This document shows positions 1 to 38,550 of a DNA stretch of 38,550 nt, one piece after another (position 1 is the first letter of the stretch; each line of letters begins with the position of its first letter). The DNA is taken from contig CAIVDS010000094.1 in the NCBI GenBank assembly GCA_903904685.1, positions 1 to 38,550 of the forward strand, read 5' to 3'. The DNA comes from an uncultured Verrucomicrobiota bacterium. GTDB taxonomy: Bacteria > Verrucomicrobiota > Verrucomicrobiia > Opitutales > Opitutaceae. The notes beneath the pieces were generated by a model. That model ran no database searches and was not told where the DNA came from. It saw only the letters and a list, made by a program, of their open reading frames with translations. The translations under genes and the position numbers were made by a program.

Positions 1-966
1 AACTTCGCCGTCTACACCGCCGTGCTTCCCCTCGGCGCGAAGATCCTCTGCATGAACCTGTCGCACGGCGGCCATCTCACCCACGGCAACCCCGCCAACT
101 TCTCCGGCAAGCAATACAACTTCGTCCAATACGGCGTCCGCGAGGACACCGGCCTGATCGACTACGACGAGCTCGCCGCCATCGCCGGGCGCGAGAAACC
201 CGCCATGATCACCGTGGGCGCCTCCGCCTACTCCCGCGTCATCGACTTCGCCCGCATGGGCGAGATCGCCCGCTCGGTCGGGGCGTTCCTCTTCGCCGAC
301 ATCGCCCACATCGCCGGCCTCGTCGCCGCGGGTGTGCATCCCTCGCCGTTCCCGCACGCCGACTTCGTCACCACCACCACGCACAAAACCCTGCGCGGCC
401 CCCGCGGCGGCCTCATCCTCTGCAAGGCCGCCCACGCGAAAGCCATCGACTCCGCCGTGTTCCCCGGCGGCCAGGGCGGCCCGCTCATGCACGTGATCGC
501 CGCCAAGGCCGTGTGCTTCGGCGAATGCCTCAAGCCCGACTTCAAGGTTTACGCCGCGCAGATCGTCAAAAACTCCCGCGCCCTCGCCGCCGCCTTCCTC
601 AAGCGCGGCTACAAGCTCGTCTCCGGCGGCACCGACAACCATCTCTTCCTCGTCGATCTCCGCCACAACCTGCCCGATCTCACCGCCAAGAAGGCACAGG
701 AGACGCTCGACCTCGCCCACATCACCCTCAACAAAAACACCGTGCCCTTCGAGACCCGCTCGCCCTTCCAGGCGTCCGGCATCCGCGTCGGCACGCCCGC
801 GATCACCAGTCGCGGCCTGGTGGAAGCCGACATGGACGAAGTCGCCGCCGCCATCGACACGGTGCTCAAGGCCATCGGCACCCCCAACGAAGCCGCCGCC
901 ATCACCGAGGCCAAGGCGCGCGTCGCCAAGCTCACCGCCAAGTATCCGCTGCCTTACAAACTCTGA
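1..966 (+). CDS. glyA: Serine hydroxymethyltransferase, 3' part (5' end outside window)
   Basis: This enzyme is PLP-dependent and interconverts serine and glycine with tetrahydrofolate in the cytoplasm, supplying one-carbon units. The open frame runs from base 1 with no start inside the window, so the N-terminus is missing. The visible 321 residues include the SHMT segment SHGGHLTHG, the PLP-contacting region [14 protein letters not shown], and the Schiff-base lysine in [14 protein letters not shown]. The C-terminal folate-domain signatures [12 protein letters not shown] and [13 protein letters not shown] are also present. It ends with PLPYKL and a TGA stop, and a strong terminator-like hairpin follows at once. 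Family identity is unambiguous. Whether other genes precede it in an operon cannot be seen. Confidence 0.97.
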
Positions 967-987
967 GCCGAGCCTCGCGCCGAGGCG

Positions 988-1017
988 GGAGTGCGTCCGT
1001 GGGCGCACTCCTTTTTT
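988..1017 (+). terminator. Rho-independent terminator of glyA
   Basis: Perfect 8-bp arms (GGAGTGCG at 988-995 and CGCACTCC at 1004-1011) enclose an 8-base loop and are followed directly by six T residues (1012-1017). It lies 21 bases after the glyA stop and 68 bases before the next start, so it should isolate glyA from the kinase gene. Confidence 0.85.
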
Positions 1018-1085
1018 GAGGGCATCATAGATCGCGCTGGCGGACCACCTGCGCATCCCGTAGCATTTCGGCAAAAGGAACCCCG

Positions 1086-3809
1086 ATGAATGCCGCCGCC
1101 TACAAATCCTTTTTCTCGCTGCGCAGGAACAGCGTCATCGCGTTCGTCCTGCTGGTCGGCGTGGCGGGCTCCCTTGCCCTGCGAGAAGTCGTGCGCAACG
1201 GCGAAGTCGAACGCCTGGAAAAGGATTTCGCCCGCCGGGCCCTCGTGCGCAAGACACTCATCCAAGAAAGCCTCAAGGGCTACGAGGAATGCGTTTACAA
1301 CCTGCGCACCCTCTTCGAAAACTCCGAAGAGGTAACGCCCGCCGAATTCGCCGCGGCCGCCGACGACCTCCGCCGCCGTCACCGCCAGATCCTGGCGATC
1401 GAGTGGCTGCCCCGGGTCCCACGCGAGAAAAAGGCGGAATTTGAAGCGGTGGCCCGCGCACGCATTTCTCCCTCGTTTCAAATCACCCAGCGGAACGCCT
1501 CGGGCCAACCGGTTCCAGCCACCGACCGCGATGCTTATTTTCCCATCCTTTATCTGGATCGCATGGAGGGCAACGAGGCCGCCTTCGGTTACGATGCCTA
1601 CACCGGGCCCACCCGCCCCGATCTGGATGCCGCCATCCGCAACCGCGCGCCCACCCTGACACGTAAAATCCGCCTGATCCAGGATGAAGGCGGCCCGCCG
1701 CGCTACGGCGTCATCATCGCCTGCCCGATCTTCGGCAACGTCAACCGACTCGGCAGCCCCGTCCCGAACGACTCGCTGGCGGGTTTCGTGCAGATCGTGC
1801 TGCGACTGGACGAAATGCTCGGCGACTCTTGGCAGACCTACACCGCCAGCTCCGTCGATACGCTCGTGCTGGACATGACGCCTTCAAGCGCCAACGACCC
1901 CTTCCTCTATGGCCGGCTCGCCACGACGGATGCAACGCGCGCGCAGCCCCGAAAACCCGAGGATTTGTCCGCCTTTCCCCGTTACGAGGACACGCTCAAA
2001 ATCGACGGCCGGCTTTGGCGCGTCTATTTCGGCACGCCGCCCGGTTGGATCGACAGCCAGATAAGCTCCATCCCTCTCTTGGTTTTGCTCGGCGGACTCG
2101 TTTTTACCGCCGGCCTAGGCGCGTATTTCAGGACCACATTGCTCCGCACCCATCTGATCGAATCGCAAGTGGCCGAACGCACCGCCGAACTCCGCCACAC
2201 GCAAAACCTGCTCGAAACCGACATCGCAAAACGCCAGACGACCGAGTCGGAACTTCGCGAAAGCCGACGCCAACTCGACAGTCTGCTCGGCCAACTCCCC
2301 GGCATGGCCTATCGCCTCGCCAACGACGGACGCTTCTCCGCGCTCTACATCAGCCACGGCTGCATTGATCTGACCGGCCATACCGCCCAGGAACTCACCG
2401 ACCGGCAGATTCGTTACGACGATCTCGTGCTCGCCGAGGATCGGGAGAACAGCTGGGCGGCGATCACCGACTCGCTGGCCGATCATCAGGCCTACGAGGT
2501 CGAATACCGCCTGCGCCATAAAAATGGCGAAATCAAATGGGTCCTCGACCGGGGCCAGGGCGTATATGATCAGGACGGCAAACTCCTGTCCATCGAAGGA
2601 CTCGCCATCGACGTCACCAAAGCCAAGCAGGACGAAACCGAAAAACTGATCATCGAACGCAAACTGCTCGAGGGCCAGAAGCTCGAAAGCCTCGGCGTGC
2701 TCGCCGGCGGCATCGCCCATGACTTCAACAACCTGCTCACCGGCATCGTCGGCCATGCCAGCCTTGTCCGGCTGGATCTTCCGGAGAATTCCCCGCTCCA
2801 ACAAAACCTCCGCCAGATCGAGTCCGCCTCGTTGCGGGCCGCCGAACTCTGCCAACAGATGCTCGCCTACGCGGGCAAGGGCCAGTTCCGCATCCAGCAA
2901 ATCAATCTGGATGACATCATCCGCAATACCGTCCCGCTGCTCAAGCACTCCATCAGCAAACGGGCCTCGCTCTCGTTTCAACTTCAGCCCGGCCTGCCGT
3001 CCGTAAAAGCCGACGCCACCCAGATTCGTCAGATCATCATGAATCTCGTGGTCAACGCCTCGGACGCGATCGGCGACCGAGACGGCGTGATCACCCTCGC
3101 CACCGGCCGCATGAAAGCCGACGACCCCCGGTTGCGACAGGCGATTCTCACTCCGAGCAACACCGAGAACGAACTTGTTTTTCTTCAGGTCATCGACACC
3201 GGAGCAGGCATGAGCGCGGCCACCATTCGCAAAATATTCGATCCCTTCTTCACCACCAAGTTCACCGGCCGTGGCCTCGGTCTGGCGGCTGTGCTGGGCA
3301 TCATCCGCAGCCATCAGGGCGGCCTTGTCGTGGATAGCAAAATCGGGCAGGGAACCACCTTCACCCTGCTCCTGCCCGCCTCCGACGCCGCCGCCGAACA
3401 CCTATTATCAAGAGCTCCTTTTGCCACGCCTGCGGCACGCACCGGCACGGTGCTCATCGTCGATGACGAGGAATCCGTGCGCACCGTGGCCGTGCAAATG
3501 TTCTCCATGATGGGAATGTATCCCCTCACCGCATGCGACGGCGTCGAGGCCATGAAGGTTTTCCAGCGGCATCAGAAAGAAATCCGCCTGATCGTGCTCG
3601 ACCTCACCATGCCACGCATGAACGGCGAGGAAACCCTCCGAAAAATCCGCGCCCTGTCGCCCGATGTGCCGGTGATCCTGACCAGCGGCTACAATCGCAC
3701 CGCCCTCCCCCCCTCCCTCACGTCGGACCCGACCGTCTCCTTCCTCCAAAAACCATTCTCCATGTCCGCGCTGATCGAACAGATCGACCTGATGCTGGAT
3801 AAAGGATAA
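1086..3809 (+). CDS. CHASE-PAS hybrid histidine kinase with C-terminal receiver domain
   Basis: An inner-membrane sensor kinase of 907 residues. TM1 is near residues 17-34. A periplasmic CHASE-like domain spans about 70-270 (IEWLPRVPREKKAEFE, then DAYFPILYLDRM), and TM2 is near 328-347. A short coiled linker and a PAS domain (about 395-512) follow. The phosphoacceptor His545 sits in GGIAHDFNNLL. The ATPase domain shows an N box (NLVVNASD, Asn657), DTGAGM at 704-709 and FTGRGLGLA. The C-terminal receiver (787-903) has Asp793/Asp794, phosphoacceptor Asp839 and Lys889, so phosphate can probably pass from His to Asp within the protein. The ATG start has an AAAGGAA element a few bases upstream, the clearest ribosome-binding site in the window. 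The ligand is unknown. No separate output regulator adjoins it on the same strand, although an NtrC-type regulator lies 2.7 kb away. Confidence 0.93.
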   Translation: MNAAAYKSFFSLRRNSVIAFVLLVGVAGSLALREVVRNGEVERLEKDFARRALVRKTLIQESLKGYEECVYNLRTLFENSEEVTPAEFAAAADDLRRRHRQILAIEWLPRVPREKKAEFEAVARARISPSFQITQRNASGQPVPATDRDAYFPILYLDRMEGNEAAFGYDAYTGPTRPDLDAAIRNRAPTLTRKIRLIQDEGGPPRYGVIIACPIFGNVNRLGSPVPNDSLAGFVQIVLRLDEMLGDSWQTYTASSVDTLVLDMTPSSANDPFLYGRLATTDATRAQPRKPEDLSAFPRYEDTLKIDGRLWRVYFGTPPGWIDSQISSIPLLVLLGGLVFTAGLGAYFRTTLLRTHLIESQVAERTAELRHTQNLLETDIAKRQTTESELRESRRQLDSLLGQLPGMAYRLANDGRFSALYISHGCIDLTGHTAQELTDRQIRYDDLVLAEDRENSWAAITDSLADHQAYEVEYRLRHKNGEIKWVLDRGQGVYDQDGKLLSIEGLAIDVTKAKQDETEKLIIERKLLEGQKLESLGVLAGGIAHDFNNLLTGIVGHASLVRLDLPENSPLQQNLRQIESASLRAAELCQQMLAYAGKGQFRIQQINLDDIIRNTVPLLKHSISKRASLSFQLQPGLPSVKADATQIRQIIMNLVVNASDAIGDRDGVITLATGRMKADDPRLRQAILTPSNTENELVFLQVIDTGAGMSAATIRKIFDPFFTTKFTGRGLGLAAVLGIIRSHQGGLVVDSKIGQGTTFTLLLPASDAAAEHLLSRAPFATPAARTGTVLIVDDEESVRTVAVQMFSMMGMYPLTACDGVEAMKVFQRHQKEIRLIVLDLTMPRMNGEETLRKIRALSPDVPVILTSGYNRTALPPSLTSDPTVSFLQKPFSMSALIEQIDLMLDKG

Positions 3810-3861
3810 CCCCGCCGCCTTCGCATCTGGTCGGAGCATCCAAGTTGCGCTTGGCGTCGCG

Positions 3862-5232
3862 GTGCATACCCGTTTCGCTGTGACCTTCGTGCCAACGTCC
3901 ACCACTCCCACCGCCGCCTCTGCCCGTCCGCTGTCGCTTGGCGTGATTTTTCTCACGCTCTACATCGACCTGATCGGCTTCTCGATCATATTCCCGCTCG
4001 GGCCGGACCTGTTGCATCACTATCTCTCGGTTGACGGCCAAAGCGGCGCGCTTCGCTGGCTGCTCGCGCATATCGAATCACTCTCGCACCTGCTGGGCAA
4101 CGACACCCACCTGCCCGAAGTGCTTTTCGCCGGCGTCATCAGCTCGCTGTTTTCGATCCTCCAATTCGTCTTCGCACCGTTCTGGGGCAGTTTGTCCGAC
4201 AAACACGGCCGCCGCCCCATCCTTCTCCTCACCGTCGCCGGCACCGCGCTCAGTTATCTGCTCTGGGTTGTCAGCGGCTCGTTCTGGCTTTTCGTGATCG
4301 CCCGTCTCGTCGCCGGCGCATTCGGCGGCAACCTCTCCGTCGCCACCGCCGCCGTCGCCGACGTCACCACGCGACAGGAACGCTCCAAAGCCATGGGCAT
4401 CGTCGGCGTCGCCTTCGGCCTCGGCCTCGTCACCGGCCCGGCCATCGGCGGTTTCACCGCGCAATTCAACCTGCTCCAGCACCACCCGTCGCTCGCCGCC
4501 TGGGGCATCAATCCGTTCTCCGTCCCGGCGTTGTTTTCTTTCGGGCTCAGCCTCGTCAACCTGGTCTGGATTTATCGGCGTTTTTCTGAAACCCGCTCGC
4601 CGGAAGTGCGCGGCAACACCCCTGAAATCACCCGCCTGCGCAACCCGATCCGCGCCATCCTCACGCTGGACAACGCCGCAATCCGCGGCGTCAATCTCGT
4701 TGCCTTCGTCTATGCGATCGCCTTCGTCGCGATGGAATCCACCCTCGTGTTCCTCGGCGCGGAACGTTTCAACTACACCGTCGGTCAGAATAGCAAGCTC
4801 ATGGTGTTTCTCGGCGTGTGCTCGATCATTACCCAGGGCGTCATCGTGCGCAGGCTTCTCAAAACCGTATCGGAAACCCGCGTGCTGAGCGGCGGTCTCG
4901 TCTCTTCGACGATCGGACTCCTGATGATCGGGTTGGCGCCGACGCCGGTCTGGCTTTACGCAGGCATCGCCTTGCTGGCGATGGGCTCGGGTCTCATCAA
5001 CCCGTCCACCACCGGTCTCATCTCGCTTTACGCCGGAGCCGATGAACAGGGCCGCGTGCTCGGCATCTTCCGCTCGCTCGGTTCGCTGGCCAGGGCCATC
5101 ACACCCATCACGGCGGGAATTGTTTTCTGGTCGTTCGGTCCGCAGGGCAGCTATGTCGTTTTTATCGGTGGCGCAGCCCTTGCCGCGGCCGCCTGGCTCG
5201 CCAGCATCCGTCTGCCTCAGCCAGTAAAATGA
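3862..5232 (+). CDS. MFS transporter, TetA-like (TCR/Tet) exporter family
   Basis: A polytopic inner-membrane protein of up to 456 residues with the hydrophobic pattern of a 12-helix major facilitator. The cytoplasmic motif A after TM2 is visible as LSDKHGRRPILL. The TetA-like motif-C region reads GIVGVAFGLGLVTGPAIGG, which points to a drug:H+ antiporter-type exporter. An unusually long hydrophilic loop of about 45 residues separates TM1 from TM2 (HYLSVDGQSG to LGNDTHLPEV). The start is uncertain: a GTG at 3862 gives the longest form, GTG codons at 3880 and 3889 are alternatives, and none has a convincing ribosome-binding site. The last codons overlap the next gene by four bases (ATGA), implying translational coupling with the lipoprotein. 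The substrate cannot be told from sequence. Confidence 0.88.
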   Translation: MHTRFAVTFVPTSTTPTAASARPLSLGVIFLTLYIDLIGFSIIFPLGPDLLHHYLSVDGQSGALRWLLAHIESLSHLLGNDTHLPEVLFAGVISSLFSILQFVFAPFWGSLSDKHGRRPILLLTVAGTALSYLLWVVSGSFWLFVIARLVAGAFGGNLSVATAAVADVTTRQERSKAMGIVGVAFGLGLVTGPAIGGFTAQFNLLQHHPSLAAWGINPFSVPALFSFGLSLVNLVWIYRRFSETRSPEVRGNTPEITRLRNPIRAILTLDNAAIRGVNLVAFVYAIAFVAMESTLVFLGAERFNYTVGQNSKLMVFLGVCSIITQGVIVRRLLKTVSETRVLSGGLVSSTIGLLMIGLAPTPVWLYAGIALLAMGSGLINPSTTGLISLYAGADEQGRVLGIFRSLGSLARAITPITAGIVFWSFGPQGSYVVFIGGAALAAAAWLASIRLPQPVK

Positions 5233-6407
5233 AACCGGCGAGTCGCTGCTTCCTTGCTGGATTTTTGCTGCTAAGTCTGGCCGGATGCACATCGATCGAT
5301 TCCCGCAGTCCATCGGCGACCACATTCGCCGACGCGACGCTGGCCATCTTGCCCGCAGACATCGTGGGCGGCCACTTTATCGTCAGCTTAAAATGGGATG
5401 AGCACGGTCCGTGGCGTTTCCTTGTGGACACCGGCTCGACCATGACGCTGGCCTCGCCCGAGTTTGCCGGTCATTATACCCGGAGCAAAGCCACACGCGA
5501 CTTGCCGACCATGCTTGTTCGCTCGGCCACCGGAGAAACCATGTCGCTGCCCAGCGTGGAACTGGCCGCCTTGGAACTCGGCGGCGTGCGTTTCAAAAGC
5601 GTCCCGGCGCTTGTTTACGATTGCAGCGAACTTTCCGCTCACTTCGGTATGAAAATCGACGGCGTGCTCGGCTTCCCCCTTTTTCGTCACACCCTGCTCA
5701 CGCTCGACTACCCCCATTCGCAGCTGATCCTTCAATCCATCCGCGAAGCACCCCTGCTGCCGGGGAAGACGATTCCTTTCATCAACGATCGGCGCGTTCC
5801 TCTCGTTTCCGTGGAACTTGAAAATCAATCCTTCAATGCGCTGATCGACACGGGGAGCGATGGCGGGCTGCACCTCAATCCCGCCGGCCTCAACGCCCGT
5901 TTCGCCGGCAATCCCAGGCTGGGCGCCACCGTTGGCACTCTCACCGGCGACCACCGGCAGGAAGTGGGGCGGCTCGTGCAGGATCTCGTGGTCGGCGGCG
6001 CCACGTTCACCCGGCCTGTGGTGGAATTGACCGATGAGCCGTCGTCGCTCGGCAGCGCGTTGCTGCGCCAGTTCACCCTCACTTTCGACCAGCAGCGAAA
6101 CCAAGTGACGTTCTATCGCGAAAACAACACCCCCATCGTCACGCCACCTGTCCGCAACGCCGGTTTGAGCTTCCGAAAACTCCCCGCCTACTGGCGCGTG
6201 CTCGGCGTCGTGCCCGACTCGCCCGCCGCCGAAAACGGCGTGCAGCCCGGCGACCTCGTGACCCGCATCAACGGCGAGCCCGTTTCAAAATGGAATCTTT
6301 CGCGCTACGATGAACTCGTGCGCACCGCCTCGCGCATCGAGTTCACTTTTCTCGCCGGCCGCACCGAGATGCCCGTACCCATCGATACGTTCATCCTCGT
6401 GCCGTAG
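5229..6407 (+). CDS. Aspartyl-protease-like lipoprotein with C-terminal PDZ domain
   Basis: A predicted lipoprotein of 392 residues. The N-terminus is a type II signal with lipobox LAGC, so Cys20 would be acylated and the protein held at the envelope. Two retropepsin-like halves follow. The first has FLVDTGSTMTL (Asp67) and the hydrophobic IDGVLGFPLF segment near 143-152. The second has ALIDTGSDGGL (Asp207). Residues about 320-385 form a PDZ domain (VVPDSPAAENGVQPGDLVTRING). Two DTGS motifs in one chain suggest a pseudo-dimeric pepsin-like active site within one polypeptide, whereas single-domain retropepsins must dimerise. The start ATG overlaps the MFS stop (ATGA), so the two are probably made together. 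Proteolytic activity is inferred from the motifs; a scaffold role is possible. Confidence 0.85.
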   Translation: MKPASRCFLAGFLLLSLAGCTSIDSRSPSATTFADATLAILPADIVGGHFIVSLKWDEHGPWRFLVDTGSTMTLASPEFAGHYTRSKATRDLPTMLVRSATGETMSLPSVELAALELGGVRFKSVPALVYDCSELSAHFGMKIDGVLGFPLFRHTLLTLDYPHSQLILQSIREAPLLPGKTIPFINDRRVPLVSVELENQSFNALIDTGSDGGLHLNPAGLNARFAGNPRLGATVGTLTGDHRQEVGRLVQDLVVGGATFTRPVVELTDEPSSLGSALLRQFTLTFDQQRNQVTFYRENNTPIVTPPVRNAGLSFRKLPAYWRVLGVVPDSPAAENGVQPGDLVTRINGEPVSKWNLSRYDELVRTASRIEFTFLAGRTEMPVPIDTFILVP

Positions 6408-6418
6408 ATTCCAGTCAT

Positions 6419-6455
6419 CGTTCTCGTTCTAGGTTCCCAAGAAGCCGAGAGAACG
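6419..6455. other. Hairpin between convergent genes, possible weak bidirectional terminator
   Basis: CGTTCTC (6419-6425) pairs with GAGAACG (6449-6455), and an inner TTCT/AGAA pair (6427-6430 with 6440-6443) can extend the stem. It lies in the 72-bp gap between two convergent genes. There is no T tract on either side, so factor-independent termination is doubtful. Confidence 0.3.
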
Positions 6456-6479
6456 TCTGCACCCCGGAAGCGGAGGATT

Positions 6480-8012
6480 TCAGCTCTTCAGGCCCAGCTC
6501 ATCCACCCGCTTGCGCAGGGTCGCCCGCGTCATGCCGAGGCGCTCGGCGGCTTTCAGCAAATTGCCCTCGGTCGCCGCAAACACGCGCACGATCATCTCG
6601 CGCTCAAGTCGCGCCATGATGGGTTCCTCGCCTTCGGAAAGTTGCGAATGAACGAAGTCCAGAGCACGCTCCACGCTGAGCGCAGGTGCGCCCGACGCGA
6701 TGCTTTCGGCCTCCACCCGGGCGGAGGCGAGCGCGACGCTTTCCGACGAGTGCGTGCGGGCTTTCTCAAAATGCGGCGCACCCGCGCCACCGGGAGAAGA
6801 CAGTGGAGGAACCCCCGTGGCGTCGCGGATCTCCGCAGGAAGATCCTTGAGCAGGATCGTGTCTCCCTGCGCGATCACCGCGCTGCGATAGACCACGTTC
6901 TCCAGTTCGCGCACGTTGCCCGGCCAGCGGTAACGCGTGAGCACGGCAAGCGCCTCGGGCGAAACCTTGTTCACGCGGGCCTTTTTTTGCTTCACGAGGT
7001 TCTGGATGCAGAAGTCCAAAATCTGCGGCACGTCGTCCACGCGCTCGCGAAGGGCCGGCATCTTGATACGCACGACGTTGAGCCGGTAATAAAGGTCTTC
7101 GCGGAAGGCCTTCGTCTTGACCATCTCCTCAAGATCCTTGTTGGTCGCGGCAATGATGCGCACATCGACCTTGATGGTCTCGGTACCGCCCACGCGCTGG
7201 ATTTCGCCCTGTTGAAGCACGCGCAGTATCTTCGTCTGCGTCGCCAGCGCCATGTCGCCGATTTCATCGAGGAAGATGGTGCCGCCGTCGCACAGTTCAA
7301 ACTTGCCGAGCCGCTGGCCGGTCGCACCGGTGAACGATCCTTTCTCGTGGCCGAAAAGCTCGCTCTCGATGAGATTGTCGGGAATCGCCGCGCAGTTGAC
7401 GGCAATGAAAGGTTTCGAGGCGCGGTGCGAATGCTTCCAGATGGAACGCGCGACCAGTTCCTTGCCGGTGCCGCTCTCGCCGGTGATCATCACCGTGACA
7501 TCGCTCGCCGTCACCTGGCCGATGATCTTGAACACGTCCTGCATGACGGGGGACGAGCCGACGATGCCCTCCTTGTAGTCGTCGCGGTTGATGGTCGGCT
7601 TGTAATTGCTGACGGCGCGCATGTCGGCGTGGGTCTTGAGCGCATTTTCGGCGATCGCCAGCACCTTCGCGGGATCGAAGGGCTTCATGATGTAGTCAAA
7701 CGCGCCGTATTTCATCGCCTCGATGGCGGTCTGGGCGGTGCCGAAGGCGGTCATCAGCACCACCAGTTGCTTCGGGTTGGCCGATCGGATGTGCTGGAGC
7801 GCCTCGATACCGGTCATGCCGCTCATGCGAATGTCCAAAAAGATGAGGTCGGGCGCCGGTCCTTTTTTGACGATGGCCACACCCTGCTCACCGCTGGCGG
7901 CTTCGCTGACCTGATATTTTTTTGACGAGAGCACGCGGCCCAGGGAGTAACGCACTTCGGCGTCGTCATCGATTACAAGGATGGTCGGAAACTTGACGGC
8001 TGGATCGGACAT
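6480..8012 (-). CDS. NtrC-family sigma-54-dependent response regulator
   Basis: A cytoplasmic transcription activator that opens sigma-54 promoters by ATP hydrolysis. With the ATG at 8012 it has 510 residues: a receiver domain (about 10-125) with phosphoacceptor Asp60 in [10 protein letters not shown] and Lys110 in YIMKPFDP. The AAA+ domain has Walker A GESGTGKE at 178-185, the sigma-54-contacting loop GSFTGA at 225-230 and Walker [12 protein letters not shown] at 243-253. A Fis-type helix-turn-helix lies at the C-terminus ([20 protein letters not shown]). A TTG at 8066 would add 18 residues, but the receiver begins normally just after the ATG, so the shorter form is preferred. An AAGGA lies 13 bases upstream, rather far. 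No cognate kinase is adjacent in the same orientation; the hybrid kinase at 1086-3809 is a possible but unproven partner. Confidence 0.95.
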
Positions 8013-8234
8013 TGGATCGGTAATGGTCCTTGGGGCCGCCGGACGAGAGAACGACGACCGATACAAGGCTGTTTTCCACTAGGGCATAGGGTTGGTTGGT
8101 TGGTCAATGCACTTGTTCCGCATCCACGGCTGACTGCTCGCGGTTCACGTATGCTTTTCTTCGCCGCGACCCTGAGGTGAAGTTCGGATCGCCTGCGTAA
8201 ACCCATTGCACGCCGCATGCATCGCTGTCTAACA

Positions 8235-8251
8235 TTGGCTCCTCGCTCGCC
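8235..8251 (+). promoter_or_regulatory. Possible sigma-54 (-24/-12) promoter for the cyclohydrolase-like gene
   Basis: TTGG (8235-8238) and GC (8249-8250) have the GG-N10-GC spacing of sigma-54 promoters. The flanks match the TGGCAC-N5-TTGC consensus only partly (TGGCTC, TCGC). The site lies about 20 bases upstream of the ATG at 8270 and next to the divergent sigma-54 activator gene. It is a weak call, made on spacing alone. Confidence 0.22.
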
Positions 8252-8269
8252 AGCGATTCTATTATTGCC

Positions 8270-9841
8270 ATGTCCTCCGCCGCACCCGCCGCCTCCGGCC
8301 ACGATCCGGACTTCTCCAAACTCATCGCCGAACTGCAACACGCGACCGGCAGCGTAATTTCCCCGCGTTCTCTTGATGAGCGGCCGATTTTCGGCACCAC
8401 GCTTTACCTCGCCACCTGCCCGCTCGACACCCGTTTCGGCCTCTTTCGCGCCTATATTTTCCAGGACCTGATCGACAAGCATTACATCATCGCGCTCGCC
8501 CACGGCGACGTGGTCCGCGCCAAGACACTTTACACCCGCCTCCACTCCTCCTGCATCACCAGCGAAACGCTGCGCGGCTGCGACTGCGATTGCGTGCAGC
8601 AGCTGGAAGGCGCGTTCAAGGTCATCGCAGAAAAGGGCACCGGCATCCTTTTCTATCTGTTGCAGGAAGGACGCGGCGTTGGCTACGTCGGCAAGGCCCG
8701 CGATCGCATGCTCGTGCAGGCGTCGCTCGATCAGTTGTCCACCTTCCAGGCCTATGCCGCCATCGGCCTCAAGAAGGACCACCGCAACTACGAGAACATT
8801 TCCCACATCTGCCACCTGCTCGGCATCACCGCATCCTTCACCGTTCTCACCAACAACCCAGACAAGGTCGAGGCCATGCGCGCCCAAGGCCTCGTCGTCG
8901 CGGGCACCGAGACCCTCGAGTTCGATCCTTCGCCGTTCAACCTCGCCTACCTCACCTCCAAGGCCGCCGGAGGCCATATCCTCACGCGCCCCTCCGAGAG
9001 CACCGTCAAGCGCGCCCTTCCGCCCGAGCCCGTCGTCCCGTTCAAGCCCCACGCCCTCCCCGAAGCGAAGCGTTTCATCTACTCGGCCAGCTACTTCCTG
9101 CCGATCAAACCCGTGGACGACGAAATCCTCCTCACCGACGTTCAGTTCAAAAAACTCTTCCAGCATCGCGAGGCCATCGACCGTTACATGGCCGGCCCCA
9201 AGCCCCTCGTCCTCGGCCATCAGCCCATCCGTGCCAACCGGCATTTCGTCAAGATCGACACCGCCAACCTCACTTTCTTCAAAAACGAAAACCCCGACGA
9301 CCCCATCGTCGATCTGCTGACGACACCCTACTGGTTCCGCGTCCACGTTTACTACGATCTCGTGACCAGCCAGGACTTCGTCGTCCTCACGCACGGCATC
9401 CCCCGCAGCGACGACATTCCCGTCGTCCGCCTCCACAGCGAATCGATTTTCAACCGCTTCCCTCTGCGCACCGTGGAAAACCGCGACAAGATGAAACTCT
9501 CAGTGCAGCACATCGTCACCTACGGCGTCGGCGCCATGCTCCTTCTCCACAACGACGGACGCGGCGCCGGGTTCGGCGCGCACGCAACCGACCGCATGAT
9601 GACCGACTCCCGCCAGGCTCTCTCGTCAGACGAAGCCTACCGCAAGCTCGGCGTCGGCTACGACAGCCGCGACTACGACGCCTCGATGCTTCTCCTCCGC
9701 CATCACATTCCCAACGAAAAAATCCAGATGGTGATGAACTCCCCCGACAGCCTCGTCAAAAAAACCGAATACGCCGAGGCTCTCAACCGCCACAAGATCG
9801 ACGTGGACAAGTGGATATTCCTCGAAGAGGCGTGCAACTGA
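8270..9841 (+). CDS. Tandem GTP cyclohydrolase II-like protein, second half degenerate
   Basis: GTP cyclohydrolase II (RibA) opens GTP to start riboflavin synthesis and normally has about 200 residues. This protein has 523 and carries two RibA-like halves. The first (about 50-215) keeps the zinc-binding pattern as Cys95, Cys106 and Cys108 in LHSSCITSETLRGCDCDC, then LLQEGRGVGY, an Asp-x-Arg pair (Asp170/Arg172) and VLTNNPDKVEAM. The position matching the RibA catalytic tyrosine appears to be Arg146. The second (about 355-520) keeps HNDGRGAGFG and Asp465/Arg467, but the cysteine region reads LHSESIFNRFPLR with no cysteine. No DHBP-synthase domain is fused. I infer one zinc-dependent half and one structural or ligand-binding half. 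The substrate may not be GTP, since related proteins act in other nucleotide pathways. There is no ribosome-binding site before the ATG. Confidence 0.85.
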   Translation: MSSAAPAASGHDPDFSKLIAELQHATGSVISPRSLDERPIFGTTLYLATCPLDTRFGLFRAYIFQDLIDKHYIIALAHGDVVRAKTLYTRLHSSCITSETLRGCDCDCVQQLEGAFKVIAEKGTGILFYLLQEGRGVGYVGKARDRMLVQASLDQLSTFQAYAAIGLKKDHRNYENISHICHLLGITASFTVLTNNPDKVEAMRAQGLVVAGTETLEFDPSPFNLAYLTSKAAGGHILTRPSESTVKRALPPEPVVPFKPHALPEAKRFIYSASYFLPIKPVDDEILLTDVQFKKLFQHREAIDRYMAGPKPLVLGHQPIRANRHFVKIDTANLTFFKNENPDDPIVDLLTTPYWFRVHVYYDLVTSQDFVVLTHGIPRSDDIPVVRLHSESIFNRFPLRTVENRDKMKLSVQHIVTYGVGAMLLLHNDGRGAGFGAHATDRMMTDSRQALSSDEAYRKLGVGYDSRDYDASMLLLRHHIPNEKIQMVMNSPDSLVKKTEYAEALNRHKIDVDKWIFLEEACN

Positions 9842-9972
9842 TGGGGAAATCCCATCGGGGGAAATAACGCTGGAGAATCGACCGCCCCGCGGGATTCAGC
9901 GCGTTGGCAATCACCATGAGACAGCGCCCGTCACGACCTCCACCGACCGGATTGAATCCCCTTCGCAAAAAC

Positions 9973-12891
9973 TCAGTTCGCCATGGCGCGGTCGATCAGA
10001 CCCTGCAACTGCGATGTACCGATGGACTGCAACGTGCCGTCGAGCTTGATCGGCTCCACCAATGGCAAATAACCAAGCTCATCGGCTCCGCCGGCACCAA
10101 GGAGCCTCAGCGTGCGAAAAGCGTCCGCCAGTCGATCCTGCGCGCCAAGCTGCAGGTTGATCGCCAAAGGCCGCTGCATGAGAGCAACCCCGGGGACGTA
10201 GGCAATCGTGCCGGAACCTGCCAAACGCACGGCTGGCGATATGAGGGTTATTTCCTTGATCATCATGTCGCGCTTGGCGTCCCGTGCGACCACCACGTTA
10301 AGCTGGTCAAACTTGATCGTGCCGAGCTGCTGCACCGCGTCCGCCGCAGCCTGTCCGCGTTCGGCGTATTTCGTCGCCATGCTGTTCCCGGTCAGCGCCC
10401 CGAACAAACCCACCACGGCCGAGACTTTGGACACATTGGAAGCCGTGTTGCCAGCCTTGACCCCCAAAGCGCGCAAGGTGCCGCCCCGACTGGTCAAAGT
10501 CACATCTCCCAGCGCCGTGTCTTTGAACCCAGCCGGATCATCGGCTCGTCCGGCAAGGTGCGTCGCGAGGTCAAATTTCCCTTCCACCGAGACGGGTTTC
10601 GATGGATCAAGCGAGCGCAGCAAAGAAGCCGGGTCAAAACCGATGATGTTAATATCGGCCTTGAGTTCGTAGGGTGCGGCCACCTTGGCATCGTAGTTAA
10701 GGCTGCCGGCAGCCTTCAGATTTCCATCGGCACCGAGAACGATGCGCAGATTTTCAAGACTCAGCATTGCCGGGGTGATTTTAACCGTGCCACCAACATC
10801 CGTGAGCTGGAAGGCGGAGGAATAAACGACTTTCTTGAGCGCCAGTTTGATTTCGCCCGCAATGCCTGCCCACGGAGGACCAACCGGCTTGGCGACAGAT
10901 TTTACGACGGTCGTCTCAGGCTGTGCGGGTGCGGCGGATTGCGCTGGCGCGGCAGCGGGCATCAGACCGGCGAAACATTTGAGATCTTCGATGTAAAGAA
11001 CCTCGCTCTTCAGCTGTGCATCAATCTGCAAGCCGGTCTCGGGCGTTTGCACGAGGGCGCCGATGGTGAGATCGGATTTCCGTCCGGCGTAGGTCACGAC
11101 CAAAGGAACCTGCGCATCAATGCGCCCGGTCGCATCGCGATCGGCCCGCACATAAACAGCCACCTCGGGCAGCGCCTGCCCGGCGCCGGCCAGTTCGGCG
11201 AGTTGTAAGGTGAGAGCGATTTCCTGCTTCTCCGCCACGCTCGCGGTGAATTCCCCTCGGGCAACGCCCTGGCTCAGCACGATGCCGGCCGGCGCGGCGG
11301 GTTGGGCCAGCAGCGCGGGCAGGCTGGCCTCAAAAGTCCCCGTCGCCTTGAGCGGCTGTTTTTCGCCGGTCGTCTGGCCGACCCGCGCAGCCAACTTGAT
11401 CAGCGTGGCTGTACCGCTGCGGGCGGAAAATTCCGTGACCTCGGCCTGCCATCCCTTCGGTGTGTAATCCGCCCCCAGACCGATTAGCAAGTCGAGCGCG
11501 CTTACCAGCGGTTTCCCGGCCTGCGACACACCGAAGTTGGTCAGCGTCAGCGGAGCGACCGAACGCAAGTTGAAACCGCCATCGCGTGCGGCGGCGGAAA
11601 ACTCACCGTGAAGGTCATCGCCCGTGATCGTGAAGCCGGGAAGCAAGGGTTGCGCCCATGCCAGCGGCACACCTTGCACACTCACATGAAAGAGATCGTT
11701 CGCCGGATTGGCGGCGGTGACTCCGCGGGTCTTGGAGTTAAGTTCGACAGCCTGCAATGCCTCGACGAGCAGAACCGGACGTTCGCCGGAGACCGTTGAT
11801 GTGAGGCGGTCGACGCGGATCACATCACCATGCTGACTCACATCAAAATCAGCCGTGAACTTAATCGGTCCGATGGCGGAAAATTGCGGAGAAATCGCGA
11901 TGAGGCGATCTGCCGCCGCGCCAAGACGACCGGTGGCATGAATCTCCGAAAACATCCGGTCGGTGGAAAACGTACCCTGCCCAGTCGCGGTGAATGTCGG
12001 CAGCGCACGACCCAGCGCAAAAGGCGTGAGGTCGGTGTCGCGGACATCGACCTTCCAGATGCCGGTCAAGGGAGCGGCCCCCGTCGGCAGTTGCACGTCA
12101 AAATTGGCGAGCTCCCGGCCTTCCGTCTTCAAAACCAAGGAATACGATTCGGCTCCTTTATCGGCGCGCACCGCGTTGACCGTGGCCTGCACACCGACTC
12201 CGTTGGGGAATTGCGCGCCCTTGGCCGTGGCATTGGTTGCCACGGTGCAATGCTCAAACGAACGCGCTGTGTCCATGCGAACATGAATCTCGCTGCGCAC
12301 GGCGATGGTGCTCACCGGCGCGTCCTTCTGCGAAAGCGCAACGTCAGCCTTGAGCGTAAACGCGCCGTCTTGCCCCGCGGCCATTTGTCCTCCCGTGAGC
12401 ACCACATGCACGCGGCCTTCGGGAAGAATCACATCGCCCTCGATCTCCAGGGTATCGAGCGAGAGATCGACCGGCAGTTTCAGTTGCCGGAAAAGCCCCT
12501 CAAAGGCGATGCGCGCCGTTGCCGCCGGAGCGGCCGGTGATGATGGTTGTTGCGCCGGCGCGTTTGCATTGGTCGGCGTCAGATCGAGCGTCCAGCCCTT
12601 GGCGACGATGCGCTTCACCGCCACACGACTCCGGGCGGCGTCCAGCAGCGAGACATCGACTTCGGCCAACGGTAGCGTGAGCGCAAGGCCGGGACGAACG
12701 ACGCGTATGGCTTCGATTCGTATGTTCTCGAGACCGACGGATACCCGTCCGAGTTCGATACCCTGTCCTGTGGTGGCGCGACGGGCGATCCACGTCTGCA
12801 CTGCCGGCGTCAGGCCAAGAACCCCGACGACGACAACCAGCAAAACGAGGGTCAACAAACCAACAAACGCGATGCGAAAGGACTTCTTCAT
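9973..12891 (-). CDS. AsmA/TamB-like inner-membrane-anchored periplasmic protein
   Basis: A protein of 972 residues with one N-terminal hydrophobic anchor (about 7-28) and a long beta-rich periplasmic part. The layout is that of AsmA-like proteins, which are thought to form elongated grooves serving lipid movement or outer-membrane upkeep. The segment just after the anchor (IELGRVSVGLENIRIEAIRV) is typical of the family. Near residues 125-135 and 650-680 there are Ala/Pro-rich low-complexity linkers. The C-terminal half carries AsmA-type repeats (SLENLRIVLGADGNLKAAGS, then SVEGKFDLATHLAG). It starts nine bases after the stop of the TolC-like gene and so is the last gene of the efflux operon. 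An AsmA-like protein in a MarR/RND operon suggests an envelope or lipid-linked role. No catalytic motif is seen. Confidence 0.8.
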   Translation of the reverse strand: MKKSFRIAFVGLLTLVLLVVVVGVLGLTPAVQTWIARRATTGQGIELGRVSVGLENIRIEAIRVVRPGLALTLPLAEVDVSLLDAARSRVAVKRIVAKGWTLDLTPTNANAPAQQPSSPAAPAATARIAFEGLFRQLKLPVDLSLDTLEIEGDVILPEGRVHVVLTGGQMAAGQDGAFTLKADVALSQKDAPVSTIAVRSEIHVRMDTARSFEHCTVATNATAKGAQFPNGVGVQATVNAVRADKGAESYSLVLKTEGRELANFDVQLPTGAAPLTGIWKVDVRDTDLTPFALGRALPTFTATGQGTFSTDRMFSEIHATGRLGAAADRLIAISPQFSAIGPIKFTADFDVSQHGDVIRVDRLTSTVSGERPVLLVEALQAVELNSKTRGVTAANPANDLFHVSVQGVPLAWAQPLLPGFTITGDDLHGEFSAAARDGGFNLRSVAPLTLTNFGVSQAGKPLVSALDLLIGLGADYTPKGWQAEVTEFSARSGTATLIKLAARVGQTTGEKQPLKATGTFEASLPALLAQPAAPAGIVLSQGVARGEFTASVAEKQEIALTLQLAELAGAGQALPEVAVYVRADRDATGRIDAQVPLVVTYAGRKSDLTIGALVQTPETGLQIDAQLKSEVLYIEDLKCFAGLMPAAAPAQSAAPAQPETTVVKSVAKPVGPPWAGIAGEIKLALKKVVYSSAFQLTDVGGTVKITPAMLSLENLRIVLGADGNLKAAGSLNYDAKVAAPYELKADINIIGFDPASLLRSLDPSKPVSVEGKFDLATHLAGRADDPAGFKDTALGDVTLTSRGGTLRALGVKAGNTASNVSKVSAVVGLFGALTGNSMATKYAERGQAAADAVQQLGTIKFDQLNVVVARDAKRDMMIKEITLISPAVRLAGSGTIAYVPGVALMQRPLAINLQLGAQDRLADAFRTLRLLGAGGADELGYLPLVEPIKLDGTLQSIGTSQLQGLIDRAMAN

Positions 12892-12900
12892 GGGCGGAGA

Positions 12901-14286
12901 TTACTTCTCGACCGTCTCGGAGTAAGTGTCGGCCTGGCCGATGGCCTTGCGGACGTTGGCGACGGCGACGTTGTAGCTGTAGTTGGCCTCAAGCTGGTTG
13001 GTGCGCGACTGCGTGAGGGCAACCTGAGTCTGCAGCACATCCAATTGGGTGGCGGTGCCGGCGTTGTAGCGGGCGTTCGCCAGCCGAAGCGACTCCTCCG
13101 CCTGCGTGACCACTTTTTGGGCGGCCTCGGCAAGTTCGGTGGCCTCCTGCAGAGAAGAGAGCGCGCTGCGCACCTCAACCTCGACGGACAAGACCTGCTC
13201 GTTGAAAGTCAGACGCGCCTGGTTGAGCTGCGAGCGGGCTTGGGCGACTTTGCCCGCCGTGGCGCGTCCGTCGAAAATGGCCCAGCTCGACTGCAAACCA
13301 ACCGTCCAGCCATCGAGCGAATCCTGGAATCGGTTCGACTGGCTGAATTTATTCAGCCCGTAGCTGCCGACCAGAGCCAGGGAGGGCAGATAGCCCGCCT
13401 GTTGGATGCGCACGTTGGACTCGCCGGCGCGCGCGAGCTTCTCAAGGCGCAACAACTCCGGCCGGTTTCTCCGCGCGTCGTCGAGCGCCTTCTGCAGGTC
13501 GTAGCTCACCGGCGAGAAGTCGAGCGTGCCGAGAAACTCGGGAATTTTGCGCAGGTTCTCGCGGGTGACGTTGCTGTAGCCTACGGCCTGGCGGAGCGCA
13601 TCGATGGACGTGCGCTGGCGGTTGCGGGCGCGGATGAGGCCGGGCTGCGCGTTGGCCAGCTCCACCTCGGCGCGGAGGACCTCGAAGTTCGAGACGGTGC
13701 CAGCGTCGAAGCGGTTCTTCACCGTCTGCAACTGCTCGCGGAGAAGCTGCACGTTCTGCTCCTGCACGGCGATCTGCTCACGGGCCAGCAGCACGTCGTA
13801 AAACCGCGTGCGCACGGCGAGAAGGGCGGTGTTGATGGTCGCCCGCAGGTCGAGCAGCGCGGCTTGGCGGGACAGGCGCTGGGCGTCGAGCGACGCCTTG
13901 ATGCCACCGCCGGCGTAGAGGCTCTGGCTGACAGCGAGAGCGATCCCCCACGACTGGTAATTAGGGACTTTGGAGGGCGGTGCGGCACCGGTGTCGTTCA
14001 ATTCCTGGTCGTGTTGGCTGTAATTGCCGACCAACGAAACATTGGGCAGCGCGGCGGCGGTAATCTGGACGGTCAACCCCTCCTGTTCCTTGATGCGCTC
14101 GCGCGCCTGCAGGATGGAGAAGTTATGCTCCAGCGCGTAGCCGATGGCCCCCTGAAGATCGAGACGCGGCGGCACGTCCGGCGCAGCCGGATAGGTCGCG
14201 GATGAAACGGGAGTGACGGCCGGAAGCACGGGGGCGGCGGCAATGAACGCGGCGACCGCGAGGACGACAAGGGATGATGATTTCAT
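12901..14286 (-). CDS. TolC-family outer membrane efflux channel
   Basis: The outer-membrane component of a tripartite efflux pump: a trimeric barrel with a long periplasmic helical tunnel. From the ATG at 14286 the protein has 461 residues. It has a signal peptide (SSSLVVLAVAAFIAAAPVLPA) and two OEP-type repeats. Each is rich in long amphipathic helices, for example ALLAVRTRFYDVLLAREQIA in the first and FNEQVLSVEVEVRSALSSLQ in the second. Each repeat ends in the usual asparagine/threonine-rich turn (RFDAGTVSNFEVLRAEVELA, RYNAGTATQLDVLQTQVALT). An upstream in-frame start at 14328 would overlap the pump gene and put extra residues before the signal peptide, so it is rejected. The start is 16 bases after the RND stop, with a pyrimidine-rich and not purine-rich leader. 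It is co-transcribed with the adaptor and pump. Confidence 0.93.
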   Translation of the reverse strand: MKSSSLVVLAVAAFIAAAPVLPAVTPVSSATYPAAPDVPPRLDLQGAIGYALEHNFSILQARERIKEQEGLTVQITAAALPNVSLVGNYSQHDQELNDTGAAPPSKVPNYQSWGIALAVSQSLYAGGGIKASLDAQRLSRQAALLDLRATINTALLAVRTRFYDVLLAREQIAVQEQNVQLLREQLQTVKNRFDAGTVSNFEVLRAEVELANAQPGLIRARNRQRTSIDALRQAVGYSNVTRENLRKIPEFLGTLDFSPVSYDLQKALDDARRNRPELLRLEKLARAGESNVRIQQAGYLPSLALVGSYGLNKFSQSNRFQDSLDGWTVGLQSSWAIFDGRATAGKVAQARSQLNQARLTFNEQVLSVEVEVRSALSSLQEATELAEAAQKVVTQAEESLRLANARYNAGTATQLDVLQTQVALTQSRTNQLEANYSYNVAVANVRKAIGQADTYSETVEK

Positions 14287-14302
14287 GCGGATGAACGGAG
14301 GG

Positions 14303-17300
14303 TTACTTGGCGGGCACCACCGCGGCATCGGACGCGGGATCGTTGGTTTTCTTGAGATCGGGCGCGATGAGCAGGTAGGCGGTAGGCACGACGAACAGGG
14401 TAAAGAGTGTGCCGATCGTCATGCCGGTGGCGATCACCAAGCCCATGTTGTAGCGGCTGGCGGCACCCGCGCCCGACGCGAACACCAGCGGAAGCACGCC
14501 CAGCACCATGGCGGCAGTCGTCATGAGAATGGGCCGCAGGCGGACGCCGCAGGCATGCTCGACGGCGGCGCGTTTGTCGTGCCCCTCCTCCTGGAGCTGA
14601 TTGGCAAACTGCACGATCAGGATGCCGTGCTTGGTGATCAGGCCCACAAGGGTGATCAGGCCGACCTCAGTGTAGATGTTGAGCGAGGCGAATCCGAGGA
14701 AGATGAACACCAGCGCACCGCTGATGGCCAGCGGCACCGACAGCATGATCACAAAGGGATCGCGGAAACTTTCAAACTGCGCGGACAGCACCAGAAAGAT
14801 GATGATGATCGCGAAACCGAAGGTGACAAGCAGGGCGCTGCTTTCCTGCACAAATTGCCGGGACTGGCCGGCATAATCGACTTGGTAGCCGGCGGGCGCC
14901 GCTTCCGCCGCCTGCTGCTTAAACCAGTCCAACGCCTGACCGAGCGTCACCCCGAAGCGCGGCACCGCCGAGATCGTCGCGGAGTTGAGCTGCTGGAAGC
15001 GTTTCAACGTCTGCGGCTGCACGATGTGATCGAGCTTCGCAAAAGTCGAAAGCGGCACCAGCGAGCCGTTGCCCGTGGCGACATGGTAGTCGAGGATCTG
15101 CTCCGGATTCAGCCGCTCGGTGCGCACCACCTGGGGGATCACCTTGTAGCTGTTGCCCTGGATGTCGAAGAAGTTGACGTAACCGCCACCCAGCATCGCG
15201 CCCACGTCGCCGGAAAGCTTCTGCATGCTCACCCCAAGATCGGCGGCCTTGTCGCGGTCGATGATAAGATTCACCTGCGGCTGGTCGAACTTGAGATCGG
15301 AATCGGCAAAGTAAAAAAGCCCGCTCTTCATCGCACGGCCCACCAGATCGCCCGCCACTTCGGAAATGCGCAGGGGATCGTCGGTCGACTTGATGACGAG
15401 CTGCACCGGCGCGCCCGCTCCGCCGCCCGGCAGAGGCGGACGTTGAAAGGCAAACCCCTGCAAACCGGCGACGCCGCCGAGCTTCGCCGTCACGATGGGC
15501 AGCAACTGCATGGTGGTGCGCTCGCGCTCGCTCCACGGTTTGAAGACCAGACCGGTGATAACGCTGTTCGGCGCACCGCGGCCCACGATCGTGAAGATAT
15601 TGCCGGTCTCGGGAAACTGCCGGTAAAGATCGATGATCTCGCTGGCGTAGGCCGTCGCCTGGTCGACGTTGGCGTTGGGCGCGGCATTGCCGACCGAAAT
15701 GATGATTCCCTGATCCTCGTCCGGAGCCAGCTCGCTCTTGGAAAACTTAAGGAAAGGAAAGCATGCCATCAGGACGATCAGAGCGAACACCACCGTGACC
15801 GCCTTGTAGTCGAGTGCGCCGTGCAGCAAGTGCTCATAGCGGGCACGCAGTTTGTCAAAATTGGCGTCCAGCCAGTGGGCAAAGCCCTCCTTGCCGGTAT
15901 CATGTTTAAGGATGCGCGAGCACATCATCGGCGAAAGGGTCAGCGCGACGATGCCCGAAACCACGACGGCGCCGGCCAGCGTGAAGGCGAACTCCTTGAA
16001 CAAACTGCCGGTAAGGCCGCCCAAGAAACCGATGGGGGCGTAAACCGCGGCGAGCGTGATCGTCATGGCGATCACCGGTCCGCCCAGTTCGCCCGCACCC
16101 TTCAGCGCGGCGTTGAAGGGCGACAATCCTTCCTCGATGTGGCGGTGGATATTCTCCACGACGACGATCGCGTCGTCCACCACCAGTCCGATGGCGAGCA
16201 CCATGGCCAGCAGCGTGAGCAGGTTGATGGTGAAGCCGAACGCCAGCATCATGGTGAAGGCGCCGACCAGCGAGAGAGGCATGGCGATGACCGGGATGAG
16301 CACCGAACGCACCGAGCCAAGGAAAAGGAAGATCACGATCACGACGATCACCAGCGCCTCGATCAGTGTGGTGACGACCTCATGGATGGAATCGTTGATG
16401 TAGGCGGTCGCATCGTAGGGGATCGTCAGGTGCATGCCGCGCGGCAGCTGCGCCTCGATATCAGGCAGAACCTTGCGCACATCCTGGATGACGGTGAGCG
16501 CGTTGGCCGTGGGGAGCACGTTGATGCCGAAGAAAGTGGCGTTCTTGCCGTTGAAACGCACAGCGCTGTCATAGGTTTCCGCGCCCAAAACCACGTCGGC
16601 GATGTCGCGGATACGAATACTGGTGCCGTTTTGGTCCTTCACCACGAGATTCTTGAACTCCTCGGCAGTATGGAGGTTCGTCGAAGCATTCAGGTTCACC
16701 GAAATCATGTCGCCTTTCGTCGCGCCGACGGCGGCAAGGGCGTTGTTGTTGCCCAGCGCGGCATAGACATCGGACGGGCCGATGCCGAGCGCGGCCATGC
16801 GGACGGGCTTCAACCAAATACGCATGGCAAAGGTACGCCCGCCGATGAGCTCGGCGCTTTGCACGCCGGGCACGGAGACAAGCTTGGGCTGCACCACGCG
16901 TGCGAGGTAGTCGGTGATCTGATTGGTCTCGAGATCGTCGCTCGTGAAACTCAGATACATCGAGGAGATGCTTTCGCCCACCTGCACGTCGATGGTGGAG
17001 TCGAGCGCGGCGGCCGGGAGCTGGTTGCGCACGCGATTGACCTTGGAGGTGATCTGCGTGAGCGCGGCGTTCGAGTCATAGTTGAGCCGCAGGTGCACGG
17101 TGATCGTGCTGGAATTGGGCGCGCTGTTGGACTCCATGTAATCGATGCCATCGGCGCTGGCGATCGACTTCTCCAGCGGCGTGGTGATGAAGCCGCGAAT
17201 AAGATCGGCGCTCGCGCCGGTATAAACGGTGGAGACGGTGACGATGGCGCTGTTGCTCACCGGATACTGCCGCACGTTGAGCGACAGCATGGACTGCAAT

Positions 17301-17374
17301 CCGACCAGGAAAATGAGCAGGCTGACGACCGTTGCGAGGACCGGCCGCTTGATGAAAAGATCCGTGAACTTCAT
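14303..17374 (-). CDS. RND efflux pump permease, HAE1 (AcrB-like) family
   Basis: A proton-driven inner-membrane pump that exports drugs or other amphiphiles through the adaptor and TolC-like channel. With the ATG at 17374 it has 1,023 residues, close to the AcrB length. The start is set by the family N-terminus MKFTDLFIKRPVLATVVSLL; an in-frame extension overlapping the adaptor gene is rejected. TM4 carries the proton-relay pair Asp400-Asp401 in LVVDDAIVVVENIHRH. TM10 has the conserved lysine in LITKHGILIVQFAN. The two large periplasmic loops and internal duplication are evident (GSVRSVLIPVIAMPLSLVGA and FRDPFVIMLSVPLAISGA are equivalent repeats). The gap to the adaptor stop is seven bases, so tight coupling is likely. 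The substrate is unknown. Confidence 0.96.
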   Translation of the reverse strand: MKFTDLFIKRPVLATVVSLLIFLVGLQSMLSLNVRQYPVSNSAIVTVSTVYTGASADLIRGFITTPLEKSIASADGIDYMESNSAPNSSTITVHLRLNYDSNAALTQITSKVNRVRNQLPAAALDSTIDVQVGESISSMYLSFTSDDLETNQITDYLARVVQPKLVSVPGVQSAELIGGRTFAMRIWLKPVRMAALGIGPSDVYAALGNNNALAAVGATKGDMISVNLNASTNLHTAEEFKNLVVKDQNGTSIRIRDIADVVLGAETYDSAVRFNGKNATFFGINVLPTANALTVIQDVRKVLPDIEAQLPRGMHLTIPYDATAYINDSIHEVVTTLIEALVIVVIVIFLFLGSVRSVLIPVIAMPLSLVGAFTMMLAFGFTINLLTLLAMVLAIGLVVDDAIVVVENIHRHIEEGLSPFNAALKGAGELGGPVIAMTITLAAVYAPIGFLGGLTGSLFKEFAFTLAGAVVVSGIVALTLSPMMCSRILKHDTGKEGFAHWLDANFDKLRARYEHLLHGALDYKAVTVVFALIVLMACFPFLKFSKSELAPDEDQGIIISVGNAAPNANVDQATAYASEIIDLYRQFPETGNIFTIVGRGAPNSVITGLVFKPWSERERTTMQLLPIVTAKLGGVAGLQGFAFQRPPLPGGGAGAPVQLVIKSTDDPLRISEVAGDLVGRAMKSGLFYFADSDLKFDQPQVNLIIDRDKAADLGVSMQKLSGDVGAMLGGGYVNFFDIQGNSYKVIPQVVRTERLNPEQILDYHVATGNGSLVPLSTFAKLDHIVQPQTLKRFQQLNSATISAVPRFGVTLGQALDWFKQQAAEAAPAGYQVDYAGQSRQFVQESSALLVTFGFAIIIIFLVLSAQFESFRDPFVIMLSVPLAISGALVFIFLGFASLNIYTEVGLITLVGLITKHGILIVQFANQLQEEGHDKRAAVEHACGVRLRPILMTTAAMVLGVLPLVFASGAGAASRYNMGLVIATGMTIGTLFTLFVVPTAYLLIAPDLKKTNDPASDAAVVPAK

Positions 17375-17381
17375 GGGAGGA

Positions 17382-18509
17382 TCAAGTGTTGGGCGGCGTG
17401 GGCGCAGGGCTGTTGGAAACTGGCACCCTGTTGTCAACGGCCACGGCGGCGCCGTTGCGCAGTTTGAGCTGGCCGGCGGTCACGATATGGTCGCCCACTT
17501 TCACGCCATCGATCACGGAGACCTGGTCGCCGCGAGTCGTGCCGAGCGTGACGAATTGCTGGCGCACGACGAGCTGCGGCTGGCCGTCCTTGTCCTTCCC
17601 TTGCTCGATCACATACACCGCGTTGCCGTAGGGGTTGTAGATGATCGCAGTCTGAGGCAACGTGATGACTTTCTCCTGCCGGGGCAGGAGCACATCGACG
17701 GTGGTGAACATACCGGGCCGCAAGCGGCCGTCGGCATTGGCCAGCGTCGCCTGCACCTGCACGCTGCGAGTCGCATCATTCAGCTTTACGTCGAAAGCGT
17801 TGATCACGCCTGCAAATGTCTCGCCCGCGTAGGCGTCCACCGTGATGGCGACCTTCTGTCCGGCCGTGATGGCTTTCACATCCTGCTGCGGCAGGGTGAA
17901 ATTAACATAGATGGGATCGAGCGACTGGAGCGACACGATAGGCGTGCCCACCGCGAGGAACTGCCCCAAATCCACCAAACGGATGCCCACCCGTCCGGCG
18001 AACGGCGCGGTGATCATCTTCTTGGCGATGGTGGCGCGCAGGTTGTCGGCATTGGCGACCGCCTGGTCATATTGAGACGCGGCCGAATCGAGGTCGGACT
18101 GGGCATTGACGTTGGCTCCGCGCAACTGCTTCGCGCGGTCGAGCGTCTGCTTCGCCAGATCCACGGAAGCCTCCAGACTGCGCAACTGAGCCTCTTCGTT
18201 CGCCGTGTTGAGATGCACCAGCAAGGCGCCCTTCTCCACCGAGGCGCCCGACTCAAAGGCGATGGAGTCCACCACCCCGGCCAGCTCGTTGGCCAGCGTC
18301 ACTCCATGCACGGCGGCGAGCGAACCGACCGCGTGCAGCGACGGCTGCCAGACATCCTCACTCGCATGAGTCGCGGAGACGGTCACGGGAGGCGGCCGCA
18401 TCGCGGCCATGGCCTTGCCCATCTTGAAGCCTTTGTATGCCCACCAGCCGAAAACACCGCCGAGCACGGCGATCATGACGACCAGCATAAGAATCATTCG
18501 TTTTGCCAT
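17382..18509 (-). CDS. Periplasmic adaptor (membrane fusion) protein, MexA/HlyD-like
   Basis: It links the RND pump to the TolC-like channel. The protein has 375 residues and an N-terminal membrane anchor (MILMLVVMIAVLGGVFGWWAY) with no lipobox cysteine, so it is anchored by the helix. A lipoyl-like half-motif (ANELAGVVDSIAFESGASVE) precedes the coiled hairpin (EEAQLRSLEASVDLAKQTLD). The second lipoyl half is TAPFAGRVGIRLVDLGQFLA. Beta-barrel and membrane-proximal domains follow, with DGRLRPGMFTTVDVLLP. A proline-rich tail ends the protein. The 63-bp gap after marR shows no terminator. This is a standard adaptor, and operon context makes the role secure. Confidence 0.94.
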   Translation of the reverse strand: MAKRMILMLVVMIAVLGGVFGWWAYKGFKMGKAMAAMRPPPVTVSATHASEDVWQPSLHAVGSLAAVHGVTLANELAGVVDSIAFESGASVEKGALLVHLNTANEEAQLRSLEASVDLAKQTLDRAKQLRGANVNAQSDLDSAASQYDQAVANADNLRATIAKKMITAPFAGRVGIRLVDLGQFLAVGTPIVSLQSLDPIYVNFTLPQQDVKAITAGQKVAITVDAYAGETFAGVINAFDVKLNDATRSVQVQATLANADGRLRPGMFTTVDVLLPRQEKVITLPQTAIIYNPYGNAVYVIEQGKDKDGQPQLVVRQQFVTLGTTRGDQVSVIDGVKVGDHIVTAGQLKLRNGAAVAVDNRVPVSNSPAPTPPNT

Positions 18510-18572
18510 AGGATGTATGAGTTAAAAGATTGGATGCAGATTAGAAAAAATGAAGTGGATGTAAGCGACCGC

Positions 18573-19091
18573 CTACACGTCCGACGCCTTGGTGGAAATT
18601 TTGGTCAGCAGTTTCGCCAACGTCGTGCGCTCGTTTTCGGAGAGATTGCCCATGAGGTCGGTGATCAACCGGAAATGCACGGGCAACAGCGTGTGCATGA
18701 AAGCCTGTCCTGCGGGCGTCAGATGAACGGACATTTGTCGGCGGTCGGCGGGGTTGGGCTCGCGGAGCACGAATCCGTCGCGTTCCAGTGTATCGAGCAA
18801 GCCGGTGATGGTGGCGCGGGAGACCGAGGCAAAATCCGCCAATTCAGCCGGCGTGGACGGCCGGGGACAGTCGGCTCCTTTCTTTTCCAGCAACAGCATC
18901 ATTATCAGGAAACGGCCGTGGGTGATATCATGACCGGAAAAATGGGCGTCCATCACCCGCGACACCTCGTCACCGGCACGCCTCAGGTGCATGAACGCCT
19001 CGCAAGCCGACGGGTTCAGGTCGGGAAACTGCTTGGACGCCTCGACGAGGCATTCATAGCGCGGGAGTTCTTTGAGGACGAGACGTTGCAC
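18573..19091 (-). CDS. MarR-family transcriptional regulator
   Basis: A dimeric winged-helix repressor, 172 residues. The recognition-helix region is LADFASVSRATITGLLDTLE, followed by the wing segment DGFVLREPNPADRRQMSVHL with the family-typical D-x-R-x motif. The helices at both ends (residues about 30-65 and 130-165) would form the dimer and ligand pocket. The start is taken as GTG at 19091. It is the first gene of the efflux operon, and a GTTAG-N4-CTAAC inverted repeat lies about 50 bases upstream. By analogy with MarR/MexR systems it probably represses itself and the pump genes until a small ligand binds. The ligand is unknown. Confidence 0.93.
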   Translation of the reverse strand: MQRLVLKELPRYECLVEASKQFPDLNPSACEAFMHLRRAGDEVSRVMDAHFSGHDITHGRFLIMMLLLEKKGADCPRPSTPAELADFASVSRATITGLLDTLERDGFVLREPNPADRRQMSVHLTPAGQAFMHTLLPVHFRLITDLMGNLSENERTTLAKLLTKISTKASDV

Positions 19092-19142
19092 AGTGGTAGT
19101 TCGGACCGGCTCGGTGAAATCAAGCCGGTAAGGCAGCTAATA

Positions 19143-19156
19143 GTTAGCATCCTAAC
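19143..19156. promoter_or_regulatory. Putative MarR operator upstream of the efflux operon
   Basis: Perfect inverted repeat GTTAG (19143-19147), CATC, CTAAC (19152-19156), centred about 58 bases upstream of the marR GTG. On the minus strand a TTGATT element lies just before it and TATTAG-like sequence just after, so a bound dimer would cover the presumed promoter. MarR proteins commonly bind palindromes of about this size; the binding itself is inferred. Confidence 0.55.
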
Positions 19157-19292
19157 CAATAAATCAAGCCGCCATTGCATTTAAAAAACTTACCGCCTAG
19201 CAACCAGAGGCGGACTGGAACATGTCGAGAGCAGTGTCTGTCCGGCGGCTTCGCCATAGGCAACGTTCAGCTCTTTTTTAATCTTAACACCC

Positions 19293-19361
19293 TCACAGTC
19301 GAGCGAGTGCCAGCATGCCGAGCGCGGAAATTCCAGGCAGAATCTTCGCAAAACTGTTCAT
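19293..19361 (-). other. Possible 22-codon ORF overlapping the esterase stop
   Basis: The last esterase codons read ATGA, and the ATG opens a 22-codon frame (MNSFAKILPGISALGMLALARL) that looks like a signal peptide or small membrane peptide. It may be translationally coupled, or it may be the surviving N-terminus of a lost gene. Nothing else supports it as a gene. Confidence 0.2.
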
Positions 19362-20884
19362 GGCAAGTCGGTGCGGAAGGGCGACGCAGGCAGACCCTCC
19401 TTGTTGTAGAGGCTTGGGACGGGAACGTTGTCCCACCCGTAGCGCACGGCCTTGGGCTCGGACACCTCGGGACTGGAAACCACCACGGTGTCGTCGATGA
19501 TCTCGGCCTTGGCGGCGACAAATTTCTTGTTCGCGCCGGCGATGGTGAAGCCACCCAACCCACCGTTCTTCGCCAAGAGGCCACCGCCCGAATGCTTGAA
19601 TGTCAGCACGGCGTGCCCATCCGTAAACTTTGCGGCGTCGAACAAGGGGCCGGAGTATACGATGTCCTCGCCGTAGACCGTCGCCCGTGCGATAAGCGAA
19701 AGACGCGCGCCAATGGGACGTTTGTCGGCAGGGTGAATGTTTTCCGCGTCGCCGCAGTCGACCGTCACCACCATGCCGGTATGCGGCGTATCGGTCCACG
19801 TACGCAGTTGCGCTTCGCGGATGTCGGGCGGCGTTCCCTTGTATTCGGGCAACTGCACGAAGAGAAACGGCAGTTCAAGCTTCTGCCAAAGTTCGCGCCA
19901 GCCGGCGATCAGTCCACCGAAAAGGATGCGATACTCGGTAGCATGCCCGCTGTTGGACTCGCCCTGATACCAAAGCACACCGCGCAAGGCGAACGGCGCT
20001 AGCGGGAAAATCTTTGAGTTATAGTAGCCGGTTGGCCGGTAGGCGTCAGTGAAGGGATTACGCGGAGGCGTAGGTTTGCGCGGCTCGGGCTTGCCGTCTG
20101 CCTTCGCCTTGGCGACCGCTGTGTTATATTCCGCCAGCAAGCGAGGCTCGTCAGCCTTGTATTTTTCAAGCTGCGCCGGGTAATCGGCCTTGTTTTTTTC
20201 CTGACGGTCCAGATTGCCCTTTAACTCCGGACTCGAAAGCAACGTCTCGCGGCTGACCCATGAGGCCGCGCCGGTAGCGCCCACCGAGGAGTTGATGAGT
20301 CCAACCGGCGCATGCCGGGCGACCCACAAATCGCGGGCGAAAAAATAACCCACCGCGGTGAACTCGCGCACCGTCACAGGCGTGCATACCTCCCATTTTC
20401 CGGTCACCTCGGCGGCCGGTTCGTCCAGCGCGCCGCCGCCCGTGCGGAAGTGGCGGATCATCGGATAATCCGCCTTCGCTGCCTCCTCCTCCCATAACGG
20501 TTGTCGCGGCTGCACTCTTTCGGGCGGCACGACGGGGAACGCCATGTTGGACTGGCCACTGCACAGCCACACCTCGCCCGCGACTACGTTCTGCACAGTG
20601 ACGACGTTGTCTCCCTTGATCGTGAGCACGTGCGGACCATCCGCCTTGAGATTCTTCAACATCACCCGCCATTTGCCGTCCTTTGCGATGGTCGTCGCCG
20701 ACTGGCCTGCGAACTCCACCGTGACCTTCTCGCCCTCGCGCGCGGTGCCCCACACGGGCACGTCGCCGCCTTGCTGGAGCACTGCGTTGTCGCTAAAGAG
20801 CGCACTGGGCTTCACGTCTGCCCAAATCAGCGGACTGGCGGCGAAGGCGAAGATCAGGCCGGCGGTGGCAAGGATAGGTTTCAT
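19358..20884 (-). CDS. Sialate O-acetylesterase-like secreted SGNH esterase (copy 1)
   Basis: A predicted exported carbohydrate deacetylase of 508 residues. A signal peptide (about 1-22, ending in IWADV) is followed by an N-terminal beta domain (ALFSDNAVLQQGGDVPVWG). The nucleophile block is VWLCSGQSNM with Ser112, and the catalytic Asp/His region is GDAENIHPADKRPIG. The C-terminal beta segment ends in FRTDLP. Family members remove O-acetyl groups from sialic acids or from plant polysaccharides. In this neighbourhood an acetylated rhamnose-containing glycan is more likely than sialic acid. Compared with copy 2 it has an extra charged segment of about 50 residues after the VGATGAASWVS region (NLDRQEKNKADYPAQLEKYK and onward). 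It is the last gene of the glycan operon, 36 bp after the SGNH hydrolase. Confidence 0.9.
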   Translation of the reverse strand: MKPILATAGLIFAFAASPLIWADVKPSALFSDNAVLQQGGDVPVWGTAREGEKVTVEFAGQSATTIAKDGKWRVMLKNLKADGPHVLTIKGDNVVTVQNVVAGEVWLCSGQSNMAFPVVPPERVQPRQPLWEEEAAKADYPMIRHFRTGGGALDEPAAEVTGKWEVCTPVTVREFTAVGYFFARDLWVARHAPVGLINSSVGATGAASWVSRETLLSSPELKGNLDRQEKNKADYPAQLEKYKADEPRLLAEYNTAVAKAKADGKPEPRKPTPPRNPFTDAYRPTGYYNSKIFPLAPFALRGVLWYQGESNSGHATEYRILFGGLIAGWRELWQKLELPFLFVQLPEYKGTPPDIREAQLRTWTDTPHTGMVVTVDCGDAENIHPADKRPIGARLSLIARATVYGEDIVYSGPLFDAAKFTDGHAVLTFKHSGGGLLAKNGGLGGFTIAGANKKFVAAKAEIIDDTVVVSSPEVSEPKAVRYGWDNVPVPSLYNKEGLPASPFRTDLP

Positions 20885-20920
20885 GGATAGCGGAAGCTTC
20901 GCAAGACGACGGAGGGGTTC

Positions 20921-22228
20921 TCAGAGTGCTGGCGAAACCGTCCATTGATGCGCCTTTGGGGCGCGAAGGCTGTTCACGTTGGCCTCGGCCTTGACAAGTT
21001 CGGCATCGAGCTCGGCCAGGCGTTTGACACGCCCCTGCTCGACGGCCTCGGAAGGCACCCAGTCGGGAATTTCGACAACCTGCACCTGCCGCCAGCGGGT
21101 GTAGAAAAGGGCGTTCTTGGCGATGATAGCGTCATAGAGGGCCTTGACTTCAGGCAAGGCGCGGAAGGCGGCGGCGGCAAGGTTCACACCTGCGGCCAAC
21201 TGCGCACCGGTATAGCTGCCAAAGGATTTGCCATCAGCGGCCACCTCGTAGCTGGCGGCGGTGAGACCGGTGACCTTGAGCGTGTAGACGGAAAGTTCAT
21301 CGAAGGGAGCAAAGCCGGGAACCTTGAGGACGGTGGCGATTTCCGCAGGCACAGGCCAAGGCATGCAGGCGTCCATCCGGGTGAACGACAGGGTGCCGCC
21401 GGTTTTCACCGCCGTGACGGTGGCCTTCGATGACTTCACGGCGCCGGAGACCGCGTTGATCTCGACGCTGGAGACGAGGGCCGGCGCGTTGAGCCCTTTG
21501 AGAATCGTGGCGGCCATGATCATGTGACCGTCGATGCTAGGGTGTACGGCGTCGGGCACCAGTCGGAGGCCACCCTCCATCTTGGATAGCACGCCGGCGG
21601 AACGACCGTCCTCGATGACCTTGATCATGGGGTTGAGCTGGTCGATGAACGGCAGGTTCTTTTCCGCCGCCACCTGCCGCAGACCGTCGGAATATTTTCG
21701 CAGCATGTTGTTGTAGGCCGAACCGGCGGGTTGGCCGTCCTGGTATTTTTCCTCGGGGGAAGACGTGACGAACGCGATCCGGGCGCCGATGGCGGCGAAC
21801 TTGCCGGCAAGCTTGCGCGCATTGTCGACGTAAACGGCGGCACCATCGGCGCCGGCGCGGGCGTCGTTCATGCCAAAGTCGATCGTGACGGCGGTGGGAG
21901 AAAGCGGCTTGAGATCGCGGTCGAAGCCAACATCGAGGCCCTTGCGGGTGCGCAGGTTCATGGTATCGCCACTCCAACCGGTATTGCGGAAGGTTATCTT
22001 CCAATCCGGATAGCGTGAGACCACATAGCTTTCGACAAGGGTGGAATAGAGATGCTGCTGGGTAATCGAATCGCCCAAGATCATGGCGCGGTCGCCATCG
22101 TGGAAGAAAAACTCGGCAGTGGAAGGCTCGGCGGCATGGACTGCGAGCGTGGCAAAAAAGCCGATGGCAAGAAAGCGCATGGCCCGGAGTTGGCGTTGGG
22201 AGCGGATGAATATGGCGGGGGTGGACAT
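20921..22228 (-). CDS. Secreted SGNH/GDSL-family hydrolase
   Basis: A lipase/esterase-fold enzyme of up to 435 residues. Block I is MILGDSITQQ with nucleophile Ser54. The block III glycine/asparagine motif is DFGMNDARAG, and block V is DAVHPSIDGHMIMAA with the catalytic Asp and His near residues 230-240. The hydrophobic segment MRFLAIGFFATLAVHA is an export signal, so translation may begin at the internal ATG at 22180 instead of 22228; neither has a Shine-Dalgarno sequence. The C-terminal 170 residues after the catalytic core are helical and unassigned. It lies between the GH78-like gene (20-bp gap) and esterase copy 1, so a role in removing acetyl or other ester groups from the same glycan is inferred. 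Confidence 0.88.
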   Translation of the reverse strand: MSTPAIFIRSQRQLRAMRFLAIGFFATLAVHAAEPSTAEFFFHDGDRAMILGDSITQQHLYSTLVESYVVSRYPDWKITFRNTGWSGDTMNLRTRKGLDVGFDRDLKPLSPTAVTIDFGMNDARAGADGAAVYVDNARKLAGKFAAIGARIAFVTSSPEEKYQDGQPAGSAYNNMLRKYSDGLRQVAAEKNLPFIDQLNPMIKVIEDGRSAGVLSKMEGGLRLVPDAVHPSIDGHMIMAATILKGLNAPALVSSVEINAVSGAVKSSKATVTAVKTGGTLSFTRMDACMPWPVPAEIATVLKVPGFAPFDELSVYTLKVTGLTAASYEVAADGKSFGSYTGAQLAAGVNLAAAAFRALPEVKALYDAIIAKNALFYTRWRQVQVVEIPDWVPSEAVEQGRVKRLAELDAELVKAEANVNSLRAPKAHQWTVSPAL

Positions 22229-22248
22229 AGGATTAAGAAAGGAGAAAT

Positions 22249-24603
22249 TTATGATAGCGTGATTTGCTGGTGACCGACGCGCAAAGGGATTCGTCTCCCC
22301 TCGTATAAGAACGCGCCTTCGAGAAATGCCGGCAGATCAATGACCGCATCGAGCCCCTTGTCTGTTTTGATCAGTTCCACTTTGATCGGGCCGCGTGAAT
22401 GAGGAAACGTAACGACCGCACGGGACAGCGGGCCGAGCTGGGGTGCGATTTCAATCGCGTCAAAACCGAAACCGGCCGGCCGGATGCCTACCACGCCCGT
22501 GATAAAGTGATACAGCGGATGTGCACTCCACGCATGGCAGTCCGACCGCGTTTTCCCGAATCGCTCGGGCAATGTCTTGAACCCATCGCGGACGCATTGG
22601 TGCCACGGCGCCAGTCGATCAATGAACACGTCGGGACGTCCCATTATGAAGCACACCTCGAAGAAATAATGCGTGAAGTAGACACTGCCACGCACCAGCG
22701 ACGCCGCAGGGTCGAGGATGGCCGCCCAGACCCGTGCCCGCCGTTCCGGTGTCAACACGCCCGCGATAATGGCGACACACTGCGCATGCTCGGAGAAACC
22801 GGTGTGCGCCTCGTCGTCGGCAAGGAGACCGCGGGCCTCGTCCCAGAAGTGATCGACCAGCGCCGTGGAAAACTGATTCGCAAGCCGTCCGTAGCGCGCA
22901 GCCAGCTCGGGCTCGCCGTCATGCCGCTCAAGATCGGCGGCCTGCCGCAACGCGAGGACGAGCTGGGCCTGAAGCACCGCGCACGCACCGCCGCTACCTC
23001 CGCCGGGAGGAATGCCCCCGGGCAGAAAAGACCAGTCCACGAAGTTCCAACCCTCCGGAGCGCGCATCAATCCGCCCGCATCGATACGTTGCAGAAAGCC
23101 ATCGAGCACCGCTCGCACTCCAGGCAGGCGCGCCCGCACAAAAGTGCGGTCGTCGCGCCAACGCGCATAGTCCCAGACCATCGCCACCCACCAGAGCGAA
23201 AAGGGCGCGATGATTTGCGATCCGTTGTTGGGATGCACCGCCGCCGTCAGCCCCGATGCATTCATGCGCGAGGAGTCGAAAAGCTCGATACACTTGCGCG
23301 GCAGACGGTCCTCACGTCCGAGCGCGTAGGTGAGCAGACATTGCAGGCGCGTGTCGCCGGCATACATGAGCTGTTCGTAGTAGGGGCAGTCCATGTAGGT
23401 TTCGTGCAGGCACATTTGCAGCGTGCGCACGCAGACAGGGAAAAGCTCGTCCAGCGCGCTTCCCGTCTCCCAAGTGGTTTCCGGAGTGAAATCCAAACGG
23501 GTTTCCTCCAATGAAAATTTATCCAACACGAGCGCCTCGTCCGCGGTCTCGATCTCGATCAGCAGGAACCGCCCGCAACGCCACCACAGCGGCCGCCACG
23601 CGCGGGCCTTTCCGCCATCGGCCATGATTTCGTCCGGCGCGCCCACAAATACATCCGTCGCCGTGACGCTGCCGCGCTTTTTTTCGCCCGTGACAGGATC
23701 GCGCAGCGTTTCTGTCCAACCCAGCGCGATGCGTGCGCCCGCTCCCCCGCTCCAGCGCAGCTCGGGATAGGCGCAGACATAGTCGACGAGATCAACCAGC
23801 ACCCGCCGTTTCGTATGCGGCGCAAAGGTCACCGCACCGCCGTCGCACAGCAAAGCGCCCCACTCCACCTTGTCCTGCCCCTTCACAAGAAGAAATTGCG
23901 TCCAACGCCGCGCCAAAGGCGGTGGCAACATCGCTGGTCTCAACCAGTGGGTCGGTCGTGTCGAGTAATAGCCGAAGCCATTGTTGCCACCGGGGCCTTT
24001 CACCGCCGGCACCCAGCCCCGTCCCACTCCGGCCACGCCGCGCTCCCAACCCCACGGAAGTTTTGCGGCCAGCAGTCGTTCGGCCGGACCCACGCCCATG
24101 CCCGTGCCCGCCGCCGGGCGTTGATCGGCAAACTCGTAGGCATCGAGTTTCAATACGCTCCATACGGCCACGCCGGTCGCCAATTTCGCCACCAGTTCTG
24201 GCGACTGAGGACAACAGAAGAATCCCACCTCCACCGACAGCTGCGCCCACGGCGAAAGAACCGACCCCAATGCCCAGACACGCGCGGTCAACGTGTGCGT
24301 GCCAGCCGCCAGTTTGAGGGCATACGTCTCATAGTGCCATATCCGCAGATCGCCGCGCTCGCCGCCACGCCCGATCAGCTCGCCATCGATATATAGCTCG
24401 TAGCGCTCGTCGGCGGACACATGAAGCCGGTCGGCGCACGCCTGCTCCACGGTGAATTCGCACGTGAAAGCCGCGACCCACGGCTTCGACCAGCCATCTG
24501 GCGGACTGATCCAGAAAGCCGGCCAGTCCTGGACCGGCTCCCACGGTCTTTCGCTCGAAACCGGTGAGATCGGAAACGGGGGCTGATCAATCAGGACGCG
24601 CAT
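22249..24603 (-). CDS. GH78-type alpha-L-rhamnosidase-like glycoside hydrolase
   Basis: A 784-residue enzyme expected to release terminal alpha-L-rhamnose by an inverting mechanism. N-terminal beta domains (about 1-370) include a carbohydrate-binding-like jelly roll (RLHVSADERYELYIDGELIG). The (alpha/alpha)6 barrel holds the acidic motif ETYMDCPYYEQLMYAGDTR with Asp405, Glu410 and Asp417. It also holds TLPERFGKTRSDCHAWSAHP with Glu680. The spacing of these acids follows the GH78 pattern. There is no obvious signal peptide at the annotated start, unlike its three neighbours, so it may act in the periplasm by another route or in the cytoplasm. It lies 21 bp after esterase copy 2 and 20 bp before the SGNH gene. 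Rhamnogalacturonan, ulvan or a rhamnosylated glycoside are candidate substrates; sequence alone cannot choose. Confidence 0.85.
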   Translation of the reverse strand: MRVLIDQPPFPISPVSSERPWEPVQDWPAFWISPPDGWSKPWVAAFTCEFTVEQACADRLHVSADERYELYIDGELIGRGGERGDLRIWHYETYALKLAAGTHTLTARVWALGSVLSPWAQLSVEVGFFCCPQSPELVAKLATGVAVWSVLKLDAYEFADQRPAAGTGMGVGPAERLLAAKLPWGWERGVAGVGRGWVPAVKGPGGNNGFGYYSTRPTHWLRPAMLPPPLARRWTQFLLVKGQDKVEWGALLCDGGAVTFAPHTKRRVLVDLVDYVCAYPELRWSGGAGARIALGWTETLRDPVTGEKKRGSVTATDVFVGAPDEIMADGGKARAWRPLWWRCGRFLLIEIETADEALVLDKFSLEETRLDFTPETTWETGSALDELFPVCVRTLQMCLHETYMDCPYYEQLMYAGDTRLQCLLTYALGREDRLPRKCIELFDSSRMNASGLTAAVHPNNGSQIIAPFSLWWVAMVWDYARWRDDRTFVRARLPGVRAVLDGFLQRIDAGGLMRAPEGWNFVDWSFLPGGIPPGGGSGGACAVLQAQLVLALRQAADLERHDGEPELAARYGRLANQFSTALVDHFWDEARGLLADDEAHTGFSEHAQCVAIIAGVLTPERRARVWAAILDPAASLVRGSVYFTHYFFEVCFIMGRPDVFIDRLAPWHQCVRDGFKTLPERFGKTRSDCHAWSAHPLYHFITGVVGIRPAGFGFDAIEIAPQLGPLSRAVVTFPHSRGPIKVELIKTDKGLDAVIDLPAFLEGAFLYEGRRIPLRVGHQQITLS

Positions 24604-24624
24604 GAGCGAAGGGAAAACGAGCGA

Positions 24625-26094
24625 CTAGGGCGCGTGGGCAGGCTTGGTGGTAACCGGAGCGGCAGGCGCGCCAGGCTGGCCACCGGGAGGACGCTTGGGA
24701 TCGAGATCCTCGGTGGAGAGAGCAAAAGTGTCGGTGCGGAATGGCGATGACGGCAACCCCGCGCCGTTGTAAAGCGAGGCGATCGGGTTCTGCGCCCAGC
24801 CGTAGCGCACGGCCACCGGCGCAGGCACGGCGGCGCTTGAGACGATGACTTTGTCCCCATCGATACGCGCATCGGCCCAGACCCATTTGTGATCCTCTCC
24901 GGCGATCGCGAAGCTCTTGAGCGCGCCGTCCTTCGCCACCAACCCGCCATTGGCGTAGGTGAACTCGATCACGACTTCGTTGCCCTTGATCGTGTAACGC
25001 GACATGAGAGGACCGGAGGCGACGGCGGTTTTGTCGCCATACACGTCGGCCAACGCCCACTGCGCGAGCCGGGCGCCCACGTCCTGCTTGTTGGTCGGAT
25101 GAAGACCGGCATGGTCGTCGCCGCCGAGATCGATGGTGATTGCCATGCCGGTGTGCGGCACGCGTTTTGCCTTCCACATGGATTCGCGTATCGGCGCCCA
25201 CAGGCTCAGTTCCTCGACGGGCTCGGTCTGACGAATCTGGTAATTGGGCAGCTGGACCCAGGCGAAGGGAAAGTCATAGCCCCAGTCCTTGCGCCAACCC
25301 TCGATGAGGGCGACGAGTCGCTGGTCGTATTGGGAGGCGATCAACGGCGAGGGACGCGCGTTGGCCTCGCCCTGATACCAGATCGCGCCGCTGATCGCGT
25401 AGGGCACCACCGGGAAAACGCGGCTGCGGTAAAGACCGCCGCCAGTCACCCACGCCTGGATGGGCGTGCCGCCGACCGAGGCGTTGATAAGACCGATCGG
25501 CATCTTGCGCGCCTCATGCAGGGCGCGTCCGAAGTAATAGCCCGTCGCGGAAAACTCCGGCACGGTTTCGGGACTGCACACATCCCAGGTGCCGCCTTCG
25601 TTGGTGACGACATCCGGCTCGCCCGCTTTTTTCACCGTCTTCTTGTAAGGCGCCTTGAACATGCGGATGCCCGGATGGTTTGCCGCGGGGATCTCGGTCT
25701 TCGGGTCCCTGGACTGGCGCACGGTCAACTCCATGTTCGACTGGCCGGAGCACACCCAGACCTCGCCGGTGACCACATCCTTGAGGGTGATCGTGTTGGC
25801 CGCCGCGACGGTGAGTTCGCCCGTCGCGCCCGGAGGCAACGGATCGAGCTTGACCGACCATTTGCCGGCGGCATCCGCCGCGGTTGACTGGCTGTGGCCG
25901 AGGTAGGTGACGGTGACTTTCTCGCCGGAGGCGGCCGTGCCCCACACGGGGACGGGCACGCCCTGTTGCAGCACGGCATGATCGCCGAACACGGGGGGAA
26001 GCGCGACGTCGGCGCGGAGAACGCCGGCCGTCGATGCGGCACACAAAAACAAGGCGAAAACCACCTTGAGCGAAGCAGGGATATTTAGGGTCAT
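24625..26094 (-). CDS. Sialate O-acetylesterase-like secreted SGNH esterase (copy 2)
   Basis: A 489-residue paralogue of the product of 19358-20884. The ATG at 26094 starts a normal signal peptide (ASLKVVFALFLCAASTAGVL); an upstream in-frame start at 26163 adds an unlikely leader and is rejected. The beta domain reads VFGDHAVLQQGVPVPVWGTA, the nucleophile block is VWVCSGQSNM with Ser119, and the catalytic Asp/His region is GDDHAGLHPTNKQDVG. The long charged insert seen in copy 1 is missing: the chain runs straight from SVGGTPIQAWVTGG to GLYRSRVFPVVPYA. A proline/alanine-rich tail ends the protein. It is the first gene of the glycan operon, so the operon promoter should lie just upstream of 26094. 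Two divergent copies suggest different acetyl positions or substrates. Confidence 0.9.
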   Translation of the reverse strand: MTLNIPASLKVVFALFLCAASTAGVLRADVALPPVFGDHAVLQQGVPVPVWGTAASGEKVTVTYLGHSQSTAADAAGKWSVKLDPLPPGATGELTVAAANTITLKDVVTGEVWVCSGQSNMELTVRQSRDPKTEIPAANHPGIRMFKAPYKKTVKKAGEPDVVTNEGGTWDVCSPETVPEFSATGYYFGRALHEARKMPIGLINASVGGTPIQAWVTGGGLYRSRVFPVVPYAISGAIWYQGEANARPSPLIASQYDQRLVALIEGWRKDWGYDFPFAWVQLPNYQIRQTEPVEELSLWAPIRESMWKAKRVPHTGMAITIDLGGDDHAGLHPTNKQDVGARLAQWALADVYGDKTAVASGPLMSRYTIKGNEVVIEFTYANGGLVAKDGALKSFAIAGEDHKWVWADARIDGDKVIVSSAAVPAPVAVRYGWAQNPIASLYNGAGLPSSPFRTDTFALSTEDLDPKRPPGGQPGAPAAPVTTKPAHAP

Positions 26095-26413
26095 GAAAAT
26101 CGGGGATTGTTTCAACGCGGCACTGCGGCGGCCGCTCATGGGATCGCGATGGTCACACAACAAAACAGGCCGGACAGGAAAAAAACAGACGAATGTTCAT
26201 CATGGGGGGAAGTAAAAACAATCAGGGGCAAAGATCGGCCTCGCCGAATTCAGCCGCCGGGCCGACACGATCCCCTGGGAAACACTCTGCTTCGTCACCA
26301 AGCGCGTCCCGCGCCTCTACCGCACCACGCTCGGGTTGTAGGCAGCCGCCGCTCGCCTGAACGACCGGCGCCGACTCCTTCGACCCACTGCCGATTCTTT
26401 GGCGAACAGGATT
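26095..26413. other. Gene-poor stretch between the glycan operon and the accessory island
   Basis: This 319-bp stretch should hold the promoter of the minus-strand glycan operon near 26100-26180, but no clear -35/-10 pair or operator palindrome was found. Its right half holds an orphan coding fragment (26216-26341). No terminator with a T tract was seen for the minus-strand genes that end at 26414. Confidence 0.5.
26216..26341 (+). pseudogene. Orphan C-terminal coding fragment, plus strand
   Basis: A frame of 41 codons runs from a TAA (26213-26215) to a TAG (26339-26341). It contains no ATG or GTG start and has host-like G/C third positions. It reads like the end of a normal protein (for example [20 protein letters not shown]). 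No upstream continuation exists in any frame, so I infer the remnant of a gene cut when the island to the right was inserted or rearranged. The family is not recognised. Confidence 0.35.
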
Positions 26414-26653
26414 CTATTTAAAACGGGCGATGCGCTTGGCGCTTCCTTTGCCTTTCAGTTTCCCCGCCAAGGCCGCACGCACAGCGGAAGCGATAGCCGC
26501 ATCGTCATCCGGCTTCACATGGACCTCCTTGGGGGTTCCTTCTGCATCACTGTCGATGACATACTCAGAAGGGTTTCCCCGGAGCACCGTTTGCTTCACC
26601 AAAAGCTTGTTTTCGAACTGATAAATTCTAGCACCGTGTTTTTCGTTTTCCAT
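26414..26653 (-). CDS. Hypothetical protein, 79 residues
   Basis: A small soluble protein, not recognised. The N-terminal half (YQFENKLLVKQTVLRGNP) is predicted beta-like. The middle is acidic (DSDAEG, KPDDDAA) and the C-terminus is basic (GKLKGKGSAKRIARFK). It is the last gene of the minus-strand WYL/AAA/RusA/HNH series, 76 bp after the HNH gene. The gap is longer than others in the series, so it may have its own translation signal, although none is visible. Base composition is AT-richer than the flanking glycan operon. Confidence 0.55.
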   Translation of the reverse strand: MENEKHGARIYQFENKLLVKQTVLRGNPSEYVIDSDAEGTPKEVHVKPDDDAAIASAVRAALAGKLKGKGSAKRIARFK

Positions 26654-26729
26654 TTGAGGTTTGATTATTGGATGTCAGCGAAGCGGACAAAGAGGTAGCC
26701 AACTTCTGCAGCTTATGCGCGTAAAACGA

Positions 26730-27134
26730 TCATCCTGTCCGAATCAGCTCCTTGAACGCTTCTCGTTCCTCACCACGATCAGCCAAAGCCTTCCATTTTT
26801 TAATGAAATTCTCCCACTCAGCTGTCTTCTTCAATGCGTTAAAAAGCACCTCCGGCAAATGCCCCTTTAGGTCGTTCAGATCGTAACAAACGATCTGATG
26901 ACCAGCCTTGGCATTGCCGGGGGCTATATGATCAACCGCCGCATAAAGCGGGTGACATCCCTTACCTCCTTTTACGCACTTTCCGTGTTCCTCTTTATTG
27001 AACTTCAAATCAACTCCAGAAAGAGTGCATTTCCCCTCTTGTTTTTTGATGAGGTTGCGCAGGGCTAGTTTGCCAAGACCCTGCTTGCGACGCACCCACT
27101 CTTCCTGCTCTTCGGTTAAAATATAGTTTTGCAT
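26730..27134 (-). CDS. HNH-endonuclease-like protein
   Basis: A 134-residue protein with a beta-beta-alpha-metal (HNH) layout. The first zinc-knuckle-like turn is GKCTLSGVDL (Cys36). The core Asp68-His69 pair lies in AAVDHIAPGN. The closing Asn and Lys-Gly lie in VCYDLNDLKGHLP (Asn87, Lys90), which corresponds to the usual C-x-x-C-N-x-x-K-G end with some cysteines lost. Between them is a Gly/Cys/Lys-rich insertion (HGKCVKGGKGCHP). A helical tail follows. HNH enzymes nick or cut DNA in restriction, homing, phage packaging and defence. It starts 24 bp after the RusA-like stop and is clearly AT-richer than the glycan genes, which suggests recent acquisition. The active-site reading is moderately sure, the biological role is not. 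Confidence 0.7.
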   Translation of the reverse strand: MQNYILTEEQEEWVRRKQGLGKLALRNLIKKQEGKCTLSGVDLKFNKEEHGKCVKGGKGCHPLYAAVDHIAPGNAKAGHQIVCYDLNDLKGHLPEVLFNALKKTAEWENFIKKWKALADRGEEREAFKELIRTG

Positions 27135-27158
27135 GATAAATGGGGAAGGGATCTGAAT

Positions 27159-27611
27159 TTATTTACGCTTATTCCACTGAGCCTTCATGCACGGTTCAAG
27201 ATAATAGTCATCCGCCCCCTTTAACGTCACCACTTTCTTAGGCAGGGCTTCGACGAAAATTATAAGATGAGCGTCCTCTTCTTTTTCGGCCTTCAACTTG
27301 AGTGTTTCCAGCCAGAGAACAGCTCCGTCTTTGCCGGGAACCTCGGAGAAGATCGTTTCGTTCAAGGCGTCCATCACCGCACTGGCCAAATTATCCACGT
27401 CGGAGCCGTAAGGATGGTCGGCCGGATAGCGATTGGGCGGCAAAACAAAGCGAAGCTCCAACTTGCACGGTCCCTTTATTTTTGGGGTGCGCTTGGTCGC
27501 TTGGATGATGAGCGATTGCCATGCTTTCACCCCGGCTTTGTTTCCGCGCGATTTGAAGGAGCCATAGGCTCCACCCTCTACAATTATCATGTGTGGTATT
27601 GCGCGTCTCAT
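27159..27611 (-). CDS. RusA-like Holliday-junction resolvase family protein
   Basis: RusA-type enzymes are small dimeric nucleases, common on prophages, that resolve four-way DNA junctions. The ATG at 27611 gives 150 residues and starts 17 bases after the ATPase stop; the longer open frame upstream overlaps the ATPase and is rejected. The family core is visible: RFVLPPNRYPADHPYGSDVDN with Asp71 and Asp73-Asn74, then VMDALNETIF and a third acidic position at Asp95 in GKDGAVLW. The spacing parallels the three catalytic aspartates of E. coli RusA (Asp70, Asp72, Asp91). A 25-residue tail beyond the domain (GADDYYLEPCMKAQWNKRK) is not assigned. Activity on junctions is inferred from the motifs. 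In this setting it could be a replication or recombination partner or an effector nuclease. Confidence 0.72.
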   Translation of the reverse strand: MRRAIPHMIIVEGGAYGSFKSRGNKAGVKAWQSLIIQATKRTPKIKGPCKLELRFVLPPNRYPADHPYGSDVDNLASAVMDALNETIFSEVPGKDGAVLWLETLKLKAEKEEDAHLIIFVEALPKKVVTLKGADDYYLEPCMKAQWNKRK

Positions 27612-27628
27612 TTTTGGAATGGTTGATT

Positions 27629-28891
27629 TCAAGGGGAGAATCCCGCCCGCCGCTGACCGGGACTGAAATGGGTCTTCACAATCTGGATGGCATCCATGAC
27701 GACCTCCGGCAAAGGACGCTGCTGCCTCTTCGCCAGCGTCAGGGCCGTCCGCCTTATCTCCGAAAAATGAGCCCCTGTGAGATCTAACCCTTGGCAGGCT
27801 TGAATCATGACAGGCGTCCAAGTCATCTCCGGGAAAATCTTTTCAAGCATTTCCTCGACGACAGCCGGTTCCGGCGGGGCGATGTGGTAGCGACGGTTAA
27901 AACGCATCGGTCGCTTGGCCACGGCATCGTCAATAAGGTCGATGTAATTGGTCGTCGCCACCGTGACCACCGGTTCGCTCCAAGCCTGAATGCCGCTCAG
28001 GAACTGGAGAAACGGCGCCAATCCCGGATTCCGCCCGGTTTTCAGACGGCTTTCGGTGAAGCTGTCCACGTCCTCAAGGATGACAACGCAGGGCGAGAGG
28101 AAGTTGTCGATGAACTCACGAAGCGCCAAAAAATCGACGTAGCCGTAAAGCGTGCAGGCGGTGAACCCTTTCTTGAGCGTGTCGCGAATGACCGCCTGAC
28201 AAATCAAGGACTTGCCGGTGCCGGGCGGACCATACAGGAGGATGCCGTTGCTCTGGTGGACATCGGTGAGCTGAAAGCTGGTGTTATCCTGAATGTCATC
28301 CGCCAGTTTTTCCGGCAGTGAAATCTTCGACCATTCGGTGGTCGGGCAAGGCAGGATGCGCACATCCAACCCGCAGTCCCCGTTTTCAAACAAGAGGTGT
28401 TTGCCCCGATAAGGGTTCTGCGCTCGGACGAGTGTCTTCAGTTCATCCACCAAATCCCCGATGGGAAACCGCGCCGACAAACTTTGGGTCAAATGACTCA
28501 AATCCACCTGATAGCTGAGCAACCGTCCGTTGATGCAGTAGGCGGTGGACCCAAAGCCAAGCAAGGCCACGCTCTCGTTTTCACCCACCGGAAACTCCAC
28601 CGTCAAAGCTTCCCCCGTGATCAAATGGTCGGATGACAGTTCACGCAGGCGTTGCTGAATCACGCATGCCGTCAGTTTGGCCGTGAGCAAATCCGGCGCG
28701 GTCCAGATATGACTCGGTTTACATTCGACCGGCTGGCCTTCCAAAGAATCGCCTCTCCGATCCGGCCTTTCCCGCTGATTTTGGATGATAAGCTTCACGC
28801 CGATCATCCTATCAGGCTGGCTGTGACAACCACGGTCACAGCGGCGATTATTATTTCGCCCGCAGACGTCGCAGAAAGGCTTGAGAGGCAT
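27629..28891 (-). CDS. AAA+ ATPase, BCS1-like, with possible N-terminal zinc motif
   Basis: A 420-residue protein with an N-terminal region of about 200 residues that is not recognised, followed by a classical AAA domain. Walker A is GPPGTGKS (221-228). Walker B is VVILEDVDSF, with the Glu-Asp order of BCS1-like enzymes. Sensor 1 is TVATTN, and the arginine-finger region is KRPMRFNRRYHI. It should form a ring that remodels protein or DNA complexes. If the ATG at 28891 is used, the N-terminus carries FCDVCGRNNNRRCDRGCH, a possible zinc knuckle, and overlaps the WYL gene by 41 bp. If the ATG at 28807 is used, the protein has 392 residues and a 43-bp leader with a palindrome. I cannot decide between them. 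It sits between the regulator and the RusA-like nuclease, so it probably works with the nucleases. Confidence 0.85.
   Translation of the reverse strand: MPLKPFCDVCGRNNNRRCDRGCHSQPDRMIGVKLIIQNQRERPDRRGDSLEGQPVECKPSHIWTAPDLLTAKLTACVIQQRLRELSSDHLITGEALTVEFPVGENESVALLGFGSTAYCINGRLLSYQVDLSHLTQSLSARFPIGDLVDELKTLVRAQNPYRGKHLLFENGDCGLDVRILPCPTTEWSKISLPEKLADDIQDNTSFQLTDVHQSNGILLYGPPGTGKSLICQAVIRDTLKKGFTACTLYGYVDFLALREFIDNFLSPCVVILEDVDSFTESRLKTGRNPGLAPFLQFLSGIQAWSEPVVTVATTNYIDLIDDAVAKRPMRFNRRYHIAPPEPAVVEEMLEKIFPEMTWTPVMIQACQGLDLTGAHFSEIRRTALTLAKRQQRPLPEVVMDAIQIVKTHFSPGQRRAGFSP
28821..28841. repeat. Inverted repeat at the WYL/AAA junction, possible operator or hairpin
   Basis: CTGTGAC (28821-28827), AACCACG, GTCACAG (28835-28841): perfect 7-bp arms around 7 bases, 10 bp after the WYL stop and 13 bp before the ATG at 28807. 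It could be a binding site for the adjacent WYL regulator, an RNA hairpin controlling the ATPase, or chance sequence inside the longer ATPase frame. Confidence 0.5.
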
Positions 28892-29897
28892 CCCTCGTCG
28901 CTTTTTTAAGCTCCGGGGGTGCGATCACGTCCACATGAGGAGCCCAACTTAGCACCCAGCGAAGAATGTCCTGAAGCGCACTCACGGTAAAACGCACTCT
29001 TAACCGTCCACCGGGAAGCAAGGTGTTGCGCTGGGAATGGTGCCACTGCCGCTCGGCGATATGCGAGGCGACGCCCGCATCAAACTCCAACGTCACGGCG
29101 AATCTCCTCTTCCTGCCGAAAAAAATTCCAAAGCTGCCTTTAAGCAGCTTGTGAACGTCGATGTTCGGCGGCGGCGTGAAGCTTGTCTTGGTCAAGACGA
29201 GAGCCTGCATCCGCGAAAGATGAAAAGTCCGCGTGTTGCCGACACCGGGATCGTAGGAGAGGAGATACCACGCGCATTCGTAGGTGAAAAGATGCAGCGG
29301 CCACACTTCCCTTATCCCCGTCTTGTTTTCGCCAGGTTTAGCGTAGGCGAAACGAACCGCCCGACGGGTTTTGATCGCTTTTCCCAACGTGCTCACCGCC
29401 TCCAAATCGAGCGATGCCGCAGGGTATGCCTGCACGGAAACAGAGTGGTGCAGATCATCCATGGATAACGTGACCGTTTCCGGCATCATGGAGCCAAGCT
29501 TGCGGGCGATGGCGCGTAGCTTTTGGGCGGTGCCAAGATTTCCGCCGACAGCGGATGAACGCTCGGCGATAAAAAGAGCGAGCAATTCACCTTCCGTAAT
29601 TTGAATGAACGGAAGGTTTGCCACGGCTTCGGTCAAAAAATAACCGTTACGGGCGCGATCAAACGCAATGGGAAGCTGCTGCCGATCACGCAAGAAATCG
29701 AGGTCACGAAGCACCGTGCGACGGTCAACCTCCAGTCTTTGAACCAGCGTAGAGCAGTTGGGAAAACTCCTCTGCTGTAATTCCTGAACGATCACCTGCA
29801 ACCGCTCCAGCATCGGGCGGGAGAGTGCGCTTTTCACCGTGCGATGGACACCGCCTGCTTCCTTTTTTGGTAATCGTATGGATGTAGGGGCGGTCAT
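28851..29897 (-). CDS. WYL-domain transcriptional regulator
   Basis: A 348-residue DNA-binding protein from the ATG at 29897; in-frame ATGs at 29954, 29975 and 30011 are possible but give a leader without homology features. The winged helix (about 28-92) has LVQRLEVDRRTVLRDLDFLR as recognition region. The WYL domain (about 165-235) has WPLHLFTYECAWYLLSYDPG with Trp210-Tyr211-Leu212 and the basic RTFHLSRM. The C-terminal WCX-like part is at about 263-345. WYL regulators sense nucleotides or nucleic acid and often repress defence operons such as CBASS and BREX; this is family knowledge. Here it heads a series encoding an ATPase and two nuclease-like proteins, which suits a repressor of a toxic module. 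A tandem TAA TAA stop ends the gene. Confidence 0.9.
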   Translation of the reverse strand: MTAPTSIRLPKKEAGGVHRTVKSALSRPMLERLQVIVQELQQRSFPNCSTLVQRLEVDRRTVLRDLDFLRDRQQLPIAFDRARNGYFLTEAVANLPFIQITEGELLALFIAERSSAVGGNLGTAQKLRAIARKLGSMMPETVTLSMDDLHHSVSVQAYPAASLDLEAVSTLGKAIKTRRAVRFAYAKPGENKTGIREVWPLHLFTYECAWYLLSYDPGVGNTRTFHLSRMQALVLTKTSFTPPPNIDVHKLLKGSFGIFFGRKRRFAVTLEFDAGVASHIAERQWHHSQRNTLLPGGRLRVRFTVSALQDILRWVLSWAPHVDVIAPPELKKATRDASQAFLRRLRAK

Positions 29898-30032
29898 GGA
29901 GACGACGGATTGCGGGCATTCTTCGTAAGCGTTGAATCCTCTTAAATCAACCATCAGTGGTTTGATCCCATTCATGCTTCTCAGGGCACGAGAAGAATGC
30001 AGGATCAGCACAGGGCTTCCGAGGCCGCGGGC

Positions 30033-30743
30033 TTACTTGGAGGCGCGGTCGGGGCGGAGCTTGAACTCGATGCGGATGCCGGCGTTGCCTTTGCGACTCG
30101 CGGGCCAGAGAGCGTCCACCGCGTATTGGATCTCGCGGCGCAGCCCCGAGATTTCCTTCACGCGGTCTCCATATCGCGCACGCACGGTCGTCGCATCGGA
30201 CTGGTCGCCGGACTGCGTGGTCTGCACCACCGCGTAGGCGACAAGGGCTTTTTGAAACGCGACGAGGTCCGCCGGCTTCATGCCGGGCAGGGCGTCGGTC
30301 GCGAGGTGGGCGAGGATCGTCTGCGCGGCGCTTTCGAGGGTTACGCGGCTGATCGCGAGGTTGTGGCCGACGAAATATTTGGCGCGCAGGGGGTCGGCTG
30401 CCTTGTATTTGCGCTTGGCCCGCGATTGCACGAGCGAGACGAGGGCGAGCAGGTCGGCGCGGCAGGCGTCTTCGTTTTGCGTGGCGACCTTTCGGTCGGC
30501 GGTCTGGCCTTCGGCGGCGGCGGCGAGGGCGGCGGCTACGGCCAGCCGGACGCGGATGTCGGCGATGAAGGCGGCGTCGATGCCTTCCGTGGCAAGGGCG
30601 GCGGCATAGGCGGGTTTCTCGGCGGTGCCGACGATCTCCCCGGCCAGCAACAGCGCGGCGGCGTGGCGTTGGTTGAGGAGGGAACGGCGGCGCCTGGTCT
30701 TGACCGGCGCGGGCGCGACGGCGGGTTGGGTATCTTCGGGCAT
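30033..30743 (-). CDS. Hypothetical alpha-helical protein, 236 residues
   Basis: Not recognised. It has a basic N-terminus (VKTRRRRSLLNQRH), then alanine-rich helices (AAALLLAGEIVGTA, RLAVAAALAAAAEGQ). A lysine/arginine-rich middle (SRAKRKYKAADPLRAKYFVG) and a C-terminal stretch (YAVDALWPASRKGNAGIRIE) follow. There is no signal peptide, membrane helix or catalytic motif. The third-position GC is high, like the host and unlike the HNH/RusA genes. It is transcribed towards the WYL gene (135-bp gap) and its upstream side faces the 21-bp repeat array. A nucleic-acid-binding structural role is possible from charge alone. It may belong to a lineage-specific family. Confidence 0.7.
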   Translation of the reverse strand: MPEDTQPAVAPAPVKTRRRRSLLNQRHAAALLLAGEIVGTAEKPAYAAALATEGIDAAFIADIRVRLAVAAALAAAAEGQTADRKVATQNEDACRADLLALVSLVQSRAKRKYKAADPLRAKYFVGHNLAISRVTLESAAQTILAHLATDALPGMKPADLVAFQKALVAYAVVQTTQSGDQSDATTVRARYGDRVKEISGLRREIQYAVDALWPASRKGNAGIRIEFKLRPDRASK

Positions 30744-30778
30744 GGCAACGGGGATAAGGCTGGCGTTGATGATCGGCG

Positions 30779-30798
30779 CCGTTCCCGCAGCGGGACGG
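30779..30798. other. GC-rich hairpin in the leader of the 236-residue gene
   Basis: CCGTTCCCGC (30779-30788) and GCGGGACGG (30790-30798) pair with one unpaired T around a one-base centre, and outer GGCGC/GCGC sequence may extend it. It lies 36 bases upstream of the ATG at 30743 on the minus strand and could affect translation; it has no T tract. Confidence 0.3.
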
Positions 30799-30817
30799 AG
30801 GGCGCACCCTCGCCGCG

Positions 30818-31453
30818 ATGCCGCGTCGTCGGATTTCCCGTCAACGCGGTCGAACGCACATCAAGGGCGTTACTTTCAAAAGACTGCGTTCCCGTAAGGT
30901 CAAAGGTTCCCGACGGTGGGTTTTGAGGTAGTTTGGCGTAAAATCAGGCCAAAAAGACGATCTTCTAGCCCTTCTTCGCGAGAACTTGGAGTTTCTGGAT
31001 GAAAACTTAGCACGACTTGGCATAGACTTAGCCAAACTTGGCGAAAACTTAGTGTGACTTGGCGTCCGCATAGCCAAACTTGGCGATGACATAGCATTTC
31101 TTGGCGACAACTTAGCGCGACTTGGCGTTCGCATAGCATCACTTGGCGTCGTAATAGTCCTCCGTGGCGTCGGCATAAGGTTTCTTGGCGAAAACATAGC
31201 ATTCCTTGGCGATCACCTAGCATGGCTTGGCGACCGCATAGCGTGCCTCGGCCAACTCATAGCGTCCCGCCCTAAGTTCATAACATCCCGTCACAAGCCT
31301 CTGGCGTCCCGTCACCGGTTCTTAAGCCTCCGACACCGGTTCATAGGCCGCCACCATGAAAACTTGGCATGCCGTGGCGATCCCACAGCATGCCGTGACG
31401 ACCGCAATGCCAGCCTTTGCGACCGAGAGGGTTCCGTCGTTACGGCAGTTTGA
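30818..31453 (+). pseudogene. Interrupted frame: basic 37-codon ORF plus leucine/glycine heptads
   Basis: An ATG at 30818 opens 37 codons of very basic protein (MPRRRISRQRGRTHIKG, then FKRLRSRKVKGSRRWVLR) ending at TAG 30929-30931. The same frame continues through FGVKSGQKDDLLALLRENLE into the heptad repeats, meets a TGA at 31055-31057, and finally stops at 31451-31453. Both internal stops are one base from TGG. The layout of a basic head and coiled heptad tail would make sense as one protein, so a decayed gene is the simplest reading. There is no second start codon within the heptad part except rare TTG. Alternatively only the 37-residue peptide is real, or the repeats are non-coding. Confidence 0.35.
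30959..31441 (+). repeat. Degenerate 21-bp tandem repeat array, about 23 units
   Basis: Units of exactly 21 bp stay in register across about 480 bp. The best-kept units (31001-31252) share the pattern TTA/ATA-GC-N4-CTTGGC followed by a variable six bases; units to the right decay towards TCCCGTCAC-type sequence. On the plus strand each unit encodes seven residues of the form x-x-(I/L)-A-x-L-G, for example VRIAKLG, DDIAFLG, DNLARLG, DRIACLG. Wobble bases of the alanine codon vary (GCA, GCC, GCG) while GC is kept, which hints at past coding. However, the Leu-Gly codons do not vary, so the evidence is mixed. There are no spacers and no palindromic repeats, so it is not CRISPR. It ends exactly at the stop codon of the large minus-strand gene. 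Confidence 0.85.
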
Positions 31454-34400
31454 ACATCCAGTTGCCCCAGAGATTCGGGGTGAGCATGGCCTCGGACGGC
31501 ACGTCGGCGGTGATGCCCGTGGCCTTGTTGGCCCAGTAGATGCGCGAGGTCGTCTGACCGCCCTCGCCGCGCAGGATGCCAATGTCGCCCTTGATGATCA
31601 TGCCGTCGGCGGGATGCAGCTGCAGGACATCCAACGGCACGGAAATCTCATAGTTTCCGGCGGCGGCGGCGAATTGAATCTGGTCGGTAACGTCATCCAC
31701 CTTGTCAAAGTTGATCGTGCGCCAAGGCGAGGAGAACGGAATCTTGGGCGCATTCCCCGCGTTGGGCACAACCGGACGGTAAATGAGCGCGCGCGGCTTG
31801 CCGCCGATCACGGTGACGAGCAGGCGCACATCTCCATACACGGGAGCAATGCGATTGGGGTCGGCCTTGGGATTGGCGCCGATCATCAGGTCGAGCGCAC
31901 CGCCGGTCTTGAACGGGGCGATGGGCATCTCGCCGGAATTATCGAGCAGCTTCGGGTCGCCCGTGCGCCAGGCGGCATAGAGCCGCCCGCCCGACACCGC
32001 AACGGCACCCGACACTTCATAGGGCTTGGTGCTGGAGTTGAAATAGGCACGGACGCCGCGCCGGTCGATGTCGACCCAGCCGGTCGAAGGCCAGTCGTCG
32101 AGCTTGCCGTCCATGGCCGGCGCGGTGACGCGACCGACGACGGCGAGCACCCCGCTGCCCTGCGTCTGCTGGCGGGCGGCCTCGATCCCGACGAGATAGG
32201 CGCGGCTCCGATCAAGATCCTCGCGAGTGAGGCTGAGCGACGCATCGGGGAGCCTCGCGAGGTTGTTGAGCCCGTCGATGCGCACCAGACTGCTGCGGCC
32301 TCCATCGACGATGTAGACGGCGCCATCGGACAATTGCGTGATGGTGGGCCAGAAGTTCTCGTCGCTCAGCGTGAAGCCTTCGAGGCACATGCCGCGCACG
32401 GCCTTGGGCATGTTCCAACGTTTGCCCTGCCGTATATCCTCAAACACGGTGGCAACAAACAGGCCGTCGGCGGTGAAGACATAGAAACAGCCCTGATTGC
32501 TGTTGACCGCCCAAAGCGGTCCGATGCGGGAATTCATGAACCCTCCGAGCAAACGGGTGGGCCCGACCAATTCGCCGGGATGCTCGGGCGGCGGCGATTC
32601 ATGGGAAGCGTGCAGACCGGGCCAGAGATTGGGGTAGCTCCACTTGACGACGCCGTCCTTGGCCCCGGTCACCGAGTATTTCGAGAAAGGCTCCATGCCG
32701 AGGGTAACGGCCGTCCATCCGTCGGCGGTGACCAGCGCCTGATTGCCGCCGGACGACGCCGGACCCTGCACGCCGGTCGCGAGCGTTTCAGCCTTTGCAA
32801 AATCATAACGCGGGTTCCCCTGGGCATCGATGGCGACAGGGGCGAACCGCATGGTCTTGCCATCCAGACGCGCAATGCAGAAGGAAAGATCGTCCATGAT
32901 GGTGACCCCGCTCCCATCGGCCTTGGTCAAAAAGACTTCGTTCGGCTGCATCCGCCCGTCACCGTTCAGATCGTTCCAAACGAAAAACGCCAGATTCTGA
33001 TACGGCTTGTCGGAGGCCAGGTCCACCCCCGCCGGCCAGAGCGGACGGAAGGCGTCTCCCTTGAGCACTTCCCAGTCATTGGCCCGACCCATCGCGGCCA
33101 CCGGCCGCACGACACCGGCTCGCTCGGCGAAAAGAAACGCCGTGTTGTGCCCGCTGACAGGGCTAGAGTTGTAGACGTTCGTGAAATAACGCCGCCCCTG
33201 ATGATAGATCGCCGATTCGGGTGCGGCGCTGCGGAAGGCGAGCTTCATGTCATCCGGGCCGGGGCGATAATAGACGTTGGTCAACTCGTAGGAGCCTTTT
33301 GTCCAGTCGAGCTTGAACTCCATCGCGCCGCGCCCCTCGTCTGCGTAATAGAACTTGGTCTTGTCCATCGAATCGAGTGCACCGCCACCGCCATATTTGC
33401 AGGGCCCGTAGAACGCGTTAACCAGCTTGCCGTCGAGTGTCCACACGCTCACGCGCTTCGGAAGGAAATCGTCCTCCGTCACCCAGAGCTGATTTTTTGA
33501 ATCGATGGCGATGCCGGCGGGATTCTGCATGCGCAGCGGATCGTAGGGACCGGCCTTGGGCACGCCGGGTTTCCCGATCGCGCCGACCGAACGACCGTCG
33601 GCGGAGAAGATTTTCACCTGATGCGCCTGACCGCGATCACTGACATAAATGCGACCGGAGTCGTCGAGCGTCAGCGCGATAGGTTCGTCAAGGCCCGTTG
33701 CCACGACCGGAGTGCCGGGCCCGATTTTCGACGGTTCCCTGACCGAGTCGAAGCGCAGCAAACGATTGCCGGACAGCGCAAGCAACCGGCCGTTGGCGTC
33801 AAAGGCGAGACCGCGCGGCGACGGCAACTCCACCTGTCCGAGGACCGCGCCGTCTCGCGCATTGATCAAGACGATCTGGTTGAGCGCGGTGAGGCTGATC
33901 GCGACGACTGCGTTGTACACGGCAAGGCCGCCGATATTTTCCCCGGCGGTCTGCCCCGCGCTCACGGCATCCATGCGCACGGCCAGTTCTCCGAGCTTTT
34001 TCACTAGAATCGCCCTGTCGGCACCGGCGGTGAGCGCGGTCACGCGCAGCTCGGATTCGCCGGAGCGTTTGCCTGTCTCCCACACGGAGGCGACATAGAC
34101 GTTCACACCGGACACGGCGGCGGGACCGGCATCGCGGGCAAGATAAGGGGCCGCGGTCCAGTTGCCGCCGATCCATTTTTTCCCGCCGCGTTTGCGACCG
34201 TCGAGATCGACCCAGGCCAAACCGTCGGGCCCCTCGGTCACATAGCAGCCGAGATAGACCACCGGTTCGCCAGTCGGAGACTGGGCGGCGGGAACAAACG
34301 CCGCCGCCATAGGCGCAGAATGATTCGCGAGCCAGGCACCGGTATGGTCGGCGGTATCCCACGGCGGATTGCCCGTGGTGTAGACCGAAAATTCGTAATA

Positions 34401-35834
34401 CGGCTTCACCTCGCCGCGCACAAGACCGCGCACGCGATACTCCCCGGGTTCGACAAAACGAGCAGGAATCCGGTAGATGCCATGCTTCGCCGCATCGATG
34501 TCTCGGCCAAGATCGTCAGTGCCATCCCACCAGGCGATGTTTTCACCCGCCGGGAAATAGGTTTCGGAAATGAGATTGCGCACGCGAACCCCATCCGTCC
34601 GTTCGACCACGAGGGTGACATAGCCCGGCTGTTTAAGTGTGAACTTCACCGGAATGGGCGGATGAAGGGTTGCCGACGGGGCGACTATCGGCGTTTTGAA
34701 CTCCTGAAGCTGAGCGCCCCCCATCGAATGCAGAGCCATGAGCTCGCCCAGCCAGATACGCCGGCCGTCCATCATCTTGCCCGCCAAGTGCCCTGATTTT
34801 TCGTCAGGGCTCGGGGCTATGACACGCAACCGCACTGCCCGCGTTTCAATCTCGCGACCAAAATCGAGGCGGTTGGGCCAAAGCTGCATGGGATAACCAT
34901 GCTGCAACTTCTCATAGGTGCCCACCGACTGCCAGTCGCGATCCAGGGCGTCGCGGGGGTGGCGGTTCGCCGGACCAATATAAATCTGCGCCTCCGCGGA
35001 CGAGAAGCCGGTCCAAAGAGCGACGAGACCCGTTAATTTGACCGGAGCAGGCCATGTCAGCAAGATCCACTCGGCGTTGTCGGCGGAGATAACGGGCTCG
35101 GTTGCGGGAGCCTTGCCGATCTCGCAATTTTCCCACGCGCCCCAGCCGTCGTGCAGGCTGTTGTTCAGCCTGCTGGCGTTTTGGGTGTTTGAGCGCGAGG
35201 CGACCGTGGCGAAAATACTTTCGTTGATCAAACGCTCGTCCGTGACAAGCACGGCGCCCAACGAGCCTTGGTATTTGCTGTCGGTCGCCTGGGAGGTGCT
35301 GGTAAAGCGGAGCGCGCGGGTGTTCGTGCCGGATGGCAGCAGCCAGCAGGCGTATTCACCGAGGGGCACCGGATCGGATGTCACCTGCCCATCGTGCGAC
35401 AACCGTTGGGCGACCTGCCAGTAAGCCTCGTTGCCCAGATCACCGGGATAGGGCGCATTCGGCTTGAGCACGCTGAGCACGCCGCCGCCGTTTACCATCA
35501 CCGTGCCGACTGCAACCGGATGCTTGAAACCAATCCGCAGATGGTGAGAGCCCGGATTGACGGAAAGTCCGAAATTAACACCGGAGTGCCCTGGAATGGT
35601 GCCGATGGTCCATAACACCCACTGGGGTGAATTGTCCCGATTACCGTCGGCGATGACAGTCTCTTTGCCATCCGCCCACCCGGCAAATGCCACTGCATCC
35701 AAATCGGACGCATTCACCATCCCGTGGAAGGCCGCCCCGGGCGTCGCCACTTGGATAGCTGTCGACGGAGCATCCTTGGCAAAACCAAGGACGGTGACAA
35801 ACACCACTGCGATGAAACCTGAAAGAATGCGCAT
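31440..35834 (-). CDS. Very large secreted propeller-like protein with FlgD-like and CBM9-like regions
   Basis: About 1,464 residues from the ATG at 35834, where a signal peptide begins (MRILSGFIAVVFVTVLGFAK); an ATG at 35873 is an alternative. The N-terminal 350 residues look like a discoidin-type beta region (AVRLRVIAPSPDEKSGHLAG). A FlgD-like immunoglobulin fold follows (VRVRNLISETYFPAGENIAW, then WDGTDDLGRDI). The centre carries NHL/SMP-30-like propeller repeats (GLAFDANGRLLALSGNRLLR, LTLDDSGRIYVSDRG, GIAIDSKNQLWVTED). The last 200 residues resemble CBM9-type sugar binding (MDGKLDDWPSTGWVDIDRRG). No catalytic motif is certain. Such proteins in polysaccharide-degrading bacteria may bind glycan at the cell surface or act as lyases or oxidoreductases. 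It stands alone: the gap to clpC is about 280 bp and the repeat array lies at its 3' end. Confidence 0.78.
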   Translation of the reverse strand: MRILSGFIAVVFVTVLGFAKDAPSTAIQVATPGAAFHGMVNASDLDAVAFAGWADGKETVIADGNRDNSPQWVLWTIGTIPGHSGVNFGLSVNPGSHHLRIGFKHPVAVGTVMVNGGGVLSVLKPNAPYPGDLGNEAYWQVAQRLSHDGQVTSDPVPLGEYACWLLPSGTNTRALRFTSTSQATDSKYQGSLGAVLVTDERLINESIFATVASRSNTQNASRLNNSLHDGWGAWENCEIGKAPATEPVISADNAEWILLTWPAPVKLTGLVALWTGFSSAEAQIYIGPANRHPRDALDRDWQSVGTYEKLQHGYPMQLWPNRLDFGREIETRAVRLRVIAPSPDEKSGHLAGKMMDGRRIWLGELMALHSMGGAQLQEFKTPIVAPSATLHPPIPVKFTLKQPGYVTLVVERTDGVRVRNLISETYFPAGENIAWWDGTDDLGRDIDAAKHGIYRIPARFVEPGEYRVRGLVRGEVKPYYEFSVYTTGNPPWDTADHTGAWLANHSAPMAAAFVPAAQSPTGEPVVYLGCYVTEGPDGLAWVDLDGRKRGGKKWIGGNWTAAPYLARDAGPAAVSGVNVYVASVWETGKRSGESELRVTALTAGADRAILVKKLGELAVRMDAVSAGQTAGENIGGLAVYNAVVAISLTALNQIVLINARDGAVLGQVELPSPRGLAFDANGRLLALSGNRLLRFDSVREPSKIGPGTPVVATGLDEPIALTLDDSGRIYVSDRGQAHQVKIFSADGRSVGAIGKPGVPKAGPYDPLRMQNPAGIAIDSKNQLWVTEDDFLPKRVSVWTLDGKLVNAFYGPCKYGGGGALDSMDKTKFYYADEGRGAMEFKLDWTKGSYELTNVYYRPGPDDMKLAFRSAAPESAIYHQGRRYFTNVYNSSPVSGHNTAFLFAERAGVVRPVAAMGRANDWEVLKGDAFRPLWPAGVDLASDKPYQNLAFFVWNDLNGDGRMQPNEVFLTKADGSGVTIMDDLSFCIARLDGKTMRFAPVAIDAQGNPRYDFAKAETLATGVQGPASSGGNQALVTADGWTAVTLGMEPFSKYSVTGAKDGVVKWSYPNLWPGLHASHESPPPEHPGELVGPTRLLGGFMNSRIGPLWAVNSNQGCFYVFTADGLFVATVFEDIRQGKRWNMPKAVRGMCLEGFTLSDENFWPTITQLSDGAVYIVDGGRSSLVRIDGLNNLARLPDASLSLTREDLDRSRAYLVGIEAARQQTQGSGVLAVVGRVTAPAMDGKLDDWPSTGWVDIDRRGVRAYFNSSTKPYEVSGAVAVSGGRLYAAWRTGDPKLLDNSGEMPIAPFKTGGALDLMIGANPKADPNRIAPVYGDVRLLVTVIGGKPRALIYRPVVPNAGNAPKIPFSSPWRTINFDKVDDVTDQIQFAAAAGNYEISVPLDVLQLHPADGMIIKGDIGILRGEGGQTTSRIYWANKATGITADVPSEAMLTPNLWGNWMFKLP

Positions 35835-36041
35835 GACGGACCGTAACGTTACCACGGGGTTGGAGATAAACATTCCCTCTTTCTACCGCCATGCTCGTCC
35901 GCGTCAATCGGCACATTCAGCATACGTTGTATCACCAGCCACAGAACGGACGCGCGCGCTCCGATCGGGCATCTTTGATTCACCAAAACTTGGATACGCT
36001 CGGAGCGGCATGCCAATCGTTGAGGCTTTTGTTAATGCCAA

Positions 36042-36087
36042 CCAGCAGCCGTCAATCCGAAGCATCCTCAAGCTTGCCGGCTGCTGG
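36042..36087. repeat. Inverted repeat with perfect 10-bp arms downstream of clpC
   Basis: CCAGCAGCCG (36042-36051) and CGGCTGCTGG (36078-36087) surround 26 bases. The structure begins about 27 bases after the clpC stop on the minus strand and could end or stabilise its transcript. There is no T tract, so it is not a standard intrinsic terminator. A weaker pair, GCTCCGA (35958-35964) and TCGGAGC (36000-36006), lies in the same 280-bp gap, where nothing else was recognised. Confidence 0.45.
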
Positions 36088-36113
36088 ACGTTTCAAATCA
36101 AATCTCTAAAAAG

Positions 36114-38550
36114 TCAGGAGGTTACGCCGGTATCGGCGGGTTTGCCGGGCGTCTGCTGCTTGAACTCCAGTTTTTCACCGTTGCGCACGACAAGCACGGA
36201 TTCGCCGTCCTTCACATCGCCACGCAAGATCGCCTCGGCGAGAGGATCCTCAAGGTAGTGCTCGACGGCACGGCGCAACGGGCGTGCGCCGTATTTCTCG
36301 TCGTAGCCTTTCTCCGTGAGCAAGGACTTGGACTCTTCGCTGAACTCCAAGGAAATCTTCCGCTCAACGAGTCGCTTGGCGAACTTCACCAGTTCGATCT
36401 CGATGATTTTGACGAGGTCGGCCTTGTCCAGCGAACGGAAGAAGACGATGTCTGAAATGCGATTAAGGAACTCGGGCTTGAAGATGCGCTTGGCCTCCTC
36501 AAGCACCTTCTCGCGCATTTTCTCGGTGTCGCCGAAGTTCGATGCGGCAGCGGCGAAGCCCATCGAAGTCTGGCGCTGCATAAGCGCCGCGCCGACGTTC
36601 GACGTCATGATGATGATGGTGTTTCTGAAATCCACCACGCGACCGAGCGAGTCGGTGAGGCGTCCGTCCTCCAGAATTTGGAGCAGAATCTGGAGCACGT
36701 CCGGATGCGCCTTTTCGATTTCGTCAAAAAGCACGACCGCGTAAGGTTTGCGGCGCACGGCCTCGGTAAGCTGGCCGCCTTCGTCGTAGCCCACGTAGCC
36801 GGGAGGCGACCCGACCATGCGCGAGACGGCGAATTTCTCCATGTATTCGCTCATGTCGATCTGGATGAGCGCGTCCTGGTTGCCGAACATCTGCGCGGCA
36901 AGCTGCTTGGCAGTCTCGGTCTTGCCGACACCCGTGGGACCGACGAACATGAACGAGCCGATCGGACGACGGGGATCCTTCAAGTCGGCGCGCGAACGGC
37001 GGAGCGCTCGGGCGATGGCGCTCGCGGCGAGTTCCTGGCCGACGACGGATTTGGTGATCTCGGCTTCGAGCCCCAGAAGTTTTTCGCTCTCTTTCTTTTC
37101 CATGCGGGAGAGCGGAATTCCGGTCCAGTCGGCGACGACCTGCAGGATGAGATCATCGTCGATGAGAATGCGCTTTTCCTCGCGTGTCTTTTTCCAGAGT
37201 TCAAGGACCTGCTCCTGCTTGGTGCGAAGCTGTTTTTCCTGATCACGGAATTTGGCGGCCTCCTCGAAGTGCTGCTTGGCGATGGCCTCCTCCTTTTGCG
37301 CGCAGACCTGCTCGATTTCCTTGGAAAGAGCCTCGATATCGGGCGGGCGGTTAAGCGAGGCGATGCGGGCGCGCGAACCGGCCTCGTCCATCACATCGAT
37401 GGCCTTGTCGGGCAAAAAACGTGCGGTGATGTAGCGGTCGGAAAGCTTGGCGGCCATCTCAAGGGCCTTGTCGGAAAAGAGCGCCTTGTGGTGGTCCTCA
37501 TATTTGCTGCGAATGCCCTTGAGGATGGTGATGGTGTCCTCGACGGACGGCGGTTCGACCTTCACGGACTGGACGCGCCGGTCGAGGGCGGAGTCCTTTT
37601 CGATATACTTGCGGTATTCGTTGAGGGTGGTTGCACCGATGCACTGGAGCTCGCCGCGTGAAAGAGCGGGCTTGAAGATGTTCGACGCGTCCATCGCGCC
37701 TTCGGCCGCGCCGGCGCCGACGATGGTGTGCATCTCGTCGATAAAGATAATGACGTTTTTGGCGCGCTTGATCTCGTCCATCACAGCCTTGATGCGTTCC
37801 TCGAACTGGCCGCGATACTTCGTACCCGCGACCATGAGGGCGAGGTCGAGGGTGATGACCTTCTTGTCGAGGAGAATTTCGGGGATGATGCCGTTGGCGA
37901 TTTCCTGCGCCAGACCCTCGACGATGGCGGTCTTGCCGACGCCGGCCTCGCCGATGAGGACAGGGTTGTTCTTGGTGCGGCGGCAGAGAATCTGGATGAC
38001 GCGGCGAATCTCGTTCTTGCGGCCCACCACAGGGTCGAGTTCGCCTTTGCGAGCGAGTTCAGTGAGGTCGCGGCCAAAGGCTTTGAGCGCGGGCGTCTTG
38101 ATCTCTTTTTTGCCGCTTTCCTCGGGAGCAGCGGCGGCACCTTCGCTGCGTTGGGGATTACCGGCGGCGGCTTCGTCACCCGCCCCGCCCTCGCCTCCGG
38201 AGAACTGCGGATCGAGTTCCCGGAGGATTTCATTGCGGGTGCGCTCGATGTCGATGTCGAGCGACTTGAGCACACGGGCGGCCACGCCCTCGCCTTCGCG
38301 GAGCAGACCGAGAAGGATGTGTTCGGTGCCGACGTAGGAGTGGTTGAGCGCCTTCGCCTCCTTGCCGGCGAGGGCGAGGACTTTTTTAACGCGCGGCGTG
38401 TAGGGGATGCTGCCCTGCGTCTTGGTTTCCTGGCCGGTACCGACTTGCTTCTCCACGGCATTGCGCACGGTCTCGAGGTCGAGGCCCATCTTCTGCAGCA
38501 CGCTCACGGCCACGCCCTGCCCGAGTTTGATCAATCCCAGAAGGATGTGC
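36114..38550 (-). CDS. clpC: ATP-dependent Clp protease ATPase subunit ClpC (5' end outside window)
   Basis: A ring-forming unfoldase that feeds proteins to ClpP and also acts as a chaperone. The frame is open to the window edge; the first visible residues [14 protein letters not shown] lie inside the first Clp N repeat, so roughly 40 residues are missing. A second N repeat ([20 protein letters not shown]) and an acidic/alanine-rich linker follow. The first AAA domain has [16 protein letters not shown]. The ClpC-specific UVR region reads [20 protein letters not shown]. The second AAA domain has [15 protein letters not shown] and [13 protein letters not shown]. The tail has [16 protein letters not shown]. 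The UVR motif distinguishes it from ClpB and ClpA. The internal TTG at 38534 is not the true start. Confidence 0.96.

Follow-up and report, generated by a model that had tools for sequence, protein, structure and literature searches.

The window, a 38,550-nucleotide stretch of DNA from an uncultured Verrucomicrobiota bacterium, carries a tandem array of 21-bp units upstream of a gene that reads away from it. Array and gene together are a repeated genetic element with a scattered occurrence in the Verrucomicrobiota, and this anatomy is firm. The array is non-coding DNA, and from one element to another the 21-base spacing is kept while the sequence of the unit mostly differs.

Anatomy of the array

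Approximately 23 units of 21 bp occupy positions 30953-31435 of the window in a single phase, which bears out the preliminary description of a tandem, in-register array of that size. TRF reports rows for the array at 21, 42 and 63 bp. Self-matching at a lag of 21 reaches 0.68 in the best 126-bp stretch (z = 14.6 against 100 block shuffles), and 21 ranks first among 29 periods. When periods of 12-60 were scanned across the window the array proved to be the sole strong long periodic run, detected at 30969-31424 for period 21 and at 30955-31363 for period 42. Phase is kept over every whole-unit distance, from one unit to 19. The flanks have a GC-content of approximately 0.65, which drops to 0.47-0.49 over the left half of the array.

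The array divides into two main zones (Table 1). In the unit of zone A, CTTGGCGNNNNCWTAGCNNNA, variable triplets alternate with fixed blocks. A BLASTN search with the array as query recovered a nearly full-length relative in the same genome, at C113:1044-1523, and partial relatives on contigs C70, C58, C14 and C9, which have zone B in common with the window and different zone A units. The rightward decay noted previously is mostly the appearance, from position 31268, of a second unit type (CGTCACNNGTTCATAGCNTCC) found in other copies; decay is not the only cause.

Table 1. Coordinates of the element in the window.
Feature	Positions	Strand	Remarks
Companion gene; 236-aa protein, predicted all-helical, with a disordered N-terminus and two similar halves	30033..30743	-	
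Spacer (leader), from gene start to array	30744..30931		Partly common to copies on C9 and C14
First units, degenerate, in-phase 21-bp (by eye)	30932..30994		
Zone A: 13 units CTTGGCGNNNNCWTAGCNNNA, the last one transitional	30995..31267		Type as in array C113:1044-1523
Zone B: 8 units of another type (CGTCACNNGTTCATAGCNTCC followed by end units)	31268..31435		Also in C70, C58, C14, C9 and C113

Association of array and gene

The genome from which the window comes (3.2 Mb in 114 contigs) holds 10 copies of the companion gene without internal stops, on ten contigs, together with two pieces; one of the 10, on C14, is cut by a contig end (218 of 236). The nine copies other than that of the window encode proteins with 40-64% identity to the window protein, and on both C14 and C9 the gene adjoins an array as it does in the window. 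A contig scan recovered 17 relatives, titled Verrucomicrobiales, Verrucomicrobiaceae, Limisphaerales, Verrucomicrobia (one subdivision 3), Opitutaceae, Rariglobus and Akkermansia; four are titled without a group and one is titled Klebsiella, a label that we doubt. The gene occurs in six of 94 close genomes, that of the window included, in three of the six as short pieces only. Among 387 genomes of the phylum, with at most seven candidates scored per genome, it occurs in at least three, again counting that of the window, one of them holding a piece.

Sequence upstream of the gene was analysed for 28 genes or gene pieces. Where a full-length or near-full-length member has 700 bp or more of upstream sequence, as 20 do, 21 is invariably the best of 29 periods (z between 5.0 and 21.7, lag-21 match 0.50-0.87). 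These members (C94, C9, C14, C26, C113b, C24, C114, C98, C19, L110, L093, L095, L094, L109, L099, L096, L098, L101, L100 and L112) comprise nine from the genome of the window, two from same-genus genomes (G010 and G011) and nine contig-scan records, of which five are titled as Verrucomicrobiota groups, three carry no group and one is the doubtful Klebsiella; 11 of the 20 thus come from other genomes. Outside this set stand eight cases. For one of them, the C-terminal piece L102, 21 is also the top upstream period (z = 4.8). No upstream 21-bp signal was found for the other seven, namely L103 (broken frames, 306 bp upstream), the single-half variants L106 and L107, and the pieces L108, L114, L097 and L105. 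The gene on C43 has only 20 bp upstream. Downstream of the gene, 21 is the top period in just 4 of 26 testable cases, and weakly so (match 0.41-0.47). The near end of the array lies about 76-513 bp from the gene start, apart from a zone of C26 at a distance of 8 bp.

No consistent neighbour gene was found among 18 proteins scanned in the relatives: six have no family and the others include UvrA, RCC1, a glycosyltransferase, an aldehyde dehydrogenase, a GHMP kinase, an esterase and a type IV secretion coupling protein. A CRISPR array was rejected, the units being contiguous and no Cas family being present among the neighbour proteins scanned (a set of 5, and 18 in relatives). In the window, positions 26730-28891 of the minus strand encode an AAA ATPase weakly like the anti-phage ATPase IteA (46.9 bits, cut-off 510), together with 220-aa and 134-aa proteins without families; a WYL/HTH regulator adjoins them at 28851-30011. 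This ATPase group, 3' of the companion gene, is perhaps a small defence-type or mobile module.

The period is kept while the sequence turns over

There is no universal unit across arrays. At protein identities below 40%, the similarity of unit profiles averages 0.27, compared to 0.25 for the null; the pair L093 and L094 is an exception (array similarity 0.70 at 45% protein identity). The arrays of C94 and C9, whose proteins are 62% identical, have a similarity of 0.26. Over 20 elements array similarity and protein similarity are weakly correlated (Mantel p = 0.007, rho = 0.22), with the array on C63, which opens with a C114-type spacer and may be that of the C43 gene, assigned to that gene by assumption. 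The correlation is little different without C43 (19 elements, p = 0.008, rho = 0.23), and among pairs below 60% identity p is 0.025 and rho 0.18. Within the genome of the window the two similarities are uncorrelated (8 elements, rho = -0.01, p = 0.54). Private co-evolution of array and protein is accordingly not seen inside this genome, where the units have turned over faster than the proteins.

Spacing behaves differently. Cyclic alignment of 26 arrays (10,188 bp) counted 20 indels beside 3,438 departures from consensus. Of the indels, 17 lie no more than about 16 bp from an array end, and only three (in C98, L096 and C58) are interior. This interior count is a minimum: self-match at 21 bp set the limits of each array, a choice that favours stretches in phase, and the aligner, in which no indel longer than 6 bp was permitted, overlooked a slip of one base in C9 that is evident from the lags. 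In the lag analysis of 16 arrays, an offset of zero was best at every lag in 11; C19 and L110 fail at the longest lag only, and C9, C98 and L096 slip by one base. Comparison of 10 array pairs gave 907 substitutions and 12 gaps, of which seven are of 21 or 42 bp and five are not (20, 44, 1, 1 and 29). Spacers are also gap-poor, with 456 substitutions and 12 gaps in eight pairs. Higher-order repeats of 42 and 63 bp are common among the arrays, as in satellite DNA.

A 10.5-bp signal in AT content is absent from 21 arrays or zones (AA/TT z = 2.1), and a general 10.5-bp half-unit motif, seen by eye in the window unit, was rejected for arrays at large. The same 21 arrays or zones show a 7-bp modulation of AT content inside the unit (third harmonic; z = 3.6, one of 60 tests).

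The companion protein

The 236-aa protein has no meaningful family score in Pfam, NCBIfam, PHROG or PADLOC; the PADLOC defence models gave two matches, with E of 0.017 and 0.032. Neither a recognisable DNA-binding domain nor a catalytic domain was found, and no transposase family matched the gene in Pfam, NCBIfam or PHROGs. An AF2 model built on a 12-row alignment (pLDDT 84.5, pTM 0.56) predicts two tandem sets, each of short helices and a 56-residue helix. The two halves show a modest similarity: they align in hhalign pairwise comparison with E of 0.001-0.0015 (Prob 16.6-21.1; 20 column-shuffled controls at most 0.8). Searches with the model returned generic helical bundles in Foldseek (best E 0.09) and a Z of at most 9.4 in a VIA fold search, within the range that the tool calls common for bundles; a PDB sequence search gave two matches, with E of 0.42 and 0.59. 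The proteins range in pI from 5.2 to 9.9 and are not uniformly basic.

Three pairs from the genome of the window with more than 60% identity have pN/pS ratios of 0.83, 0.70 and 0.94 (p = 0.2-0.81 against 1) in frames without stops, compared to 0.27, 0.28 and 0.49 for three pairs from other species. So many replacements in intact frames suggest diversification rather than simple decay, although relaxed constraint may also account for ratios of 0.70-0.94.

Two loci (L106 3920-4300 and L107 3776-4156) encode 127-aa variants with a single half, in which model positions 7/8-81 are joined to 187-240. Being near-identical, they count as one observation. Gene fragments mostly retain the C-terminus, which is both the best conserved part and the sole pattern used in the contig scan for relatives; C-terminal fragments are for this reason uninformative, nothing was drawn from them, and retroelement-like 5' truncation was set aside. 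C-terminal gene pieces lie within approximately 2 kb downstream of a full copy at L109 (4120-5634) and L100 (6324-6461), and at L100 the piece and the full copy have near-identical following sequence.

A proposed phased DNA scaffold

The explanation that we favour, tentatively and at somewhat less than even confidence, is that the array serves as a DNA scaffold in helical phase, to which the two-halved protein encoded next to it binds. It is suggested by the way phase is kept while non-coding sequence turns over beside the gene for such a protein. Twenty-one bp correspond to two turns of B-DNA. The array would be the DNA component of a chromosomal element in two parts, with the gene on one side reading away; the protein would bind its own array with roughly one molecule on each unit, the two similar halves contacting the two helical turns along one face of the DNA, and many molecules would align to give a nucleoprotein filament. 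Such a filament, we propose, would impose selection for exact phase and leave unit sequence free to change. It would probably regulate the gene and mark or position that piece of chromosome, in a centromere-like or selfish manner.

Consistent with the scaffold are the primacy of 21 upstream of 20 of 20 members, the three interior indels set against 3,438 substitutions, the zero offset of 11 of 16 arrays at every lag, the alignment of the protein halves, the lack of a 21-bp array upstream of the single-half variants L106 and L107, the pN/pS ratios of 0.70-0.94 in intact frames and the weak correlation of array with protein over 20 elements. Against it stand the lack of a recognisable DNA-binding domain, the modest resemblance of the two halves, the generic folds, the spread of pI and the missing 10.5-bp AT signal, together with the uncorrelated arrays and proteins of the window's genome, the five of 12 array-pair gaps that are not multiples of 21 and the paucity of gaps in spacers too.

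Alternative explanations

The repeat might instead act as RNA, the array being transcribed (as a long 5' leader or separately) and the repeating transcript bound by the protein or by something else. The position of the array 5' of the gene, at the distances given above, is compatible with this, as are hairpins with T runs, terminator-like by eye, that follow several companion genes. Folding also favours the gene-sense strand over its complement in 11 of 17 segments; the margin exceeds 10 kcal/mol in C14, C24, C98 and L110. However, the energies of the sense strand are indistinguishable from those of column-permuted arrays (z between -1.9 and 2.0 for the 17 segments), no gathering-level Rfam match was found in the window, and an exact spacing of 21 is not needed by an RNA repeat. 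A structured RNA family was rejected on the first two grounds, and we regard an RNA scaffold as unlikely.

Array and gene may also constitute a mobile element that transposes, with gene-less arrays as internally deleted, non-autonomous copies and with a protein that aids movement. The 10 gene copies on ten contigs favour such a history, as do gene-less arrays: 400 kb of the window's genome away from gene copies, hand-picked from contigs of known length and not random, contains three strong long arrays (C21, C43 and C19), all of period 21/42. At C112 and C49 a piece of the gene's 3' end is retained beside an array, and at C19 (38.4 kb) the 3' flank; genes can thus be lost while arrays stay. Past the same left-hand gene as at the C21 site, none of eight same-genus loci has a strong array, and the same is true of 12 of 12 loci for the C43 site (three with only 0.4-1.1 kb visible). 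Yet none of the eight other loci yielded the neighbour that lies to the right at the C21 site, so that empty sites could not be defined. Nor do the ends of 10 loci carry consistent inverted repeats (seeds of 9, arms of 16 or more), a catalytic domain was not found in the protein, and no relative was found in viral contigs (one pattern), plasmids or phages. A classical DNA transposon was rejected for want of a consistent terminal inverted repeat pair among the 10 loci, and a RAYT/REP or IS element because the gene matches no transposase family in Pfam, NCBIfam or PHROGs. Mobility of this kind strikes us as slightly less likely still than an RNA scaffold.

Several elements have further features in their surroundings. 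A clear integron integrase (L090 625-1776; TIGR02249, 420 bits, cut-off 265) lies tail-to-tail with the companion gene copy on C19 of the window's genome, which raised the idea of an integron cassette. At L094 (3-731) the companion gene is near a type IV secretion coupling protein (PF10412), the sole hint of a conjugative setting. By eye, several elements (L070 on C14, L090, L085 and L071) seem to have dispersed palindromes close by, and zone B of C14 (L070) is interrupted by a hairpin-like insert.

A passive origin, in which 21-bp arrays arise neutrally by slippage or unequal recombination next to an uninvolved gene, is improbable. Higher-order repeats of 42 and 63 bp and gaps of whole units are typical of unequal exchange, and at a looser threshold the 400-kb sample from the window's genome also shows runs of 15, 18, 24, 27 and 30 bp (5, 14, 3, 10 and 5, compared to 12 of 21 bp). 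Against this, one period recurs in 20 elements with mostly unrelated units, phase-breaking indels are rare, and only 21 and 42 occur among the strong long runs of that sample; no strong long array occurs in 400 kb of G010, which has one gene copy, or in 400 kb of G015, which has none. The preliminary description had offered a non-coding minisatellite as one possibility: within its limits that was right, but it missed the companion gene, the conservation of period rather than sequence, and the dispersal throughout the genome.

Its other possibility, the relic of a coiled or solenoid protein read as heptads on the plus strand, fails. That frame is not open, the unit at 31037 reading CTT GGC GAA AAC TTA GTG TGA with a stop at 31055-31057. 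In 13 of 26 arrays none of the six frames is stop-free, and diversity does not track codon phase (combined p = 0.50 over 26 arrays, not all independent). Compared to a column-permuted null, 3-bp power is low for AT (z = -2.5) and SS (z = -2.7), and not for purines (0.4). Any unit free of stops resembles a heptad protein, since 21 is divisible by 3. That the array is a relic or active gene for a heptad-repeat protein is thus highly improbable, even though the period equals seven codons and, in C113b, the 21-bp period enters the companion gene's own start to give heptads in the N-terminal tail (L085 2754-2950), as perhaps also in C26 (by eye, L084 about 1860-1982).

Relation to known systems and implications

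Closest in anatomy among described systems is StbA with the stbDRs of plasmid R388, a plasmid stability system in which a small DNA-binding protein is associated with direct repeats around its own promoter (PMC3098194). The stbDRs form two sets of five 9-bp repeats with two-nucleotide spacing, an 11-bp interval of roughly one helical turn (PMC3098194). Both systems place tandem repeats next to the gene for a small protein. StbA/stbDRs is plasmid-borne, with one repeat sequence, an stbABC operon and demonstrated binding; the element of the window is chromosomal by context, exists in many copies, does not conserve its sequence and is only a putative target of its protein. The companion protein scores above no Pfam or NCBIfam cut-off, and membership with StbA or with pSK1 par is not claimed.

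The par system of pSK1 has a single coiled-coil partition protein with an N-terminal HTH and repeats upstream of its gene. Coiled coil, similar size and upstream repeats recall the present element; the HTH does not, none being recognised in the companion protein. Plasmid iterons, which adjoin the gene for the Rep protein that binds them, are helically phased direct repeats some 17-22 bp long. They differ in their origin function, conserved iteron sequence and Rep folds, and the companion protein has no Rep family match. RAYTs are transposases and REP elements are palindromes; dispersed repeats, a rarer companion gene and orphan copies are shared with the present element, but no transposase family and no inverted repeat within the 21-bp unit were found here. 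Eukaryotic centromeric satellites, as generally understood, resemble it in a period that is kept, in sequence turnover, in higher-order repeats and in a fast-evolving partner. The element described here is bacterial, its unit and arrays are far smaller, and the binding of its partner is putative.

A wider interpretation, which we hold to be doubtful, is that of a bacterial satellite-DNA system in which the period (two helical turns), not the sequence, is the heritable signal. Each array would be paired with a fast-evolving filament protein, and the system would have multiplied in one genome into distinct pairs and orphan arrays, a prokaryotic parallel of the conflict between centromeric satellites and their proteins.

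Searches of an open-access library turned up no description of such an element. Because most units share nothing, sequence searches detect little of it, and conserved spacing without conserved sequence, tied to an unnamed gene family in several groups of the phylum, is outside what annotation seeks. The element gives a concrete test of function for that unannotated family. If the protein reads the spacing, bacteria would provide a small experimental system in which to study satellite DNA together with the protein that binds it, as well as a collection of natural DNA-scaffold pairs.
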